Shown: positions 1-64,000 of the stretch, in pieces
How the letters are laid out: each line of letters starts with the position of its first letter
How positions within the stretch are numbered: position 1 is the first letter of the stretch
Source: Pelagibacterales bacterium SAG-MED50
Lineage (GTDB): Bacteria > Pseudomonadota > Alphaproteobacteria > Pelagibacterales > Pelagibacteraceae
Direction: 5' to 3'
NCBI GenBank assembly: GCA_014653385.1
Contig: JACWER010000005.1
Location: 1-64,000, forward strand
Length of the DNA: 64,000 nucleotides
Translations under genes and position numbers: made by a program
Notes under the pieces: model-generated
Databases searched by the model: none
What the model saw: only the letters and a program-made list of their open reading frames with translations
What the model was told of the DNA's origin: nothing

Positions 1-889
1 CATTAATAATATTATATTTTTTAATTAAAATAATTATTTTGTTAAAATCATTTTTATCTCTTAAATCTTTTTTAAAAAATTCAATTAATAATTTTTTTTC
101 ATTAAAATCTATTTTTTGAAATAGTAAAATAATAGGCAAAGTAATCTTGCCTTCAAAAAAATCTTGACCAATCTTTTTGCCAAATAACTTTAAATCAGAA
201 TTATAGTCAAGTGTATCATCAGCGATTTGAAAGGTTAATCCAAGATTTCTTCCATAGAACTCAAGAGCATCTTTTTCTTTAGAATCGACATCAGATAAAA
301 TAGCTCCTACTTTTGTTGCAGCCGCAAAAAGCTCAGCAGTTTTAGCTGATATAATTTTCAGGTAAGTTTCTTCAAGCATATCAATTTCACCTTTATGTTG
401 AAGCTGCAAAACTTCTCCCTGGGCGATCTTTGAGGAGGTTGATGATAATAATTTTAAAACTTCTAAGTTACCATCCTCTACCATCATTTCAAAACATCGA
501 CTTAATAAATAGTCCCCAATTAAAATTGATGAATGATTATCCCAAACTTTATTTAAGGTTTCTTTACCTCTTCTAACTATACCCTCATCAATTACATCAT
601 CATGCATTAGTGTTGCACTATGAATTAATTCAACACAAGCTGCTAAATTGATATCTCTTGAGCCTTTAGAATACCCACATAATTTTGAAGATCCAAGAGT
701 TAATAGAGCACGCAATCTCTTTCCACCTGTTTGAACATGGTAGTCAGTCATTTTTTGAACTAATTCAACATCACTGGCTAATTTTAATTTTATCTTTTCT
801 TCAGTAAGAATTAGCTTGTCTTCAACAGAGTCTTTAAGTTGAAAGTATGAGTCGTTTATTTGATTTTTAAGCTGAACTACAGTTCCCAT
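1..889 (-). CDS. ispB: Polyprenyl (octaprenyl-type) diphosphate synthase, 3' end truncated by window edge
   Basis: Reverse-strand ORF from ATG at 889 stays open to base 1; translation MGTVVQLKNQINDSYFQLKDSVEDK...GGKRLRALLTLGSSKL...ELIHSATLMHDDVID with first Asp-rich motif DDVID. Confidence 0.9.
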   Translation of the reverse strand, partial: MGTVVQLKNQINDSYFQLKDSVEDKLILTEEKIKLKLASDVELVQKMTDYHVQTGGKRLRALLTLGSSKLCGYSKGSRDINLAACVELIHSATLMHDDVIDEGIVRRGKETLNKVWDNHSSILIGDYLLSRCFEMMVEDGNLEVLKLLSSTSSKIAQGEVLQLQHKGEIDMLEETYLKIISAKTAELFAAATKVGAILSDVDSKEKDALEFYGRNLGLTFQIADDTLDYNSDLKLFGKKIGQDFFEGKITLPIILLFQKIDFNEKKLLIEFFKKDLRDKNDFNKIIILIKKYNIIN

Positions 890-1003
890 AATGGTTTTAA
901 ATTAATATATTTGAGTTTTATATATTACTTATCAATTGACGCACCTAATTCTTCATTTATAAGTAATTAATATATTCAATAATTAATTCTATAAGGAATA
1001 ATA

Positions 1004-1811
1004 ATGTTCTCTTTTTTTAAAAAGAAAAAGATCGTAGCCCACATAAAGTTAAACGGAGTTATAGGAAATGCTGGAAAATTTAAACAAGGTATAGATTTTG
1101 CAGGCCAAGAAGAAATTATTAAAAAGGCCTTTTCGCTTAAAAAAGCCTCTTGTGTAGCTATAACCATAAATTCACCTGGTGGATCACCAGTTCAATCGCA
1201 TATGATTTATAATTTTATTAGACAGGAAGCTAAAAATAGCAAAAAAAAAAGTAATTGTATTTGCTGAAGATGTAGCTGCATCAGGTGGATATTTAATTTC
1301 ATGTGCTGGAGATGAAATTTATGCAAATTCAAGCTCCATCATTGGCTCTATCGGAGTTATTTATTCTTCATTCGGATTTACAGAATTAATAAAAAAAATT
1401 GGTGTTGAAAGAAGAGTTCACACAGCAGGTAAAAACAAAAGTACTTTAGATCCTTTCCTAGAAGAAAAAAATGAAGACATAGAAAGATTAAAAAATATTC
1501 AGCTAGATTTACATAAAGATTTTATAGATGTAGTAGAGAAAAGTAGAGGATCTAAGCTAGACAAATCGGGAGTAGAACTTTTTTCTGGAGAATTTTGGTC
1601 TGGCAGTAAAGCGAAAGAATTAGGGTTAATAGATGGAATAGGAGATGCTCATCAAGTTCTAAAAGAAAAATTTGGAAATAATGTTGTTATTAAAAAATTT
1701 GAAAAAACTAAAGGTTGGTTAAGTCAAAAACTTTCTTCATCTAGCAATCAAGTGGATCAATTAGCCAACATTTTAGACGAAAGGTCAATCTGGCAAAGAT
1801 ATGGTTTCTAA
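1004..1811 (+). CDS. sppA: S49-family signal peptide peptidase (SppA-like), interrupted by a 1-nt frameshift in an A10 run at 1241-1250
   Basis: ORF 1004-1267 (..[30 protein letters not shown]) continues in another frame as [40 protein letters not shown]...[25 protein letters not shown], ending at TAA 1809-1811. Confidence 0.85.
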
Positions 1812-2682
1812 AATAAAAAAACCAAAACAAAAATTTCAATCATTTCAAGATACAATTCTTAATCTTCAAAAATTCTGGAGTAAAAAGGGATGTGTTGTTC
1901 TTCAGCCATACGATATGGAAGTTGGCGCTGGTACGTTTCATCCAGCAACCACACTTAGATCACTAGGCCCAAAGTATTGGAAAGCTGCTTATGTTCAGCC
2001 ATCAAGAAGACCAACAGATGGAAGGTATGGTGACAATCCTAATAGACTACAACACTATTATCAATTTCAAGTTTTGATAAAACCTTCACCAGATAATATA
2101 AAAAAATTATACCTTAATAGTTTATCAGTAATTGGTATTGATTATAATGAACATGATATTAGATTTGTTGAAGATGATTGGGAAAGCCCAACGCTTGGTG
2201 CGGCAGGTTTAGGTTGGGAGGTTTGGTGTGATGGTATGGAAATTACTCAATTCACATACTTTCAGCAAATGGCAGGATATGAGTGCAAACCTGTTTCAGT
2301 AGAAATTACCTATGGATTAGAAAGAATATGCATGTTTACACAACAACAAAAAAATGTTTATGATTTGATGTGGAATGATGAGGGAGTAAAATATCATGAT
2401 GTTTTTCATCAAGCAGAAAAAGAATTTTCTGCATATAACTTTGAACATGCAAACGTTGAAAGTTTATTAAGAATGTTTGATATGATTGAACAGGAAGCCA
2501 AATCTCTTGTAGAAAAAAAAATATCATTACCAGCGTATGACCAATGCTTAAAAGCAAGTCATATATTTAATATTTTAGATGCTAGAGGAGCAATAAGTGT
2601 AGCTCAAAGAGCTGGATATATAGGGAGAATTAGAGATATTACTAAAGCTGCAGCAGGTATCTGGTTAGATAGTCAGAGTTAA
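1801..2682 (+). CDS. glyQ: Glycyl-tRNA synthetase alpha subunit
   Basis: [83 protein letters not shown]. Confidence 0.98.
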
Positions 2683-4752
2683 ATGTCAGAATTTTTTTTA
2701 GAATTATTTAGTGAGGAAATACCTTCGTCCCTTCAAAAGAATTTAAGGGAGGATCTGTTAACTAGTTTTATTAAAGTATTTAATGAAAAATCAATTTCAT
2801 TTAAAAAAAGCTCATCATATTCAACACCGAATAGATTAGTCATTTTATTTGAAGGTTTACAAAAACAAATAGCTTTAAAATCTGAGGAAATAAAAGGTCC
2901 AAAGATAAAAGCTCCAGAAATAGCATTAGAAGGGTTTTTAAGATCAAATAATATTTCTAGAAAAGACCTTTTTAAAAAAGCATTAGATAAAGGAGAGTTT
3001 TATTTTTTTAAAACAAAATCAAGAAAACTTAATACTCAAGATTTATTAGCAGAATTAGTTCCATTAATATTGCAAAAAATTCAATGGAAAAAATCTATGA
3101 GATGGAATGATTTTAGTTTAAATTGGGGTAGACCATTAAAATCGATTCTAGCAATATTTGATAAAAAAAAATTAACTTTTAATTTTCATCATTTAACTTC
3201 ATCAAATTCAACATTTGCGGATAAAGAATTTGAGGAAAAGAAAAAAATAATTGTTGATTTTAAAGATTATAATAATTTTTTCAAAAAATTGAATATTACC
3301 ATAGATCATAATGAAAGAAAAAATTTTATAGAAAAAAAATTAAATGAAATTTTAAATAAGAAAAATATAATAATTGAAAGTAATCCTAAGTTACTTGATG
3401 AAGTTGTCGATCTAACAGATCAACCCAATGTTATATTGTGTGAGTTTGATAGAAAATTTCTAAATATTCCAAAAGAAATTTTGATAATTACTATGCAACA
3501 CCATCAAAAATACTTTCCAACTTTTGATAAAAAAGGAAATATTACAAATGAATTTTTGGTTGTAACTAATAAGAAAGATATAAATGGATTAATAAAACTT
3601 GGAAATGAAAGAGTTGTAGAAGCTAGACTAAGTGATGCTGAGTTTTTTTGGAACAAAGATAAGTCACAGAATTTAGTTAAAAGAGTTTCGATACTTAAAT
3701 CTATGAATTATTTCAAGGGACTTGGAACATATTTCGACAAAGTTCAAAGAATGAGAAAACTAGGTGGAATGCTTTCTGATGAATTATTAATTAGCAAAGA
3801 TAAAGTTGAATTATCGACATCCATTTGTAAAGTTGATCTAGTTTCAGAACTTGTCGGAGAATTTCCAGAACTTCAAGGAATTATGGGAGGTTATTTTGCG
3901 GAAGCACAGGGTTTTGAAAAAGATGTTTGTAAAGCCATCAGTGAACAATATTTACCAGCTGGACTAAATTCAAAGGTCCCTAAAAAGCCATATAGTATAG
4001 CACTATCACTAGCCGATAAAATAGACACATTAGTAGGTTTTTTTGGAATAAATCAAAAGCCAACAAGTTCAAAAGATCCATTTGCTTTAAGAAGATTATC
4101 TTTAGGGATAATTAAAACGATAGTTGAAAATAAAAAAGATTTTAAAATAAGAGATTTAATTAGTTATTCTTCTGGTTTGTACTTGGATCAAGGTTTTAAA
4201 TTTGAAAATAAATCCTTAAAAAGTGAATTATCAAATTTTTTAATGGATAGATTAAAATTTTATATGAAAGAAGAGAAAATTCGTAGTGATATTATTTTAG
4301 CCTCTTCAAGCTTTCTTAATTTAGATCAATCTGTAATTATTTTTGGCAAGGCCAAAAGTTTAAATAAGTTAATTAATAAAACTAACGGAGCAGATGTAGT
4401 TTCAAGTTACAAAAGAGCTTCAAGTATATTGGAAAGTGAGTTAAAAGATAAAAACCTTGAATTATCAAATACAACTGACCCTGGTATTTTTAAAACTGAT
4501 TTTGAGAAAAACTTATATAAAAAGATTAATGAATTAAGAAAGTATTTTCAAAATATTAACAAAGATGAGGATTTTGAACAATCCATCAATAATCTAGCTG
4601 ACTCCAAAAAAGTTATTTTTGATTTTTTTGACAATGTAATTGTTAATGAAGAGGACATCACAATAAAAAAAAACAGACTAGAACTAATCCAAATGTTATG
4701 TAAAACGTTCGATTATTATGTTAATTTTTCTTTAATCGATTCCCATCAATGA
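2683..4752 (+). CDS. glyS: Glycyl-tRNA synthetase beta subunit
   Basis: MSEFFLELFSEEIPSSLQ...; immediately follows glyQ. Confidence 0.97.
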   Translation: MSEFFLELFSEEIPSSLQKNLREDLLTSFIKVFNEKSISFKKSSSYSTPNRLVILFEGLQKQIALKSEEIKGPKIKAPEIALEGFLRSNNISRKDLFKKALDKGEFYFFKTKSRKLNTQDLLAELVPLILQKIQWKKSMRWNDFSLNWGRPLKSILAIFDKKKLTFNFHHLTSSNSTFADKEFEEKKKIIVDFKDYNNFFKKLNITIDHNERKNFIEKKLNEILNKKNIIIESNPKLLDEVVDLTDQPNVILCEFDRKFLNIPKEILIITMQHHQKYFPTFDKKGNITNEFLVVTNKKDINGLIKLGNERVVEARLSDAEFFWNKDKSQNLVKRVSILKSMNYFKGLGTYFDKVQRMRKLGGMLSDELLISKDKVELSTSICKVDLVSELVGEFPELQGIMGGYFAEAQGFEKDVCKAISEQYLPAGLNSKVPKKPYSIALSLADKIDTLVGFFGINQKPTSSKDPFALRRLSLGIIKTIVENKKDFKIRDLISYSSGLYLDQGFKFENKSLKSELSNFLMDRLKFYMKEEKIRSDIILASSSFLNLDQSVIIFGKAKSLNKLINKTNGADVVSSYKRASSILESELKDKNLELSNTTDPGIFKTDFEKNLYKKINELRKYFQNINKDEDFEQSINNLADSKKVIFDFFDNVIVNEEDITIKKNRLELIQMLCKTFDYYVNFSLIDSHQ

Positions 4753-7406
4753 AAAAACTAATTTTAAATTTTAAGTCTAAAGATAGTAAAAAAATTAAAA
4801 ACCCTAAAAACTTTTTAGGAGGCAAGGGTGCTAATTTATCTGAAATGGGAAGAATGGGTCTACCAGTTCCACCAGGATTTACAATTTCAACAAAAGTATG
4901 TGACCTTTTTTATAAAGATAAAAAAAAATTGAATTCAAATTTAGTATCTCAAATAAAAAAAGAATTAAAGATTATTGAAAAAGATGTAGGTAAAAAATTT
5001 GGTAATTTAAAGAATCCTTTATTACTCTCTGTAAGATCTGGAGCAAGAGTGTCTATGCCAGGAATGATGGACACAATTTTAAACTTAGGTTTAAATGATA
5101 AGGCTGTAACTGCCCTAGCTTTAAAAACTTCAAATGGAAGATTTGCCAAAGATAGTTATAGAAGATTTATTCAAATGTACGGTAATGTAGTAATGGGAGT
5201 TGAAGGTTATCATTTCGAGGAGTTAATTGAAAATTATAAGCTTACAAAAGGAGTTCTTTTAGATAATGATCTTGATGAAAGTGATTGGGATGGTTTAATA
5301 GCTGATTTTAAAAGAACTGTTAAAGAAAAAACTAATAAAGATTTTCCTCAAGATGTGCATCAGCAATTATTTGGTGCAATCAACGCAGTATTTTTATCTT
5401 GGGAAAGTAATAGAGCAAAAGTTTACAGAAAATTAAATCAAATCCCAGCTGAATGGGGAACAGCAGTAAATGTTCAGTCAATGGTTTTTGGTAATATGGG
5501 TGATGATTGTGCTACAGGAGTAGTATTTACAAGAAATCCTTCAAATGGAGTAAATGAAATTTATGGGGAATATCTAATTAATGCACAAGGTGAAGATGTC
5601 GTTGCTGGTACTAGAACGCCACAATACATAACTAAAAAAGCAAGACAACAGGCGAAAGTAAAAGGTCTTTCAATGGAAGAGGTTATGCCAAATGTTTACA
5701 AGCAGCTTCATAAAATTTTAAAAAAATTAGAAAAACATTATAAGGATATGCAAGATGTAGAATTTACAGTTGAAAATAAAAAACTATGGATGCTTCAAAC
5801 TAGATCTGGAAAAAGAACAGCTAAATCAGCAGTAAAGATTGCAGTTGATATGGTAAAAGAAAAATTAATTTCAAAAAAAGAAGCTGTTCTTAGGATTGAT
5901 CCCAATTCTTTAGATACATTACTTCATCCTACTTTAGATGAAAAAAGCTCAATAAATGTTATAGCTAACGGTTTGCCAGCCTCCCCAGGTGCAGCTAGTG
6001 GAAAAGTTGTTTTTACCTCTGAGGAAGCTGAAAGATTGACTGGAATGATGCAAGATACAATTTTAGTAAGAGTAGAGACATCACCAGAAGACATTCAAGG
6101 AATGCACGCAGCTAAAGGAATATTAACTGCTAGAGGAGGAATGACAAGTCATGCAGCTGTAGTTGCAAGGGGAATGGGTAGGCCTTGTGTTTCTGGTTCA
6201 AGTGAAATTGATATTAATTATGAAAACAAATCATTTAAAACTTCGTCTATAGAAATTAAGGAAGGTGATATTATAACTATTGATGGATCCACAGGCAGAG
6301 TCATTGCAGGGAGTGTTGCAACAGTTAAACCAGAAATTTCAGGTGATTTTTCTAAATTAATGTCATGGGCAGATAGTTTTAGAAAATTAAATATTAGAAC
6401 AAACTCAGAAACACCCAAAGATACAAAAACAGCTAAAGATTTTGGAGCAGAGGGAATTGGACTTTGTAGAACAGAGCATATGTTTTTTGATGAGGAAAGA
6501 ATTTTATCTGTTCGTGAAATGATTTTATCTAAAACCACAGAAGATAGAGCTAAAGCTCTTGAAAAACTTTTACCACATCAAAAAAAAGATTTTGTAGAAA
6601 TCTTTAAAATTATGAGTGGCCTACCAGTTACTGTAAGATTATTAGATCCTCCTCTACATGAGTTTTTACCTCGAACAGAAAAAGAAATAGATGAGGTAGC
6701 TAACTTAGTTAATCTTCCAGTTAAAGAGGTAGAATCTAGGATTGATGAACTTCATGAACAAAATCCAATGCTAGGTCATAGAGGTTGTAGACTTGGTATT
6801 TCTTTTCCGGAGATTTATGAAATGCAATGTAGAGCTATTTTTGAAGCATTATCTGAACTAAAAAATAAAAAAATTAAATCAGCTTTACCAGAGATTATGA
6901 TTCCTTTAGTTTCTACTGAAGCTGAAATAAAGATAATGAAAGATTTAGTAATTAATATTGCACGTGATGTTCAAAAAAAGAATAAAGTTAAAATAGAGTT
7001 TATAGTTGGAACAATGATTGAATTACCAAGAGCAGTAATAAAAGCGAAAGAAATAGCCAAACACGCAGAGTTTTTTAGTTTTGGAACTAATGATTTAACA
7101 CAAACAACATTTGGAATTAGCAGAGATGATAGTGGAAAATTCTTAAATGATTATATCGATAATAAAATATTTTCAATTGATCCATTTGTATCAATAGACG
7201 AGGGAGTTGCTGACCTAGTTGAAATTGCTGTAGAAAAAGGAAAAAGTCAAAATAAAAAATTAAAACTTGGAATTTGTGGTGAACATGGTGGAGACCCGAA
7301 GAGTATTGAATTTTGCTCTAAAGTAGGTTTAAACTATGTTTCATGTTCACCCTATAGAGTTCCAATCGCAAGATTAGCTGCCGCACAAGCAGAATTAAAA
7401 AAATAA
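4749..7406 (+). CDS. ppdK: Pyruvate, phosphate dikinase
   Basis: GGKGANLSEMGRMGLPVPPGFTIST; phospho-His region GGMTSHAAVVARGMGRPCVSG; 885 aa. Confidence 0.98.
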   Translation: MKKLILNFKSKDSKKIKNPKNFLGGKGANLSEMGRMGLPVPPGFTISTKVCDLFYKDKKKLNSNLVSQIKKELKIIEKDVGKKFGNLKNPLLLSVRSGARVSMPGMMDTILNLGLNDKAVTALALKTSNGRFAKDSYRRFIQMYGNVVMGVEGYHFEELIENYKLTKGVLLDNDLDESDWDGLIADFKRTVKEKTNKDFPQDVHQQLFGAINAVFLSWESNRAKVYRKLNQIPAEWGTAVNVQSMVFGNMGDDCATGVVFTRNPSNGVNEIYGEYLINAQGEDVVAGTRTPQYITKKARQQAKVKGLSMEEVMPNVYKQLHKILKKLEKHYKDMQDVEFTVENKKLWMLQTRSGKRTAKSAVKIAVDMVKEKLISKKEAVLRIDPNSLDTLLHPTLDEKSSINVIANGLPASPGAASGKVVFTSEEAERLTGMMQDTILVRVETSPEDIQGMHAAKGILTARGGMTSHAAVVARGMGRPCVSGSSEIDINYENKSFKTSSIEIKEGDIITIDGSTGRVIAGSVATVKPEISGDFSKLMSWADSFRKLNIRTNSETPKDTKTAKDFGAEGIGLCRTEHMFFDEERILSVREMILSKTTEDRAKALEKLLPHQKKDFVEIFKIMSGLPVTVRLLDPPLHEFLPRTEKEIDEVANLVNLPVKEVESRIDELHEQNPMLGHRGCRLGISFPEIYEMQCRAIFEALSELKNKKIKSALPEIMIPLVSTEAEIKIMKDLVINIARDVQKKNKVKIEFIVGTMIELPRAVIKAKEIAKHAEFFSFGTNDLTQTTFGISRDDSGKFLNDYIDNKIFSIDPFVSIDEGVADLVEIAVEKGKSQNKKLKLGICGEHGGDPKSIEFCSKVGLNYVSCSPYRVPIARLAAAQAELKK

Positions 7407-7421
7407 AAAATATTTTTTGAA

Positions 7422-7439
7422 TATTAGGGGCGTTCTGTT
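7422..7439. repeat. Left copy of 18-bp direct repeat (att-like): TATTAGGGGCGTTCTGTT
   Basis: Identical to 9172-9189. Confidence 0.85.
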
Positions 7440-7783
7440 TTGCCCTTAATTTTAATTAATAAAATAATATATACCTTTTTGAAAAGCTTCATTGAAGATT
7501 GAAGTAATTTTCTTTTATCATAACCCCAAACCTTAAATCTGTTTCTTGCCCATTCATCTGAATAATTAAGATAGTTTGATTTCACTATTTCAGGACTTGT
7601 ATTTAATGCTTGAGCAACCAAATTAATATCTTTTAAATCTTTATAAAGTTTCATGGCATTCATATGTCTGATTGAGTACATTGGTCTTGTTTTACCATTG
7701 AACTCTTAAAGAAATAATTCACTAGAAATTCTTACAAAGTTTTTTCTAATTCTTTTGAAAATATCTGTTAGAAGCATATCAAT
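7424..7783 (-). pseudogene. Tyrosine recombinase (phage-type integrase) C-terminal remnant
   Basis: EFNGKTRPMYSIRHMNAMKLYKDLKDINLVAQALNTSPEIVKSNY resembles the integrase R/H box and terminal Tyr; in-frame TAA at 7706-7708 with upstream in-frame MLLTDIFKRIRKNFVRISSELFL; another stop at 7784-7786. Confidence 0.7.
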
Positions 7784-7903
7784 TTAAGTAATTCCTACTC
7801 TCTAAATGACAAATAATCAATAATCCTATGTGTGATATGACAGATAAGAATTGTTTTATTTGTGAATTGTATGTAATTAATTAATAAAAACTTATACCGC
7901 AAT

Positions 7904-8920
7904 ATGAATAAAGTATTAAAATTTTCAAAATCATATGAAAATATTTTAAAAATTAAAAAAGATTTTTACGATAATAATAAAACAAATTTAAAAAATGTTA
8001 TTAAAATATATAATGAGTATAAAAAACAACCATTGAGAAAATATTGTAAAAATTGTGGTTCAAAAAAAATAAAATTATTTATTAAAAACTTTAATATACC
8101 ATATAAATTATGTTCCTCTTGTGGACATTTGAATGGAGCATATGAGGACACAGTTTTTTTTGCTAAAAAATTATATACTGAGAATGAAGGTAAAAATTAT
8201 TCAAAAAATTATTTAAACGATTTTAATAAAAGAGTTGAAAATATCTATATTCCTAAAGTTGATTTTCTAAAAAAAGTTATAAAAAAGAAGATTAATTTGC
8301 TTGACTTAGGTTGTGGTGCTGGACATTTTGTTAAAGCATTGGAACAAAAAGGAATTTCTGCCACTGGATACGATACTTCAAAAGATTTGTGTGAACTTGG
8401 AAATAAAAAATTAAAAAAAAATAAAATATATTCTATTAATTTTGAAAAAATTTATGAGATTATTAAAAATCATTCTGAATTTAACACTTTATCAATGATT
8501 GGTGTTTTAGAACATTTAACAGAACCTCATAAATTGTTAAATTCATTTAAAAAAAGTAAGATAAAATATCTTTATATTTCTGTTCCACTTTTTTCACTAT
8601 CATCCTTTTTAGCAAATTCTTTTCCTAATGTTTTTCCAAGACAATTATCGAGTGGTCATACACATTTATATACTGAAAAATCTCTGAATTATTTGGCAAA
8701 AAAACATAAACTTAAAATCATTGGAGAATATTGGTTTGGTACAGATTTTCCAGATTTAATGAGGTCATTAATAAACACAGGAAATATAATTAACAAAAAA
8801 ATTTATACTAAAGAATTGTATGAAAAGTTTTCTAAATTTATAGATGATTTACAATTTGTATTAGATAAAAATAAAGTATGTTCAGAAGTACATATGGTTT
8901 TTGAAAATAAAAATTTTTAA
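7904..8920 (+). CDS. Class I SAM-dependent methyltransferase with N-terminal Cys4 zinc-ribbon-like region
   Basis: CKNCGSKKIKLFIKNFNIPYKLCSSCGHLNG and SAM motif LLDLGCGAGHFVKALEQKGISATGYD. Confidence 0.8.
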   Translation: MNKVLKFSKSYENILKIKKDFYDNNKTNLKNVIKIYNEYKKQPLRKYCKNCGSKKIKLFIKNFNIPYKLCSSCGHLNGAYEDTVFFAKKLYTENEGKNYSKNYLNDFNKRVENIYIPKVDFLKKVIKKKINLLDLGCGAGHFVKALEQKGISATGYDTSKDLCELGNKKLKKNKIYSINFEKIYEIIKNHSEFNTLSMIGVLEHLTEPHKLLNSFKKSKIKYLYISVPLFSLSSFLANSFPNVFPRQLSSGHTHLYTEKSLNYLAKKHKLKIIGEYWFGTDFPDLMRSLINTGNIINKKIYTKELYEKFSKFIDDLQFVLDKNKVCSEVHMVFENKNF

Positions 8921-9171
8921 TAGCAAATATAAATCTAACTAAATCGTACTCTCCACATTATGAGGCCCTTCACATATGCCACTATTAAAGGTAAATTTAT
9001 TCTAATAGTTATAAAGTTATAGAGTGTGTATATTTTTAAGTATTTAGGCATAAAGTATATTCTATCACAAAATTAATTTACCCCTCTCTAGAGTCTATTT
9101 TTTTTTCAGACTTCATTGAAACTTCGTAGAGGTTTCTCAAAAAAAATTATTGGTAAATATAATATTTTGAT

Positions 9172-9189
9172 TATTAGGGGCGTTCTGTT
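9172..9189. repeat. Right copy of 18-bp direct repeat, overlapping the ssrA 3' end
   Basis: TATTAGGGGCGTTCTGTT, identical to 7422-7439. Confidence 0.85.
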
Positions 9190-9425
9190 GCCAGGTGCCC
9201 CGGACCCCGTTTACTTAATTAACAAAGTTAATTAGGCAGCAAGTGCGTAACTTTCGTTAGCAATTATAAATTAGCCCGTTACGGTGGAACAATTCCGAAC
9301 AAAAGAATAGCCTTTAGTCACCCGTCGAATCTAGTTCACCCCCATAAGTTGTAATGGTGGAGGTGGTGGGTACTGCCCCCACGTCCGCAATGGTTATTAC
9401 GAAATTCGTTTATCGTCATAGTTGG
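9177..9425 (-). ncRNA. ssrA: Circularly permuted (two-piece, alphaproteobacterial type) tmRNA; tag ANESYALAA
   Basis: Minus strand: acceptor piece GGACGTGGGGGCAGTACCCACCACCTCCACCA (3' end at 9355), short spacer, then coding piece GGGGGTGAACTAGATTCGACGGG (5' end at 9343); GGGGGTG/CACCTCC acceptor stem; tag GCTAACGAAAGTTACGCACTTGCTGCCTAA at 9261-9232; 3' segment GGGGTCCGGGGCACCTGGCAACAGAACGCCCC. The outer boundary of the acceptor piece is approximate. Confidence 0.92.
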
Positions 9426-9476
9426 AAATCCAACATTATTAATATAAAAGCATTTAAAAGAGATTCAATAAAAATC

Positions 9477-10424
9477 ATGAAATTAACTAGCGAACAAACA
9501 CAAGAGATCAAAGAACAACAGTCCCAACAGAATAAAACAAAAAGAGTAACAGCTCCTGCACTTGAAGATATTCTTTACGAAGCAATTCCGGCATTAGATC
9601 ATGGTTTTGTAAGAGTTGTTGATTATATGGGTGACGATACATCGATTGTTCAATCTGCTAGAGTTTCTTATGGGAAAGGAACTAAAAAAGTTTCAACAGA
9701 TGCGGGTTTAATTAAATATTTAATGAGACATTGGCATAGCACTCCATTTGAAATGTGTGAAATTAAATACCATGTGAAACTTCCAATTTTTATTGCTCGA
9801 CAATGGATTAGACATAGAACAGCTAATGTAAATGAATACTCAGCAAGATACTCAATTTTAGATAAAGAATTTTATTTACCAAGTGCAGAAAATTTAGCAG
9901 CCCAATCTTCAAGTAATAGGCAAGGTAGAGGAGATGTATTAGAAGGTGAACAGGCTAAAGAAGTTTTAGAACTTTTAAAAAATGATTCCGAGAGAACATA
10001 TGATAATTATGAAACTATGTTGAATGAAAGATTTGATGGTTCAACGATTGATGAAAACAAAAAAGGTTTAGCAAGAGAGCTTGCTAGAATGAATTTAACT
10101 TTAAATACTTATACACAGTGGTATTGGAAAACCGATTTATTAAACTTGATGAATTTTTTAAGATTAAGGGCTGATAGTCATGCTCAATATGAAATTAGAG
10201 TTTATGCCGATATCATGTTGGATACGGTTAAAAAATGGGTGCCAATTACCTATGATGCATTTATGGATTATAGAGTTGGCGGCACTGAAGTTTCAGCTAA
10301 AGGAAAAGCAATTATTCAAAAACTAATTAAAGGTGAAGATGTTGACGTAGATAGTTCAGGACTTTCAAAAAGAGAATGGAATGAGCTAATGATTGCTTTT
10401 GATCTTAAAGATAAGTTGATTTAA
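9477..10424 (+). CDS. thyX: FAD-dependent thymidylate synthase
   Basis: ThyX motif [15 protein letters not shown]; start taken at internal Met (MKLTSEQ...) because the upstream part of the ORF lies in the tmRNA gene. Confidence 0.95.
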
Positions 10425-11229
10425 TTTTATTTGCAAAATCTAAATAAATCTTTGAAATTTCATGTTCAGGATTAGCCTCAACGATAGGTTTTCCTTCATC
10501 TCCACATTTTCCAACTTCAGGATTTATAGGTATTTCTCCTAAAAATTCTTTTTCAAATTCTTCAGCAGTTTTTTTAACACCACCTTCGCCAAAAATTTTA
10601 TATTTCTTACCATCGTCTCCAGTAAAATAGCTCATATTGTCTACCAACCCTAAAATTTTAACTCCTAGTTTATCAAACATTTTAATACCTCTTTTAACAT
10701 CTAATAAAGCTACTTCTTGAGGTGTAGATACTATTATTGCTCCATCCATTTTAATTTCTTGTGAAAAAGTTAATTGAGTATCTCCAGTTCCTGGAGGCAT
10801 ATCGACAATTATAAAATCTAAATCTTTCCAGTTAACTTTTTGAGTAAAAGTTTTAATAGCACTGGTAACCATAGGACCACGCCAAATCATTGGAGTTTGC
10901 TGATCTGCTAAAAAACCGATGGACATACATTGAATATCATACTTTGTGATAGGTTCTAATTTTTGACCATCACTTTTTGGTTTTTCATTAATATCAAACA
11001 TCTTGGGGATGGATGGACCATAAATATCGGCATCAAGTAATCCAACTTTGCAACTAATTTTTTTTAAAGCTAATGCAAGATTTGTTGCAAATGTAGATTT
11101 ACCAACTCCCCCTTTGGCACTTGAAATTGCAATGGTAAATTTTGTACCTAAAATAGGATTTTTAATGAATTTTCTTGGCTCTAATTTTTTTTTCATTGCG
11201 TCACTTAGTTCTGGCTTTTTATCTGTCAT
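10405..11229 (-). CDS. mrp: Mrp/ApbC-family Fe-S cluster carrier P-loop ATPase
   Basis: [20 protein letters not shown]...[15 protein letters not shown]. Confidence 0.95.
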
Positions 11230-11280
11230 ATTTTGATCATTACTTGTTTTTTACAATAAAGACACTATATAGTTTGTCAT

Positions 11281-12384
11281 ATGTCAGATGATTTTAAAGG
11301 CAGAGGCGGAAGTCCATGGGGATCACCTCCAGGTGGAGGTGGAAACGGTTCAGGTAGAGGACCAACACCACCAGACATTGACGCAATTATAAAAGATATT
11401 CAAAATAAAATTAATAAATTTTTACCTGGTGGAAGTAAATCAGGTGGAAAGCCAATTGGCTTAATTTTAATTATTTTACTTTTCGTGTGGTTAGCAAGCG
11501 GATTATATAGAGTACTACCTGATGAGCAGGGTGTAGTTTTAAGATTTGGAAAATTTGTAAAAACAACTCAACCTGGTCTAAACTATCATATTCCTTTTCC
11601 AGTAGAAGGTGTTGAAACTCCAAAAGTTACAAAAGTTAATAGAATGGATATTGGTTTTAGATCTGAGAGAGATAGTGGTTTTTCTTCAGGTGGAGGGGTT
11701 GCAGATGTACCTCAAGAAAGTTTAATGTTAACTGGTGATGAAAATATTGTAAACATTGACTTTTCTGTATTTTGGGTAATTAAAGATGCTGGCAAATTTT
11801 TATTTGAAATTCAAGACCCAGAGGGAACTGTAAAAGCTGCCGCAGAAACTGCAATGAGAGAAGTAATTGCAAAAAGTGATATTCAACCAATTTTAACTGA
11901 AGGAAGAGCTAAAATTGAAATCGAAACGCAAGAAATTATTCAGTCAATATTGGATGAATACAATAGTGGAATTCAAATTACGCAAGTACAAACCCAAAAA
12001 GCAGATCCACCAGATCAAGTAATTGATGCATTTAGAGATGTACAAGCTGCAAGAGCTGACATGGAAAGATCTAAAAATGAAGCCGAAGCTTATGCAAATG
12101 ATGTTATTCCAAGAGCAAGAGGGGAAGCTCAAAAAATATTACAAGCAGCAGAAGCTTATAAAAAACAAGTTGTTGCTAAGGCAGAGGGTGAAGCAAGTAG
12201 ATTTATCTCTATTTTTAATGAATACGACAAAGCAAAAGAAGTTACTCAAGAGAGAATGTACTTAGAAACAATGGAAAAAGTTTTAGCTGATATTGAAAAA
12301 GTAATTATCGAGAAAAATGCTGGATCAGGAGTGGTGCCTTATCTTCCATTACCAGAATTGAATAAAAAGAAAGCAACTAATTAA
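11281..12384 (+). CDS. hflK: FtsH protease activity modulator HflK
   Basis: Gly-rich N-terminus, TM segment, SPFH/band-7 domain LYRVLPDEQGVVLRFGKFVKTTQPGLNYHIPFPVE. Confidence 0.95.
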   Translation: MSDDFKGRGGSPWGSPPGGGGNGSGRGPTPPDIDAIIKDIQNKINKFLPGGSKSGGKPIGLILIILLFVWLASGLYRVLPDEQGVVLRFGKFVKTTQPGLNYHIPFPVEGVETPKVTKVNRMDIGFRSERDSGFSSGGGVADVPQESLMLTGDENIVNIDFSVFWVIKDAGKFLFEIQDPEGTVKAAAETAMREVIAKSDIQPILTEGRAKIEIETQEIIQSILDEYNSGIQITQVQTQKADPPDQVIDAFRDVQAARADMERSKNEAEAYANDVIPRARGEAQKILQAAEAYKKQVVAKAEGEASRFISIFNEYDKAKEVTQERMYLETMEKVLADIEKVIIEKNAGSGVVPYLPLPELNKKKATN

Positions 12385-13254
12385 ATGAAAGCACAAAAAA
12401 TATTACTACCAATAGTAGCTATCCTAGGAGCCTTAGTTTTCTTTTCAGTATTTATTGTTAAAGAAGTTAATCAAGCAATTGTTTTACAGTTTGGTGATCC
12501 TAAAAAAATTATAATTGAACCAGGTTTAAATTTTAAATTACCTTTTATTCAAAACGTTGTTTTTTTAGATAGCAGGATTTTAAATCTTGATACTCCACCA
12601 GCAGAAGTCATTGCTTCTGACCAAAAAAGATTAATAGTTGATGCGTTTGCAAGGTTCCAAATTATAGACCCTTTAAAATTTTATATTTCAGTTGGAAATG
12701 AAAGAGTTGCAAGATCAAGACTAGCAACAATTATTAACTCAAGAATTAGAAATGTTTTAGGACAACAAGAATTACAAACTTTATTATCAAAAGATAGATC
12801 TAAACAAATGTCATTAATTCAAGAAGGAGTAAATACAGAGGCTCAAAAGTTTGGAATTAAAATTGTTGATGTAAGGATTAAAAGAGCTGACCTTCCACAA
12901 GCAAACAGTGATGCAATTTATAGAAGAATGCAGACTGAAAGGGAAAGAGAAGCAAAAGAATTTAGAGCAAAAGGTGCTGAAATGGCAGTAACTATTACCT
13001 CAACAGCTGACAAAGAGGTTTCGATAATTTTAGCAGATGCAAACAAAGACTCTGAAATTATGAAAGGTGAAGGGGATGGTGAAAGAAATAAAATTTTTGC
13101 TGAAGCCTTTGGAAGAGATCCTGAGTTTTTTGCATTTTATAGAGCAATGCAAGCGTATGAAACTGCTCTAATTGGTGGAGATACATCATTAATATTATCT
13201 CCTGATAGTGAATTTTTTAAGTTTTTTGGAAATATAAAACCTAAATCACAATAA
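12385..13254 (+). CDS. hflC: Protease modulator HflC
   Basis: FFSVFIVKEVNQAIVLQFGDPKKIIIEPGLNFKLPFIQNV; follows hflK. Confidence 0.95.
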   Translation: MKAQKILLPIVAILGALVFFSVFIVKEVNQAIVLQFGDPKKIIIEPGLNFKLPFIQNVVFLDSRILNLDTPPAEVIASDQKRLIVDAFARFQIIDPLKFYISVGNERVARSRLATIINSRIRNVLGQQELQTLLSKDRSKQMSLIQEGVNTEAQKFGIKIVDVRIKRADLPQANSDAIYRRMQTEREREAKEFRAKGAEMAVTITSTADKEVSIILADANKDSEIMKGEGDGERNKIFAEAFGRDPEFFAFYRAMQAYETALIGGDTSLILSPDSEFFKFFGNIKPKSQ

Positions 13255-13263
13255 CCTATTTTT

Positions 13264-13449
13264 ATGAAGGAATTGATCATAGCATTTGGTCTCTTTCTTT
13301 TTATAGAAGGAATTTTGTATGCCATATTTCCATCAAAAATGAAAAGTATGTTAAAAAAATTAGAACTTGTAAATGATAGTCAATTAAGAACTGGTGGACT
13401 AATTTTTGCAATTATAGGATTTGCAATTATTTATTATATTAAAAGTTAG
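13264..13449 (+). CDS. DUF2065 family small membrane protein
   Basis: MKELIIAFGLFLFIEGILYAIFPSKMKSMLKKLE; position after hflKC. Confidence 0.75.
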   Translation: MKELIIAFGLFLFIEGILYAIFPSKMKSMLKKLELVNDSQLRTGGLIFAIIGFAIIYYIKS

Positions 13450-13450
13450 T

Positions 13451-14860
13451 ATGAAAAAAATTAGATTTATATTATTAGCACTGTTTTTTACTTTTAGTTT
13501 TCAAACAATATCAAACTCTAATTCGGTACCAGCATCATTTGCTGATCTTGCTGAAAGATTGATGCCTTCTGTTGTAAATATTTCAACCACACAAACTGTG
13601 GTCACGAATACTAATCCATTACCTTTTACATTTCCTCCTGGTTCACCTTTTGAAGATATGTTTAGAGAATTTGGAACTCCTCAAGAAAGAAAATCATCTG
13701 CTTTAGGATCGGGGTTTATTATTGATGAAAAAGGATTAGTAGTTACTAACAATCATGTAATTCAGGGAGCAGAAGATATCATTGTTAGAGTTAATGGAGA
13801 TCAAGAATATAAAGCAAAAGTAATTGGAGCTGATCCTTTGTCAGACATTGCAGTTTTACAATTAGAAACAGATGAAAAATTTATACCAGTTCGGTTTGGA
13901 GATTCAGATAAGGCAAGAATTGGTGATTGGGTTATAGCTATTGGAAATCCTTTTGGATTAGGGGGAACTGTTACATCTGGGATTATTTCAGCAAGAAACA
14001 GATCAATTGGATTATCAAGATATGAAGATTACATTCAAACAGATGCATCTATTAACTCAGGTAACTCAGGTGGACCATTGTTTGATATGAATGGAGATGT
14101 AATAGGAATTAATACAGCAATACTAGGAAGAAATGGATCTATTGGAATTGGTTTTTCAATTCCAGCTAATGATGCAAAACTAGTTATAGATCAATTAATC
14201 GAATTTGGTGAGACTAAGAGAGGTTGGCTAGGTGTTAGAATTCAAGATGTTACACAAGAAATAGCTGATGTTGAAAAATTAGATGAACCAAGAGGGGCAT
14301 TAGTTGCCAGTGTTGCAGAAAATAGTCCTTCAGATAAAGGTGGAATTAAAGCTGGAGATATTATTTTAGAGTTTAACGGAGTTAGAATAAATCAAATGAA
14401 AGAATTACCAGCAATTGTTGCAAAAACAAAAGTTGGAACAACAGTTGAAGTTAAAATATGGAGAAATAAAAAAGAATTAACTAAAAATATTCTTTTAGGA
14501 AGATTAGAAACTTCAGATGATTTTAAAGTTAGTGAAAAAAAACCTGAGCCTATTAAAGATATAATAATAGAAGACTTAAAAATTACAGTTAGAAAGTTAA
14601 CTAAAGAAGATATTAAGGCAAGAAAACTTCCAAATCAAATATCAGGATTGGTTGTGACAAAAGTAGGAAATACTAGTCCACTACTTAATTCAATTGAGGC
14701 CAATAGCATTATAATTGAAGCACAAAAAACAAGAATAAAAAATGCACAAGATTTAGAAAAAATTGTTAAAGATGTTTTAAAATCAAACCAAAAAACAATT
14801 TTATTTGCGATATATAATAATCAAAATCAGAGAAGATATATAGGTGTTAAGCTAGATTAA
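13451..14860 (+). CDS. htrA: Do/DegP/HtrA-family serine endoprotease
   Basis: Trypsin-like GNSGGPLFD, H in NNHVIQG, PDZ domains; signal peptide MKKIRFILLALFFTFSFQ. Confidence 0.95.
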   Translation: MKKIRFILLALFFTFSFQTISNSNSVPASFADLAERLMPSVVNISTTQTVVTNTNPLPFTFPPGSPFEDMFREFGTPQERKSSALGSGFIIDEKGLVVTNNHVIQGAEDIIVRVNGDQEYKAKVIGADPLSDIAVLQLETDEKFIPVRFGDSDKARIGDWVIAIGNPFGLGGTVTSGIISARNRSIGLSRYEDYIQTDASINSGNSGGPLFDMNGDVIGINTAILGRNGSIGIGFSIPANDAKLVIDQLIEFGETKRGWLGVRIQDVTQEIADVEKLDEPRGALVASVAENSPSDKGGIKAGDIILEFNGVRINQMKELPAIVAKTKVGTTVEVKIWRNKKELTKNILLGRLETSDDFKVSEKKPEPIKDIIIEDLKITVRKLTKEDIKARKLPNQISGLVVTKVGNTSPLLNSIEANSIIIEAQKTRIKNAQDLEKIVKDVLKSNQKTILFAIYNNQNQRRYIGVKLD

Positions 14861-14862
14861 TC

Positions 14863-15774
14863 ATGGATTTAAAATCCAAGATTATCTTAATTTCTGGACC
14901 AACAGCTTCAGGAAAAACAAATTTTTCAATTAAACTTGCTAAAAAAATTAATGGTGAAATTATTAATGCGGATAGCATGCAAGTTTATAAAGAATTAAGG
15001 ATTTTATCAGCTCGCCCTAGTTCTAAAGATTATCAAAAAATAAAACATCACTTGTATGGTTTTCATAGTGTTAAAAATAATTTCTCAACAGGGGAATGGT
15101 TAAAATTTGTAATCAAAAAAATTAAAGAAGTAAGAAAAAGAAAAAAAACTCCAATTCTTGTTGGTGGAACAGGATTATACTTTAAAGCTTTAACTGATGG
15201 ATTAGTAAGTATTCCTAATATTCCAATTCGATATAGAAATAAAATAAGATCTTTACATAAAAGTTTAGGACAAAAAAAATTCTATCAAGAACTTTTAAAG
15301 TATGATCCAAATTCTAAAAAAAAAATTAATCCAACAGACTCTCAAAGATCAATAAGAGCTTATGAGGTTAAACAATTTACTAAAAAATCTTTACATGATT
15401 GGTTTCAAAACACCAAATCATATTTTGTTAAAGATGATTTTTTTAAAATCTACATAGATTATCCACGTGAAGAGCTAATCCAAAGAATTAACAAAAGAAC
15501 TGAACAAATGATTGAGATTGGTGTAATCAATGAAATAAAAAGATTTTTAAAATTAAAAGTTAGAAAAGATAAAAGCGTCAATAAAGCCATCGGTATCCAT
15601 GAAATAAAAGAATATCTTGAAAAAAGAAAAGATATTAGCAATGTTATTGAAAAAATATCAATAAAGACTAGACAATATGCTAAAAGACAAAGCACTTGGG
15701 CTAGAAGCAACATGATTAGTTGGTTAAAATTACCACCGGAAGACTTAAATAAATTTTTAAAAAAAATTAAATAA
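14863..15774 (+). CDS. miaA: tRNA dimethylallyltransferase
   Basis: ISGPTASGKTNFSIKLAKKINGEIINADSMQVYKELRILSARP. Confidence 0.97.
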   Translation: MDLKSKIILISGPTASGKTNFSIKLAKKINGEIINADSMQVYKELRILSARPSSKDYQKIKHHLYGFHSVKNNFSTGEWLKFVIKKIKEVRKRKKTPILVGGTGLYFKALTDGLVSIPNIPIRYRNKIRSLHKSLGQKKFYQELLKYDPNSKKKINPTDSQRSIRAYEVKQFTKKSLHDWFQNTKSYFVKDDFFKIYIDYPREELIQRINKRTEQMIEIGVINEIKRFLKLKVRKDKSVNKAIGIHEIKEYLEKRKDISNVIEKISIKTRQYAKRQSTWARSNMISWLKLPPEDLNKFLKKIK

Positions 15775-15822
15775 TTCATTCTAAAACTTGACCAATCAGT
15801 ACAACTTCAGCTAGATTGCAAA

Positions 15823-17589
15823 ATGCCAAAATTATATACTGGAGCAGAAATTGTTTTTAAATGCCTTGAAGAGCAAAAGGTAAATCATATTTTTGGTTAT
15901 CCTGGAGGAGCAGTTCTTCCAATTTATGATGAATTAAAAAATCATACATCCATTAAACATATTTTAGTAAGACACGAACAAGGAGCTGGTCATGCAGCAG
16001 AGGGTTACGCAAGATCTTCAGGTAAGCCTGGAGTTGTTTTAGTTACCTCTGGACCTGGTGCAACAAATGTAGTTACTGCATTAACAGATGCATACATGGA
16101 CTCGGTTCCATTAGTTTGTATTTCAGGACAGGTACCAACTCACTTAATTGGAACTGATGCTTTTCAAGAATGTGATACGACTGGAATTACCAGACCATGT
16201 ACAAAACACAACTGGTTAGTAAAAGATATTAAAGACCTTCAAAGAATTATGAATCAAGCATTTGAAGTTGCAACAACTGGAAGACCTGGACCAGTATTAG
16301 TTGATATTCCAAAAGATATTCAATTTGCAAAAACTAAATACGTTTCTCTTAAAAAAGAAAAGAAAATAGAAATTAAAAATAGAAATAGATTTAATCAAAA
16401 AGATATTAATCAATTAATTGAATTAATGAACAAAGCTTCTAAACCAATTTTTTATACTGGTGGGGGTGTTGTAAACTCTGGGCCAAAAGCAAGTGAACTT
16501 TTAAGAGAATTAGTTGCACTGACTGGATTTCCAATCACCTCAACTCTTCAAGGTTTGGGCTCATACCCTGGTGATGATAATCAATTCTTAGGTATGCTTG
16601 GAATGCATGGAACATTTGAAGCTAATAATGCTATGCACGATTGTGATTTACTAATTAATATTGGTGCAAGATTTGATGATCGTATTACTGGTAAAATTGA
16701 TGAATTCTCTCCTAAATCAAAAAAAGTTCATATTGATATTGATCCCTCATCAATTAATAAAATCATCAAAGTAGATTTAGCAATTGTTGGAGATGTAACT
16801 GATGTTATTAAGTCAACGACAAAAACTTTAAAGAAGAAAAATTTAAATTTAGAAAAATCAAATAAACAAAAAATTTCAAAATGGTGGCAAAAAATACAAA
16901 AGTGGAGAACAAAACAATCTTTAAACTTTGTCAATAGTGATAAAATTATTAAGCCTCAACATGCGGTTCAAAGACTTTATGAGTTAACGAAAAATCAAGA
17001 CACCTACATTACTACAGAGGTTGGTCAACATCAAATGTGGGCTGCACAACACTATAAATTTAATAAACCAAATAGATGGATGACTTCAGGAGGTCTTGGT
17101 ACTATGGGGTATGGTTTACCAGCTGCGATAGGTGTTCAGGTTGCAAACCCAACGAAATTGGTAGTTGATGTAGCTGGTGAAGCATCGATTTTAATGACAA
17201 TGCAAGAAATCTCAACTGCAATTCAATATAATTTACCAATAAAGATCTTCATATTAAATAATCAGTATATGGGAATGGTAAGACAGTGGCAGGAATTACT
17301 TCATGAAAAAAATTATTCAGAAAGCTATTCTGAAGCTTTACCAGATTTTGTAAAATTAGCTGAGGCTTATGGATGTGTTGGTATTAGAGCTGAAAGTCCT
17401 GATGAATTAGATGAAAAAATAGAAGAAATGATCAGTATTGATAAGCCGGTTATTTTTGATTGTCTTGTAGATCAAGCAGAGAACTGTTTTCCAATGATCC
17501 CATCTGGAAAACCTCATAATCAAATGTTATTAGGTCCAAAAGATCAGGAAGAAAATAAAATTACAGGCAAGGGAAAAGCGTTAGTTTAA
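15823..17589 (+). CDS. ilvB: Acetolactate synthase large subunit
   Basis: GAEIVFKCLEEQKVNHIFGYPGGAVLPIYDEL...; followed by small subunit and ilvC. Confidence 0.97.
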   Translation: MPKLYTGAEIVFKCLEEQKVNHIFGYPGGAVLPIYDELKNHTSIKHILVRHEQGAGHAAEGYARSSGKPGVVLVTSGPGATNVVTALTDAYMDSVPLVCISGQVPTHLIGTDAFQECDTTGITRPCTKHNWLVKDIKDLQRIMNQAFEVATTGRPGPVLVDIPKDIQFAKTKYVSLKKEKKIEIKNRNRFNQKDINQLIELMNKASKPIFYTGGGVVNSGPKASELLRELVALTGFPITSTLQGLGSYPGDDNQFLGMLGMHGTFEANNAMHDCDLLINIGARFDDRITGKIDEFSPKSKKVHIDIDPSSINKIIKVDLAIVGDVTDVIKSTTKTLKKKNLNLEKSNKQKISKWWQKIQKWRTKQSLNFVNSDKIIKPQHAVQRLYELTKNQDTYITTEVGQHQMWAAQHYKFNKPNRWMTSGGLGTMGYGLPAAIGVQVANPTKLVVDVAGEASILMTMQEISTAIQYNLPIKIFILNNQYMGMVRQWQELLHEKNYSESYSEALPDFVKLAEAYGCVGIRAESPDELDEKIEEMISIDKPVIFDCLVDQAENCFPMIPSGKPHNQMLLGPKDQEENKITGKGKALV

Positions 17590-18138
17590 ATGGCAAAATC
17601 TAAATCAGCATATAGTACTCCAACAAAATTTAGTAAATTAGAAACTCATATAATTGTTGTTTGGGTAGATAATGAAGCTAGCGTTCTATCTAGAGTGGTA
17701 GGTCTTTTTTCTGGAAGAGGATACAATATTGAATCTCTTGCAGTTGCAGAAGTCGATCAAAAAAATAACCTTTCAAGAATTACTATTGTTACAACAGGAA
17801 CTCCCGAAGTAATTGAGCAAATTGTTTTACAATTAAAAAAATTAGTGCCTGTTCACAAAGTTGGTAATTTCAAAAGAGAAGATAAAAATGTAATTTTTAA
17901 GGAAATGGCATTATTTAAAGTAGTTGGAAATTTAGCTAAAATAAAAAAAGCTTTAAATACTTGTAAAAATTTTAATCCAGTTATATTAGATCAAACAAAG
18001 AAATCTGCTGTAATTCAAATTACGGCACTCAGAAGAGAGGTTGATAAAATGGCAAAAAATTTAAAATCGCACGGTCTTATAAGTGTCTCAAGAACTGGAG
18101 CGGTTGCAATGACTAGAGGCGCTGAAATATTTAACTAA
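17590..18138 (+). CDS. ilvH: Acetolactate synthase small subunit
   Basis: ACT domain: VWVDNEASVLSRVVGLFSGRGYNIESLAVAE. Confidence 0.97.
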   Translation: MAKSKSAYSTPTKFSKLETHIIVVWVDNEASVLSRVVGLFSGRGYNIESLAVAEVDQKNNLSRITIVTTGTPEVIEQIVLQLKKLVPVHKVGNFKREDKNVIFKEMALFKVVGNLAKIKKALNTCKNFNPVILDQTKKSAVIQITALRREVDKMAKNLKSHGLISVSRTGAVAMTRGAEIFN

Positions 18139-19182
<1,044 letters not shown>

Positions 19183-19264
19183 TTTTTTAGTATAAAATTT
19201 TATCTGTAATAATTTTATTATTTCACCTATACTTTTTTAAATAAATTTAAATAAGAGGGAAATA

Positions 19265-20827
19265 ATGAAAATCAAAAATTTTATAAGAGTTCTACTATCT
19301 GTAGTTCTAGTATTTGGATTTTCTTCAGCGTGGGCCAAAACTATCAAATGGTCGATGCAAGGAGACAGTCTTACACTAGATCCACACGCACAAAACGAGG
19401 GTCCAACAACTCAAGTCTCAAGACAAATATACGAAGCTTTAGTTGAAAGAGCTGTAGATATGAAAATTCAACCAGCTTTGGCAACAAAATGGAAAGCAGT
19501 TGATCCTAACACTTGGATTTTTACATTGAGAGAAGGTGTTAAATTTTCCGATGGTTCAGCAATGACTTCAGAAGATGTTGTGTTTAGTGTGTTAAGAGCC
19601 AAACAAAGAACATCTGATTTTAAAGAGTATATTAGTACAATTTCGGGAGTTGAGGCTGTAGGTGATTACTCAGTTAAAATTATAACAAGTAAACCAAACC
19701 CAATTCTTTTAAATCAACTTTCTAATATTTTTATAATGTCTAAAGCTTGGTCTGAAAAGAATTTTGCTATGTCTCCTCAAAACTGGGATGCTGGACAAGA
19801 AACATTTTCAGCAACTAATGCTTTAGGAACAGGACCTTTTAAAGTTACTTTAAGAGAGCCTAATACTAAAACGGTGTTTAAAAGAAACAAGCATTGGTGG
19901 GGTGAGATGGAAGATAAAAAAGTAACTCAAATTGAATTACTTCCAATTAAAAATGCAGCAACTAGGGTTGCAGCATTATTATCTGGAGAAATTGATTTGG
20001 TTACCGATGCACCAGTTCAAGATTTAGCACGTATTGGATCTTCATCTGCACACAAAGTTGAAAGCACAGCACAAATGCGTACAATTTTCTTAGGAATGGA
20101 TCAAGCAGCTGATCAGTTAAGAACTGGTAATACAGGTGATAACCCATTTAAGAAAAAAGAGGTAAGACAAGCTCTTTATCAAGCAATTGATATAGAAGCG
20201 ATCAAGAAAAAAGTTATGAGAGGTTTAAGTGAACCAGCGGGAATTATAACTTTTCCAGGTGTAAATGGTTACACTACAGATCTTGATAAGAGATTACCTT
20301 ATGACGTGAACGCTGCTAAAAAACTATTAGCAGATGCAGGTTATCCAAATGGTTTTGATGTTGAGCTAAGATGTCCAAATGACAGATATGTAAATGATGA
20401 AGCAATTTGTACTGCTGTGGTTGGAATGTTTGGTAAAATTGGTGTTAACGTAAACCTGTTTGCACAAACTAAAAGCAAACACTTCAAAGAACTGAAAGAT
20501 AATCAGGGTGATTTTTATATGCTTGGTTGGGGTGTTCCTACTTTAGATAGTCATTATGTTTTTCATTATTTATATGAAAGTGGTGCTAGCTGGAATAAAG
20601 TTAATTTTAGTAACTCAGAAGTAGACGCTGCTATAAGAGTTATGGAAGGCGAAGTTGATTTGGATAAAAGGAATGCTGCAATAGCTAATGCTTGGAAAAT
20701 TGTAAAAGATGATATTTCTTATCTTCCATTACATCACCAAGTAATTTCTTGGGCAGCAAAAAGTGAGGTTAATGTGCCTATCAGACCAAATAATGAACCG
20801 TTATTTAAGGCTGCTAGCTTTAACTAA
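19265..20827 (+). CDS. Peptide/dipeptide-type ABC transporter substrate-binding protein (family 5)
   Basis: Signal peptide; TIKWSMQGDSLTLDPHAQNEG...LREGVKFSDGSAMTSEDVVFS. Confidence 0.93.
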   Translation: MKIKNFIRVLLSVVLVFGFSSAWAKTIKWSMQGDSLTLDPHAQNEGPTTQVSRQIYEALVERAVDMKIQPALATKWKAVDPNTWIFTLREGVKFSDGSAMTSEDVVFSVLRAKQRTSDFKEYISTISGVEAVGDYSVKIITSKPNPILLNQLSNIFIMSKAWSEKNFAMSPQNWDAGQETFSATNALGTGPFKVTLREPNTKTVFKRNKHWWGEMEDKKVTQIELLPIKNAATRVAALLSGEIDLVTDAPVQDLARIGSSSAHKVESTAQMRTIFLGMDQAADQLRTGNTGDNPFKKKEVRQALYQAIDIEAIKKKVMRGLSEPAGIITFPGVNGYTTDLDKRLPYDVNAAKKLLADAGYPNGFDVELRCPNDRYVNDEAICTAVVGMFGKIGVNVNLFAQTKSKHFKELKDNQGDFYMLGWGVPTLDSHYVFHYLYESGASWNKVNFSNSEVDAAIRVMEGEVDLDKRNAAIANAWKIVKDDISYLPLHHQVISWAAKSEVNVPIRPNNEPLFKAASFN

Positions 20828-20838
20828 ATAATATTTTT

Positions 20839-20867
20839 ACTAGCCCTTTATAATTTAAAGGGCTAGT
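20839..20867 (+). promoter_or_regulatory. Intra-operon hairpin between SBP and permease genes
   Basis: Perfect 12-bp inverted repeat ACTAGCCCTTTA-TAATT-TAAAGGGCTAGT, not followed by a T tract on + strand. Confidence 0.7.
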
Positions 20868-20892
20868 ATAAAAAACATAATATCCTCTTAAA

Positions 20893-21876
20893 TTGATAAA
20901 ATATTTCTTTAAACGACTGTTTCAGTCCGCTTTGGTGATGCTTGTTGTTGCCTTTGTGTCTTTTTCATTATTTAATTTTGTAGGAGATCCAATAAATAAT
21001 ATGGTTGGTGAAGAAACCTCAGACCAAGATAGAGCTGAACTTAGAAAAACATTGGGGTTAATGGACCCTATTCATGTTCAATTTTCTAGATTTGTAGTTA
21101 ATGCGTCCAAGGGAGAATTTGGTATTTCCTATCAATTAAAAAGACCAGTTTCTGAGTTAATAACAGAGAGATTGCCAGCTACAATTGAGCTTGTTGTGAT
21201 ATCTGCTTTAATAGCACTAATTTCTGGAACATTATTAGGTGTTTATACGGGAATACATAGGAAAGGTTTTTTAAGTGATATGATTTTAGCAATCTCATTA
21301 CTTGGAGTTTCACTTCCCACATTTGTGATTGGTATATTATTTATTTATCTATTTGCAGTCATTTTAGGAGTACTCCCTTCCTTTGGAAGAGGTGAGGTTG
21401 TTGATTTGGGTTTTTGGACTACTGGTTTTTTAACAATATCTGGATTGAAAGCAATTATACTTCCATCAGTAACATTAAGTCTTTTTCAAATGACTTATAT
21501 AATTAGACTTGTAAGAGCTGAGATGATGGAAATTTTACAAACTGATTACATCAAATTTGCTCGAGCAAGAGGAATAAGCGAACAAAGCATAAAATATAAA
21601 CATGCATTAAAAAATGGATTAATTCCTGTAATAACTATAGCGGGAATTAATATTGGCACACTAGTTGCATTTTCAATAATTACAGAAACAGTTTTTCAAT
21701 GGCCAGGAATGGGATTTTTATTTATTCAGGCAGTTCAATTTGTTGATATTCCAATTATGTCAGCTTATTTAGTTTTCATAGCTTTTATTTTTGTAATGAT
21801 AAATTTTATAGTGGATATTTTATATTATTTTATTGATCCAAGAATTAGAGTTAAAGGAGATGTTGAAAGTGGCTGA
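20893..21876 (+). CDS. ABC transporter permease (DppB-like)
   Basis: TTG start; DppB/OppB-type sequence ...ARARGISEQSIKYKHALKNGLIPVITIAGINIGTLVAFSIITETVFQWPGMG. Confidence 0.93.
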   Translation: MIKYFFKRLFQSALVMLVVAFVSFSLFNFVGDPINNMVGEETSDQDRAELRKTLGLMDPIHVQFSRFVVNASKGEFGISYQLKRPVSELITERLPATIELVVISALIALISGTLLGVYTGIHRKGFLSDMILAISLLGVSLPTFVIGILFIYLFAVILGVLPSFGRGEVVDLGFWTTGFLTISGLKAIILPSVTLSLFQMTYIIRLVRAEMMEILQTDYIKFARARGISEQSIKYKHALKNGLIPVITIAGINIGTLVAFSIITETVFQWPGMGFLFIQAVQFVDIPIMSAYLVFIAFIFVMINFIVDILYYFIDPRIRVKGDVESG

Positions 21877-22798
21877 TAATACTTTAAGTACCTGGGGCAG
21901 AATTAAGGATAGTGACATCTATTATAGTTTTAAAAAATCTCCTACGGCTATTGTATCTTCAGTAATCTTATTTTTAATATTCTTTTGTTCTTTTTTTGTG
22001 GAACTTGTAACACCGTATAATCCATTTGATCCATCCTCATTATCTTTAATGGATGCATTTACACCACCATCTTGGACTGAGGATGGGTTATCAAAATTTA
22101 TATTGGGAACTGATGGCCAAGGTAGAGATATGCTTTCTACAATTCTTTATGGGTCAAGAATTTCACTGATAGTTGGTTTTTCTGCAATTATTTTTAGTTT
22201 AATATTAGGAGTAGGCTTAGGATTAACAGCTGGATATTTTGGCGGTAAATATGAAATGATTGTAATGAGATTAACAGATGTTCAATTAACTGTACCGAGT
22301 ATTTTAATGGCTCTTTTAGTTGATGGGATAGCAAGAGGATTAATTTCAAGAGAAATGCATGACGAAATGGCAATTTATGTTTTAATATTTGCTATTGGAA
22401 TTTCAGAATGGCCTCAATTTGCGAGAGTTTCAAGAGCTGCAACATTAGTTGAAAAAAATAAAGACTATGTTTCTGCTTCAACAATAATTGGAGTTTCAAA
22501 TTTAGTCATTATGTTTAAACATATCTTACCAAATATATTAAGACCAATATTAGTAATTGGAACCATTGGACTTGCTCTTGCTATTATTGCTGAGTCTACT
22601 TTAAGTTTTTTAGGTGTTGGTGTACCACCTACTACTCCATCTTTAGGAACATTAATTAGACTAGGAAATGATTTTTTATTTTCAGGGGAATGGTGGATTA
22701 CTTTTTTTCCTGCGATTTTTTTAGTTATATTAGCATTTTCAATTAATTTATTAGGAGATTGGATGAGAGATACGCTTAATCCAAAATTAAATAAATGA
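21833..22798 (+). CDS. ABC transporter permease (DppC-like); true start may be 21860 or 21869
   Basis: LGTDGQGRDMLSTILYGSRISLIVG; overlaps preceding permease. Confidence 0.92.
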   Translation: MIQELELKEMLKVADNTLSTWGRIKDSDIYYSFKKSPTAIVSSVILFLIFFCSFFVELVTPYNPFDPSSLSLMDAFTPPSWTEDGLSKFILGTDGQGRDMLSTILYGSRISLIVGFSAIIFSLILGVGLGLTAGYFGGKYEMIVMRLTDVQLTVPSILMALLVDGIARGLISREMHDEMAIYVLIFAIGISEWPQFARVSRAATLVEKNKDYVSASTIIGVSNLVIMFKHILPNILRPILVIGTIGLALAIIAESTLSFLGVGVPPTTPSLGTLIRLGNDFLFSGEWWITFFPAIFLVILAFSINLLGDWMRDTLNPKLNK

Positions 22799-24477
22799 GT
22801 TTCTTAAAAATAAAAGACTTAAGTGTCGATTACAAAATGAGAAAAGAAACAGTTTATGCGGCTAAGAATGTAAATATTGAAGTAAACAAAGGTGAAATAT
22901 TAGGGTTAGTAGGTGAGTCTGGATCAGGAAAAAGTACAGTTGGAAATGCAATAATTAATTTAATTGATGAGCCAGGCAAAGTTTCAGGTGGTTCGGTAAT
23001 GCTAGGTGATCTTAATATCCACACAGATCCTAACAACGTTATTAAATACCGTGGTAGAAAAATAGGCTTAATATTTCAGGACCCACAAACATCACTAAAC
23101 CCAATACTTACTATAGGTGAGCAGCTAATAGAAACTATTCAAACTCATCTCGATATAAATAAAGACGAGGCAAAAAATAGAGCAATTAATTTATTAAAAG
23201 AAGTTGGAATAAGAGATGCAGAAAATAGATTTGATAATTACCCACATCAATTTTCAGGAGGAATGAGACAAAGGGTTGTGATTTCACTTTCATTATGTTG
23301 TGAACCTGAGCTTTTAATTGCTGATGAACCAACTACAGCTTTAGATGTTTCAATTCAATCACAAATTCTAGATTTAATAAAAAAATTAACTAAAGAACGA
23401 AATTTAGCAGTAATTTTAATAACTCATGATATGGGAGTTATTGCAGAAACAGCTGATCGAGTAGCTGTAATGAGAAGTGGAAATGTAGTTGAAATTGGAA
23501 TTACAAAAGATATTTTAACAAAGCCAAGAGAAACTTACACCAAAAGTTTAGTCAGTTCTGTTCCACCAACAAATAAAAAAATATCAAGATTTGTTATTAT
23601 TGAAAAAGAAAATAATGATAATAAAGAAAACAACTTAAAGATATTAAATAGATGGACTAAAAAAGAAATTATTAAACAAGATTTAATTCAAGTTAAAGAT
23701 TTAAGTAAAAGCTTTGATGATAATTTTTTTACTGAAAGTATAAAAAATTCTGTTATGGCAGTTAATGGTGTATCTTTTAAAGTAAAAGAAGGAGAGTCTT
23801 TTGGATTAGTAGGGGAAAGTGGTAGTGGAAAATCTACAATAGCTAAAATGATTGTAAATTTATTCAAACCATCATCAGGTGAAATTTTTTTTGACAATGT
23901 TTGCATAACAAAGATTAAAAAAAATTCTGAAATGATGAAATTTAGAAAACAAATTCAGATGATATTTCAAGACCCTTATTCATCATTAAATGGAAGACTA
24001 AAAGTAAGAGATATAGTTTCTGAACCTATAAAACTTCATAATCCCTTAATAAGCAAAAATGATTTAGATAGTTATGTTTTTGATCTATTAGAGTCAGTGG
24101 AGCTTACTCAAAATTCAGCAGATCGTTATCCACATGAATTTTCTGGTGGTCAAAGACAAAGAATATCTATTGCAAGAGCGTTAGCTACACAGCCTAGACT
24201 TTTAGTTTGTGATGAACCAACTTCTGCTTTGGATGTAAGTATTCAAGCTCAAATATTAAATTTATTAAAAGATCTTCAGGAGCAACTCAATTTAACTATA
24301 TTATTTATAAGTCACGATTTACCAGTGGTTAGACAAATGTGTGATAGAATTGGGGTATTAAGAGATGGTAAATTATGTGAAGTTTCAAATACTGAGGATT
24401 TATTTCTAAATCCTCAACATGATTACACAAAAGAACTCTTACACTTAATGCCAAAAATTGAGTCAATCTATAACTAA
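22795..24477 (+). CDS. Fused dipeptide-type ABC transporter ATPase (two NBDs)
   Basis: Two Walker A (GESGSGKST) and two signature motifs (FSGGMRQR, FSGGQRQR). Confidence 0.95.
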   Translation: MSFLKIKDLSVDYKMRKETVYAAKNVNIEVNKGEILGLVGESGSGKSTVGNAIINLIDEPGKVSGGSVMLGDLNIHTDPNNVIKYRGRKIGLIFQDPQTSLNPILTIGEQLIETIQTHLDINKDEAKNRAINLLKEVGIRDAENRFDNYPHQFSGGMRQRVVISLSLCCEPELLIADEPTTALDVSIQSQILDLIKKLTKERNLAVILITHDMGVIAETADRVAVMRSGNVVEIGITKDILTKPRETYTKSLVSSVPPTNKKISRFVIIEKENNDNKENNLKILNRWTKKEIIKQDLIQVKDLSKSFDDNFFTESIKNSVMAVNGVSFKVKEGESFGLVGESGSGKSTIAKMIVNLFKPSSGEIFFDNVCITKIKKNSEMMKFRKQIQMIFQDPYSSLNGRLKVRDIVSEPIKLHNPLISKNDLDSYVFDLLESVELTQNSADRYPHEFSGGQRQRISIARALATQPRLLVCDEPTSALDVSIQAQILNLLKDLQEQLNLTILFISHDLPVVRQMCDRIGVLRDGKLCEVSNTEDLFLNPQHDYTKELLHLMPKIESIYN

Positions 24478-24504
24478 AATTAGATGACCTGAAACGGTCG
24501 AATA

Positions 24505-24544
24505 ATAAGAGAAATTTTACAAATTATTTTGCAATCTCTCTTAT
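24505..24544 (+). promoter_or_regulatory. Inverted repeat in leader upstream of leuA
   Basis: ATAAGAGA (24505-24512) / TCTCTTAT (24537-24544), preceded by GACC-TGAAAC-GGTC; no T tract follows. Confidence 0.35.
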
Positions 24545-24578
24545 AGATTGTATTATGGTTTTTCAAAATTATTTAGTT

Positions 24579-27186
<2,608 letters not shown>

Positions 27187-27191
27187 AAATA

Positions 27192-28040
27192 ATGGCTTCA
27201 GGCAGAGATGATTTTGTAATAGCCTTTAGATCTGCAATTTTAAAAAAAAAAGATAAGCAACGATTTTCTCTATTAACTTTATTATTCTTATCTATATTTG
27301 TTCTTATTTTAAGTAGTTTTAATTTAAAGATAATTAATTATATAAAATTTGGAATTAATGAAGTTGTTTACAGATCATCTTATTTGATCTCAATACCTGA
27401 AAATAAAATACAAAAAATCAAACATCAGTTATCAACTCATCTAGAAATATATAATAAATATCAAGATATTAAATCTGAACTGAATATTCTAAAAGAAGAA
27501 AAGTTAACAAATGATTTTTTAAAACTAGAAAATAAAAAATTAAGAAACTTAATTAAAGAAAGTGTTTCGTCAAAAGAGATATTAGCTAAAGTTTTAATTG
27601 ACAAGGAAAGTCCATTTTTAAAATCAATTGTTTTAAATAAAGGCAGTAAAGACAATGTAAAAATTGGAATGGCTATTATGGATGGCTCATATTTGATAGG
27701 TAAAATTATTGAAATAAATTACACAAATTCAAGAGCATTACTTCTCTCAGATCTAAATAGTAAGATTCCAGTGATGTTGTTACCAGATAGAATTCAAGCT
27801 GTAATTTCTGGAACTGGAGAAAATCATGGCATAATTGAGTATACTAAAGAAAAACTAGATAACGAAATTAATGAAAAAGATAGAATAATTTATACATCTG
27901 GGATTGCTGGATTGTTTAAATCTGGAATACCAGTGGGTAGAATGTTTAAAAAATCAAATGGTCGAATTGATTTTTTTTCTAAATTTACTCAATTGGAATA
28001 TGTAAAAATAGTTTCCTTTGATCTGGAGAGCGTGAAGTAA
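27192..28040 (+). CDS. mreC: Rod shape-determining protein MreC
   Basis: N-terminal TM plus LNKGSKDNVKIGMAIMDGSYLIGKI; after mreB. Confidence 0.92.
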   Translation: MASGRDDFVIAFRSAILKKKDKQRFSLLTLLFLSIFVLILSSFNLKIINYIKFGINEVVYRSSYLISIPENKIQKIKHQLSTHLEIYNKYQDIKSELNILKEEKLTNDFLKLENKKLRNLIKESVSSKEILAKVLIDKESPFLKSIVLNKGSKDNVKIGMAIMDGSYLIGKIIEINYTNSRALLLSDLNSKIPVMLLPDRIQAVISGTGENHGIIEYTKEKLDNEINEKDRIIYTSGIAGLFKSGIPVGRMFKKSNGRIDFFSKFTQLEYVKIVSFDLESVK

Positions 28041-28558
28041 TGTCTTCACTTAATAAATCAAGTTTTTCAAAAATACTATTTTCATATTTTCCAACATTAA
28101 TATTATTTCTCTCGGTATTTAATGAACATGATTTTAATTATTTAAAAATAGAATATTTTTCGTTCAACTTTGTATATATTTTAATTTTTTATTGGACCTT
28201 AAGAAGCCCCAATCAACTTGGTTATATATCAATATTTTTAGCTGGCATAATTAATGATGTTATCATGGGACTTCCAATCGGAATAAGTAGCTTGTGTTAT
28301 TTATTAATTTGTTCAGTCACTGCGTATATTAGAAATATAACTTTAATTTATAATTTTATAAATGATTGGATATCAATATTATTTACATTATTATTAATAA
28401 ATTCAATTCAAATATTAATTTTAGATTTGATATTTAATTACAATCTAGATTATCTTTCTTATCTAATTAATTCTGGATTTACATTTTTGTTGTATCCATT
28501 ATTTTATCTTATTTTTAATTATTTAGACCAAAAAATTTTGTTACAACCAAATGATTAA
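28040..28558 (+). CDS. mreD: Rod shape-determining protein MreD
   Basis: Polytopic membrane protein between mreC and mrdA. Confidence 0.8.
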   Translation: MSSLNKSSFSKILFSYFPTLILFLSVFNEHDFNYLKIEYFSFNFVYILIFYWTLRSPNQLGYISIFLAGIINDVIMGLPIGISSLCYLLICSVTAYIRNITLIYNFINDWISILFTLLLINSIQILILDLIFNYNLDYLSYLINSGFTFLLYPLFYLIFNYLDQKILLQPND

Positions 28559-30455
28559 TAATAGTTCAGGCATAAGAAAAACAGATGTAATAAACAGAAG
28601 AATGTTTATAATTGGCGCAGCTAAGTTAATAGTATTCTCTGGAATAGTTGCTCGTTTATTTTCTCTACAAATTAATGATAACAAAAAGTATTTAACTCTT
28701 TCAGATAAAAATAGAATTAGAGAGTGGAAGTTGCCTCCAACTAGGGGAGAAATTGTAGATTACTTTGGAAATATAATTGCTGGAAATTTAAAAGTTTATC
28801 AACTCCATATAATACCTGAACAGGTAGAAAATTTTAATTATTTATTAACAAGGTTAAAAAATCTTTTACAGTTAAGTGATAGAGAAATTTCAAATATTCT
28901 AAAATCAAAGAAAAAATTGAAACCATGGGAAAGTATAATTGTTTCTGAAAACTTAAGCTGGAGTCAATTTTTAAAAATTAATAATTATTTATATGATTTA
29001 GTTGGAGTTAAACCAGTAATGACAATTTCAAGAAATTATCCTTTTAGTGACATCTACACTCATGTTTTAGGATATGTTAGTCAACCAAATGAAAAAGATA
29101 TTTTAGAAAATGAAGTTGTACAACAAAAGTTTGTACCTGGAATGAAAATAGGAAAACTTGGATTAGAAAAAACTTTAGAAAATTATCTAATAGGCACTAA
29201 TGCTATCCAAAGATATGAGGTAAACGCCTATGGAAAGAGAATTAATCAACTTGAGCATCAAAAAGGACAGCAAGGATCTAAAATTAGATTAACTTTAGAT
29301 ACAGAAGTACAAAAATTATCTGCAAAATTATTATTAGATAAAGCAGGATCTATTAGTGTAATGGATATTTATACGGGTGAAATTATAGCAATGCACTCAT
29401 CTCCTTCATATGATCCAAATTCATTTTTATTTGGTATAAGTAAAGATGAATGGGAGCTAATTAGAAATAATCCTTTAAAACCATTAATAAATAAGACTCT
29501 ATCAGGTCTTTATTCTCCAGGCTCCACAATAAAACCAATTGTGGCTTTATCAGCTTTAGAAAATAATATAATTGGCCCTAACTTTAAAGTTAAATGCACA
29601 GGTAAAACAGAACTTTATGGCCAAACATTTCACTGCTGGAAAGAAAAAGGCCATGGTTTTATGAGTTTAAAAAATGCCATGAAGCAATCTTGCGATACAT
29701 ATTTTTATGAAATTGCTCGATTACTAGGAGTTGACCGTCTAAAAATTACAGCAGAAAAGTTTGGTTTAGGTGAGAAGGTATTAGGTGCTTATTTTAAAAA
29801 TGAAAAAAAAGGATTATTCCCAAATACATTTTGGAAAAAAAATAATCTTGGAAAAGGATGGGTATTAGGAGAAACTTTAATTACAGGAATTGGACAAGGA
29901 TACACCCAAACTACACCATTACAGTTATGTTTAATGACAGCTCAAATTGCAAATGGAGGTTATTCAATTAAGCCAAAAATTATTGTTAATAACAATCCAT
30001 TAACTTTTAATGAAGTTAAAAAATCTATTAAAGAACAAAATTTACTAAATATAAATACTAAATTAGTTAAAAACCCAAAAAATTTAAGAATAATTCAAGA
30101 AGCTATGTTTAGTTCCACTAATGAAGTTAGGGGAACTTCGTATAGATCAAGAATTGATGATAAAAAATATCAATTTGCTGGAAAAACAGGCACAGCTCAA
30201 GTTAAAAGAATTAGTAAAAGAGAAAGGGAACTTGATCTTAAAATTGATCAAATTCCATATAATGATAGAGATCACGCTTTGTACATTGCATATGGCCCAT
30301 ATGTTAATCCAAGATATGCATTAAGTATAATTGTAGAGCATGGAGGATCAGGTAGTAAAGCTGCTGCCCCGATAGCTAAAGAACTTTTTAAATTGATAAT
30401 TGATAGAGAGGAACTAAGAGACAAACAGTCAAATTTTGAAGAAATAAATATTTAG
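28551..30455 (+). CDS. mrdA: Penicillin-binding protein 2
   Basis: Transpeptidase motifs SPGSTIKP and KTGTAQ; N-terminal TM. Confidence 0.96.
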   Translation: MINNSSGIRKTDVINRRMFIIGAAKLIVFSGIVARLFSLQINDNKKYLTLSDKNRIREWKLPPTRGEIVDYFGNIIAGNLKVYQLHIIPEQVENFNYLLTRLKNLLQLSDREISNILKSKKKLKPWESIIVSENLSWSQFLKINNYLYDLVGVKPVMTISRNYPFSDIYTHVLGYVSQPNEKDILENEVVQQKFVPGMKIGKLGLEKTLENYLIGTNAIQRYEVNAYGKRINQLEHQKGQQGSKIRLTLDTEVQKLSAKLLLDKAGSISVMDIYTGEIIAMHSSPSYDPNSFLFGISKDEWELIRNNPLKPLINKTLSGLYSPGSTIKPIVALSALENNIIGPNFKVKCTGKTELYGQTFHCWKEKGHGFMSLKNAMKQSCDTYFYEIARLLGVDRLKITAEKFGLGEKVLGAYFKNEKKGLFPNTFWKKNNLGKGWVLGETLITGIGQGYTQTTPLQLCLMTAQIANGGYSIKPKIIVNNNPLTFNEVKKSIKEQNLLNINTKLVKNPKNLRIIQEAMFSSTNEVRGTSYRSRIDDKKYQFAGKTGTAQVKRISKRERELDLKIDQIPYNDRDHALYIAYGPYVNPRYALSIIVEHGGSGSKAAAPIAKELFKLIIDREELRDKQSNFEEINI

Positions 30456-31580
30456 ATGTTTCAGTATAATAAATTAAATTCAGAATTATCTTTTTTTCAA
30501 AAGGTTAAAAAGTTAGATTTTATTCTAATATTTTGTATTATTTTACTTTCCGCTATCAGTTTACTGGTAATGTATTCAACAGATGGTGGAGAGATTCTTT
30601 ACCATACCAAAAGTCATTTTATCAAGCTTTTAACCTTTTTTTCTTTAATGATGGTAATATCATTTTTTAATATAAAACTTTGGCATATTACTTCTTACTT
30701 TATTTATTTTGTTATCATTCTTCTTTTAATTTGGGTGTCTGCATATGGAATAAAAGTTTCAGGATCTCAAAGATGGATAAATTTATACTTTATAGTTTTA
30801 CAGCCTTCAGAACTTATGAAGATAGGTATAATCTTATGTCTTGCTAAATATTATCACAGATTAAAAATTGAAAATGTAAATTCTTTTACAACTATTATTA
30901 TCTCTTTATCAATTATTATAGTCCCAATTATTTTAGTTTTATCTCAACCTGACCTTGGAACATCAATTTTAATAGCTTTGAGTGGGTTAATAGTTCTTTG
31001 GTTAGGTGGAGTAAAAATGAAATATTTTTTTATTTCATTAATTAGCTTTTTGATTTCACTCCCTTTTATTATTTCTTTTTTGAAACCATATCAAAAGATG
31101 AGAATTTTAACATTTTTAGATCCTGATAGGGATCCACTAGGTGCAGGATATCAAATTATCCAATCTAAGATTGCAATTGGATCAGGTGGAATAACAGGCA
31201 AAGGTTTTTTGAAAGGAACACAAAGTTATTTAGAATTTTTACCTGAAAAACATACAGACTTTATTTTTACTTTATTTTCTGAGGAATTTGGTTTTGTTGG
31301 ATCAATTTGTCTTCTGTTAATATATTCAATAATTATTGTTAGAATTATTAGAATAGGAGCTATTTCCAGAAGTAATTTTTCAAAACTTTTTTGTTTTGGA
31401 TTTGCTTTTGCAATATTTGTTTACATTGTGGTAAATTTATCCATGGTATTGGGTTTACTTCCTATAGTTGGATCACCACTACCAATTTTGTCCTTTGGTG
31501 GATCTTCGTTGTTAGCAACTATGATTGGTTTTGGAATAGTTTTAAGTGCAAAAATAAATCATAAGCAAATGATTGCATAA
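30456..31580 (+). CDS. mrdB: Rod shape-determining protein RodA (SEDS)
   Basis: Polytopic; FLPEKHTDFIFTLFSEEFGFVG and GGSSLLATMIGFGI. Confidence 0.96.
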   Translation: MFQYNKLNSELSFFQKVKKLDFILIFCIILLSAISLLVMYSTDGGEILYHTKSHFIKLLTFFSLMMVISFFNIKLWHITSYFIYFVIILLLIWVSAYGIKVSGSQRWINLYFIVLQPSELMKIGIILCLAKYYHRLKIENVNSFTTIIISLSIIIVPIILVLSQPDLGTSILIALSGLIVLWLGGVKMKYFFISLISFLISLPFIISFLKPYQKMRILTFLDPDRDPLGAGYQIIQSKIAIGSGGITGKGFLKGTQSYLEFLPEKHTDFIFTLFSEEFGFVGSICLLLIYSIIIVRIIRIGAISRSNFSKLFCFGFAFAIFVYIVVNLSMVLGLLPIVGSPLPILSFGGSSLLATMIGFGIVLSAKINHKQMIA

Positions 31581-31650
31581 ATATCAGCTTCTTAATTAGT
31601 GTATAATTTGTCACTACCAAATATAAAAATTTTAACTATAAAAAGTTTCT

Positions 31651-32891
31651 GTGAATAATAAAATTAAAGTTGGAATTATAGGTGCTGGAATACAAGGTGT
31701 TTCAAATGCTTTATTTTTACAAAAAAAGGATTCAATGTAACACTCTTTGACCGTGATAACCCTGGTGCACAAGCAGCATCTTATGGAAATGCTGGTCATT
31801 TTTCACCCTATGCCTCAGTTCCTTTAAATCGACCTGATGTTCTAGCAGATATTCCTGCAATGCTATTAAGTTCTTCGGGTCCTCTTGCTTTAAAATGGAA
31901 CTACGTTCCTAAAATGATCCCATGGTTTATGAAATTTATTATGAATTCGACTACAAAGAATATGATGCATACTGCAAAAAATATGCATCAAATTTTAGAC
32001 CTAGCATTACCCGCTTATGATGAATTATTTGATGAAATTGATTTAGAGGATTTAGTTGAAAATAAAGGAATATTATATATTTGGAACGACCAAGACCTAA
32101 AAAGTAGAGAGCTAGAAATTAAAATAAGAGATGAATTGGGAGTTAAACAACAGTTAGTCAGCAAATCTGAAATTCATGATTTGGAACCACATATCAAACC
32201 TTTTTATCACGCGGGTGTTTATTATCCTTATGCAAGGCATGCAAGAAACCCAAAAAAAATTCTTTTAAAACTTTTTGATTTATTTTTAAAAAAAGGTGGG
32301 AAATTTAATAAAGTAAATATCAAAGATATTAATTTTGACAAAGAAAAACCAGTTTTTAAAACTGAAAATCAAAGTTTTATTTTTGATAAAGTTGTAATTG
32401 CATGTGGTGCTTTTTCTAAAAAGTTAACTGACAATCTAGGTGAAAAAATACCATTAGATACTGAAAGAGGTTATCATGTTCATTTTAAAGGATGTGATCA
32501 TTTGTTAAGTAGACCAGTAATATTTTCAAATCGTGGATTTGGAATTACTCCGATGCAACAAGGTTTACGAGTAGTGGGTACTGTTGAATTTGGAGGTTTA
32601 AATAATCCTTTATCTAAATCAAGAATTAAAAATTTAATTGATAATGCCAAATATATGCTTGGCGATTTACCTGAACACGAAGATGAATGGTTAGGCTTTA
32701 GACCATCTTTACCAGATTTTTTGCCTGTTATGGGCCCTTCAAAAAAACATAAAAATGTTTTTTATTGTTTTGGTCACCATCATTTAGGATGGACATTAGG
32801 CCCAATATCTGGAAAGATTGTTTCAGGAATGATTGCAAACGAAAATACTAATTTAGATTTAAAACCTTATAGTTCATTAAGATTTAGTTAG
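31651..32891 (+). CDS. FAD-dependent oxidoreductase (D-amino-acid dehydrogenase DadA-like), interrupted by a 1-nt frameshift in an A7 run at 31721-31727
   Basis: GTG 31651: NNKIKVGIIGAGIQGVSNALFLQ(frameshift)KKGFNVTLFDRDNPGAQAASYGNAGHFSPYASVPLNRPDVLADIPAMLLSSSG..; C-terminal part is ORF 31860-32891. Confidence 0.85.
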
Positions 32892-33794
32892 GTGAGAAAA
32901 GAGACTAACTTTCTAGCTTATGTTTTTTTATTACTAACCGTAACTTTTTGGGCAGGTAACTTTATAGTTGGTAAATTTGCCAGTCTTTATGATGTTCCTC
33001 CATTTTCATTAAATTTTTATCGTTGGTTTTTTGCTTGGTTGATTTTAGCCCCTTTCACTTTACCTGAAATTATTAGAAAAAAAGACTACATAATTAAAAA
33101 TTATAAATTGTTCATAATTCTAGGAGTTACAAGTATTACAATTTTTAATTCAATTGTTTATTATTCTCTTAATTTCACACAAGTTATTAGTGGTGTTTTA
33201 ATGATATCTACAATTCCAGTAATGATAATGTTTTTCTCATCAATTTTAAAAATTGAAAAAACGAATATTTTTCAATTAATAGGAGTAATACTATCATTCA
33301 CTGGAGTTATTATAATTATAACTAAAGCTAATTTTGAAATTTTAAAAAATTTAGATTTTAATAAAGGTGATATTACCATGGTATTAGCTATGTTTTCATG
33401 GGCTCTATATTCCAGTTTGTTAAAAAAACAAAAATATGAAATTTCTCAAATAAGCTTATTACAAGTTTTGATAACATTTGGATTAATTTTTTTAATTCCA
33501 GTTTATTTCATAGAGTATCAAATTGGCTTTAGAATTAAAATTGATACACCATTTATTTTAATTTTATCGTACGTTGTTTTGCTCCCTGGACTAGCTTCAT
33601 TTATATTATGGATTAAAGGTATATCTATGATCGGAGCAAATCGATCTGGAGTATTTTTACATTTGATGCCCATATTCAGTGCCATAATGGCTATGATTTT
33701 TTTTAATGAAAAATTTATGTTTTATCATATCTTAGGGGCCTGTTTCATTATTATAGGAATTTTATTATCGAATAGGAAAGTTCAAAATGCTTAA
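32892..33794 (+). CDS. EamA/DMT-family transporter
   Basis: GTG start, about 10 TM segments, two EamA-like halves. Confidence 0.85.
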   Translation: MRKETNFLAYVFLLLTVTFWAGNFIVGKFASLYDVPPFSLNFYRWFFAWLILAPFTLPEIIRKKDYIIKNYKLFIILGVTSITIFNSIVYYSLNFTQVISGVLMISTIPVMIMFFSSILKIEKTNIFQLIGVILSFTGVIIIITKANFEILKNLDFNKGDITMVLAMFSWALYSSLLKKQKYEISQISLLQVLITFGLIFLIPVYFIEYQIGFRIKIDTPFILILSYVVLLPGLASFILWIKGISMIGANRSGVFLHLMPIFSAIMAMIFFNEKFMFYHILGACFIIIGILLSNRKVQNA

Positions 33795-34737
33795 AGTTGC
33801 AATATTAGATGACTACCAAGATGTTTCAAAAGAGTTTGTAGATTTAAAAAAATTATCCGGAAAATATGAATTTAAAATATTTAGTGAGCCTTTTTTAGAT
33901 GAAGCAGAGGCAATAGAGCAACTGGCTGATTTTGAAGCTTTATTAATTATGCGTGAACGCACACCAATAACAAAAAATTTAATTGATAATTTAAATGATT
34001 TAAAATTTATTATTACGACTGGAATGAGAAATAAATCAATTGATTTAGAAGCTGCAAAAAAAAGAAAAATTATAGTCTGTGGAACCGATATAAATACAAA
34101 TCCAACTCCTGAGCTTACTTGGGCTCTTATTCTGGGTTTAGCTAGAAATTTTAAAGAAGAAATTGATAATATGTATCAAGGTTATTGGCAGACAACTGTT
34201 GGAATAGAACTTAAAGGTAAAATTTTAGGCTTAATAGGCCTTGGTAAGGTGGGCAAACAAGTTGCTAAAATTGGTAAAGCTTTTGGAATGCAAGTTATGG
34301 CTTGGAGTGAAAATCTTAATTTAGATGACTGTAAAGAACTTGATGTTCTTCCTTGTAGTAAAGAAGATTTAATAACCAACTCAGACTTTTTATCAATTCA
34401 TGTACAGGGTGGAGAAAGATATAAAGACTGTATCACCATTAAAGAATTAGATAAAATGAAGAAAACTTCATTTATAATTAATACTTCAAGAGGTACCATT
34501 ATAAATGAAGATGATTTAATTATTGCTCTATCAACCAATGTTATAGCTGGAGCAGGTATTGATGTTTTTGAAAAAGAACCATTGCCAGAAGGAAATAAAC
34601 TAAGATTTTTGCCTAATGCTTTGTTAACTCCACATATTGGATATGTGACTGCAGAAAATTACAGTATTTTTTATACTCAAATGATCGAAGACCTTGAAGC
34701 TTGCGTAAATGAAAAGCCTATTCGTATTATTGAATAG
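33787..34737 (+). CDS. D-isomer-specific 2-hydroxyacid dehydrogenase family protein
   Basis: KGKILGLIGLGKVGKQVAKIGKAFGMQVMAW...FIINTSRGTIINEDDL...TPHIGY. Confidence 0.93.
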   Translation: MLKVAILDDYQDVSKEFVDLKKLSGKYEFKIFSEPFLDEAEAIEQLADFEALLIMRERTPITKNLIDNLNDLKFIITTGMRNKSIDLEAAKKRKIIVCGTDINTNPTPELTWALILGLARNFKEEIDNMYQGYWQTTVGIELKGKILGLIGLGKVGKQVAKIGKAFGMQVMAWSENLNLDDCKELDVLPCSKEDLITNSDFLSIHVQGGERYKDCITIKELDKMKKTSFIINTSRGTIINEDDLIIALSTNVIAGAGIDVFEKEPLPEGNKLRFLPNALLTPHIGYVTAENYSIFYTQMIEDLEACVNEKPIRIIE

Positions 34738-34739
34738 AA

Positions 34740-35633
34740 ATGGAATTACCAGTAGTTAATCATGAAGCTTATGTTGCGAAAATTGGTGATGATCATAAAT
34801 TCCCAATTAATAAATTTGGTGAACTCGCTAATTATTTGATAAATCAAAAAATTGTAAAAAAATTTCACAAACCATATCCATGCTCATTTGAAACTTTAAA
34901 TAGAGCTCATTCAGAAAATTATATAAATGACATAAAAAATAAAACTTTAGACAATAGTGGAATTAAAAAAATTGGCTTTCCATTAGTTGATAGTGTAGTT
35001 CAAAGATCTTTAGTTGCAACTGGAGGTACTGTTTTAGCTTCAAAACTTGCACTAAACCATGGGGTTGCTTGCAACACTGCTGGCGGCAGTCATCATGCAA
35101 ATTATAATGAAGGAGCTGGTTATTGTGTTTTTAATGATGTGGCAGTTGCTGCTCATTATTTATTAGATAGAGGTTTTGCTAATAGAATTTTAATCGTTGA
35201 TTTAGATGTTCATCAAGGAAATGGAACCTCAGAAATTTTTAAAGATAATAGACATGTATTTACTTTTAGTATGCATTCTAAAACTAATTATCCTGCAAAA
35301 AAATCAATTAGTGATTTAGATGTTGAGCTTGAAAATGATCTTGAAGATGATGCTTATTTAAAGACGCTTAAATTTTATTTAAATGAATTAAACAATGAAA
35401 ATTTTGACTTTGTTTTTTATATAGCAGGTGTTGATATTCATTTTAACGATCGATTAGGAAAATTAAAAATTTCTGATGAAGGCATAAGGGAAAGAGATGA
35501 ACTGATAGTTGAAAATTTTTTATCTAAAAGAATACCTATTTGTGGTGTTTTAGGTGGAGGATATAATAAAGATTTTAACAAATTAGTAGAATTACATTCC
35601 TTATTACATCAGTCTTGTGCTAAATTACTTTAA
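34740..35633 (+). CDS. Histone deacetylase-family amidohydrolase
   Basis: GGSHHANYNEGAGYCVFNDVAVAA, ILIVDLDVHQGNGTSEIF. Confidence 0.92.
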   Translation: MELPVVNHEAYVAKIGDDHKFPINKFGELANYLINQKIVKKFHKPYPCSFETLNRAHSENYINDIKNKTLDNSGIKKIGFPLVDSVVQRSLVATGGTVLASKLALNHGVACNTAGGSHHANYNEGAGYCVFNDVAVAAHYLLDRGFANRILIVDLDVHQGNGTSEIFKDNRHVFTFSMHSKTNYPAKKSISDLDVELENDLEDDAYLKTLKFYLNELNNENFDFVFYIAGVDIHFNDRLGKLKISDEGIRERDELIVENFLSKRIPICGVLGGGYNKDFNKLVELHSLLHQSCAKLL

Positions 35634-35636
35634 ATT

Positions 35637-36011
35637 ATGACTAAAAAGATTAATCCCAATCTAACTGAAGAACAAAAATCAGTTTTGTTTGATGAAGAAA
35701 CCGAACTTGCTGGTACAAGCAAATTAAATCATGAAAAAAGAGAAGGAAGTTTTCATTGTGCTAATTGTGGAGAAAAATTATTTGATTCAAATACTAAATA
35801 TGAAAGTGGTTCAGGTTGGCCATCTTTTTATCAATCACTTCCTGATGTATTTGAAACTAAAACTGATCATCATCTAGGTTATGCAAGAACAGAATATCAT
35901 TGTAAAAAATGTGGTGGGCACCATGGTCATATATTTGAAGATGGACCAAACCCAACTGGAAAAAGATATTGCAATAATGGAGTATGTTTGGTTTTTAAAC
36001 CTAAGAGTTGA
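35637..36011 (+). CDS. msrB: Peptide-methionine (R)-S-oxide reductase
   Basis: FHCANCGEKLFDSNTKYESGSGWPSFYQ...RYCNNGVCLVF. Confidence 0.96.
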   Translation: MTKKINPNLTEEQKSVLFDEETELAGTSKLNHEKREGSFHCANCGEKLFDSNTKYESGSGWPSFYQSLPDVFETKTDHHLGYARTEYHCKKCGGHHGHIFEDGPNPTGKRYCNNGVCLVFKPKS

Positions 36012-36014
36012 TAA

Positions 36015-37262
36015 TTGATAATAATGTTTGATGATATAGACAATCAAATTAAGTCAGCCAAAGAGATATTAAAAAAAAAATCAAAGGACTACATTCAAAA
36101 TTTTAATAATATCAAAAGATATATAGATATTGAAATCGAAGAAATCAAAAGATCTAAAGATTTAAACCAATCAATAATTCCTGAAATAAATTTTGATAGT
36201 ATTGAGGGTAATAATGAAGAATTAATTAAAAAGGTAAAACAAAGAGGATGTGTAATTGTTAGAAATGTATTTAACGAACAAGTAATAAATACTCTAAATA
36301 AAAAACTAGAAGAATATATAAATATCAATGATTATTTCACTGATCAAAAGAAGAAATCTGATTTAGATAAATACTTCAGTGACCTTAAATCTGGAAAACC
36401 TCAAATTTTTGGATTGTATTGGTCTAAAACACAAATAGAAATTAGACATTCTGAGCAAATGGCAAAAGTTAAAAAATGGCTCAATAATCTTTGGGTATAT
36501 GAAAATGACGAATACAAGGTTTTTGATCCTAATAGAGAATTATCTTATGCTGACAGAGTTAGAAGAAGAGAGCCAGGTGATGACACATTGGGATTATCTC
36601 CCCATTGTGATGCAGGATCTGTTGAAAGATGGACGGATAGTTCTTATCAAAAAATATATAAAGATATTTTTTCAGACAACTTTATAAATTATAATCCTTT
36701 TGATGCAAAGTATAGGGATAGAGTAATTGAATTTGAGTCACCTGCAGTTGCACATGTCTTTAGAACCTTTCAAGGTTGGACAGCTTTAACTGAGCAAGGT
36801 CCTAATGATGGCACCTTACAATTAATTCCGATTGCAAAAGGGATGGCTTATATTTTAACAAGAGCTTTACTTGATGATGTATCTGAAAATGAATTATGCG
36901 GCTCAAAACTTGGCAAAGCTTTATCGGTAAATAAAGAATATCATGAATTACTTTTAAAAGGTTTGGTTTCAATTCCAAAAATGAGACCAGGAGACACGAT
37001 TTGGTGGCATCCAGATGTCGTTCATGCTGTTGAGGATAAACATTTGGGAAAAAAATATTCTAATGTTGTTTACGTTGGTGCAACCCCATACTGTAAAAAA
37101 AACCTTGATTATACAGTAAAACAAACAAAAAAATTTTTAGAAGGTAGGAGTCCACCAGATTTTGCGCCAGAAGATTATGAAATTAATTATAATGGTAGAG
37201 TAAAATTAGAAAATCTAAGTTCTTTAGCAAAAAAACAATTAGTTTTAGAAGATAGTAATTAA
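36015..37262 (+). CDS. DUF1479 family protein (putative Fe/2OG oxygenase, YbiU-like)
   Basis: GDDTLGLSPHCDAGSVERWTDSSYQKIYKDIFS...RPGDTIWWHPDVVHAVED. Confidence 0.8.
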   Translation: MIIMFDDIDNQIKSAKEILKKKSKDYIQNFNNIKRYIDIEIEEIKRSKDLNQSIIPEINFDSIEGNNEELIKKVKQRGCVIVRNVFNEQVINTLNKKLEEYININDYFTDQKKKSDLDKYFSDLKSGKPQIFGLYWSKTQIEIRHSEQMAKVKKWLNNLWVYENDEYKVFDPNRELSYADRVRRREPGDDTLGLSPHCDAGSVERWTDSSYQKIYKDIFSDNFINYNPFDAKYRDRVIEFESPAVAHVFRTFQGWTALTEQGPNDGTLQLIPIAKGMAYILTRALLDDVSENELCGSKLGKALSVNKEYHELLLKGLVSIPKMRPGDTIWWHPDVVHAVEDKHLGKKYSNVVYVGATPYCKKNLDYTVKQTKKFLEGRSPPDFAPEDYEINYNGRVKLENLSSLAKKQLVLEDSN

Positions 37263-37517
37263 TTATTTAAGAAGATCTTGTAGTTTATTTTCTTTTTCTA
37301 AGGCTCTAGTTTCATCATAACCACCAATGTGCTGATCATCAAAAAAAATTTGAGGAATAGTTCTCTTTCCGTTAGCTTTTTTAATCATTTCATCCATTGC
37401 CCCATCAACAGTTGCAATGTTAATCTCTTTATATTCAACATTGTTTCTAGTTAATAATCTTTTCGCAGCATCACAATAATTGCAAAGTGGACCTGTGTAG
37501 ATTGTTACTGATTTCAT
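37263..37517 (-). CDS. grxC: Glutaredoxin 3
   Basis: VTIYTGPLCNYCDAAKRLLTRNNVEYKEINI, TIPQIFFDDQHIGGYD. Confidence 0.95.
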   Translation of the reverse strand: MKSVTIYTGPLCNYCDAAKRLLTRNNVEYKEINIATVDGAMDEMIKKANGKRTIPQIFFDDQHIGGYDETRALEKENKLQDLLK

Positions 37518-37520
37518 ATC

Positions 37521-37817
37521 TTATAAATAGTCATTCTTTTTAATTTTGCTAGTTATTTCTTTTCTAGAATACTCAAATTTTTTTCTATGTTTAATACTTT
37601 TTTGATTAACCCTTTTTCTCCATAATCTAAATGAAACAGGTTTTACCGATCTTCGCATAATCTTAATTACTTCAGATTCAGTCTTTCCAGTTTTTTTTTC
37701 TATTTCTTCAAAAGTGATCCTATCAGCCCAAGCAGCCCATATGACCCAATCTGGGTCATTCACTTCTGGTTCTGGATTTTTGACCCTGGTGATCGGGGTG
37801 TGACCTTTTTTTTTCAT
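37521..37817 (-). CDS. DUF2805/TIGR03643 family protein
   Basis: DPDWVIWAAWADRITFEEIEKKTGKTESEVIKIMRRSVKPVSFRLWRKRV. Confidence 0.8.
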   Translation of the reverse strand: MKKKGHTPITRVKNPEPEVNDPDWVIWAAWADRITFEEIEKKTGKTESEVIKIMRRSVKPVSFRLWRKRVNQKSIKHRKKFEYSRKEITSKIKKNDYL

Positions 37818-37881
37818 AAATCCTTTATATTTGAAAAAAATGATTAATGCATTTTTTTTAGATCATGATATTATAATAATT

Positions 37882-37928
37882 GATAGTCCATCTTAGCCAT
37901 CTTTAGCTCCCGGTTTTTTTGGACTATC
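37882..37928 (+). promoter_or_regulatory. Candidate structured RNA/leader upstream of LysE-family gene
   Basis: 9-bp closing stem GATAGTCCA (37882-37890)/TGGACTATC (37920-37928), inner AGCC/GGTT pairing, locally GC-rich; ends about 10 nt before the ATG at 37938. Confidence 0.45.
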
Positions 37929-37937
37929 TTCTATAAA

Positions 37938-38552
37938 ATGTACCCCCTAAATTATTTTTTATTTTTACAAATAATTTTATTTTTATTCATCACTCCAGGT
38001 ACACCCAGAATTGTAATAATTTCTTATTCTATGAATTACGGAATTCAAAGATGTATCTGGACTGCATTAGGAGATGTGACAGCGAATATTATTCAAGCAA
38101 CTTTAGTAATTTTTGTAATAGGATCTTTTTTTGTTGATAATCCAAATTTTCTAAATATTTTTAAATGGATTGGAATAGCCTACATCTTATATCTTGCATA
38201 TGATCTTTATAAATCAAAACCAAAAGATATAAGCTCAGATAATGTTTCATCAAAAAGTTTATTCTCATTTTATAGAGATGGCTTTTTAGTTGCAGGTACA
38301 AGCCCAAAGGCTTGGATGTTTTTTCCCTTAATATTTCCTCAATTTATTGATTTTAGTGCAAATTATATTGCTCAATTTTTTATTTTGATCACAACTTATG
38401 TTGTTTTGGATTTTTTATCCTTAATTGCTTATGCAGTGCTTGCTAGAAAATTAATTATTTGGATTAAAGCTAATCCCAAAGTTATTAATACAATTTCAGC
38501 GTGCGTACTAATAATAATTGCAATTATCATAGCTTTTATTCAAAAGTATTAG
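37938..38552 (+). CDS. LysE family translocator
   Basis: FITPGTPRIVIISYSMNYGIQRCIWTALGDVTANIIQATLV; AGTSPKAWMFF. Confidence 0.85.
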   Translation: MYPLNYFLFLQIILFLFITPGTPRIVIISYSMNYGIQRCIWTALGDVTANIIQATLVIFVIGSFFVDNPNFLNIFKWIGIAYILYLAYDLYKSKPKDISSDNVSSKSLFSFYRDGFLVAGTSPKAWMFFPLIFPQFIDFSANYIAQFFILITTYVVLDFLSLIAYAVLARKLIIWIKANPKVINTISACVLIIIAIIIAFIQKY

Positions 38553-38639
38553 GTCACAATACATAATACCACCTTGTTTATTGATCAATTTCGGGATTAA
38601 ATTAGTTTTTAAATTTAAAAAATAGTAAAGGAAAATAAA

Positions 38640-39875
38640 ATGAAACTAAATAAAATAATCTTAAGTTTTATTTCTGCATTAGCAATTTTATTATCTTCAT
38701 CAGCGACATCTTTTGCAAAAGTTGTAGGTGATAAGATAGTTTTAGGGTCTGCTATTTCGTTAACTGGTAAATACTCATCTAACGGCGTTCATACACAGAA
38801 TGGTTACAACATGGCTGTGGATAGAATTAATAGCATGGGTGGAGTTAAAGTTGGTGGAAAAACTTATAAGTTTGAAATCATTTATTACGATGATGAGTCA
38901 AACCCTAAGAGAGCAGCTCAGCTTGCAGAAAGATTAATTTCACAAGATGGTGTTGAATACATGCTTGGACCATACAGTTCAGGTTTAACAAAAGCAATCG
39001 CACCTGTAACAGAGAAATATGGAGTTCCAATGGTTGAAGCCAATGGAGCATCTAGATCTCTATTTACTAAAGGGTACAAATATCTGTTTGCAGTGCTTGC
39101 ACCAGCAAACTTATATCTTGATGTAGCTATAGATTTGGCAGTTGAAAAAAATGGTGGTAAACCAGTTTCAGTTGCAATGGCTTTTGAACAAGATGCTTTT
39201 TCACAAGATGTTAGATTAGGTGTTTTGGAAGCAATTGAGAGAACAGGATCTAAAAAAGTAATAGATGACAAGCTACCTAAAGAACTTAACGATATGGCAG
39301 CAACTTTAGCAAAAGTAAAAGCTGTTAAGCCAGATGTTCTTGTGGTTTCAGGTCATACTAAAGGTGCCTTAACAGCTATTAGACAAATTGCTGAAATGAA
39401 AGTTGATGTACCAATGCTTGCAATGACACACTGTGATGCTGCGAAATTATCAAAACAACATGGTAAAAATTCACAATATGCATTATGTGCTTCACAATGG
39501 CATAAAACATTAACTTACAAGGATGATTTCTTTAAAGATGGTATGACGTATGATGCTGACTTTAAAAAATTATTTGATTATGCACCACCATATCAAGCAG
39601 CTGAGTCTTCAGCAGCTTTATTGGTTTTTAAAGATGCATTTGAAAGAGCTAATTCTTTTGACAAAGTAAAAGTCAGAGATGCTCTTGCTGCTACAGATAT
39701 GCAAACTTTTTATGGAAACATAAAATTTGCAGCAGGTGGTCAGAATGTTGATAAGCCAATGGTGTTATTCCAAGTTATGTGTGATGGGGATAAATGTGAA
39801 AATAAAGTTGTAGCTCCTACTAAATGGGCTTCAGCTGAATTGATACATCCAATTCCTTCTTGGTCTAAAAGATAA
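38640..39875 (+). CDS. Branched-chain amino-acid (HAAT)-type ABC transporter substrate-binding protein
   Basis: Signal peptide; DKIVLGSAISLTGKYSSNGVHTQNGYNMAVDRINSMGG. Confidence 0.93.
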   Translation: MKLNKIILSFISALAILLSSSATSFAKVVGDKIVLGSAISLTGKYSSNGVHTQNGYNMAVDRINSMGGVKVGGKTYKFEIIYYDDESNPKRAAQLAERLISQDGVEYMLGPYSSGLTKAIAPVTEKYGVPMVEANGASRSLFTKGYKYLFAVLAPANLYLDVAIDLAVEKNGGKPVSVAMAFEQDAFSQDVRLGVLEAIERTGSKKVIDDKLPKELNDMAATLAKVKAVKPDVLVVSGHTKGALTAIRQIAEMKVDVPMLAMTHCDAAKLSKQHGKNSQYALCASQWHKTLTYKDDFFKDGMTYDADFKKLFDYAPPYQAAESSAALLVFKDAFERANSFDKVKVRDALAATDMQTFYGNIKFAAGGQNVDKPMVLFQVMCDGDKCENKVVAPTKWASAELIHPIPSWSKR

Positions 39876-39887
39876 TATCTAATATGT

Positions 39888-39919
39888 AAAATGCTCCCTA
39901 GTAATAGGGGGCATTTTTA
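39888..39919 (+). terminator. Terminator-like hairpin after SBP gene
   Basis: AAAATGCTCCCTA-GTAA-TAGGGGGCATTTTT, 13-bp stem with one G-T pair and T tract. Confidence 0.8.
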
Positions 39920-39961
39920 TATATAGAGTTTTAAATTTATTTATAAAGTTTCTAAAAATTT

Positions 39962-40855
39962 ATGGATCTACTTATATTTCAAGTACCAATATTAATGGTT
40001 CAAGCATCATTGGATGGAATATTACTTGGAATTTTGTTTGCACTTATAGCTTATGGTATGGCTCTTCAGTGGGGAGTAATGAATATAATAAATATTGCAC
40101 AAGGAGATTTAGTAATTCTTGGTGGCTATATTACTTATTTTATGTACCTTTCTGGGATACACCCTGCTTTAGGAGTAATAGTGGCTCCAGCCATAATGTA
40201 TTTTGTTGGTGTTGGTCTTTACAAATTAGTAATTAATAAAGTTGTAGATAGAGATTTATTTATCTCAATACTTGCAACATTTGGAATTAGCATACTTTTC
40301 ATGCAATTAATGAATTTTGCATTTGGTGCAGATGTTGTTCTGGCTAATTCTGAATTTGGAACAACTATGTTGTTTAATAACTCAGTTACATTACCAAATT
40401 CTAAATTATTCTCAGCGCTTATTAGTATTATTTTTGCAATAGGGCTTGTTGTTTATATGAAAAAATCAAAATTAGGTCGTGCAATTAGAGCTACTGCTCA
40501 AAACGCAAGAGCAGCTAAAATTTTAGGAGTTGATACTGAAAAAGTTTATGCAGCTACATTTGGAATTAATGCTGCACTTTGTGGTGTGGCAGGTTCATTA
40601 GTTGCTATTACATTTACAATACACCCATATATGGGACTACCTTATACAATTAGATCGTTTATGATCGTTATTATAGCGGGACTAGGAAATTTACCAGGGG
40701 TTGCTGTTTCAGGCATGGGTTTAGGAATGTTTGAAGAATTTGCTGATTATATTCTAGGAACAGAATTTAGAATTGGCTCGGTATTCTTATTATTAGTTTT
40801 AATTTTAGTTTATCGGAGATTTAAACTTTCTAAAAAAAGAGAGTATTTAAAATGA
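39962..40855 (+). CDS. HAAT ABC transporter permease (LivH-like)
   Basis: GILLGILFALIAYGMALQWGVMNIINIAQGDLVILGGY. Confidence 0.93.
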   Translation: MDLLIFQVPILMVQASLDGILLGILFALIAYGMALQWGVMNIINIAQGDLVILGGYITYFMYLSGIHPALGVIVAPAIMYFVGVGLYKLVINKVVDRDLFISILATFGISILFMQLMNFAFGADVVLANSEFGTTMLFNNSVTLPNSKLFSALISIIFAIGLVVYMKKSKLGRAIRATAQNARAAKILGVDTEKVYAATFGINAALCGVAGSLVAITFTIHPYMGLPYTIRSFMIVIIAGLGNLPGVAVSGMGLGMFEEFADYILGTEFRIGSVFLLLVLILVYRRFKLSKKREYLK

Positions 40856-41904
40856 AAAATAATAATATCATTTTATATGCTGCAATATTAATTTTTGGTG
40901 TACTTGCACCATTCATACTACCAGCATTCAAGGTACAATTATCTATTCTTTGTATATTAATTGTCTTAGCATTAACTTGGAATATCCAAGGTGGTGAAAT
41001 GGGTTACAACTCTTTTGGAAATATTCTTTTTTATGGTCTTGGTATGTATATTTGTGCTTCAGTTCAAGTAGGTATGTTTTTTCCATTAGCTGAATGGACT
41101 GAAAGTGGAGGGGAAAAAACTTTCGTACATTCACCGACTCAGTTTTTTCAAGGTATGGCATTCGGACTTCTTGCTGCAGCAATTGTACCAACAATAGTTG
41201 CTGGCTTAATTGGTTATTCAATTTTAGGTTTAAGAGGACACTATTTTGCAATTTGCACATTAGGTTTAGGTGTAGCTGCTGGTGAAATATCAGGTGGAAT
41301 TGAAATTATTGGAGCAGGACAAGGGTTTACAACTCCTCCATTCCCAGATGTTGGAAGCTTAGAGTCGAGAGGACAATTTTTTTATTTTTTAAGCTTTATA
41401 GTTCTTGTGTTAACTTTTATTGCAGTAAAATCAGTATACTCAACTCGATTTAAATTAGTTCTTAATGCAATAAGAGATAATGAGGATAAAGCTGAAGCAA
41501 TGGGCATTCAAACAATGAAATATAAGATTATTGGTTGGATGATATCAGCTTTCTTCTGTGGCTTAGCTGGGGGTATCATGGGTGGATTAGTTGGTTATAT
41601 AGACTCTACTGATGTAGCTTTTGATGGAAGAGAAATGGGTGTGTTCATGGTTTTGATGGCAATACTTGGTGGTAAAGGAACTTTATGGGGACCTGTTATT
41701 GGCGCAACTTTATTTCACTTATTTAAAGAGGGTTTTTGGACATACTTCTTGGGCTGGCAGTATGTTGCATTAGGCGTACTGATTGTCGTAATTGTAATTT
41801 ATTTCCCAGAAGGATTAATGGGATGGCTTAGAGAAAAATATCCAGAGAGATTTGGTGAAGTGGTAGATGAAGCGGATCGTAAAGCGCAGGTGGAATTAAA
41901 ATGA
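40852..41904 (+). CDS. HAAT ABC transporter permease (LivM-like)
   Basis: LALTWNIQGGEMGYNSFGNILFYGLGMY; AIRDNEDKAEAMGI. Confidence 0.93.
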   Translation: MKNNNIILYAAILIFGVLAPFILPAFKVQLSILCILIVLALTWNIQGGEMGYNSFGNILFYGLGMYICASVQVGMFFPLAEWTESGGEKTFVHSPTQFFQGMAFGLLAAAIVPTIVAGLIGYSILGLRGHYFAICTLGLGVAAGEISGGIEIIGAGQGFTTPPFPDVGSLESRGQFFYFLSFIVLVLTFIAVKSVYSTRFKLVLNAIRDNEDKAEAMGIQTMKYKIIGWMISAFFCGLAGGIMGGLVGYIDSTDVAFDGREMGVFMVLMAILGGKGTLWGPVIGATLFHLFKEGFWTYFLGWQYVALGVLIVVIVIYFPEGLMGWLREKYPERFGEVVDEADRKAQVELK

Positions 41905-42641
41905 CCATCTTAGAAGTAAATAATGTCAGCAAATCTTTTGGAGGTGTAAAAGCCAATGTTGATATTTCAATGTCTGTTGAAAAAGGAAAAATTGTTGGTT
42001 TAATTGGGCCAAATGGATCAGGTAAAACAACTTTATTTAACTCAATTGTTGGCACATATCCTATAGACAATGGATCTATAAAATTTAATGACAAAGAAGT
42101 ATCTGAGCTACCAGTTCCTGTAATAGCAAAATTAGGTCTACTTAGAACATTTCAACAAACAAGAATTTATGGAAAATTAAATTGTATAGACAATATGCTA
42201 ATCAGTCATAAAGGAAGTGATGAGAGTTTGATCAAGATATTCTCCAAAATTCCTCAAGATCTAACAGATAAAGCGGAAAATTTATTAAGTTTCGTTGGCC
42301 TGTATCAAAAAAGAAAATTGAGAGCAGGAGATTTGTCTTTTGGTCAACAAAAACTACTAGAGCTTGCAATGGCTTTAATGAATGAGCCAGAAATGCTTTT
42401 ATTAGACGAGCCAACAGCTGGAATAAATCCAACTTTAATTAATGGAATTATAGATAGATTAATTAAAGTAAATCAAGACTTTGGTATCACACTCTTGGTT
42501 ATCGAACACAATATGAAAGTGATCATGCAACTTGCTGAAGACATTTTTTGTCTAGCACATGGAAAGATGTTAGCTAATGGCACTCCAGATGAAATTAAAA
42601 ATGATAAGCGAGTAATAGATGCTTATCTGGGAGCACAATAA
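41901..42641 (+). CDS. HAAT ABC transporter ATPase (LivG-like)
   Basis: GLIGPNGSGKTTLFN, LSFGQQKLLELAMAL. Confidence 0.94.
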   Translation: MTILEVNNVSKSFGGVKANVDISMSVEKGKIVGLIGPNGSGKTTLFNSIVGTYPIDNGSIKFNDKEVSELPVPVIAKLGLLRTFQQTRIYGKLNCIDNMLISHKGSDESLIKIFSKIPQDLTDKAENLLSFVGLYQKRKLRAGDLSFGQQKLLELAMALMNEPEMLLLDEPTAGINPTLINGIIDRLIKVNQDFGITLLVIEHNMKVIMQLAEDIFCLAHGKMLANGTPDEIKNDKRVIDAYLGAQ

Positions 42642-43426
42642 TGTCAAATCAATATGAAGTATTAGGAAAAGCTCCAACTCCAGAAGATTTAAAAAAATTA
42701 TCTCCAAATGAAATTCATTTAACAATCAAAAATTTAAATGCTGGTTATGGAAAAATGGAAATTCTTCATGATTTTGATTTAAATGTAAGTAAAGCTCAAT
42801 CACTATGTTTGATTGGACCAAATGGTGCAGGTAAATCAACTATACTTCATTCAATATATGGATTTACAAATATATTTTCAGGACAAATAGAAATAGATGG
42901 AAAAGAAATTACCAGCTTAACTCCCGCTCAAAAACTTACATCATGTGGAATTGCTTATATACTTCAAGATAATTCTGTTTTCCCAGATATGACTGTCGAA
43001 GAAAATCTATTGATGGGTGGTTATTCCAAAGAAAATACTGAGGAATCTTATCAAGAAGCTGAAAGAATTTTTGAAAAATATGAAAGATTAAGAAACAGGA
43101 GAAATCAACCTGCTAAAGTTTTATCTGGTGGAGAAAGAAGACTTTTAGAAATCTCTAGAGCATTAGTCATGAAACCATCAGTTCTATTAGTTGACGAACC
43201 TTCAATTGGATTAGAGCCAAGATATATAGATATGGTTTTTGAAATTTTAAGAGATCTTCAACAAAATGAAAAAAAAACAATAATACTTGTTGAACAAAAT
43301 GCAAAGAAAGGTCTAGAGTTTGCTGACATTGGTTATGTTTTGGTGTCAGGACAAACTGCCATTGCTGGAAAGGGAAATGATTTATTGGAAAATCCAGACG
43401 TAGGTAGGCTATTTCTTGGTGGCTAA
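42641..43426 (+). CDS. HAAT ABC transporter ATPase (LivF-like) with N-terminal extension
   Basis: LIGPNGAGKSTILHSIYG, LSGGERRLLEISRALV. Confidence 0.94.
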   Translation: MSNQYEVLGKAPTPEDLKKLSPNEIHLTIKNLNAGYGKMEILHDFDLNVSKAQSLCLIGPNGAGKSTILHSIYGFTNIFSGQIEIDGKEITSLTPAQKLTSCGIAYILQDNSVFPDMTVEENLLMGGYSKENTEESYQEAERIFEKYERLRNRRNQPAKVLSGGERRLLEISRALVMKPSVLLVDEPSIGLEPRYIDMVFEILRDLQQNEKKTIILVEQNAKKGLEFADIGYVLVSGQTAIAGKGNDLLENPDVGRLFLGG

Positions 43427-44130
43427 TGATTAATAAAGAGTTTTTTCTCAAAGGTTATAAATCCATATTAAAGCATGATAGCCCAGCTATTGCATTAGGA
43501 TGCTGTTTTATTGCTATTGGAGCTTTACTTAAAAATTTAGGATTTAATATTCAAGAAAGTATCTTTTCTACAATGTTAACTTATGCTTTACCAGGTTCTT
43601 TGGTAATGGCAGAGTCATTATTAGTTGGTGCATCTTTGCTAAATATTTTTTTAGCTGTTTGGTTTGTAAATGCCCGACTTTATCCAATGGCCGTATCACT
43701 ATTTCCTTTGATGATGCATGAAAGTCAACCAAAGTGGAAATATTATTTTTCATGTCATTTCATTGCTGTTTCAGCATGGTTAATTATGAAAAGCAACTAC
43801 AAATCCATACCTAAAGAACAACGAATTGATTATTGGATTGGAATTGGCAGTGCTACATGGAGTATTGCGGTAATTGGAACTTTTATTGGTTTTTTTTCCT
43901 CAGATTATCTAAATAAAGATTTGATGATGGGATTAGCAATTTTAAATCCTATCTATTTTTTATGCATGATGGTTGGCGCTTCTAAAACTATACAAGTTAC
44001 CTTATCAGTTGTACTTGGATTAGTGTTAGGACCCATTTTTTATTTTTTAACACCAGAGTGGTCAATTTTATTAGGTGGATTGGTTGGTGGTACAATCGCA
44101 TATTTGATTGGGGAATTAAATGTCAGCTAA
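43426..44130 (+). CDS. azlC: AzlC family branched-chain amino-acid exporter component
   Basis: GCCFIAIGALLKNLGFNIQESIFSTMLTYALPGSLVMAESLLVGASLLNIFLAVWFVNARLYPMAVSLFP; paired with AzlD. Confidence 0.85.
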   Translation: MINKEFFLKGYKSILKHDSPAIALGCCFIAIGALLKNLGFNIQESIFSTMLTYALPGSLVMAESLLVGASLLNIFLAVWFVNARLYPMAVSLFPLMMHESQPKWKYYFSCHFIAVSAWLIMKSNYKSIPKEQRIDYWIGIGSATWSIAVIGTFIGFFSSDYLNKDLMMGLAILNPIYFLCMMVGASKTIQVTLSVVLGLVLGPIFYFLTPEWSILLGGLVGGTIAYLIGELNVS

Positions 44131-44443
44131 TATTGTTTATGCAATCCTTGTAACATCACTTGCAACTTTTCTATCAAGATTTTTAGGCGCGGTAAGCTCT
44201 GAAGGAATTAAAGAAACATCAAAATTATTTAAATGGTTCAATTGTTTAGCTTATGCAACATTAGCCGCATTGATTGCCAGAACAATTATTTTTCCTGTAG
44301 GTGTTTTGATTGATGCTAGTTATTTGAGTAGATTAGCTGTTGTAATTTTATCTTTAATTGTTTTTTTTATCTCAAAAAAAAACTATGTGTATCCAACTAT
44401 TTTTTCTGCTGTATGTATGGCAATTTTAAGCAATTATTTTTAA
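44120..44443 (+). CDS. azlD: AzlD family protein
   Basis: Small polytopic protein overlapping azlC: TSLATFLSRFLGAVSSEGI...LIARTIIFP. Confidence 0.8.
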   Translation: MSANIVYAILVTSLATFLSRFLGAVSSEGIKETSKLFKWFNCLAYATLAALIARTIIFPVGVLIDASYLSRLAVVILSLIVFFISKKNYVYPTIFSAVCMAILSNYF

Positions 44444-44483
44444 ATAAAATTGATTTATTTATTAAGTTAACTTAGAATTTGTT

Positions 44484-45395
44484 ATGCAAAATATATCTGG
44501 TCTTGAAATACATGAGCATGAAAAATCAAAACGAATAATTAATATTAGTTTAGATGATGAAATCATAAAAAAACTAATCTTCCCTTTTAACAAATTTGAT
44601 CTAACAGCATTAGAACTAAAACCATTCACTAGATTTACTATTGCAAAAAGTTTAGATGATTTGACTAATAATAAATTAAGTGAACTAATGAATAAAATAT
44701 TAAGAGACAGGGATACGGGATGTTTCATAATTGGCCCTAAAAATATTACTTCTAAAATTAATGATAAATTTTTAGTAAAACTTTCTACTGCAATTGCTCA
44801 TTTAATTGGTGTACCCAATCATGATTCAATGGCTGGAAAATATTATGCAAGATTTGAGGTTAAACATGAAGACAAAAGTGACTCTTATCTAAGAAAAGCT
44901 TATAGAAATATGGATCTTCATACAGATGGAACCTATGTAAAAGAAATTACAGATTGGTTGATAATGACAAAAATAAATGAAGAAAATGTAAAGGGTGGTG
45001 AGACTTCAATGTTGCATCTAGATGATTGGGAGCACTGCGATGATTTATTTAGTAATCCAGTTGGTAAACAAAATTTTATATGGGGATCACCTAAAAGTAA
45101 AAATATAGATTACAAGGTTGAACACCCTGTGTTTTCATCAGATGAAAAGGGAAGACCTCATATTTCTTATATAGATCAATTTCCAGAACCAAAAAATATG
45201 GAACAAGGAAATTTTTTACAAAAATTATCAGATGGTTTAGAGGAGAGTAATAATAAAGTTATTACTAAGCTTCCCGTTGGAAATTCTATTATTGCAAATA
45301 ATTACTTCTGGTTACACGGTAGAAAACCTTTTGAAGAAAATAAGGAATTAAACAGAGAATTGTTGAGAATTAGAGGCTCTTTTTTTGTTAATTAA
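44484..45395 (+). CDS. glaH: Glutarate 2-hydroxylase-like Fe/2OG oxygenase (CsiD/GlaH family)
   Basis: AIAHLIGVPNHDSMAGKYYARFEVKHEDKSDSYLRKAYRNMDLHTDGTYVKEITDWLIMTKINEENVKGGETSMLHLDDWEH closely follows the E. coli CsiD pattern as I recall it. Confidence 0.85.
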   Translation: MQNISGLEIHEHEKSKRIINISLDDEIIKKLIFPFNKFDLTALELKPFTRFTIAKSLDDLTNNKLSELMNKILRDRDTGCFIIGPKNITSKINDKFLVKLSTAIAHLIGVPNHDSMAGKYYARFEVKHEDKSDSYLRKAYRNMDLHTDGTYVKEITDWLIMTKINEENVKGGETSMLHLDDWEHCDDLFSNPVGKQNFIWGSPKSKNIDYKVEHPVFSSDEKGRPHISYIDQFPEPKNMEQGNFLQKLSDGLEESNNKVITKLPVGNSIIANNYFWLHGRKPFEENKELNRELLRIRGSFFVN

Positions 45396-45428
45396 TTCAA
45401 TATAATCAATATAAAGTAATCAAAATTT

Positions 45429-46196
45429 ATGAATTTAGGATTTATCGGTACAGGAAAAATTGCATCTTCAGTAATTACAGGAATTTGTAAATCTAAAATT
45501 AAATTCAAAAAAATTATAATCTCTGAAAGAAATAGGAAAACTGCAAAAACTTTAAAAAGAAAATTTAAAAAGATTATTATTTCTAAAAATAATCAAGAAA
45601 TAATTAATAAATGCGACTGGATATTTTTATCAGTTACACCAACAGTGGGTGAAAAGATAATTAAAGATTTAAAATTTAAATCTAGCCATACTATTATTAG
45701 TTTCATTTCAACGATTACGTTATCTCAATTAAAAAAATCGATTAAAGTAAAAGCAAATATTGTAAGAGCAATACCATTGCCTCCAATATCATTAAAAAAA
45801 GGACCAGTACCTATTTGCCCACCTAACCCAAAAGTAAAAAAATTTTTTAATCAATTAGGAACAACCGTAGAAATTAAAAATGAAAAATCTTCAATTAATT
45901 TTTGGTCTACTTCTGGAATGATGGCACCTTTTTATGAATTGCTAAGAGTTATGACTGATTGGCTTGTAAAAAGAGGTGTGAAAAGAGATAATGCTCAAAA
46001 ATATATTACATCTTTATTCTTGGCTTTATCTCAAGATGCCGTTGTAAACTCTAAAGAAGGTTTAAAGTATCTAGTAAAAGAGTCACAAACACCAAAAGGA
46101 CTTAATGAACAAGGTGTTAAAGAATTGACTAAAGCAGGTTTTTATAAGTCATTAGAAAAAACTTTAAATAGTATCCATAAACGTCTAGATAAATAA
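45429..46196 (+). CDS. Pyrroline-5-carboxylate reductase family (ProC-like)
   Basis: NLGFIGTGKIASSVITGICKS; SVTPTVGEKIIKDL; C-terminal dimerisation-like region. Confidence 0.8.
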   Translation: MNLGFIGTGKIASSVITGICKSKIKFKKIIISERNRKTAKTLKRKFKKIIISKNNQEIINKCDWIFLSVTPTVGEKIIKDLKFKSSHTIISFISTITLSQLKKSIKVKANIVRAIPLPPISLKKGPVPICPPNPKVKKFFNQLGTTVEIKNEKSSINFWSTSGMMAPFYELLRVMTDWLVKRGVKRDNAQKYITSLFLALSQDAVVNSKEGLKYLVKESQTPKGLNEQGVKELTKAGFYKSLEKTLNSIHKRLDK

Positions 46197-46201
46197 TTCT
46201 A

Positions 46202-46984
46202 ATGTCAGAAAATATTTTAGAAATAAACAATTTATCAAAATATTTTGGTGGGTTAGCAGCTGTATCTGATTGTTCTTTAAATGTTAAAAGAGGAACTATA
46301 ACTGGTATTATCGGACCTAATGGATCTGGAAAAACTACTTTATTTAATTTAATTGCTGGTAATTTAAAATCATCAAGTGGAGCAGTAACCTTTGATGAAG
46401 AAAATATTACAGATGTTCCATCTTACGAATTATTTTCAAAAGGTTTACTTAGAACTTTTCAAATTGCTCATGAATTTTCAAATTTATCAGTTTTAGAAAA
46501 TTTAATGATGGTTCCTGGAAACCAATCTGGTGAAAAACTGATGACCGCACTATTGAAACCAAAACTAGTTTTGGAGGAAGAAGCTATTGTAAAAGAAAAA
46601 GCAAAAGAAGTTGTTGATTTTTTAAATCTTAGTCATTTATCAAATGAATTAGCTGGAAATTTATCTGGCGGACAAAAGAAATTATTGGAATTAGGTAGAA
46701 CAATGATGGTAGATGCTAAATTAGTATTATTAGATGAAGTGGGTGCTGGTGTGAATAGAACTTTACTAAAAGATCTTGGGACAGCGATCGAAAAACTTAA
46801 TAAAGAGAAAGGATATACTTTTTGTATGATCGAACACGACATGGATTTTATAGGAAGATTATGTGACCCAGTTATTGTAATGGCCGAGGGTTCAGTTTTA
46901 TTTGAAGGATCTGTAGATGAAGTTAAAAAAGATGAAAAAGTAATAGAAAGTTATTTAGGTAGAGGATCTAAACTTAAGGACTAA
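46202..46984 (+). CDS. HAAT ABC transporter ATPase (LivG-like), second system
   Basis: GIIGPNGSGKTTLFNLIAGNLKSSSGAVTF, LSGGQKKLLELGRTMM. Confidence 0.94.
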   Translation: MSENILEINNLSKYFGGLAAVSDCSLNVKRGTITGIIGPNGSGKTTLFNLIAGNLKSSSGAVTFDEENITDVPSYELFSKGLLRTFQIAHEFSNLSVLENLMMVPGNQSGEKLMTALLKPKLVLEEEAIVKEKAKEVVDFLNLSHLSNELAGNLSGGQKKLLELGRTMMVDAKLVLLDEVGAGVNRTLLKDLGTAIEKLNKEKGYTFCMIEHDMDFIGRLCDPVIVMAEGSVLFEGSVDEVKKDEKVIESYLGRGSKLKD

Positions 46985-46989
46985 AATTA

Positions 46990-47697
46990 ATGGCATATTT
47001 TGAAGGAAACGCAATGACAGGTGGCTATGGTAGTGGTCCCGATATAATTAATTCTTGCTCTGTAAATGTAAATAAAGGTGAAATAGTTTCAATCCTTGGA
47101 CCAAATGGAGCTGGTAAATCAACAGCCATGAAAGCTATGCTGGGTCTTTTGAATTTAAAATCTGGATCTGTAAAAATTGACGGTAAAGATATCTCTAAAT
47201 TATCTCCACAAGATAGAGTTAAAGAAGGAATATCTTTTGTACCACAAAATAAAAATGTTTTTGCTGGGATGACTGTCGAAGAAAATCTAGAAATGGGAGC
47301 TTTTCTTATTAATGACGAAATTAAAGACACAATAGAAGAAATTTATAATTTATTTCCTATTCTTAATGAAAAAAGAAATCAATTAGTTGGTGAATTATCA
47401 GGTGGTCAAAGACAACAAGTAGCTCTTGGTCGAGCATTAATGATTAAACCAACAGTTCTAATGTTAGATGAGCCAACTGCAGGTGTTTCACCAATTGTTA
47501 TGGATGAATTATTTGATCATATAATAAAAGTTAAAAAAACTAATGTTGCTATTTTAATGGTTGAACAAAATGCAAAACAAGCACTTAATATTTCTGACAG
47601 GGGATATGTTCTAGTAACTGGAGAAAATAGATACTCAGGAACTGGAAATGAATTATTAAATGACCCAAGAGTAAGAAGCTCTTTTCTAGGAGGATAA
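46990..47697 (+). CDS. HAAT ABC transporter ATPase (LivF-like), second system
   Basis: ILGPNGAGKSTAMKAMLG, LSGGQRQQVALGRALM. Confidence 0.94.
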   Translation: MAYFEGNAMTGGYGSGPDIINSCSVNVNKGEIVSILGPNGAGKSTAMKAMLGLLNLKSGSVKIDGKDISKLSPQDRVKEGISFVPQNKNVFAGMTVEENLEMGAFLINDEIKDTIEEIYNLFPILNEKRNQLVGELSGGQRQQVALGRALMIKPTVLMLDEPTAGVSPIVMDELFDHIIKVKKTNVAILMVEQNAKQALNISDRGYVLVTGENRYSGTGNELLNDPRVRSSFLGG

Positions 47698-47698
47698 T

Positions 47699-48709
47699 GT
47701 GGATTTTTTAAATGCTATAATTCTTTTATTAAATTATATTTTTATTCCTGCTTTAACATATGGTTCCCAGTTAGCACTAGGTGCGATTTTTGTTACTTTA
47801 ATTTATGGAATTTTGAGATTTGCTAATTTTGCAACTGGAGACATGATGTCTTTTGGGACAATGGTTACAATTTTATTTACCTGGTATTTTCAATCAATTG
47901 GAATTTCACTTGGAGTGTTACCAACAGCTTTAATAGCTATTCCATTTGCAATTTTATTTATGATTATTTACATGTTGTTTATAGATAAATTTGTATTTAA
48001 ATATTATAGAGTTAATAAGAGCCCACCCGTTCAGCTGGCAATGGTTAGTATTGGGGTAATGTTTGTTACCCAGGCTGTGGTAAGAATAATTATTGGTCCA
48101 TCTGATCAAAGGTTTTTTGATGGTGAAAAATTTATTATTAAAGCTCGAGAATTTAAGGAGATGACAGGTCTTAATGAAGGACTTGCACTGAAGTCCACTC
48201 AAGTACTAACAATATTTGTTACAATTGTTTTAGTTTCTCTTTTGTTTTGGTTTTTAAATAAGACTAAAACAGGAAAAAGTATGAAAGCGTACTCTGATAA
48301 TGAGGATTTAGCTTTACTATCAGGAATTGATCCAAAAAAAATAGTGATGATTACATGGATAATAGCAGGGATTTTAGCAACTATTGGAGGCGCCTTATAT
48401 GGTCTGGATAAAAGTTTTAAACCTTTCACTTATTTTAACAACATGCTTCCTATATTTGCAGCAGCAATTGTTGGAGGAATAGGAAATCCATTTGGTGCCT
48501 TTTTAGGAGGATATGTTATTGCATTTTCAGAAATATTTTTAACTTATGCTTACAAAAAATTCTTTATGTATATTTTGCCAGAAAGTATGGAGCCTGAAAG
48601 TTTAGTTCAGCTTTTATCTACAGATTATAAATTTGCAGTTTCATTTTCAATATTGGTTATAGTACTGCTTTATAGACCGTCAGGAATATTTAAAGGAAAA
48701 GTATTGTGA
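47699..48709 (+). CDS. HAAT ABC transporter permease (LivH-like), second system
   Basis: GTG start; LALGAIFVTLIYGILRFANFATGDMMSFG. Confidence 0.92.
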   Translation: MDFLNAIILLLNYIFIPALTYGSQLALGAIFVTLIYGILRFANFATGDMMSFGTMVTILFTWYFQSIGISLGVLPTALIAIPFAILFMIIYMLFIDKFVFKYYRVNKSPPVQLAMVSIGVMFVTQAVVRIIIGPSDQRFFDGEKFIIKAREFKEMTGLNEGLALKSTQVLTIFVTIVLVSLLFWFLNKTKTGKSMKAYSDNEDLALLSGIDPKKIVMITWIIAGILATIGGALYGLDKSFKPFTYFNNMLPIFAAAIVGGIGNPFGAFLGGYVIAFSEIFLTYAYKKFFMYILPESMEPESLVQLLSTDYKFAVSFSILVIVLLYRPSGIFKGKVL

Positions 48710-50076
48710 TAAAAAATTTAAATGTTATAGCTGCTTATAGCATCATGATGGCCTTGATAATTCTTGTAGGGATTTTTCAATCTTGGAATGTTGCATTATC
48801 AATATTTAATCTTTGTTTGATTTCTGCGGTAATGACTATGGGAGCAAATATTCAGTGGGGTTATGCAGGACTAATTAACTTCGGAATTATGGGGTATACA
48901 GCGCTTGGAGGTTTAGCAGCAGTTTTAATCTCAGTTGACCCTGTACAGGAAGCGTGGCGTGCAGGTGGTTTTGATATCTTAATGTGTCTATGGCTAATTA
49001 TTGCAATGGTATTTGCTATTAGATTTATTTTAAAAAATTTTGAAAAATCAAAATTTAGAACTTATGGAATAGCAGCAATTATAGTTGCAGGAATTGTAAT
49101 CATTAGAATAACAGCTGAACCTGGGATTGAGGCGATAGAAGGGGTTAATCCGGCTAAAACAGGATTCTTAGGTGGCTTTGGATTACCAATTATCTTTTCT
49201 TGGATTGTTGGAGCATTTTTTGCAGGTGGACTAGCTTTTATAGTTGGAAAAGTTGCCTTAGGTTTAAGAGCTGATTATTTAGCAATTGCAACTTTACTTA
49301 TTTCTGAAATTGTAATTGCAATAATAAAACATGAAGACTGGTTAACAAGAGGTGTTAAAAATGTAATAGGATTGGATAGGCCAGTACCTTATGAGGTTAA
49401 TCTTCAAACTACAGATTGGTTCATAAATTTAGTTGCAAAATTTAATTCAGGCAAATTAGAATTAATTTCTAATGTTGCAGACAAACAGGCTGCACTTAAT
49501 CAGTTAGTTATTGAAGGATCTTCAGTTTTTGTGAAACTTTGTTATTCAGGATTATTTTTGATTATCGTTATTATACTTTTAATTTTAACTCAAAAAGCAC
49601 TTTATTCTCCATGGGGTAGAATGATGAGAGCAATTAGAGACAACGAAGAAGCAGCAAATGCAATGGGAAAAAATGTTGTAAAGCAACATTTGTTAATATT
49701 TATTTTAGGTTCAGCAATTGTTGGAATAGCTGGAGCAATGTTAGTGACACAAGATGGTTTGTTTACACCAGGCAGTTATAGGCCGATGAGATATACATTT
49801 CTTATTTGGGTAATGGTTATAGTTGGTGGTAGTGGTAATAATTTTGGAGCAATTTTAGGTGGATTTGCAGTATGGTTTTTATGGATTGAAGCAGCCCCAA
49901 TTGCATTATTTTTAATTAATTTTTTCACAGTAAATATGTCAGATACAAACGTATTTAAAATACATTTAATTGAAAGCGTCCCTTACTTTAGATATTTGAC
50001 GATGGGCGTTGGGTTGCTTTTGATAATGAGGTATCGTCCTAAGGGTATACTTCCTGAAAAAATAGAGATAAAGTAA
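48706..50076 (+). CDS. HAAT ABC transporter permease (LivM-like), second system
   Basis: GANIQWGYAGLINFGIMGYTALGG; AIRDNEEAANAMGKN; 456 aa. Confidence 0.92.
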   Translation: MIKNLNVIAAYSIMMALIILVGIFQSWNVALSIFNLCLISAVMTMGANIQWGYAGLINFGIMGYTALGGLAAVLISVDPVQEAWRAGGFDILMCLWLIIAMVFAIRFILKNFEKSKFRTYGIAAIIVAGIVIIRITAEPGIEAIEGVNPAKTGFLGGFGLPIIFSWIVGAFFAGGLAFIVGKVALGLRADYLAIATLLISEIVIAIIKHEDWLTRGVKNVIGLDRPVPYEVNLQTTDWFINLVAKFNSGKLELISNVADKQAALNQLVIEGSSVFVKLCYSGLFLIIVIILLILTQKALYSPWGRMMRAIRDNEEAANAMGKNVVKQHLLIFILGSAIVGIAGAMLVTQDGLFTPGSYRPMRYTFLIWVMVIVGGSGNNFGAILGGFAVWFLWIEAAPIALFLINFFTVNMSDTNVFKIHLIESVPYFRYLTMGVGLLLIMRYRPKGILPEKIEIK

Positions 50077-50083
50077 CTTTTTT

Positions 50084-50152
50084 ATGAAATATATTATATT
50101 GGGTGCTGCAATTGCTTGGGCCATGTACATGGCTGACAAATACATGTTTTAG
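50084..50152 (+). CDS. Possible 22-aa membrane microprotein MKYIILGAAIAWAMYMADKYMF
   Basis: ATG 8 nt after livM stop; single hydrophobic stretch; too short for the supplied ORF track. Confidence 0.4.
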   Translation: MKYIILGAAIAWAMYMADKYMF

Positions 50153-50285
50153 TAAATAAAATTCTTTAATTATTATTATTTATAAAATTTTAAAAACCTA
50201 ATGAATCTTTTATATTATTTCAATTTTAGTCTTTCTGAATTTTGCTTATAGGTGATAAAGAAAAAATTATAATTGATTTGAATAG

Positions 50286-50319
50286 AAAAACCCCAGTAAC
50301 ATTTATTACTGGGGTTTTT
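50286..50319. terminator. Bidirectional rho-independent terminator
   Basis: AAAAACCCCAGTAA-CATTTA-TTACTGGGGTTTTT, perfect 14-bp stem between convergent genes. Confidence 0.93.
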
Positions 50320-50340
50320 AAATTTTTAGATTATTTAAAA

Positions 50341-51567
50341 CTATCTTTGTTTTGCAGTCTCAAACTTTCCATTTTTGATTTCTTTTTCTAAAAAAGAGCC
50401 TTCTGCTTCACCAACTTCAGTAAAAGTTACTCCAGTCGCACCTTCGTAATTTATCTTTTTACCTTCAGCTAATAAATCTAATCCTTTTTTAAGTTCACCT
50501 GGATAAATTTTTGTTCCAGGTTCATTAGCTACATCCATTACATTTTTTGCAATCGATGCTCTATCAGCAGACCCTCCTGCTTGCATAGCAAGAACTATTA
50601 GAGCTGCAGCATCGTAAGACTCTCCAGTGTATGGTCCAGCGCTATCAATTCCTGCCGCTTTTGCTACGTCAGCAAATACTCCTGCACCTTTTCCAGTTGA
50701 TCCAGGTAATGAACCAAATGATTTATTCAGGTCATCTCCAATTGCATCTACAATAGATTGCCCAATCATTCCGTCAGACATAATAAAAGTATCAAATGAC
50801 CCAGCGTCTAAAGATGCTTGAATTACACCCTTACCACCTTGGTCAAGATAACCAATAACAGCTAATGCATCTCCTCCACCTGCGGCGAGTGTTGCTGCTT
50901 CAGATGTATAATCTGCCTTACCATCTTCGTGAGCAGACACTGCAGTTACTGTTATACCAAGAGCTTTAACTGAAGCTTCATAAACATCAGCTAAACCTTT
51001 TCCATAGTCATTATTAGTGTAAGTAATTGCAACACTATTAATACCTCTATCTTTTGTAATTTGAGCTAAGATTTGACCACCTCTAGCATCTGAAGGAGCA
51101 GTTCTAAAAAAGAATCCCTTATCATCTAGAGTTGTTAATCCTGGAGAAGTTGCAGATGGTGAGATCATAACAATTCCATTTGGTACAGCTACATTTGTAG
51201 CAATTGCACCGGTTACACCAGAACAGTCAGCTCCCATAATTGCTGCTACACCTTGCGCAATAACACCTTCAGCTGCTGCTGTAGCAGCTGCTGAGTCAAC
51301 ACAAGTTGAATCTGCTCTTACAGGTGAAATAGTAGCACCACCTAATAAAGAACCAGATTCTGAAGCTTCTTTAAATGCAAGCTCTGCAGAAGAAGCCATA
51401 GCTGGCGTTAGAGACTCAATAGGACCCGTGAATCCCAATATAATTCCCATTTTAATTTCTCCACCCTTACCTGTTTTAGCAATTTTAGATTGCTGAGTAG
51501 AAAAATATATTACTATAGCGAGCACAACTACACCCACTAAAATTAACAAACTTTTATTTTTAGCCAT
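50341..51567 (-). CDS. HAAT-type ABC transporter substrate-binding protein (convergent to second Liv-like system)
   Basis: N-terminal TM/signal; EIKMGIILGFTGPIESLTPAMASSAELAFKEASESG. Confidence 0.92.
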   Translation of the reverse strand: MAKNKSLLILVGVVVLAIVIYFSTQQSKIAKTGKGGEIKMGIILGFTGPIESLTPAMASSAELAFKEASESGSLLGGATISPVRADSTCVDSAAATAAAEGVIAQGVAAIMGADCSGVTGAIATNVAVPNGIVMISPSATSPGLTTLDDKGFFFRTAPSDARGGQILAQITKDRGINSVAITYTNNDYGKGLADVYEASVKALGITVTAVSAHEDGKADYTSEAATLAAGGGDALAVIGYLDQGGKGVIQASLDAGSFDTFIMSDGMIGQSIVDAIGDDLNKSFGSLPGSTGKGAGVFADVAKAAGIDSAGPYTGESYDAAALIVLAMQAGGSADRASIAKNVMDVANEPGTKIYPGELKKGLDLLAEGKKINYEGATGVTFTEVGEAEGSFLEKEIKNGKFETAKQR

Positions 51568-51639
51568 ATATCCTCATTAATTGTTAACAATTTATAAAAA
51601 GACAATTAAATGATGATTATCTTAACAATTCAATAAAAA

Positions 51640-52497
51640 TTACTTAGTTTTTTGAAGTAAATATATTGATGTTATTACAACTATACCCCCAAATACTGTT
51701 ATTAAAGAGGGTACTTCACCAAATATAAAGAAAGTTAATATCAGTCCAAAAATAGGAAATAGCGAATAAAAAGGCATAACCATTCCTACTGGATAAAATT
51801 TATAAAGATAAAACATCATCATGTGTCCTAAAATTGAAATGATCATTCCAGCATACATAACTGCAAGCCAGCCACTTATTTCAACTTTCTCTATTTGTTT
51901 AACGATGTCTCCTTCAAATATTTGAGAAAAAATAATCAAGACTAAAAAACCTATTAACCCCATAAAAGCATTAGTAAACTTTACATCTAAGTCTTTTATG
52001 TATCTCGAAAAAACTTGAGATAGTCCATAAAAAAAGGCCATTCCAAATACTAAAAAGGTACCAACAATCTCATCTAAAATATTTGGATCAAAAGCTATAA
52101 ATAGTATTCCTAAAAATGATGAAAAAATAAAAATCCATTTTTTTAGACTAATACTTTCTTTTAAAAATAAAGAACTTATTAATATTGCAAATGGTATAGA
52201 TAATTGTGCACCAATTGTAATAGGAGCTAATAAAGTCACTGCATTGATAGAGAGGTATAAAAACATATTTACACCAGCACCCATACAAAGAGAAAATCCT
52301 ATTAAAGGTAATATATATTTCTTTTTAGGAATAATTATTTTGCAAAATGGCAATAAACATAAAAAAACAAAACCCATTCTTAAAGCACCAAAGAAAATAG
52401 GATTCATTGATGCATTTAGTCCAAATTTACCAAGCGGATAGGCGCTGCCAAGAAAAAACATTACCAAAACAATTAATACAGTATGTTTTGGAGACAA
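51640..52497 (-). CDS. EamA/DMT-family transporter
   Basis: About 10 TM, two EamA-like repeats; FLGSAYPLGKFGLNASMNPIFFGALRMGFV. Confidence 0.87.
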   Translation of the reverse strand: MSPKHTVLIVLVMFFLGSAYPLGKFGLNASMNPIFFGALRMGFVFLCLLPFCKIIIPKKKYILPLIGFSLCMGAGVNMFLYLSINAVTLLAPITIGAQLSIPFAILISSLFLKESISLKKWIFIFSSFLGILFIAFDPNILDEIVGTFLVFGMAFFYGLSQVFSRYIKDLDVKFTNAFMGLIGFLVLIIFSQIFEGDIVKQIEKVEISGWLAVMYAGMIISILGHMMMFYLYKFYPVGMVMPFYSLFPIFGLILTFFIFGEVPSLITVFGGIVVITSIYLLQKTK

Positions 52498-52501
52498 AAT
52501 A

Positions 52502-53983
52502 TTACCGAATTGAAAAAGGATCTAGTGATGGTTCGTCAGAAGTATAGAACCAAGTTGTTTTAACTCTTGTATAATCTTTAATAGACTCGATACCTGCTTC
52601 TTTGCCATAGCCACTATCCTTAATACCTCCAAAAGGAGCAGATGGAGAAATTAATCTATAAGTATTTACAAACGTTATTCCTGCTCTTATTGCTTTAGAA
52701 ACTCTCATTCCTCTTGAAAGATTGCTAGTATAAACTCCAGACGATAATCCATACTGATTATCATTCATCTTGTTTATCACTTCTTCTTCAGTGTCAAACT
52801 TCATCACAGATAGAACTGGTCCAAATAATTCATTTTCTGCAACAGGTAAATTATGGTTATCGCATTCAACAATTGTCGCTGGAAAATAATATCCTTTATT
52901 AGAAAAAGAGTGTCGTTTACCACCACATTTTATTTTTCCACCTTGTTCAATTGTCGCTTTTATATTTTTTTCAATTGTTTCTAATTGTTTGAAACTACTT
53001 AATGGTCCCATCTCAGTTTCAGAGTCCATTGGAGCACCAATTTTAATTTTAGATGCACGTTTTGATAGTTTATCTAAAAATTCATCATAAATGCCTTTTT
53101 GAATATAAAGTCTTGAACCAGCTATACAGCTTTGACCACTTGCACCAAAAATTCCAGCAACAATACCATTTATCGCATTTTCTTGTTCTGCATCATCAAA
53201 TACAGCAACAGGACTTTTCCCACCCAGTTCTAAACTTACTTCTGATAAATTATCTGCTGAATTTCGAATTATATGTCTTGCTGTTTCAGGCCCCCCAGTA
53301 AAAGCAATTTTTTCAACTGAGTTGTGTGTTGTTAGTGTTTTTCCACATGGATCACCAAATCCAGTGATAACATTTACTACCCCTTTAGGAATACCTGTTT
53401 TTTCAATAAGTTTTGCAAATTCAAACATTACAGCAGGTGCTAATTCTGAAGATTTAATTACTACGGTATTACCCATAGCAAGAGCAGGAGCTAATTTTGT
53501 TGCTGTTAAAAACATTTGTGAATTCCAAGGAATGATAGCAGCAATAACACCAATAGGAATTCTTGTAGTTATTGCTTGAACATTTGGTTTATCAATTGGA
53601 AGAACTGTTCCTTCAACTTTGTCAGCAAGGCCTGCATAATAATCATAATATTCAGCAATATAGATTGCTTGTTTTTTTGTTTCTCTAAAAAGTTTTCCTG
53701 TATCAATAGTTTCTATTTCACCCAACATCTCTGCGTTTTGTCTTAATTGATCTCCAATAGCTCTTAAGAATTTTGCTCTTTCTCTTGGAAGTAATTTTGG
53801 CCACTCACCTTCAAATGCTTTTTGTGCTGCATTAACCGCGTTGTTTACATCTTTAGCACTTGCTTCAGGAACAATTGCCCAAGGTTCATTGTTTTCTGGG
53901 TTTAAAGTTTCAAAAGTTCTTTTGCTTTCCGAGTCAACCCACTCTCCGTTAATAAACATTTTATACTGTTTTAGTTTAGTCAT
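52502..53983 (-). CDS. Aldehyde dehydrogenase family protein
   Basis: LELGGKSPVAVFDDA, GQSCIAGSRLYIQ (catalytic Cys), IPWNSQMFL. Confidence 0.95.
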   Translation of the reverse strand: MTKLKQYKMFINGEWVDSESKRTFETLNPENNEPWAIVPEASAKDVNNAVNAAQKAFEGEWPKLLPRERAKFLRAIGDQLRQNAEMLGEIETIDTGKLFRETKKQAIYIAEYYDYYAGLADKVEGTVLPIDKPNVQAITTRIPIGVIAAIIPWNSQMFLTATKLAPALAMGNTVVIKSSELAPAVMFEFAKLIEKTGIPKGVVNVITGFGDPCGKTLTTHNSVEKIAFTGGPETARHIIRNSADNLSEVSLELGGKSPVAVFDDAEQENAINGIVAGIFGASGQSCIAGSRLYIQKGIYDEFLDKLSKRASKIKIGAPMDSETEMGPLSSFKQLETIEKNIKATIEQGGKIKCGGKRHSFSNKGYYFPATIVECDNHNLPVAENELFGPVLSVMKFDTEEEVINKMNDNQYGLSSGVYTSNLSRGMRVSKAIRAGITFVNTYRLISPSAPFGGIKDSGYGKEAGIESIKDYTRVKTTWFYTSDEPSLDPFSIR

Positions 53984-54761
53984 TTTTGTCTACAAAATTT
54001 TTGATTGCTAAATTTACATCATCTGCACATTCAATACCACAAAGATGTTTACCATCTTTGATGATCTTTAATTCACTATTTTTAATTATATTGTTTAATT
54101 GTTGTGACATTTCAATTGTAGACCCAATATCATTTTCTCCAGTCATTACTAAGGTTTTGCAATAGATTTTTTCAAAGTCTTCATCATTTTTATGTCTAAC
54201 AAATAACTCATAAACCTTCAAAAAATTAGTCATATTATTTGCCGATAAAATAGAACTAATTTTTTCATAAGTATCTGGATTATTTTCTAAATACTTGTCG
54301 GTAAACCATCTTTTCAATGCTTGACTAGAGAGTTTTAATTCTTTTTTAGCTTGATCAAATCTTTCATTAACTGTTTTTTGTTGTTGTTCAGATCGTTTAT
54401 ATATTGAGCCTAAAAGAATTAATGATTGTAATCGTTCACCATATCTAGTCGCAAAATTTCTAGCTATTAAAGACCCAATTGAAAAACCAACTAAATGAAT
54501 TTTTTCAATTTTAAGTTCATCAATTAATTCAATAAGTTGTTCTGAAAAATCATCAAAACTTATATTTTGTTTTGTTAAAGACGACTTTCCGTGACCAAGA
54601 ATATCATATGAAAGATTAGAATAACTTTTAAAAAAATTTAATTGTGGTTGCCAGATTTCATGAGTTAAACCAACACCATGAATAAAAACTATTGGGACTG
54701 GTTGCTCTTTTTTATTGAAGACATAAAATGTACCTGATGCAGTATTACCGGTTGTCATCAA
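53976..54761 (-). CDS. Alpha/beta fold hydrolase
   Basis: PIVFIHGVGLTHEIWQPQL; nucleophile elbow GFSIGS; DGKHLC. Confidence 0.9.
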   Translation of the reverse strand: MMTTGNTASGTFYVFNKKEQPVPIVFIHGVGLTHEIWQPQLNFFKSYSNLSYDILGHGKSSLTKQNISFDDFSEQLIELIDELKIEKIHLVGFSIGSLIARNFATRYGERLQSLILLGSIYKRSEQQQKTVNERFDQAKKELKLSSQALKRWFTDKYLENNPDTYEKISSILSANNMTNFLKVYELFVRHKNDEDFEKIYCKTLVMTGENDIGSTIEMSQQLNNIIKNSELKIIKDGKHLCGIECADDVNLAIKNFVDKND

Positions 54762-54764
54762 ATA

Positions 54765-55352
54765 CTACTTAGGTTCGATACCCATTTCTTTCATATCTTG
54801 ATATCTATCACCAGTTCTTGCATGAGCTCTTCCACTTGAAGCTCCGCCAATAGCTATAACAATTTCATCATCGAATGGAGCATCATGTATCGTAAATTCG
54901 TGAGTTAAATAATATGGTCGTAAGCCCGAGTCCGTTTTGTGCATCATTGGAATTGAAATTTTAGATCCAGCAGGACTTCTGGTATTTGTAAAACTTAAAT
55001 AAGAAGTTCCACCAACAGCATCTCTAAATTTATTACCAAATCTTAATGTATGTATAAAAGCTGAAGCATGTTCTATCTCTCCATTTAAACCAACCACTCC
55101 AGCTTTACCGTATGCTAATATTTTTTCTGGAGATCCAATTTCTTTAATTAGTTCCGGTACCAATAAATCACCGAGCTTGGGTGCTAAATCTAAAATTATA
55201 GGTCTTAAGTCTTCAACAAAACCTTGTCCATGCCATGGATTTTTAAAAACAGCAGCAACTGAAACTAATAAAACTGGTTCTTTTGCTTTTTTGCCACCTT
55301 CAATGAAAGTTTTATCAACAAATTTAGTAAATTTTCTTAAATTGATATCCAT
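54765..55352 (-). CDS. Amino acid synthesis family protein (DUF1185)
   Basis: NPWHGQGFVEDLRPIILDLAPKLGDLLVPELI...GKAGVVGLNGEIEHASAFIHTLRFGNKFRDAV. Confidence 0.85.
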   Translation of the reverse strand: MDINLRKFTKFVDKTFIEGGKKAKEPVLLVSVAAVFKNPWHGQGFVEDLRPIILDLAPKLGDLLVPELIKEIGSPEKILAYGKAGVVGLNGEIEHASAFIHTLRFGNKFRDAVGGTSYLSFTNTRSPAGSKISIPMMHKTDSGLRPYYLTHEFTIHDAPFDDEIVIAIGGASSGRAHARTGDRYQDMKEMGIEPK

Positions 55353-55358
55353 AATTTT

Positions 55359-55988
55359 TTATTTAGTTACTTGAGCTAACACCAACCAAGCATTTACCCC
55401 TTTGCTTGCAATATAATTTGATTTAAAGAATTCAATTATTTTCCAAGAATTCTTATCTTCTAATTCTTTGATCTTTTTGTCAAATCCATATTCTTCATAA
55501 ATACCAATATTAATTGTAAAACAAATTAATGATCCAGTTTTACAAATTCTTACCATTTCATCTAAAGCAGGTGGATTAACATGACCAAATGTAAAAGTAC
55601 CTACACAAGTTATCCCATCATAAACATTATCTTTTATATCAACTCTTTTATTTAGATCGATTTTAATTAAGTTTTGATAAATATTCTCTGGCACTAAATC
55701 TAACATTTTTTGTGAAAAATCAGCTCCATCAAAGTTTTTGAAACCATTTTTTTTAAGCTCAACACCTACTAGACCTGTGCCACAACCAGCATCTAAAATT
55801 TTTATATTTTTGTTGGTAATATGTTTTGCAAAAAGGTCTACAGTTTCTTGAGGTCCAGAATATTTCCAATCCACCATGTCTTTGTCATATTTATTTTCAA
55901 CAGTCCATTCGTCATAATAATCTTCAACTTCCTTACCTGCTTTTAATTTATAAATTGGAATTTTATTACCAATATCTTTTTGTGACAT
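55359..55988 (-). CDS. Class I SAM-dependent methyltransferase
   Basis: IKILDAGCGTGLVGVELKKNGFKNFDGADFSQKMLDL. Confidence 0.9.
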   Translation of the reverse strand: MSQKDIGNKIPIYKLKAGKEVEDYYDEWTVENKYDKDMVDWKYSGPQETVDLFAKHITNKNIKILDAGCGTGLVGVELKKNGFKNFDGADFSQKMLDLVPENIYQNLIKIDLNKRVDIKDNVYDGITCVGTFTFGHVNPPALDEMVRICKTGSLICFTINIGIYEEYGFDKKIKELEDKNSWKIIEFFKSNYIASKGVNAWLVLAQVTK

Positions 55989-57689
55989 TTATTTTTGCCT
56001 ATGTTTAAAACTATCTCTTCTAAAACTATATAATGCACTAGGATCCACATCAACATCAACTACTGCAGGTTTATTACATTTAACTGCTGCTCTAACAGCC
56101 TCATTTATTTGAGAAATTTTTTTAACTTTAAAACCTTTTGCACCATATAGTTCCGCAACTTTGTCAAATGAAGGGCTAGTAATATCTGCACCTAAATATC
56201 TTTTTCCAAAAAAGTCTTTTTGGTAAGCTTTTTCTGCTCCCCAACTTTGATTATTCATCACAATAGTTGTTGTATTTATCCCATATTCAACTGCAGTGCT
56301 TAATTCAGATATGGTCATACCAAAACCACCATCACCCATTAAACTGACAACAGTTTTTTTAGGTTTTGCAATTTTAACACCAAGACCGCACGCAAATGAA
56401 AAGCCCACCAATCCAAAGTCTAAAGGTGTAAATAATGAAGGTGGATTATAATATTCTAAAGCATCTGTTGCTTGTAAACATAGTGTTCCTGCATCTAGAG
56501 TAATAGCAGTATCATTTGGTAAAGCTTTTCTTAATTGTTTAAATAACCCTTTTGGCTGAATTGGAAAATTTTTTCCAAGATTATCTTTATCTCTGTTAGT
56601 TAAATAATTTTTTCTTTCTTTAAGATATGAGTTTGTCCAACTTTTTATATCTAATTTAATTTTCTGTTTTTTAATTTCATTATATATTTGATTTGTGGCT
56701 GTTGCTGCATCAGCATTAATTCCAACAAATATTGGAAAATATTTTCCAAGCATCTTTTTTTCTATTTCAATTTGAATTATTTTTGCTTTTTTATTTATGT
56801 TATCGTATGAGTAAAAAGTAGAGTTAAAACCTAGTCTAGTCCCAATTGCCAAGATAACATCTGCTTCTTTAACAAGTCTTGATGCAACAGGATTTCCACG
56901 TGGCCCCATCTGTCCAGCGTTTAGTTTATGATTAAACGGAATGGCATCACCGTGACCAGCTGCTGTAACAATTGGTGTATTTAATAATTCAGCAAGTTTG
57001 ATTACTTCCTTATATTTGGCAGTATATTTAATTCCACCACCAGCAATTATTACAAATTGACTAGCTTGATTTATAATTTTTGCTGCTTTTTTTATTTTCT
57101 CATTGTTACCTTTAAGACTGCTCTCACTTTCAAATGAGGGTTTATTAGTATTGATTTTATAGCTATTTGTTGCTGCTAGAATATTTCTTGGTAGATTAAC
57201 GCAAACTGGACCTCTTCGTGGTTTCATTGCTAAGTTAAAAGCACCACTAATTACATCTGGTATTGTCTTTGGATTTTTAACAGTCCACGTTTTTTTAGTA
57301 ATAGGTGTAAATAAAGATTGCTGATCAAGACCCTGAAAAGCATCTTCCATTTTATCTTTGGTAGAATAAGAACCAGCTAAAGCAATTACTGGTGAAAAAG
57401 CAGCTTTTGCTTGAGCAACACCAGTTACTAAGTTAGTAGCACCAGGACCATTTTGTCCAGCAATGATCACTCCAGGTTTATTGGATGCCCTCGCGTAACC
57501 ATCAGCCATATGAGTACCTGTTCTTTCATCTCTTACTCCAATGAATTTAATGTTTTTTTCATGATAAAGAGCATCAAACATTTCCATTGTAGCTGAACCG
57601 ATAAGACCAAAGACATTGTCAACTTTTTCCTTCTTTAATGATTGAACGGCAGCTTCACCACCGGTCACTTTCCTATGGAGTTTGATCAC
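55989..57689 (-). CDS. Thiamine pyrophosphate-dependent enzyme (acetolactate synthase/sulfoacetaldehyde acetyltransferase-like superfamily)
   Basis: GGEAAVQSLKKEKVDNVFGLIGSATMEMFDAL, GQNGPGATNLVTGVAQA, VNLPRN, TPP site GDGGFGMTISELSTAVEYGINTTTIVMNN. Confidence 0.93.
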   Translation of the reverse strand: MIKLHRKVTGGEAAVQSLKKEKVDNVFGLIGSATMEMFDALYHEKNIKFIGVRDERTGTHMADGYARASNKPGVIIAGQNGPGATNLVTGVAQAKAAFSPVIALAGSYSTKDKMEDAFQGLDQQSLFTPITKKTWTVKNPKTIPDVISGAFNLAMKPRRGPVCVNLPRNILAATNSYKINTNKPSFESESSLKGNNEKIKKAAKIINQASQFVIIAGGGIKYTAKYKEVIKLAELLNTPIVTAAGHGDAIPFNHKLNAGQMGPRGNPVASRLVKEADVILAIGTRLGFNSTFYSYDNINKKAKIIQIEIEKKMLGKYFPIFVGINADAATATNQIYNEIKKQKIKLDIKSWTNSYLKERKNYLTNRDKDNLGKNFPIQPKGLFKQLRKALPNDTAITLDAGTLCLQATDALEYYNPPSLFTPLDFGLVGFSFACGLGVKIAKPKKTVVSLMGDGGFGMTISELSTAVEYGINTTTIVMNNQSWGAEKAYQKDFFGKRYLGADITSPSFDKVAELYGAKGFKVKKISQINEAVRAAVKCNKPAVVDVDVDPSALYSFRRDSFKHRQK

Positions 57690-58855
57690 GAAACTTTTTT
57701 GACTTCAGTATCAACATCATCTTTAAAGTGAGGCATTACTTTTTCTGTAAAAAGTTTTATACTTTTCATACAATCTTGATGTTTAATACCAGGAAAATTT
57801 GACCAAACTTGTAAATTTTGTAAGTTTAATTCAGATTTTAGTTCATGAATTTTATCAATTACATATTCTGGAGTTCCAAATAGCATATTTCTTTTATGTA
57901 AAAAATCATAGCTAAGTAAATCTAACTTTCCTTTAGTAACAGGTAATTCTTCACCTGGATCCATATGATTTCCTAGACCTCTCCAATGACACACCCATCT
58001 CATGTAATTTACCATATGCTCACCAGCTTTTTCTTTTGCTTCTTCCATAGTGTCAGCAACAAACATATCTCTTACCAAAGAAATACCTTCACCCATTGGC
58101 ACATTTCTTTTTTCTGCTTCTGATTTTGCATTTTTGAAAGCTTCAAATTTAATTTTTAATGCTTTAACTGTTGGTATCCACATAATTATATTTAAGCCTT
58201 GTTGTGCTGCCCATTCAATAGATCGAATACCATCTACAACTTGATGAATAGGTGGACAAGGTTGTTGATAAGGTTTTGGAAGAACACTTATGTTTTCCAT
58301 GATGTTAGTTTCAAGATTTACTAAATCTTTGTTAGGTGGACTCATATCGTGCTGCCAGACATAATCAGGTGCTGGATAAGTATAAAATTCACCTTTGTGA
58401 TTAAAAAATTTTTCTTTCCAAGCTTTTTTTAAAATTGTTAAAGTTTCTTCAAATAGTCTAAAGTTTTTAGCTTGATCTTTCATGTCGGCTTCTTTATTTA
58501 AATTTATAGCCTCTCTTCCATAAATCCCTCTGCCAATTCCAATTTCAACTCTACCCTTTGATAATTGGTCTAATAAAGCAATATCTTCAGCCATTCTAAT
58601 TGGATTATGAAATGTGATTACATTACAAGCCTGACCAATTCTAATTTGATTAGTTCTTGCTGCAGCATCAACTCCCATCATTAATGGATTAGTCAAAGAC
58701 TCCATTCCTTCATGGTTAAAATGATGCTCTGTGTACCAAATAGAATTCCATTTATTTTGATCACAATATTCTGTGATCTCTCTAGTTTCGTCTAATAGTT
58801 CGTGATATGGCTTGTGAGTCCAATTAGTAGTATTACAAAAGTATCCAAATTTCAT
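57686..58855 (-). CDS. LLM-class flavin-dependent oxidoreductase (luciferase-like monooxygenase)
   Basis: WYTEHHFNHEGMESLTNPLMMGVDAAARTNQIRIGQACNVITFHNPIRMAEDIALLDQLSKGRVEIGIGRG; strong SD AAGGAGGAAGC before ATG. Confidence 0.95.
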   Translation of the reverse strand: MKFGYFCNTTNWTHKPYHELLDETREITEYCDQNKWNSIWYTEHHFNHEGMESLTNPLMMGVDAAARTNQIRIGQACNVITFHNPIRMAEDIALLDQLSKGRVEIGIGRGIYGREAINLNKEADMKDQAKNFRLFEETLTILKKAWKEKFFNHKGEFYTYPAPDYVWQHDMSPPNKDLVNLETNIMENISVLPKPYQQPCPPIHQVVDGIRSIEWAAQQGLNIIMWIPTVKALKIKFEAFKNAKSEAEKRNVPMGEGISLVRDMFVADTMEEAKEKAGEHMVNYMRWVCHWRGLGNHMDPGEELPVTKGKLDLLSYDFLHKRNMLFGTPEYVIDKIHELKSELNLQNLQVWSNFPGIKHQDCMKSIKLFTEKVMPHFKDDVDTEVKKVS

Positions 58856-58962
58856 GCTTCCTCCTTTAAACTTTCTAATTTAAAAAAAGACGATCGATCC
58901 CACTTTCGTATTGGATTTAACGATGAGTTATGTATCGCTTTAATAAATTAATATTATTGATC

Positions 58963-59931
58963 TTAACGTTGATATTCAACAAATTTCTTTAAAGATTTTT
59001 TTAAAAATTTCTCAAAAAATATACCTTTATTCTTAATATTTAAGCCTTCATCTAAAAATGAAGGAGACATCTTAAAATCATAAGATGGTTCAAAAAAGAA
59101 AGGAACTGACATTCTTTTTGTTTTGTTCCATAACACTCTATGGTTGGTTGCTTTAAATTTGCCATTACTCAAGTATTCTAAAGCTAAACCAGTATTTACA
59201 ATGAGTGCTTTTTTATTAAATGGAACATCATACCATTTTTTATTTTTTCTGTTTTGAACTTGTAGCCCACCTTTTTTATTTTGGTAGAGGACAGTAAAAA
59301 CTCCACTATCAACATGTGTTTCACAACCAAGGGCTACACCATCTTGCTTTGAAATTTCTACTGGTTTTTTTTGATTTGGATAATAATTAAATCTTAAAGT
59401 ACTTAGGGTTTTAATTCTTGAAAAAGCTTGATTGCTAATATTTTCATTTTTTTTATAAAGTTTAATTATACTTTTAAATAATATTTCACTTATAGAAAAA
59501 ATTTCGTCAAAGTAATTTGATAAACTGTTAATAGATGATTTGCTTAGAGATTTGTTAAGATTTAAATATTCAATATATGGAGATTTATGTTTCTTTGAAT
59601 TCTTTTTAGTTATTTTAAGATCTCCAATATCCAAACCTTCTTTACCATTGACGCTATTAGGAAAGTAGCCTCTATAAATATTTTTATTTTTTTTATTCCA
59701 TTTTTTTGGCGCTAACTTTTTTTTATTTTTTTCTGAAGAGTTAAAAAATTTATCTCCTATTTTACAAATATTTTCTATTTTTTTAATGCTTATTTCATGT
59801 CCAGTAATTTGAAAGAAACCTATCTCAACACAGGCTTTTTCAATTTTTTTTACTGTATTACTTGCAGATCTAGAATTGAAATTTGATTTAAGTAATGAAG
59901 AAATATTTATAGTTGGAATATAGTTTTTCAT
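58963..59931 (-). CDS. Isopenicillin N synthase-family 2OG-Fe(II) dioxygenase
   Basis: IPTINISSLL, GFFQITGHEI, ETHVDSGVFTVLYQNKKGGLQVQNRKNKKWYDVPFNKKALIVNTGLALEYLSNGKFKATNHRVLW. Confidence 0.93.
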   Translation of the reverse strand: MKNYIPTINISSLLKSNFNSRSASNTVKKIEKACVEIGFFQITGHEISIKKIENICKIGDKFFNSSEKNKKKLAPKKWNKKNKNIYRGYFPNSVNGKEGLDIGDLKITKKNSKKHKSPYIEYLNLNKSLSKSSINSLSNYFDEIFSISEILFKSIIKLYKKNENISNQAFSRIKTLSTLRFNYYPNQKKPVEISKQDGVALGCETHVDSGVFTVLYQNKKGGLQVQNRKNKKWYDVPFNKKALIVNTGLALEYLSNGKFKATNHRVLWNKTKRMSVPFFFEPSYDFKMSPSFLDEGLNIKNKGIFFEKFLKKSLKKFVEYQR

Positions 59932-60881
59932 TATCTATTTGGAGTATCGGTCACAATCATTTGATCTTTCACTTTTTCTCTTAAGTAAATATAAATTCCT
60001 GCACCTATAATTATTGAAACACCAAAGAAAGTTCTTGTTGTGGGAATATTATCAAATAGCACATAGCCAATAATTATTGACCAAATTATCAAAGAATATT
60101 CATACAATGAAATAACAGAAGGAGACGCTATACTGTATGCATTAAATACACAAAAAAATGCCAGTGCCCCAATAAATCCCATTAAAATAATAATTGGCCA
60201 TGCATAAGTCGGATTTGAAAACCATTCTCTAAAAATAAATTGAAATGTTGGGTCAGCTGAAGTGTTAAACTGACCGTCGCCAGTGAAAATAAAGAATAAA
60301 ATACTTATTATAGTTGCACCAAAGTACAAGTGCAGCATCTGTGTATAAGAATTATCTTTATCAGAAGTGTATTTTGTAATTGTCATTGATATTGAATAGC
60401 ATAACGCACAAGCAATAGGTGCTAACTTCTTATAATCAAATTCATTAAAATCTGGATTTAAAACGATAAATACACCAATAAAACCTGCAGAGATTGCTAG
60501 CCATCTTCTAATTCCAACTTTTTCTTTTAAAAAGATTATTGCTAAAATTGAAACAAAAAAAGGGCTAGAGAAAAATAGAGCGTTTGCCATTGCAAGGGAC
60601 ATATATGTTAAAGAAATATAAAAAAAACTAAAACCAAAGAAAAAACATATAATTCTTAAAGTTGTTAAAAAAGGGTAATGAGTTTTAAAATCAATCCTCT
60701 GTTTTGTAAATTTCATATAACAAAACAAAAAAAAAGCTGCAGTTAATGTTCTTCCTAAATACAATTCATACAAAGCAGTGTCTTCGTAAATAAATTTAAT
60801 TAAGGCATCTTGAATTGAAAAAACAACCATTCCAATTAAAATAAAAAGAATACCTTTAGTATTATTCTGTGAAGTTCTCAT
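59931..60881 (-). CDS. EamA/DMT-family transporter
   Basis: About 10 TM; GILFILIGMVVFSIQDALIKFIYEDT. Confidence 0.88.
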   Translation of the reverse strand: MRTSQNNTKGILFILIGMVVFSIQDALIKFIYEDTALYELYLGRTLTAAFFLFCYMKFTKQRIDFKTHYPFLTTLRIICFFFGFSFFYISLTYMSLAMANALFFSSPFFVSILAIIFLKEKVGIRRWLAISAGFIGVFIVLNPDFNEFDYKKLAPIACALCYSISMTITKYTSDKDNSYTQMLHLYFGATIISILFFIFTGDGQFNTSADPTFQFIFREWFSNPTYAWPIIILMGFIGALAFFCVFNAYSIASPSVISLYEYSLIIWSIIIGYVLFDNIPTTRTFFGVSIIIGAGIYIYLREKVKDQMIVTDTPNR

Positions 60882-62461
60882 GAATTAAGAATAAAATCAG
60901 AAGCTCTTTCACCAATCATTAGAGTGGGAGCATTTAAATTTCCACTTGTTATTTCAGGCATTACAGATGCATCTGCAACTCTAATATTTTGTAACCCATG
61001 AATTTTTAATTTTTCATCAACAACAGCCATCTCATCTGTACCCATTTTTAGAGTACAAGAAGGATGATACGCAGTTTCTGATTTAGATCTAATATATTCC
61101 TCTATTTCTTCATCAGTTTCAGCATTTTCTCCAGGACCTATTTCTTTACCTGCAAATGGTTGCATAGAAGCTTGACTTAATATTTTTCTTGCAACACGAA
61201 TACATTTAATTGTTTCTTTAAGGTCATAATCATTTTCTAGATAATTAAATTGTATTTTTGGATGATCATAAGGATTTGAACTGTTCAAAGTTACAAAACC
61301 TCTGCTTTTTGGTTGGTTTAAACTAGCATGCAATTGATATCCATGTCGATCAGGATCTACAGTACCATGGTCAATTACAAAAGATGGAAAAAAATGGAAT
61401 TGAATATTTGGATATTCTTTATCTTCTGAAGATTTACAAAATCCACCAGCTTCTAAAAATGAAGTTGAGCAGGGTCCAGTTCTATTTAAAAACCATTGAA
61501 TACCAACTCTAACCATATTTATTTTATTAATATACGAGTATAAAGTATCAGATGTTTTGCATTCTTGTTGGATATAGGTTTCAAGATGATCTTGAAGATT
61601 TTTTCCAACACCTTTTAGATCATGGACAACATCAATATTTTTTTCTTTTAAGTGTTCACCAGGCCCAACTCCGGAGACCATAAGTAATTGAGGTGAATTT
61701 ATTGATCCACCACTTAAGATAATTTCTTTGTTTGCATAAATTTTTTTTATCTTATTTTTTATCTTAACTTCAACACCTATGGCTTTTTTTCCATCAAAAA
61801 TTATTTTTTCAACAAAAGACTCACTAAAAACTTTTAAATTAGGTTTTTTTCTTACAGGATTTAGATAATATTTTGATGCACTTGCCCTTTCTCCTTTATG
61901 AATAGTAACATCATACATACCAAAACCTTCCTGATCTTTGCCATTCATATCTTCATTTATTTTATGACCAGCTTCTTGAGCTGAATTTAAAAAAGCTTTA
62001 AATAAAGGGTTTTTATTTTTAGATTGATTGATTGGTAGAATACCACTTCCACCTCTATATTCATTTTCACCCCCAGACCAAGTTTCAATTTTTTTAAAAA
62101 AAGGTAGCACCTTTTCGTAACTCCAATCTTTAAGTCCAAATGAAGCCCATCTTTGATAATCATTTTTATTTCCTCTAACATAAACCATTCCATTATGTGC
62201 TGAGCAACCACCAATCATTTTACCCCTAGGACAATAAATTTTTCTGTTATTTAGATGAGGTTCAGGTTCTGAATAATATTTATAATTATATTTTGGATCA
62301 TGCATTGTATAAAGTAGTGCAAGAGGCATGTTTACTTTCCAGATATCACTGTTCTTACCTGCCTCAAAAATTGCAACATTATTTTTTGGATCTTCTGATA
62401 ATCTATTAGCTAATACACACCCAGCAGTACCAGCACCAATTATTAAATAATCAAATTTCAT
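60878..62461 (-). CDS. GMC family oxidoreductase (choline dehydrogenase-like)
   Basis: FDYLIIGAGTAGCVLANRLSEDP; GGCSAHNGMVYVRGNKNDY; SGGSINSPQLLMVSGVGP; YHPSCTLKMG. Confidence 0.95.
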   Translation of the reverse strand: MKFDYLIIGAGTAGCVLANRLSEDPKNNVAIFEAGKNSDIWKVNMPLALLYTMHDPKYNYKYYSEPEPHLNNRKIYCPRGKMIGGCSAHNGMVYVRGNKNDYQRWASFGLKDWSYEKVLPFFKKIETWSGGENEYRGGSGILPINQSKNKNPLFKAFLNSAQEAGHKINEDMNGKDQEGFGMYDVTIHKGERASASKYYLNPVRKKPNLKVFSESFVEKIIFDGKKAIGVEVKIKNKIKKIYANKEIILSGGSINSPQLLMVSGVGPGEHLKEKNIDVVHDLKGVGKNLQDHLETYIQQECKTSDTLYSYINKINMVRVGIQWFLNRTGPCSTSFLEAGGFCKSSEDKEYPNIQFHFFPSFVIDHGTVDPDRHGYQLHASLNQPKSRGFVTLNSSNPYDHPKIQFNYLENDYDLKETIKCIRVARKILSQASMQPFAGKEIGPGENAETDEEIEEYIRSKSETAYHPSCTLKMGTDEMAVVDEKLKIHGLQNIRVADASVMPEITSGNLNAPTLMIGERASDFILNS

Positions 62462-62506
62462 AATAGTTTAAAATTTATATTAATTTTTTAATAATTTAAA
62501 TTAAAC

Positions 62507-63340
62507 TTATTGAGGATGGTCACCTTCAATAGCAATACGGTCCATTATTCTTTCATACCCTAGACCTCTTCCTGGAAAAAAATCTGCAATAGCATAATGG
62601 ATGACACTTCTGTTGTCCCAGATAGCAACTGTATTTTCTGTCCAACTAAATCTACAAGTTAAATCTAATCTTGCCTGATGTTCAAAAATTTCTTTTAATA
62701 TTTGATCACTTTCTTCTTTTTCCAATCCAATAATTTGTTTTGTATAAGTCCAATTAACATATAAAATTTTCTTACCTGTTTCAGGATGAGTTCTTACTAC
62801 TGGGTGTTCATTAGAATAAGAATCGTAGTTTCTTTTTTCATTGCCTTCCATGTACTTATAATTATCAATAAAAAACTCTGCCCCAAGTGAACTATGAACT
62901 GCTTTTTTGTTTGCTATTTTATTTTGAATTTTAGGATCTAGTGTTTCCCATGCTAATTCCATATTTGAAAAACATGTGTCACCACCTACAGGAGGAATTT
63001 TTACTGATTTCAATATTACAGCTTTAGTAGGCTTAGAATTATAACTTACATCACTATGCCAATTTTCTCCCCATTGGTTTTTTTCTTCTTTACCTTTTAT
63101 AATTCTCACAATTTCTGGATGGTCTTTTAAACCTTTAACATAAGCATGAGTTTCTAGAGGCCCAAATTTTTCAGCAAGTGCAATTTGTTGATTATTTGTT
63201 ATAGGCTGATCTCTAAAAAAAATTACTTTATGTTCCAACAATAAATCATTTATCTTTTTAAAATTTTGATCAGATATATCTGTTAAATCAATTCCTTCAA
63301 TTTCTGCACCTAATGCACCAGATAGTAATTTGACATTCAT
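62507..63340 (-). CDS. TauD/TfdA-family 2OG-Fe(II) dioxygenase
   Basis: VKLLSGALGAEIEGIDLTD; FFRDQPITNNQQIALAEKFGPLETH; HSDVSY; WDNRSVIHYA. Start set at internal Met (63340). Confidence 0.93.
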   Translation of the reverse strand: MNVKLLSGALGAEIEGIDLTDISDQNFKKINDLLLEHKVIFFRDQPITNNQQIALAEKFGPLETHAYVKGLKDHPEIVRIIKGKEEKNQWGENWHSDVSYNSKPTKAVILKSVKIPPVGGDTCFSNMELAWETLDPKIQNKIANKKAVHSSLGAEFFIDNYKYMEGNEKRNYDSYSNEHPVVRTHPETGKKILYVNWTYTKQIIGLEKEESDQILKEIFEHQARLDLTCRFSWTENTVAIWDNRSVIHYAIADFFPGRGLGYERIMDRIAIEGDHPQ

Positions 63341-63391
63341 CAAGGATAATTTATCGGTAGAATTTTGGTTTGTCAAAATGTATAACAAGGA

Positions 63392-63724
63392 ATGACATTG
63401 ACACAAGCTTATCTATTATTAGCAGTCGCAATTGCAGGAGAAATAATTTCTACAGGAACTTTAAAAGCCACAGATGGCTTTACTAAATGGATACCTTCAC
63501 TGATCTGTATTTTAGCTATAGCCATATGCATGTATACGTTATCTCATGCAATGAAAATTCTTCCAATTGGTATAACTTATGCAACATGGTCAGGTGTAGG
63601 AATAGTAGCTTTGTCTTTAATAGGAATTTTTAAATATAAACAAATTCCAAATCTTGCAACTACCATAGGTCTAGTTTTTATAATTATTGGTGTGATAATA
63701 GTAAATACTATGAACGATGCATAA
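63392..63724 (+). CDS. SMR family (EmrE/SugE-like) transporter
   Basis: 110 aa, 4 TM; AYLLLAVAIAGEIISTGTLKATDGFT...YATWSGVGIVALSLIG. Confidence 0.92.
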   Translation: MTLTQAYLLLAVAIAGEIISTGTLKATDGFTKWIPSLICILAIAICMYTLSHAMKILPIGITYATWSGVGIVALSLIGIFKYKQIPNLATTIGLVFIIIGVIIVNTMNDA

Positions 63725-63728
63725 ATAT

Positions 63729-64000
63729 CTATTTTTTTAATTTTGAAGAAAATTTCAAATTATCATTTTTAAAAGTACTATTATTTTTTGAGATAAATTC
63801 ATCCATAATTTTTATTTTTTCATTTTCAAATTCAGCTACTTTTCTTAAATCTAAATTAATATATAAAGCTAAAACCTCAGTTGTTGCAGATAAAACATTT
63901 TTGCTTTTTTCATACATTTCCAATTTATAGTGCAATCTTTTTTTATCATGATCACAATATGAAAGATAAACATCTACATTATCATCTTCTTTGACTTCGT
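63729..64000 (-). CDS. Acyl-CoA thioesterase-like (4HBT) protein, 5' end beyond window
   Basis: Reverse frame open to the window edge: EVKEDDNVDVYLSYCDHDKKRLHYKLEMYEKSKNVLSATTEVLALYINLDLRK. Confidence 0.65.
   Translation of the reverse strand, partial: EVKEDDNVDVYLSYCDHDKKRLHYKLEMYEKSKNVLSATTEVLALYINLDLRKVAEFENEKIKIMDEFISKNNSTFKNDNLKFSSKLKK

Follow-up and report, generated by a model that had tools for sequence, protein, structure and literature searches.

A probable non-autonomous gene cassette at the terminal hairpin of a permuted tmRNA gene in Pelagibacteraceae

The interval that separates ssrA from ppdK in the window (the whole 64-kb stretch of DNA analyzed here) measures 1,750 bp from core to core and is very probably a non-autonomous integrative gene cassette, which would have entered the chromosome where the permuted tmRNA gene ends in a hairpin, through site-specific recombination of the Campbell type. 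This reading is preferred because related genomes contain empty sites, junctions switch exactly at the 8-bp AACAGAAC, the tmRNA end is restored while a directly oriented, displaced copy marks the far side, and cassettes of the same type occur at several genomic sites. The element does not stand alone but belongs to a cassette family that is found both at ssrA and elsewhere in the genome.

The interval between ssrA and ppdK

Exact copies of TATTAGGGGCGTTCTGTT are present at 7422-7439 and 9172-9189, where 0.01 matches would be expected in the window by chance, and the 1.26-Mb assembly holds no further copies with up to three mismatches allowed. The initial annotation had reported this repeat and raised the question of its frequency elsewhere in the genome; both the two positions and its rarity were confirmed. 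Across the genus, the conserved part of the repeat is a 13-mer core, AACAGAACGCCCC (minus strand, 7427-7439 and 9177-9189), outside of which TAATA forms an A+T-rich flank. The right copy had been taken for the end of the ssrA coding piece, in agreement with an Rfam RF01849 match that runs from 9472 to 9173 on the minus strand; the tag peptide was read by ARAGORN as ANESYALAA. The insertion target is thus the 3' end of the coding piece and not the CCA end, the less usual part of the molecule that the initial annotation had named. In the terminal hairpin, GGGGCACCTGGCAACAGAACGCCCC in the tmRNA sense, the distally repeated part corresponds to the core plus an A+T-rich tail next to ppdK. The fold of this hairpin was not significant against shuffled sequences (z -0.54) in a calculation that does not model pseudoknots, and its role in the tmRNA is probably that of a pseudoknot. 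As in tDNA-targeted integrative islands, the interval is flanked by an RNA gene and its displaced 3' fragment in direct orientation. Elsewhere in the window, a match to the Rfam rhtB sRNA family was recorded (37866-37946, plus strand, 77.7 bits).

Table 1. Features of the ssrA–ppdK region in the window
Feature	Position	Strand	Evidence or remark
ppdK, chromosomal flank on the distal side	4749..7406	+	adjoins ssrA in empty sites
Distal attachment site, displaced tmRNA-end copy abutting ppdK	7427..7439	-	BLAST homology to empty sites starts at first base of core
85-aa ORF, probable tyrosine-recombinase C-terminal remnant	7424..7681	-	phrog_216, E=0.0084 (weak PHROG integrase match)
Arm-type repeat TTCAATGAAG, inside distal end	7487..7496	-	exact copy
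Cargo, 338-aa SAM-dependent methyltransferase	7904..8920	+	Pfam Methyltransf_23, E=1.7e-17
Arm-type repeat TTCAATGAAG, inside ssrA-proximal end, putative integrase arm site	9111..9120	-	exact copy
Permuted (two-piece) tmRNA gene ssrA	9173..9472	-	Rfam RF01849, 225.3 bits, E=5.5e-64, alphaproteobacterial
ssrA-proximal attachment site, terminal hairpin	9177..9201	-	repeat; conserved at ssrA ends across genus
thyX, chromosomal flank on the ssrA side	9480..10424	+	kept beside ssrA in relatives

The methyltransferase cargo is antisense to ssrA, as are most cassette genes, and the element terminates in ...TTAAGGGCAA on the distal side and TAATAATCAAAATATT on the ssrA side. On its minus strand the window contains exactly two exact copies of TTCAATGAAG, one within each end, and genus-wide, with up to one mismatch, this sequence is enriched on both sides of cores, at 50-100 bp on the downstream and 50-125 bp on the upstream side. 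By analogy with the lambda paradigm, the repeats may represent arm-type integrase binding sites. The final codons of the 85-aa ORF overlap the distal attachment site. An integrase remnant had been proposed at this left copy, and the proposal stands in part: the PHROG match and a sequence, YSIRHMNAM...NYL, resembling the tyrosine recombinase C-terminal box make the ORF probably such a remnant, weakly identified, whereas no Pfam model, integrase models included, reached threshold. It is distant from the genus integrases found in PF00589 and phrog_216 searches; weak remnant-like matches occur at three other loci (L049, L168, and L180) and are decayed in L049 and L180. In place of the functional tyrosine integrase of a tDNA island, the element has this 85-aa probable remnant only.

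Empty sites, junctions and cassette arrays

Flanks of ssrA were taken from relatives within the genus, 40 loci having ssrA and ppdK on one contig. The distance between the two genes ranges from 27 bp to 7.7 kb among relatives, and six of the 40 loci (L097, L076, L084, L092, L081, and L071) are empty sites with a single copy of the repeat, the core lying 27-36 bp from the ppdK stop. When the window's flanks were joined, they aligned continuously to these loci with small gaps only (1-10 bases), at 92.5% identity to L097 (genome G024), whose ppdK is 94% identical to that of the window, and at about 86% to the other five; homology of the distal flank begins at base 0 of AACAGAACGCCCC. The sites are therefore uninterrupted in the sense used for tDNA islands, with an alignment unbroken over the join. 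The 1.75-kb interval is not common to all relatives, and the empty sites together with the rarity of the repeat support the original suggestion that an element was inserted at the 3' end of the permuted tmRNA gene. In one further genome, G036 (L069 2690-2819), only a 129-bp relic remains, bounded by the ssrA core on one side and a second, degenerate core on the other, and its distal arm resembles that of the window's element.

Junctions could be followed to the base. The native, cassette-free junction between rnhA and the peroxiredoxin gene reads, for example in L490, TAGGTACACCTGGC-AACAGAAC-TGCCCTACTAA. An occupied left junction (L158) reads ...GGTGCACCTGGG-AACAGAAC-GCCCC and an occupied right junction (L156) ...GAGTCGGAC-AACAGAAC-TGCCCTTCT, with right junctions showing ...AACAGAAC-TGCCCT. 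At several loci the sequence changes over precisely at AACAGAAC, and the half-sites to its left and right are specific to the locus; their comparison indicates that both half-sites stay with the locus, while the GCCCC side comes from the element, as does the distal arm. Judged by these sequences, the junctions follow the Campbell pattern expected of site-specific recombination with an overlap of about 8 bp, and AACAGAAC would be the region of strand exchange. At rnhA/peroxiredoxin junctions of several species (L477-L490), the hairpin loop is CTGGCAACAGA or close to it, as in the tmRNA, but the stems are different; such shared loops are either old attachment sites or a common type of terminator. 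An altered ssrA 3' region (AGAAGCACGGTCTGGGGCACCGGGT or close) is seen in L073, L082, L089, and L094 and resembles cassette ends in L100 and L178, as though part of the tmRNA end had been exchanged by a crossover lying further upstream.

The specificity of the core was addressed in a sister family, among 36 ssrA loci of which 33 lie outside the window's genus. There, the tmRNA hairpin has changed to GGGAG...CTCCC, the tmRNA end being GGGAGGCACC..AACAGAAGTCTCCC, and the downstream or distal copies read AACAGAAGTCTCCC in seven of the ssrA loci examined. Since hairpin and downstream copies have changed together, the core follows the tmRNA end of the host itself.

About 140 copies of the 13-mer were found in 75 genomes of the genus, against none of a reversed control pattern, and it was absent from every genome searched in other genera. 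Loci at ssrA carry one to four exact tandem cores, all in the same orientation, and L100 carries five at a site other than ssrA. The 36 inter-core segments (median 1.1 kb) are cassettes of one or two genes, and 30 of 33 have their longest ORF in antisense to ssrA. Variable cargo is thus bounded at ssrA–ppdK by recurring direct repeats of an RNA-gene 3' end, as in additive islands, and in relatives includes type I restriction-modification proteins, DNA methylases, a trypsin-like protease, a polysaccharide lyase, methyltransferases, and exported proteins. In a large number of cassette genes, signal peptides of a similar MKKLLGIVVLGLLLSGNAYA type precede mature parts that are unrelated (L036, L072, L082, L100, L107, and L161). 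Extra cores lie between the convergent genes rnhA/peroxiredoxin and pnp/fabI, and a further core-bearing region contains an M23 peptidase gene, an HmoA-like gene, and xsc (gene names read from the sequences). One 0.69-kb cassette encoding a 140-aa membrane protein is 96-100% identical over about 685 bp in four genomes and resides at ssrA (L062), rnhA/peroxiredoxin (L160 and L156), and pnp/fabI (L179), the alignments ending at the cores. According to public records, carriers of the core are mostly single-cell genomes of Pelagibacteraceae, which makes an assembly artefact unlikely.

Source of the recombinase and competing explanations

The initial annotation had looked to occupied ssrA sites with a full integrase, and no relative with an intact one was found. 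A profile built from the recombinases of the genus gave no significant match in 193 loci that carry or flank cores, so that no integrase was found close to a core there. Matches to PF00589 and phrog_216 are mostly to a single Xer/Cre-like gene per genome of the genus, located away from ssrA; this usual tyrosine recombinase is a divergent protein of about 320 aa that is Cre-like by sequence (G000:C12:98218-98766). Canonical XerC and XerD were not detected in the genus genomes tested, and both sister-family genomes tested gave two strong Xer matches. As the element retains only a remnant and no recombinase was found near the cores of relatives, we infer that the recombinase is supplied in trans, a helper integrase being the preferred candidate.

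Viral contigs were scanned for the core with three different preceding bases, the 21-mer hairpin, the core plus arm repeat, tandem arms, and the sister-family core. A phage origin was rejected, since the viral-contig matches listed were either chance hits in unrelated contigs or tmRNA genes encoded by phages. These matches include no helper phage that has an attachment site of this kind, nor do they point to a prophage or satellite: the hairpin-bearing viral contigs listed hold phage tmRNA genes and no attachment site of the integrated type. Eight viral contigs (L657-L664) carry permuted tmRNA genes that end in the same 21-base hairpin sequence; phage genes then follow the tmRNA in seven, whereas the contig L659 stops at that point. 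With a copy of the target on a phage, cassettes could be transported from cell to cell.

It is possible, if on the unlikely side, that the interval descends from a larger autonomous phage or ICE that had its own integrase at ssrA and decayed by deletion, in which case the small size is secondary and this genome has no trans-mobilized system. The integrase-like remnant beside the distal attachment site, decayed relatives of the remnant in other genomes, and the retention of just the 129-bp relic between cores in G036 would all suit such a history. However, the integrase-less cassette found almost unchanged at three loci among four genomes shows that units of this small size are themselves mobile, and genus-wide integrase searches found no large intact version at ssrA or elsewhere. 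A role for the host's own Cre/Xer-like protein in moving the cassettes is rather improbable. Most genomes of the genus do have one divergent Cre-like recombinase where XerC and XerD were not detected, and the tested sister-family genomes have two Xer proteins, but that single recombinase may merely resolve chromosome dimers, and the arm-type repeats suggest an integrase of the lambda type. Moreover, the sister family combines XerC and XerD with cassettes at the ssrA end, so that a host protein is unlikely to be the general answer.

Exchange between short hairpin repeats by homologous recombination or gene conversion, with no site-specific recombinase, is very unlikely, since many junctions share no more than the 13-bp core and, at several loci, the change of half-sites falls exactly at AACAGAAC; what it has in its favor is that hairpins are common to several loci and that SAR11 bacteria are thought to recombine often. 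That the repeat arose by chance, the interval being ancestral DNA lost in some relatives, can draw on the shortness of the core but runs counter to the chance expectation given above and to the zero count of the control pattern in the genus. The multiple empty sites and the recurrent arrays refute it and leave it with practically no probability.

Under the preferred reading of a trans-mobilized cassette, the element would recombine at the terminal hairpin of the permuted ssrA in Campbell fashion, with strand exchange inside the 8-bp AACAGAAC and the TTCAATGAAG repeats bound as arm sites. Insertion would restore the tmRNA end and leave the displaced direct copy at the far end, the acting tyrosine recombinase now being provided in trans, and repeated insertion at one hairpin would give rise to tandem arrays of one- or two-gene cassettes. 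Because the targets are terminator-like hairpins at the 3' ends of RNA genes and convergent genes, no gene would be broken by insertion. Counting against this reading are the absence of a recombinase near the cores of the 193 loci and of a helper phage among the viral matches listed, the weak identification of the remnant, and the fact that an excised circle was not observed.

Known systems and biological meaning

For cyanobacteria with a permuted ssrA, Williams reportedly described in 2003 an element located at the 3' end that is not tRNA-like (J Bacteriol, 'Traffic at the tmRNA gene'). Integration at a coding-piece end created by gene permutation is common to both cases; here, in contrast, the ssrA is alphaproteobacterial, cassettes form arrays, and attachment sites are also found at the 3' ends of protein genes. 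In the Islander set, tmRNA genes are favored integration sites and the most enriched target, each island was required to have an integrase, and only 4 tandems of three or more occur among 3919 islands (PMC4383910). The present cassettes resemble those islands in having an RNA gene at one end, a direct displaced 3' fragment at the other, and a restored gene end; they differ in lacking a functional integrase, in forming arrays of up to four or five cores, and in targeting a non-tRNA-like end. Recurrent tRNA-end repeats bound additive islands in Methylophilaceae, as in fGI-2 of Ca. Methylopumilus (PMC10872708), where the target is tRNA-Lys rather than a permuted tmRNA; unlike fGI-2, the same cassettes here are found at unrelated loci as well, and their junctions are known to single-base resolution. 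Tycheposons are bordered by tRNA genes, carry their own tyrosine recombinase, and measure 4-200 kb (PMC10872708), and the window's element is 1.75 kb long with no recombinase.

Likeness to integrons extends to small cassettes in rows, mostly of one orientation, to shared recombination sites, and to secondary genomic sites. Unlike in integrons, the cassettes appear to carry their own 5' regions and the attachment site derives from the tmRNA end; an IntI-type integrase was not found either, core-bearing loci giving no PF00589 or integrase-profile match. A survey of SAR11 hypervariable regions found no attC sites (Wilhelm 2007, PMC2217521). What seems to be new is that integrase-less cassettes of one or two genes, their arrangement in arrays, their exchange between ssrA and the terminators of protein genes, and a core changing together with the tmRNA occur in combination.

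The co-change of the core in the sister family shows that the specificity of integration can track that end of a permuted RNA gene which is not tRNA-like. This fits the idea that what attracts integrases is the conserved 3' end of RNA genes and not the shape of a tRNA. As the cargo of relatives includes exported proteins and restriction-modification genes, the arrays may serve as a reservoir for defence and surface variation. SAR11 genomes are extremely streamlined and poor in recognizable mobile elements. Single-gene differences between close SAR11 relatives were nonetheless noted in 2007 as 'polymorphic gene indels' in Pelagibacter genomes, single-gene presence/absence differences in core regions that the cassettes resemble; the part of that study concerned with them gives no insertion mechanism and leaves the matter open (Wilhelm 2007, PMC2217521). 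The present cassettes would supply one: bounded by the tmRNA-end hairpin, they offer a concrete, testable route that may explain single-gene swapping in tiny genomes. As a tentative proposal, SAR11 may possess an integron-like cassette system unrelated to integrons, with integrase-less cassettes, attachment sites derived from the tmRNA hairpin, a trans-acting recombinase, and sites at ssrA and convergent-gene terminators. If this is true, a large share of the single-gene polymorphism in these bacteria, the most abundant in the ocean, would come from the system.
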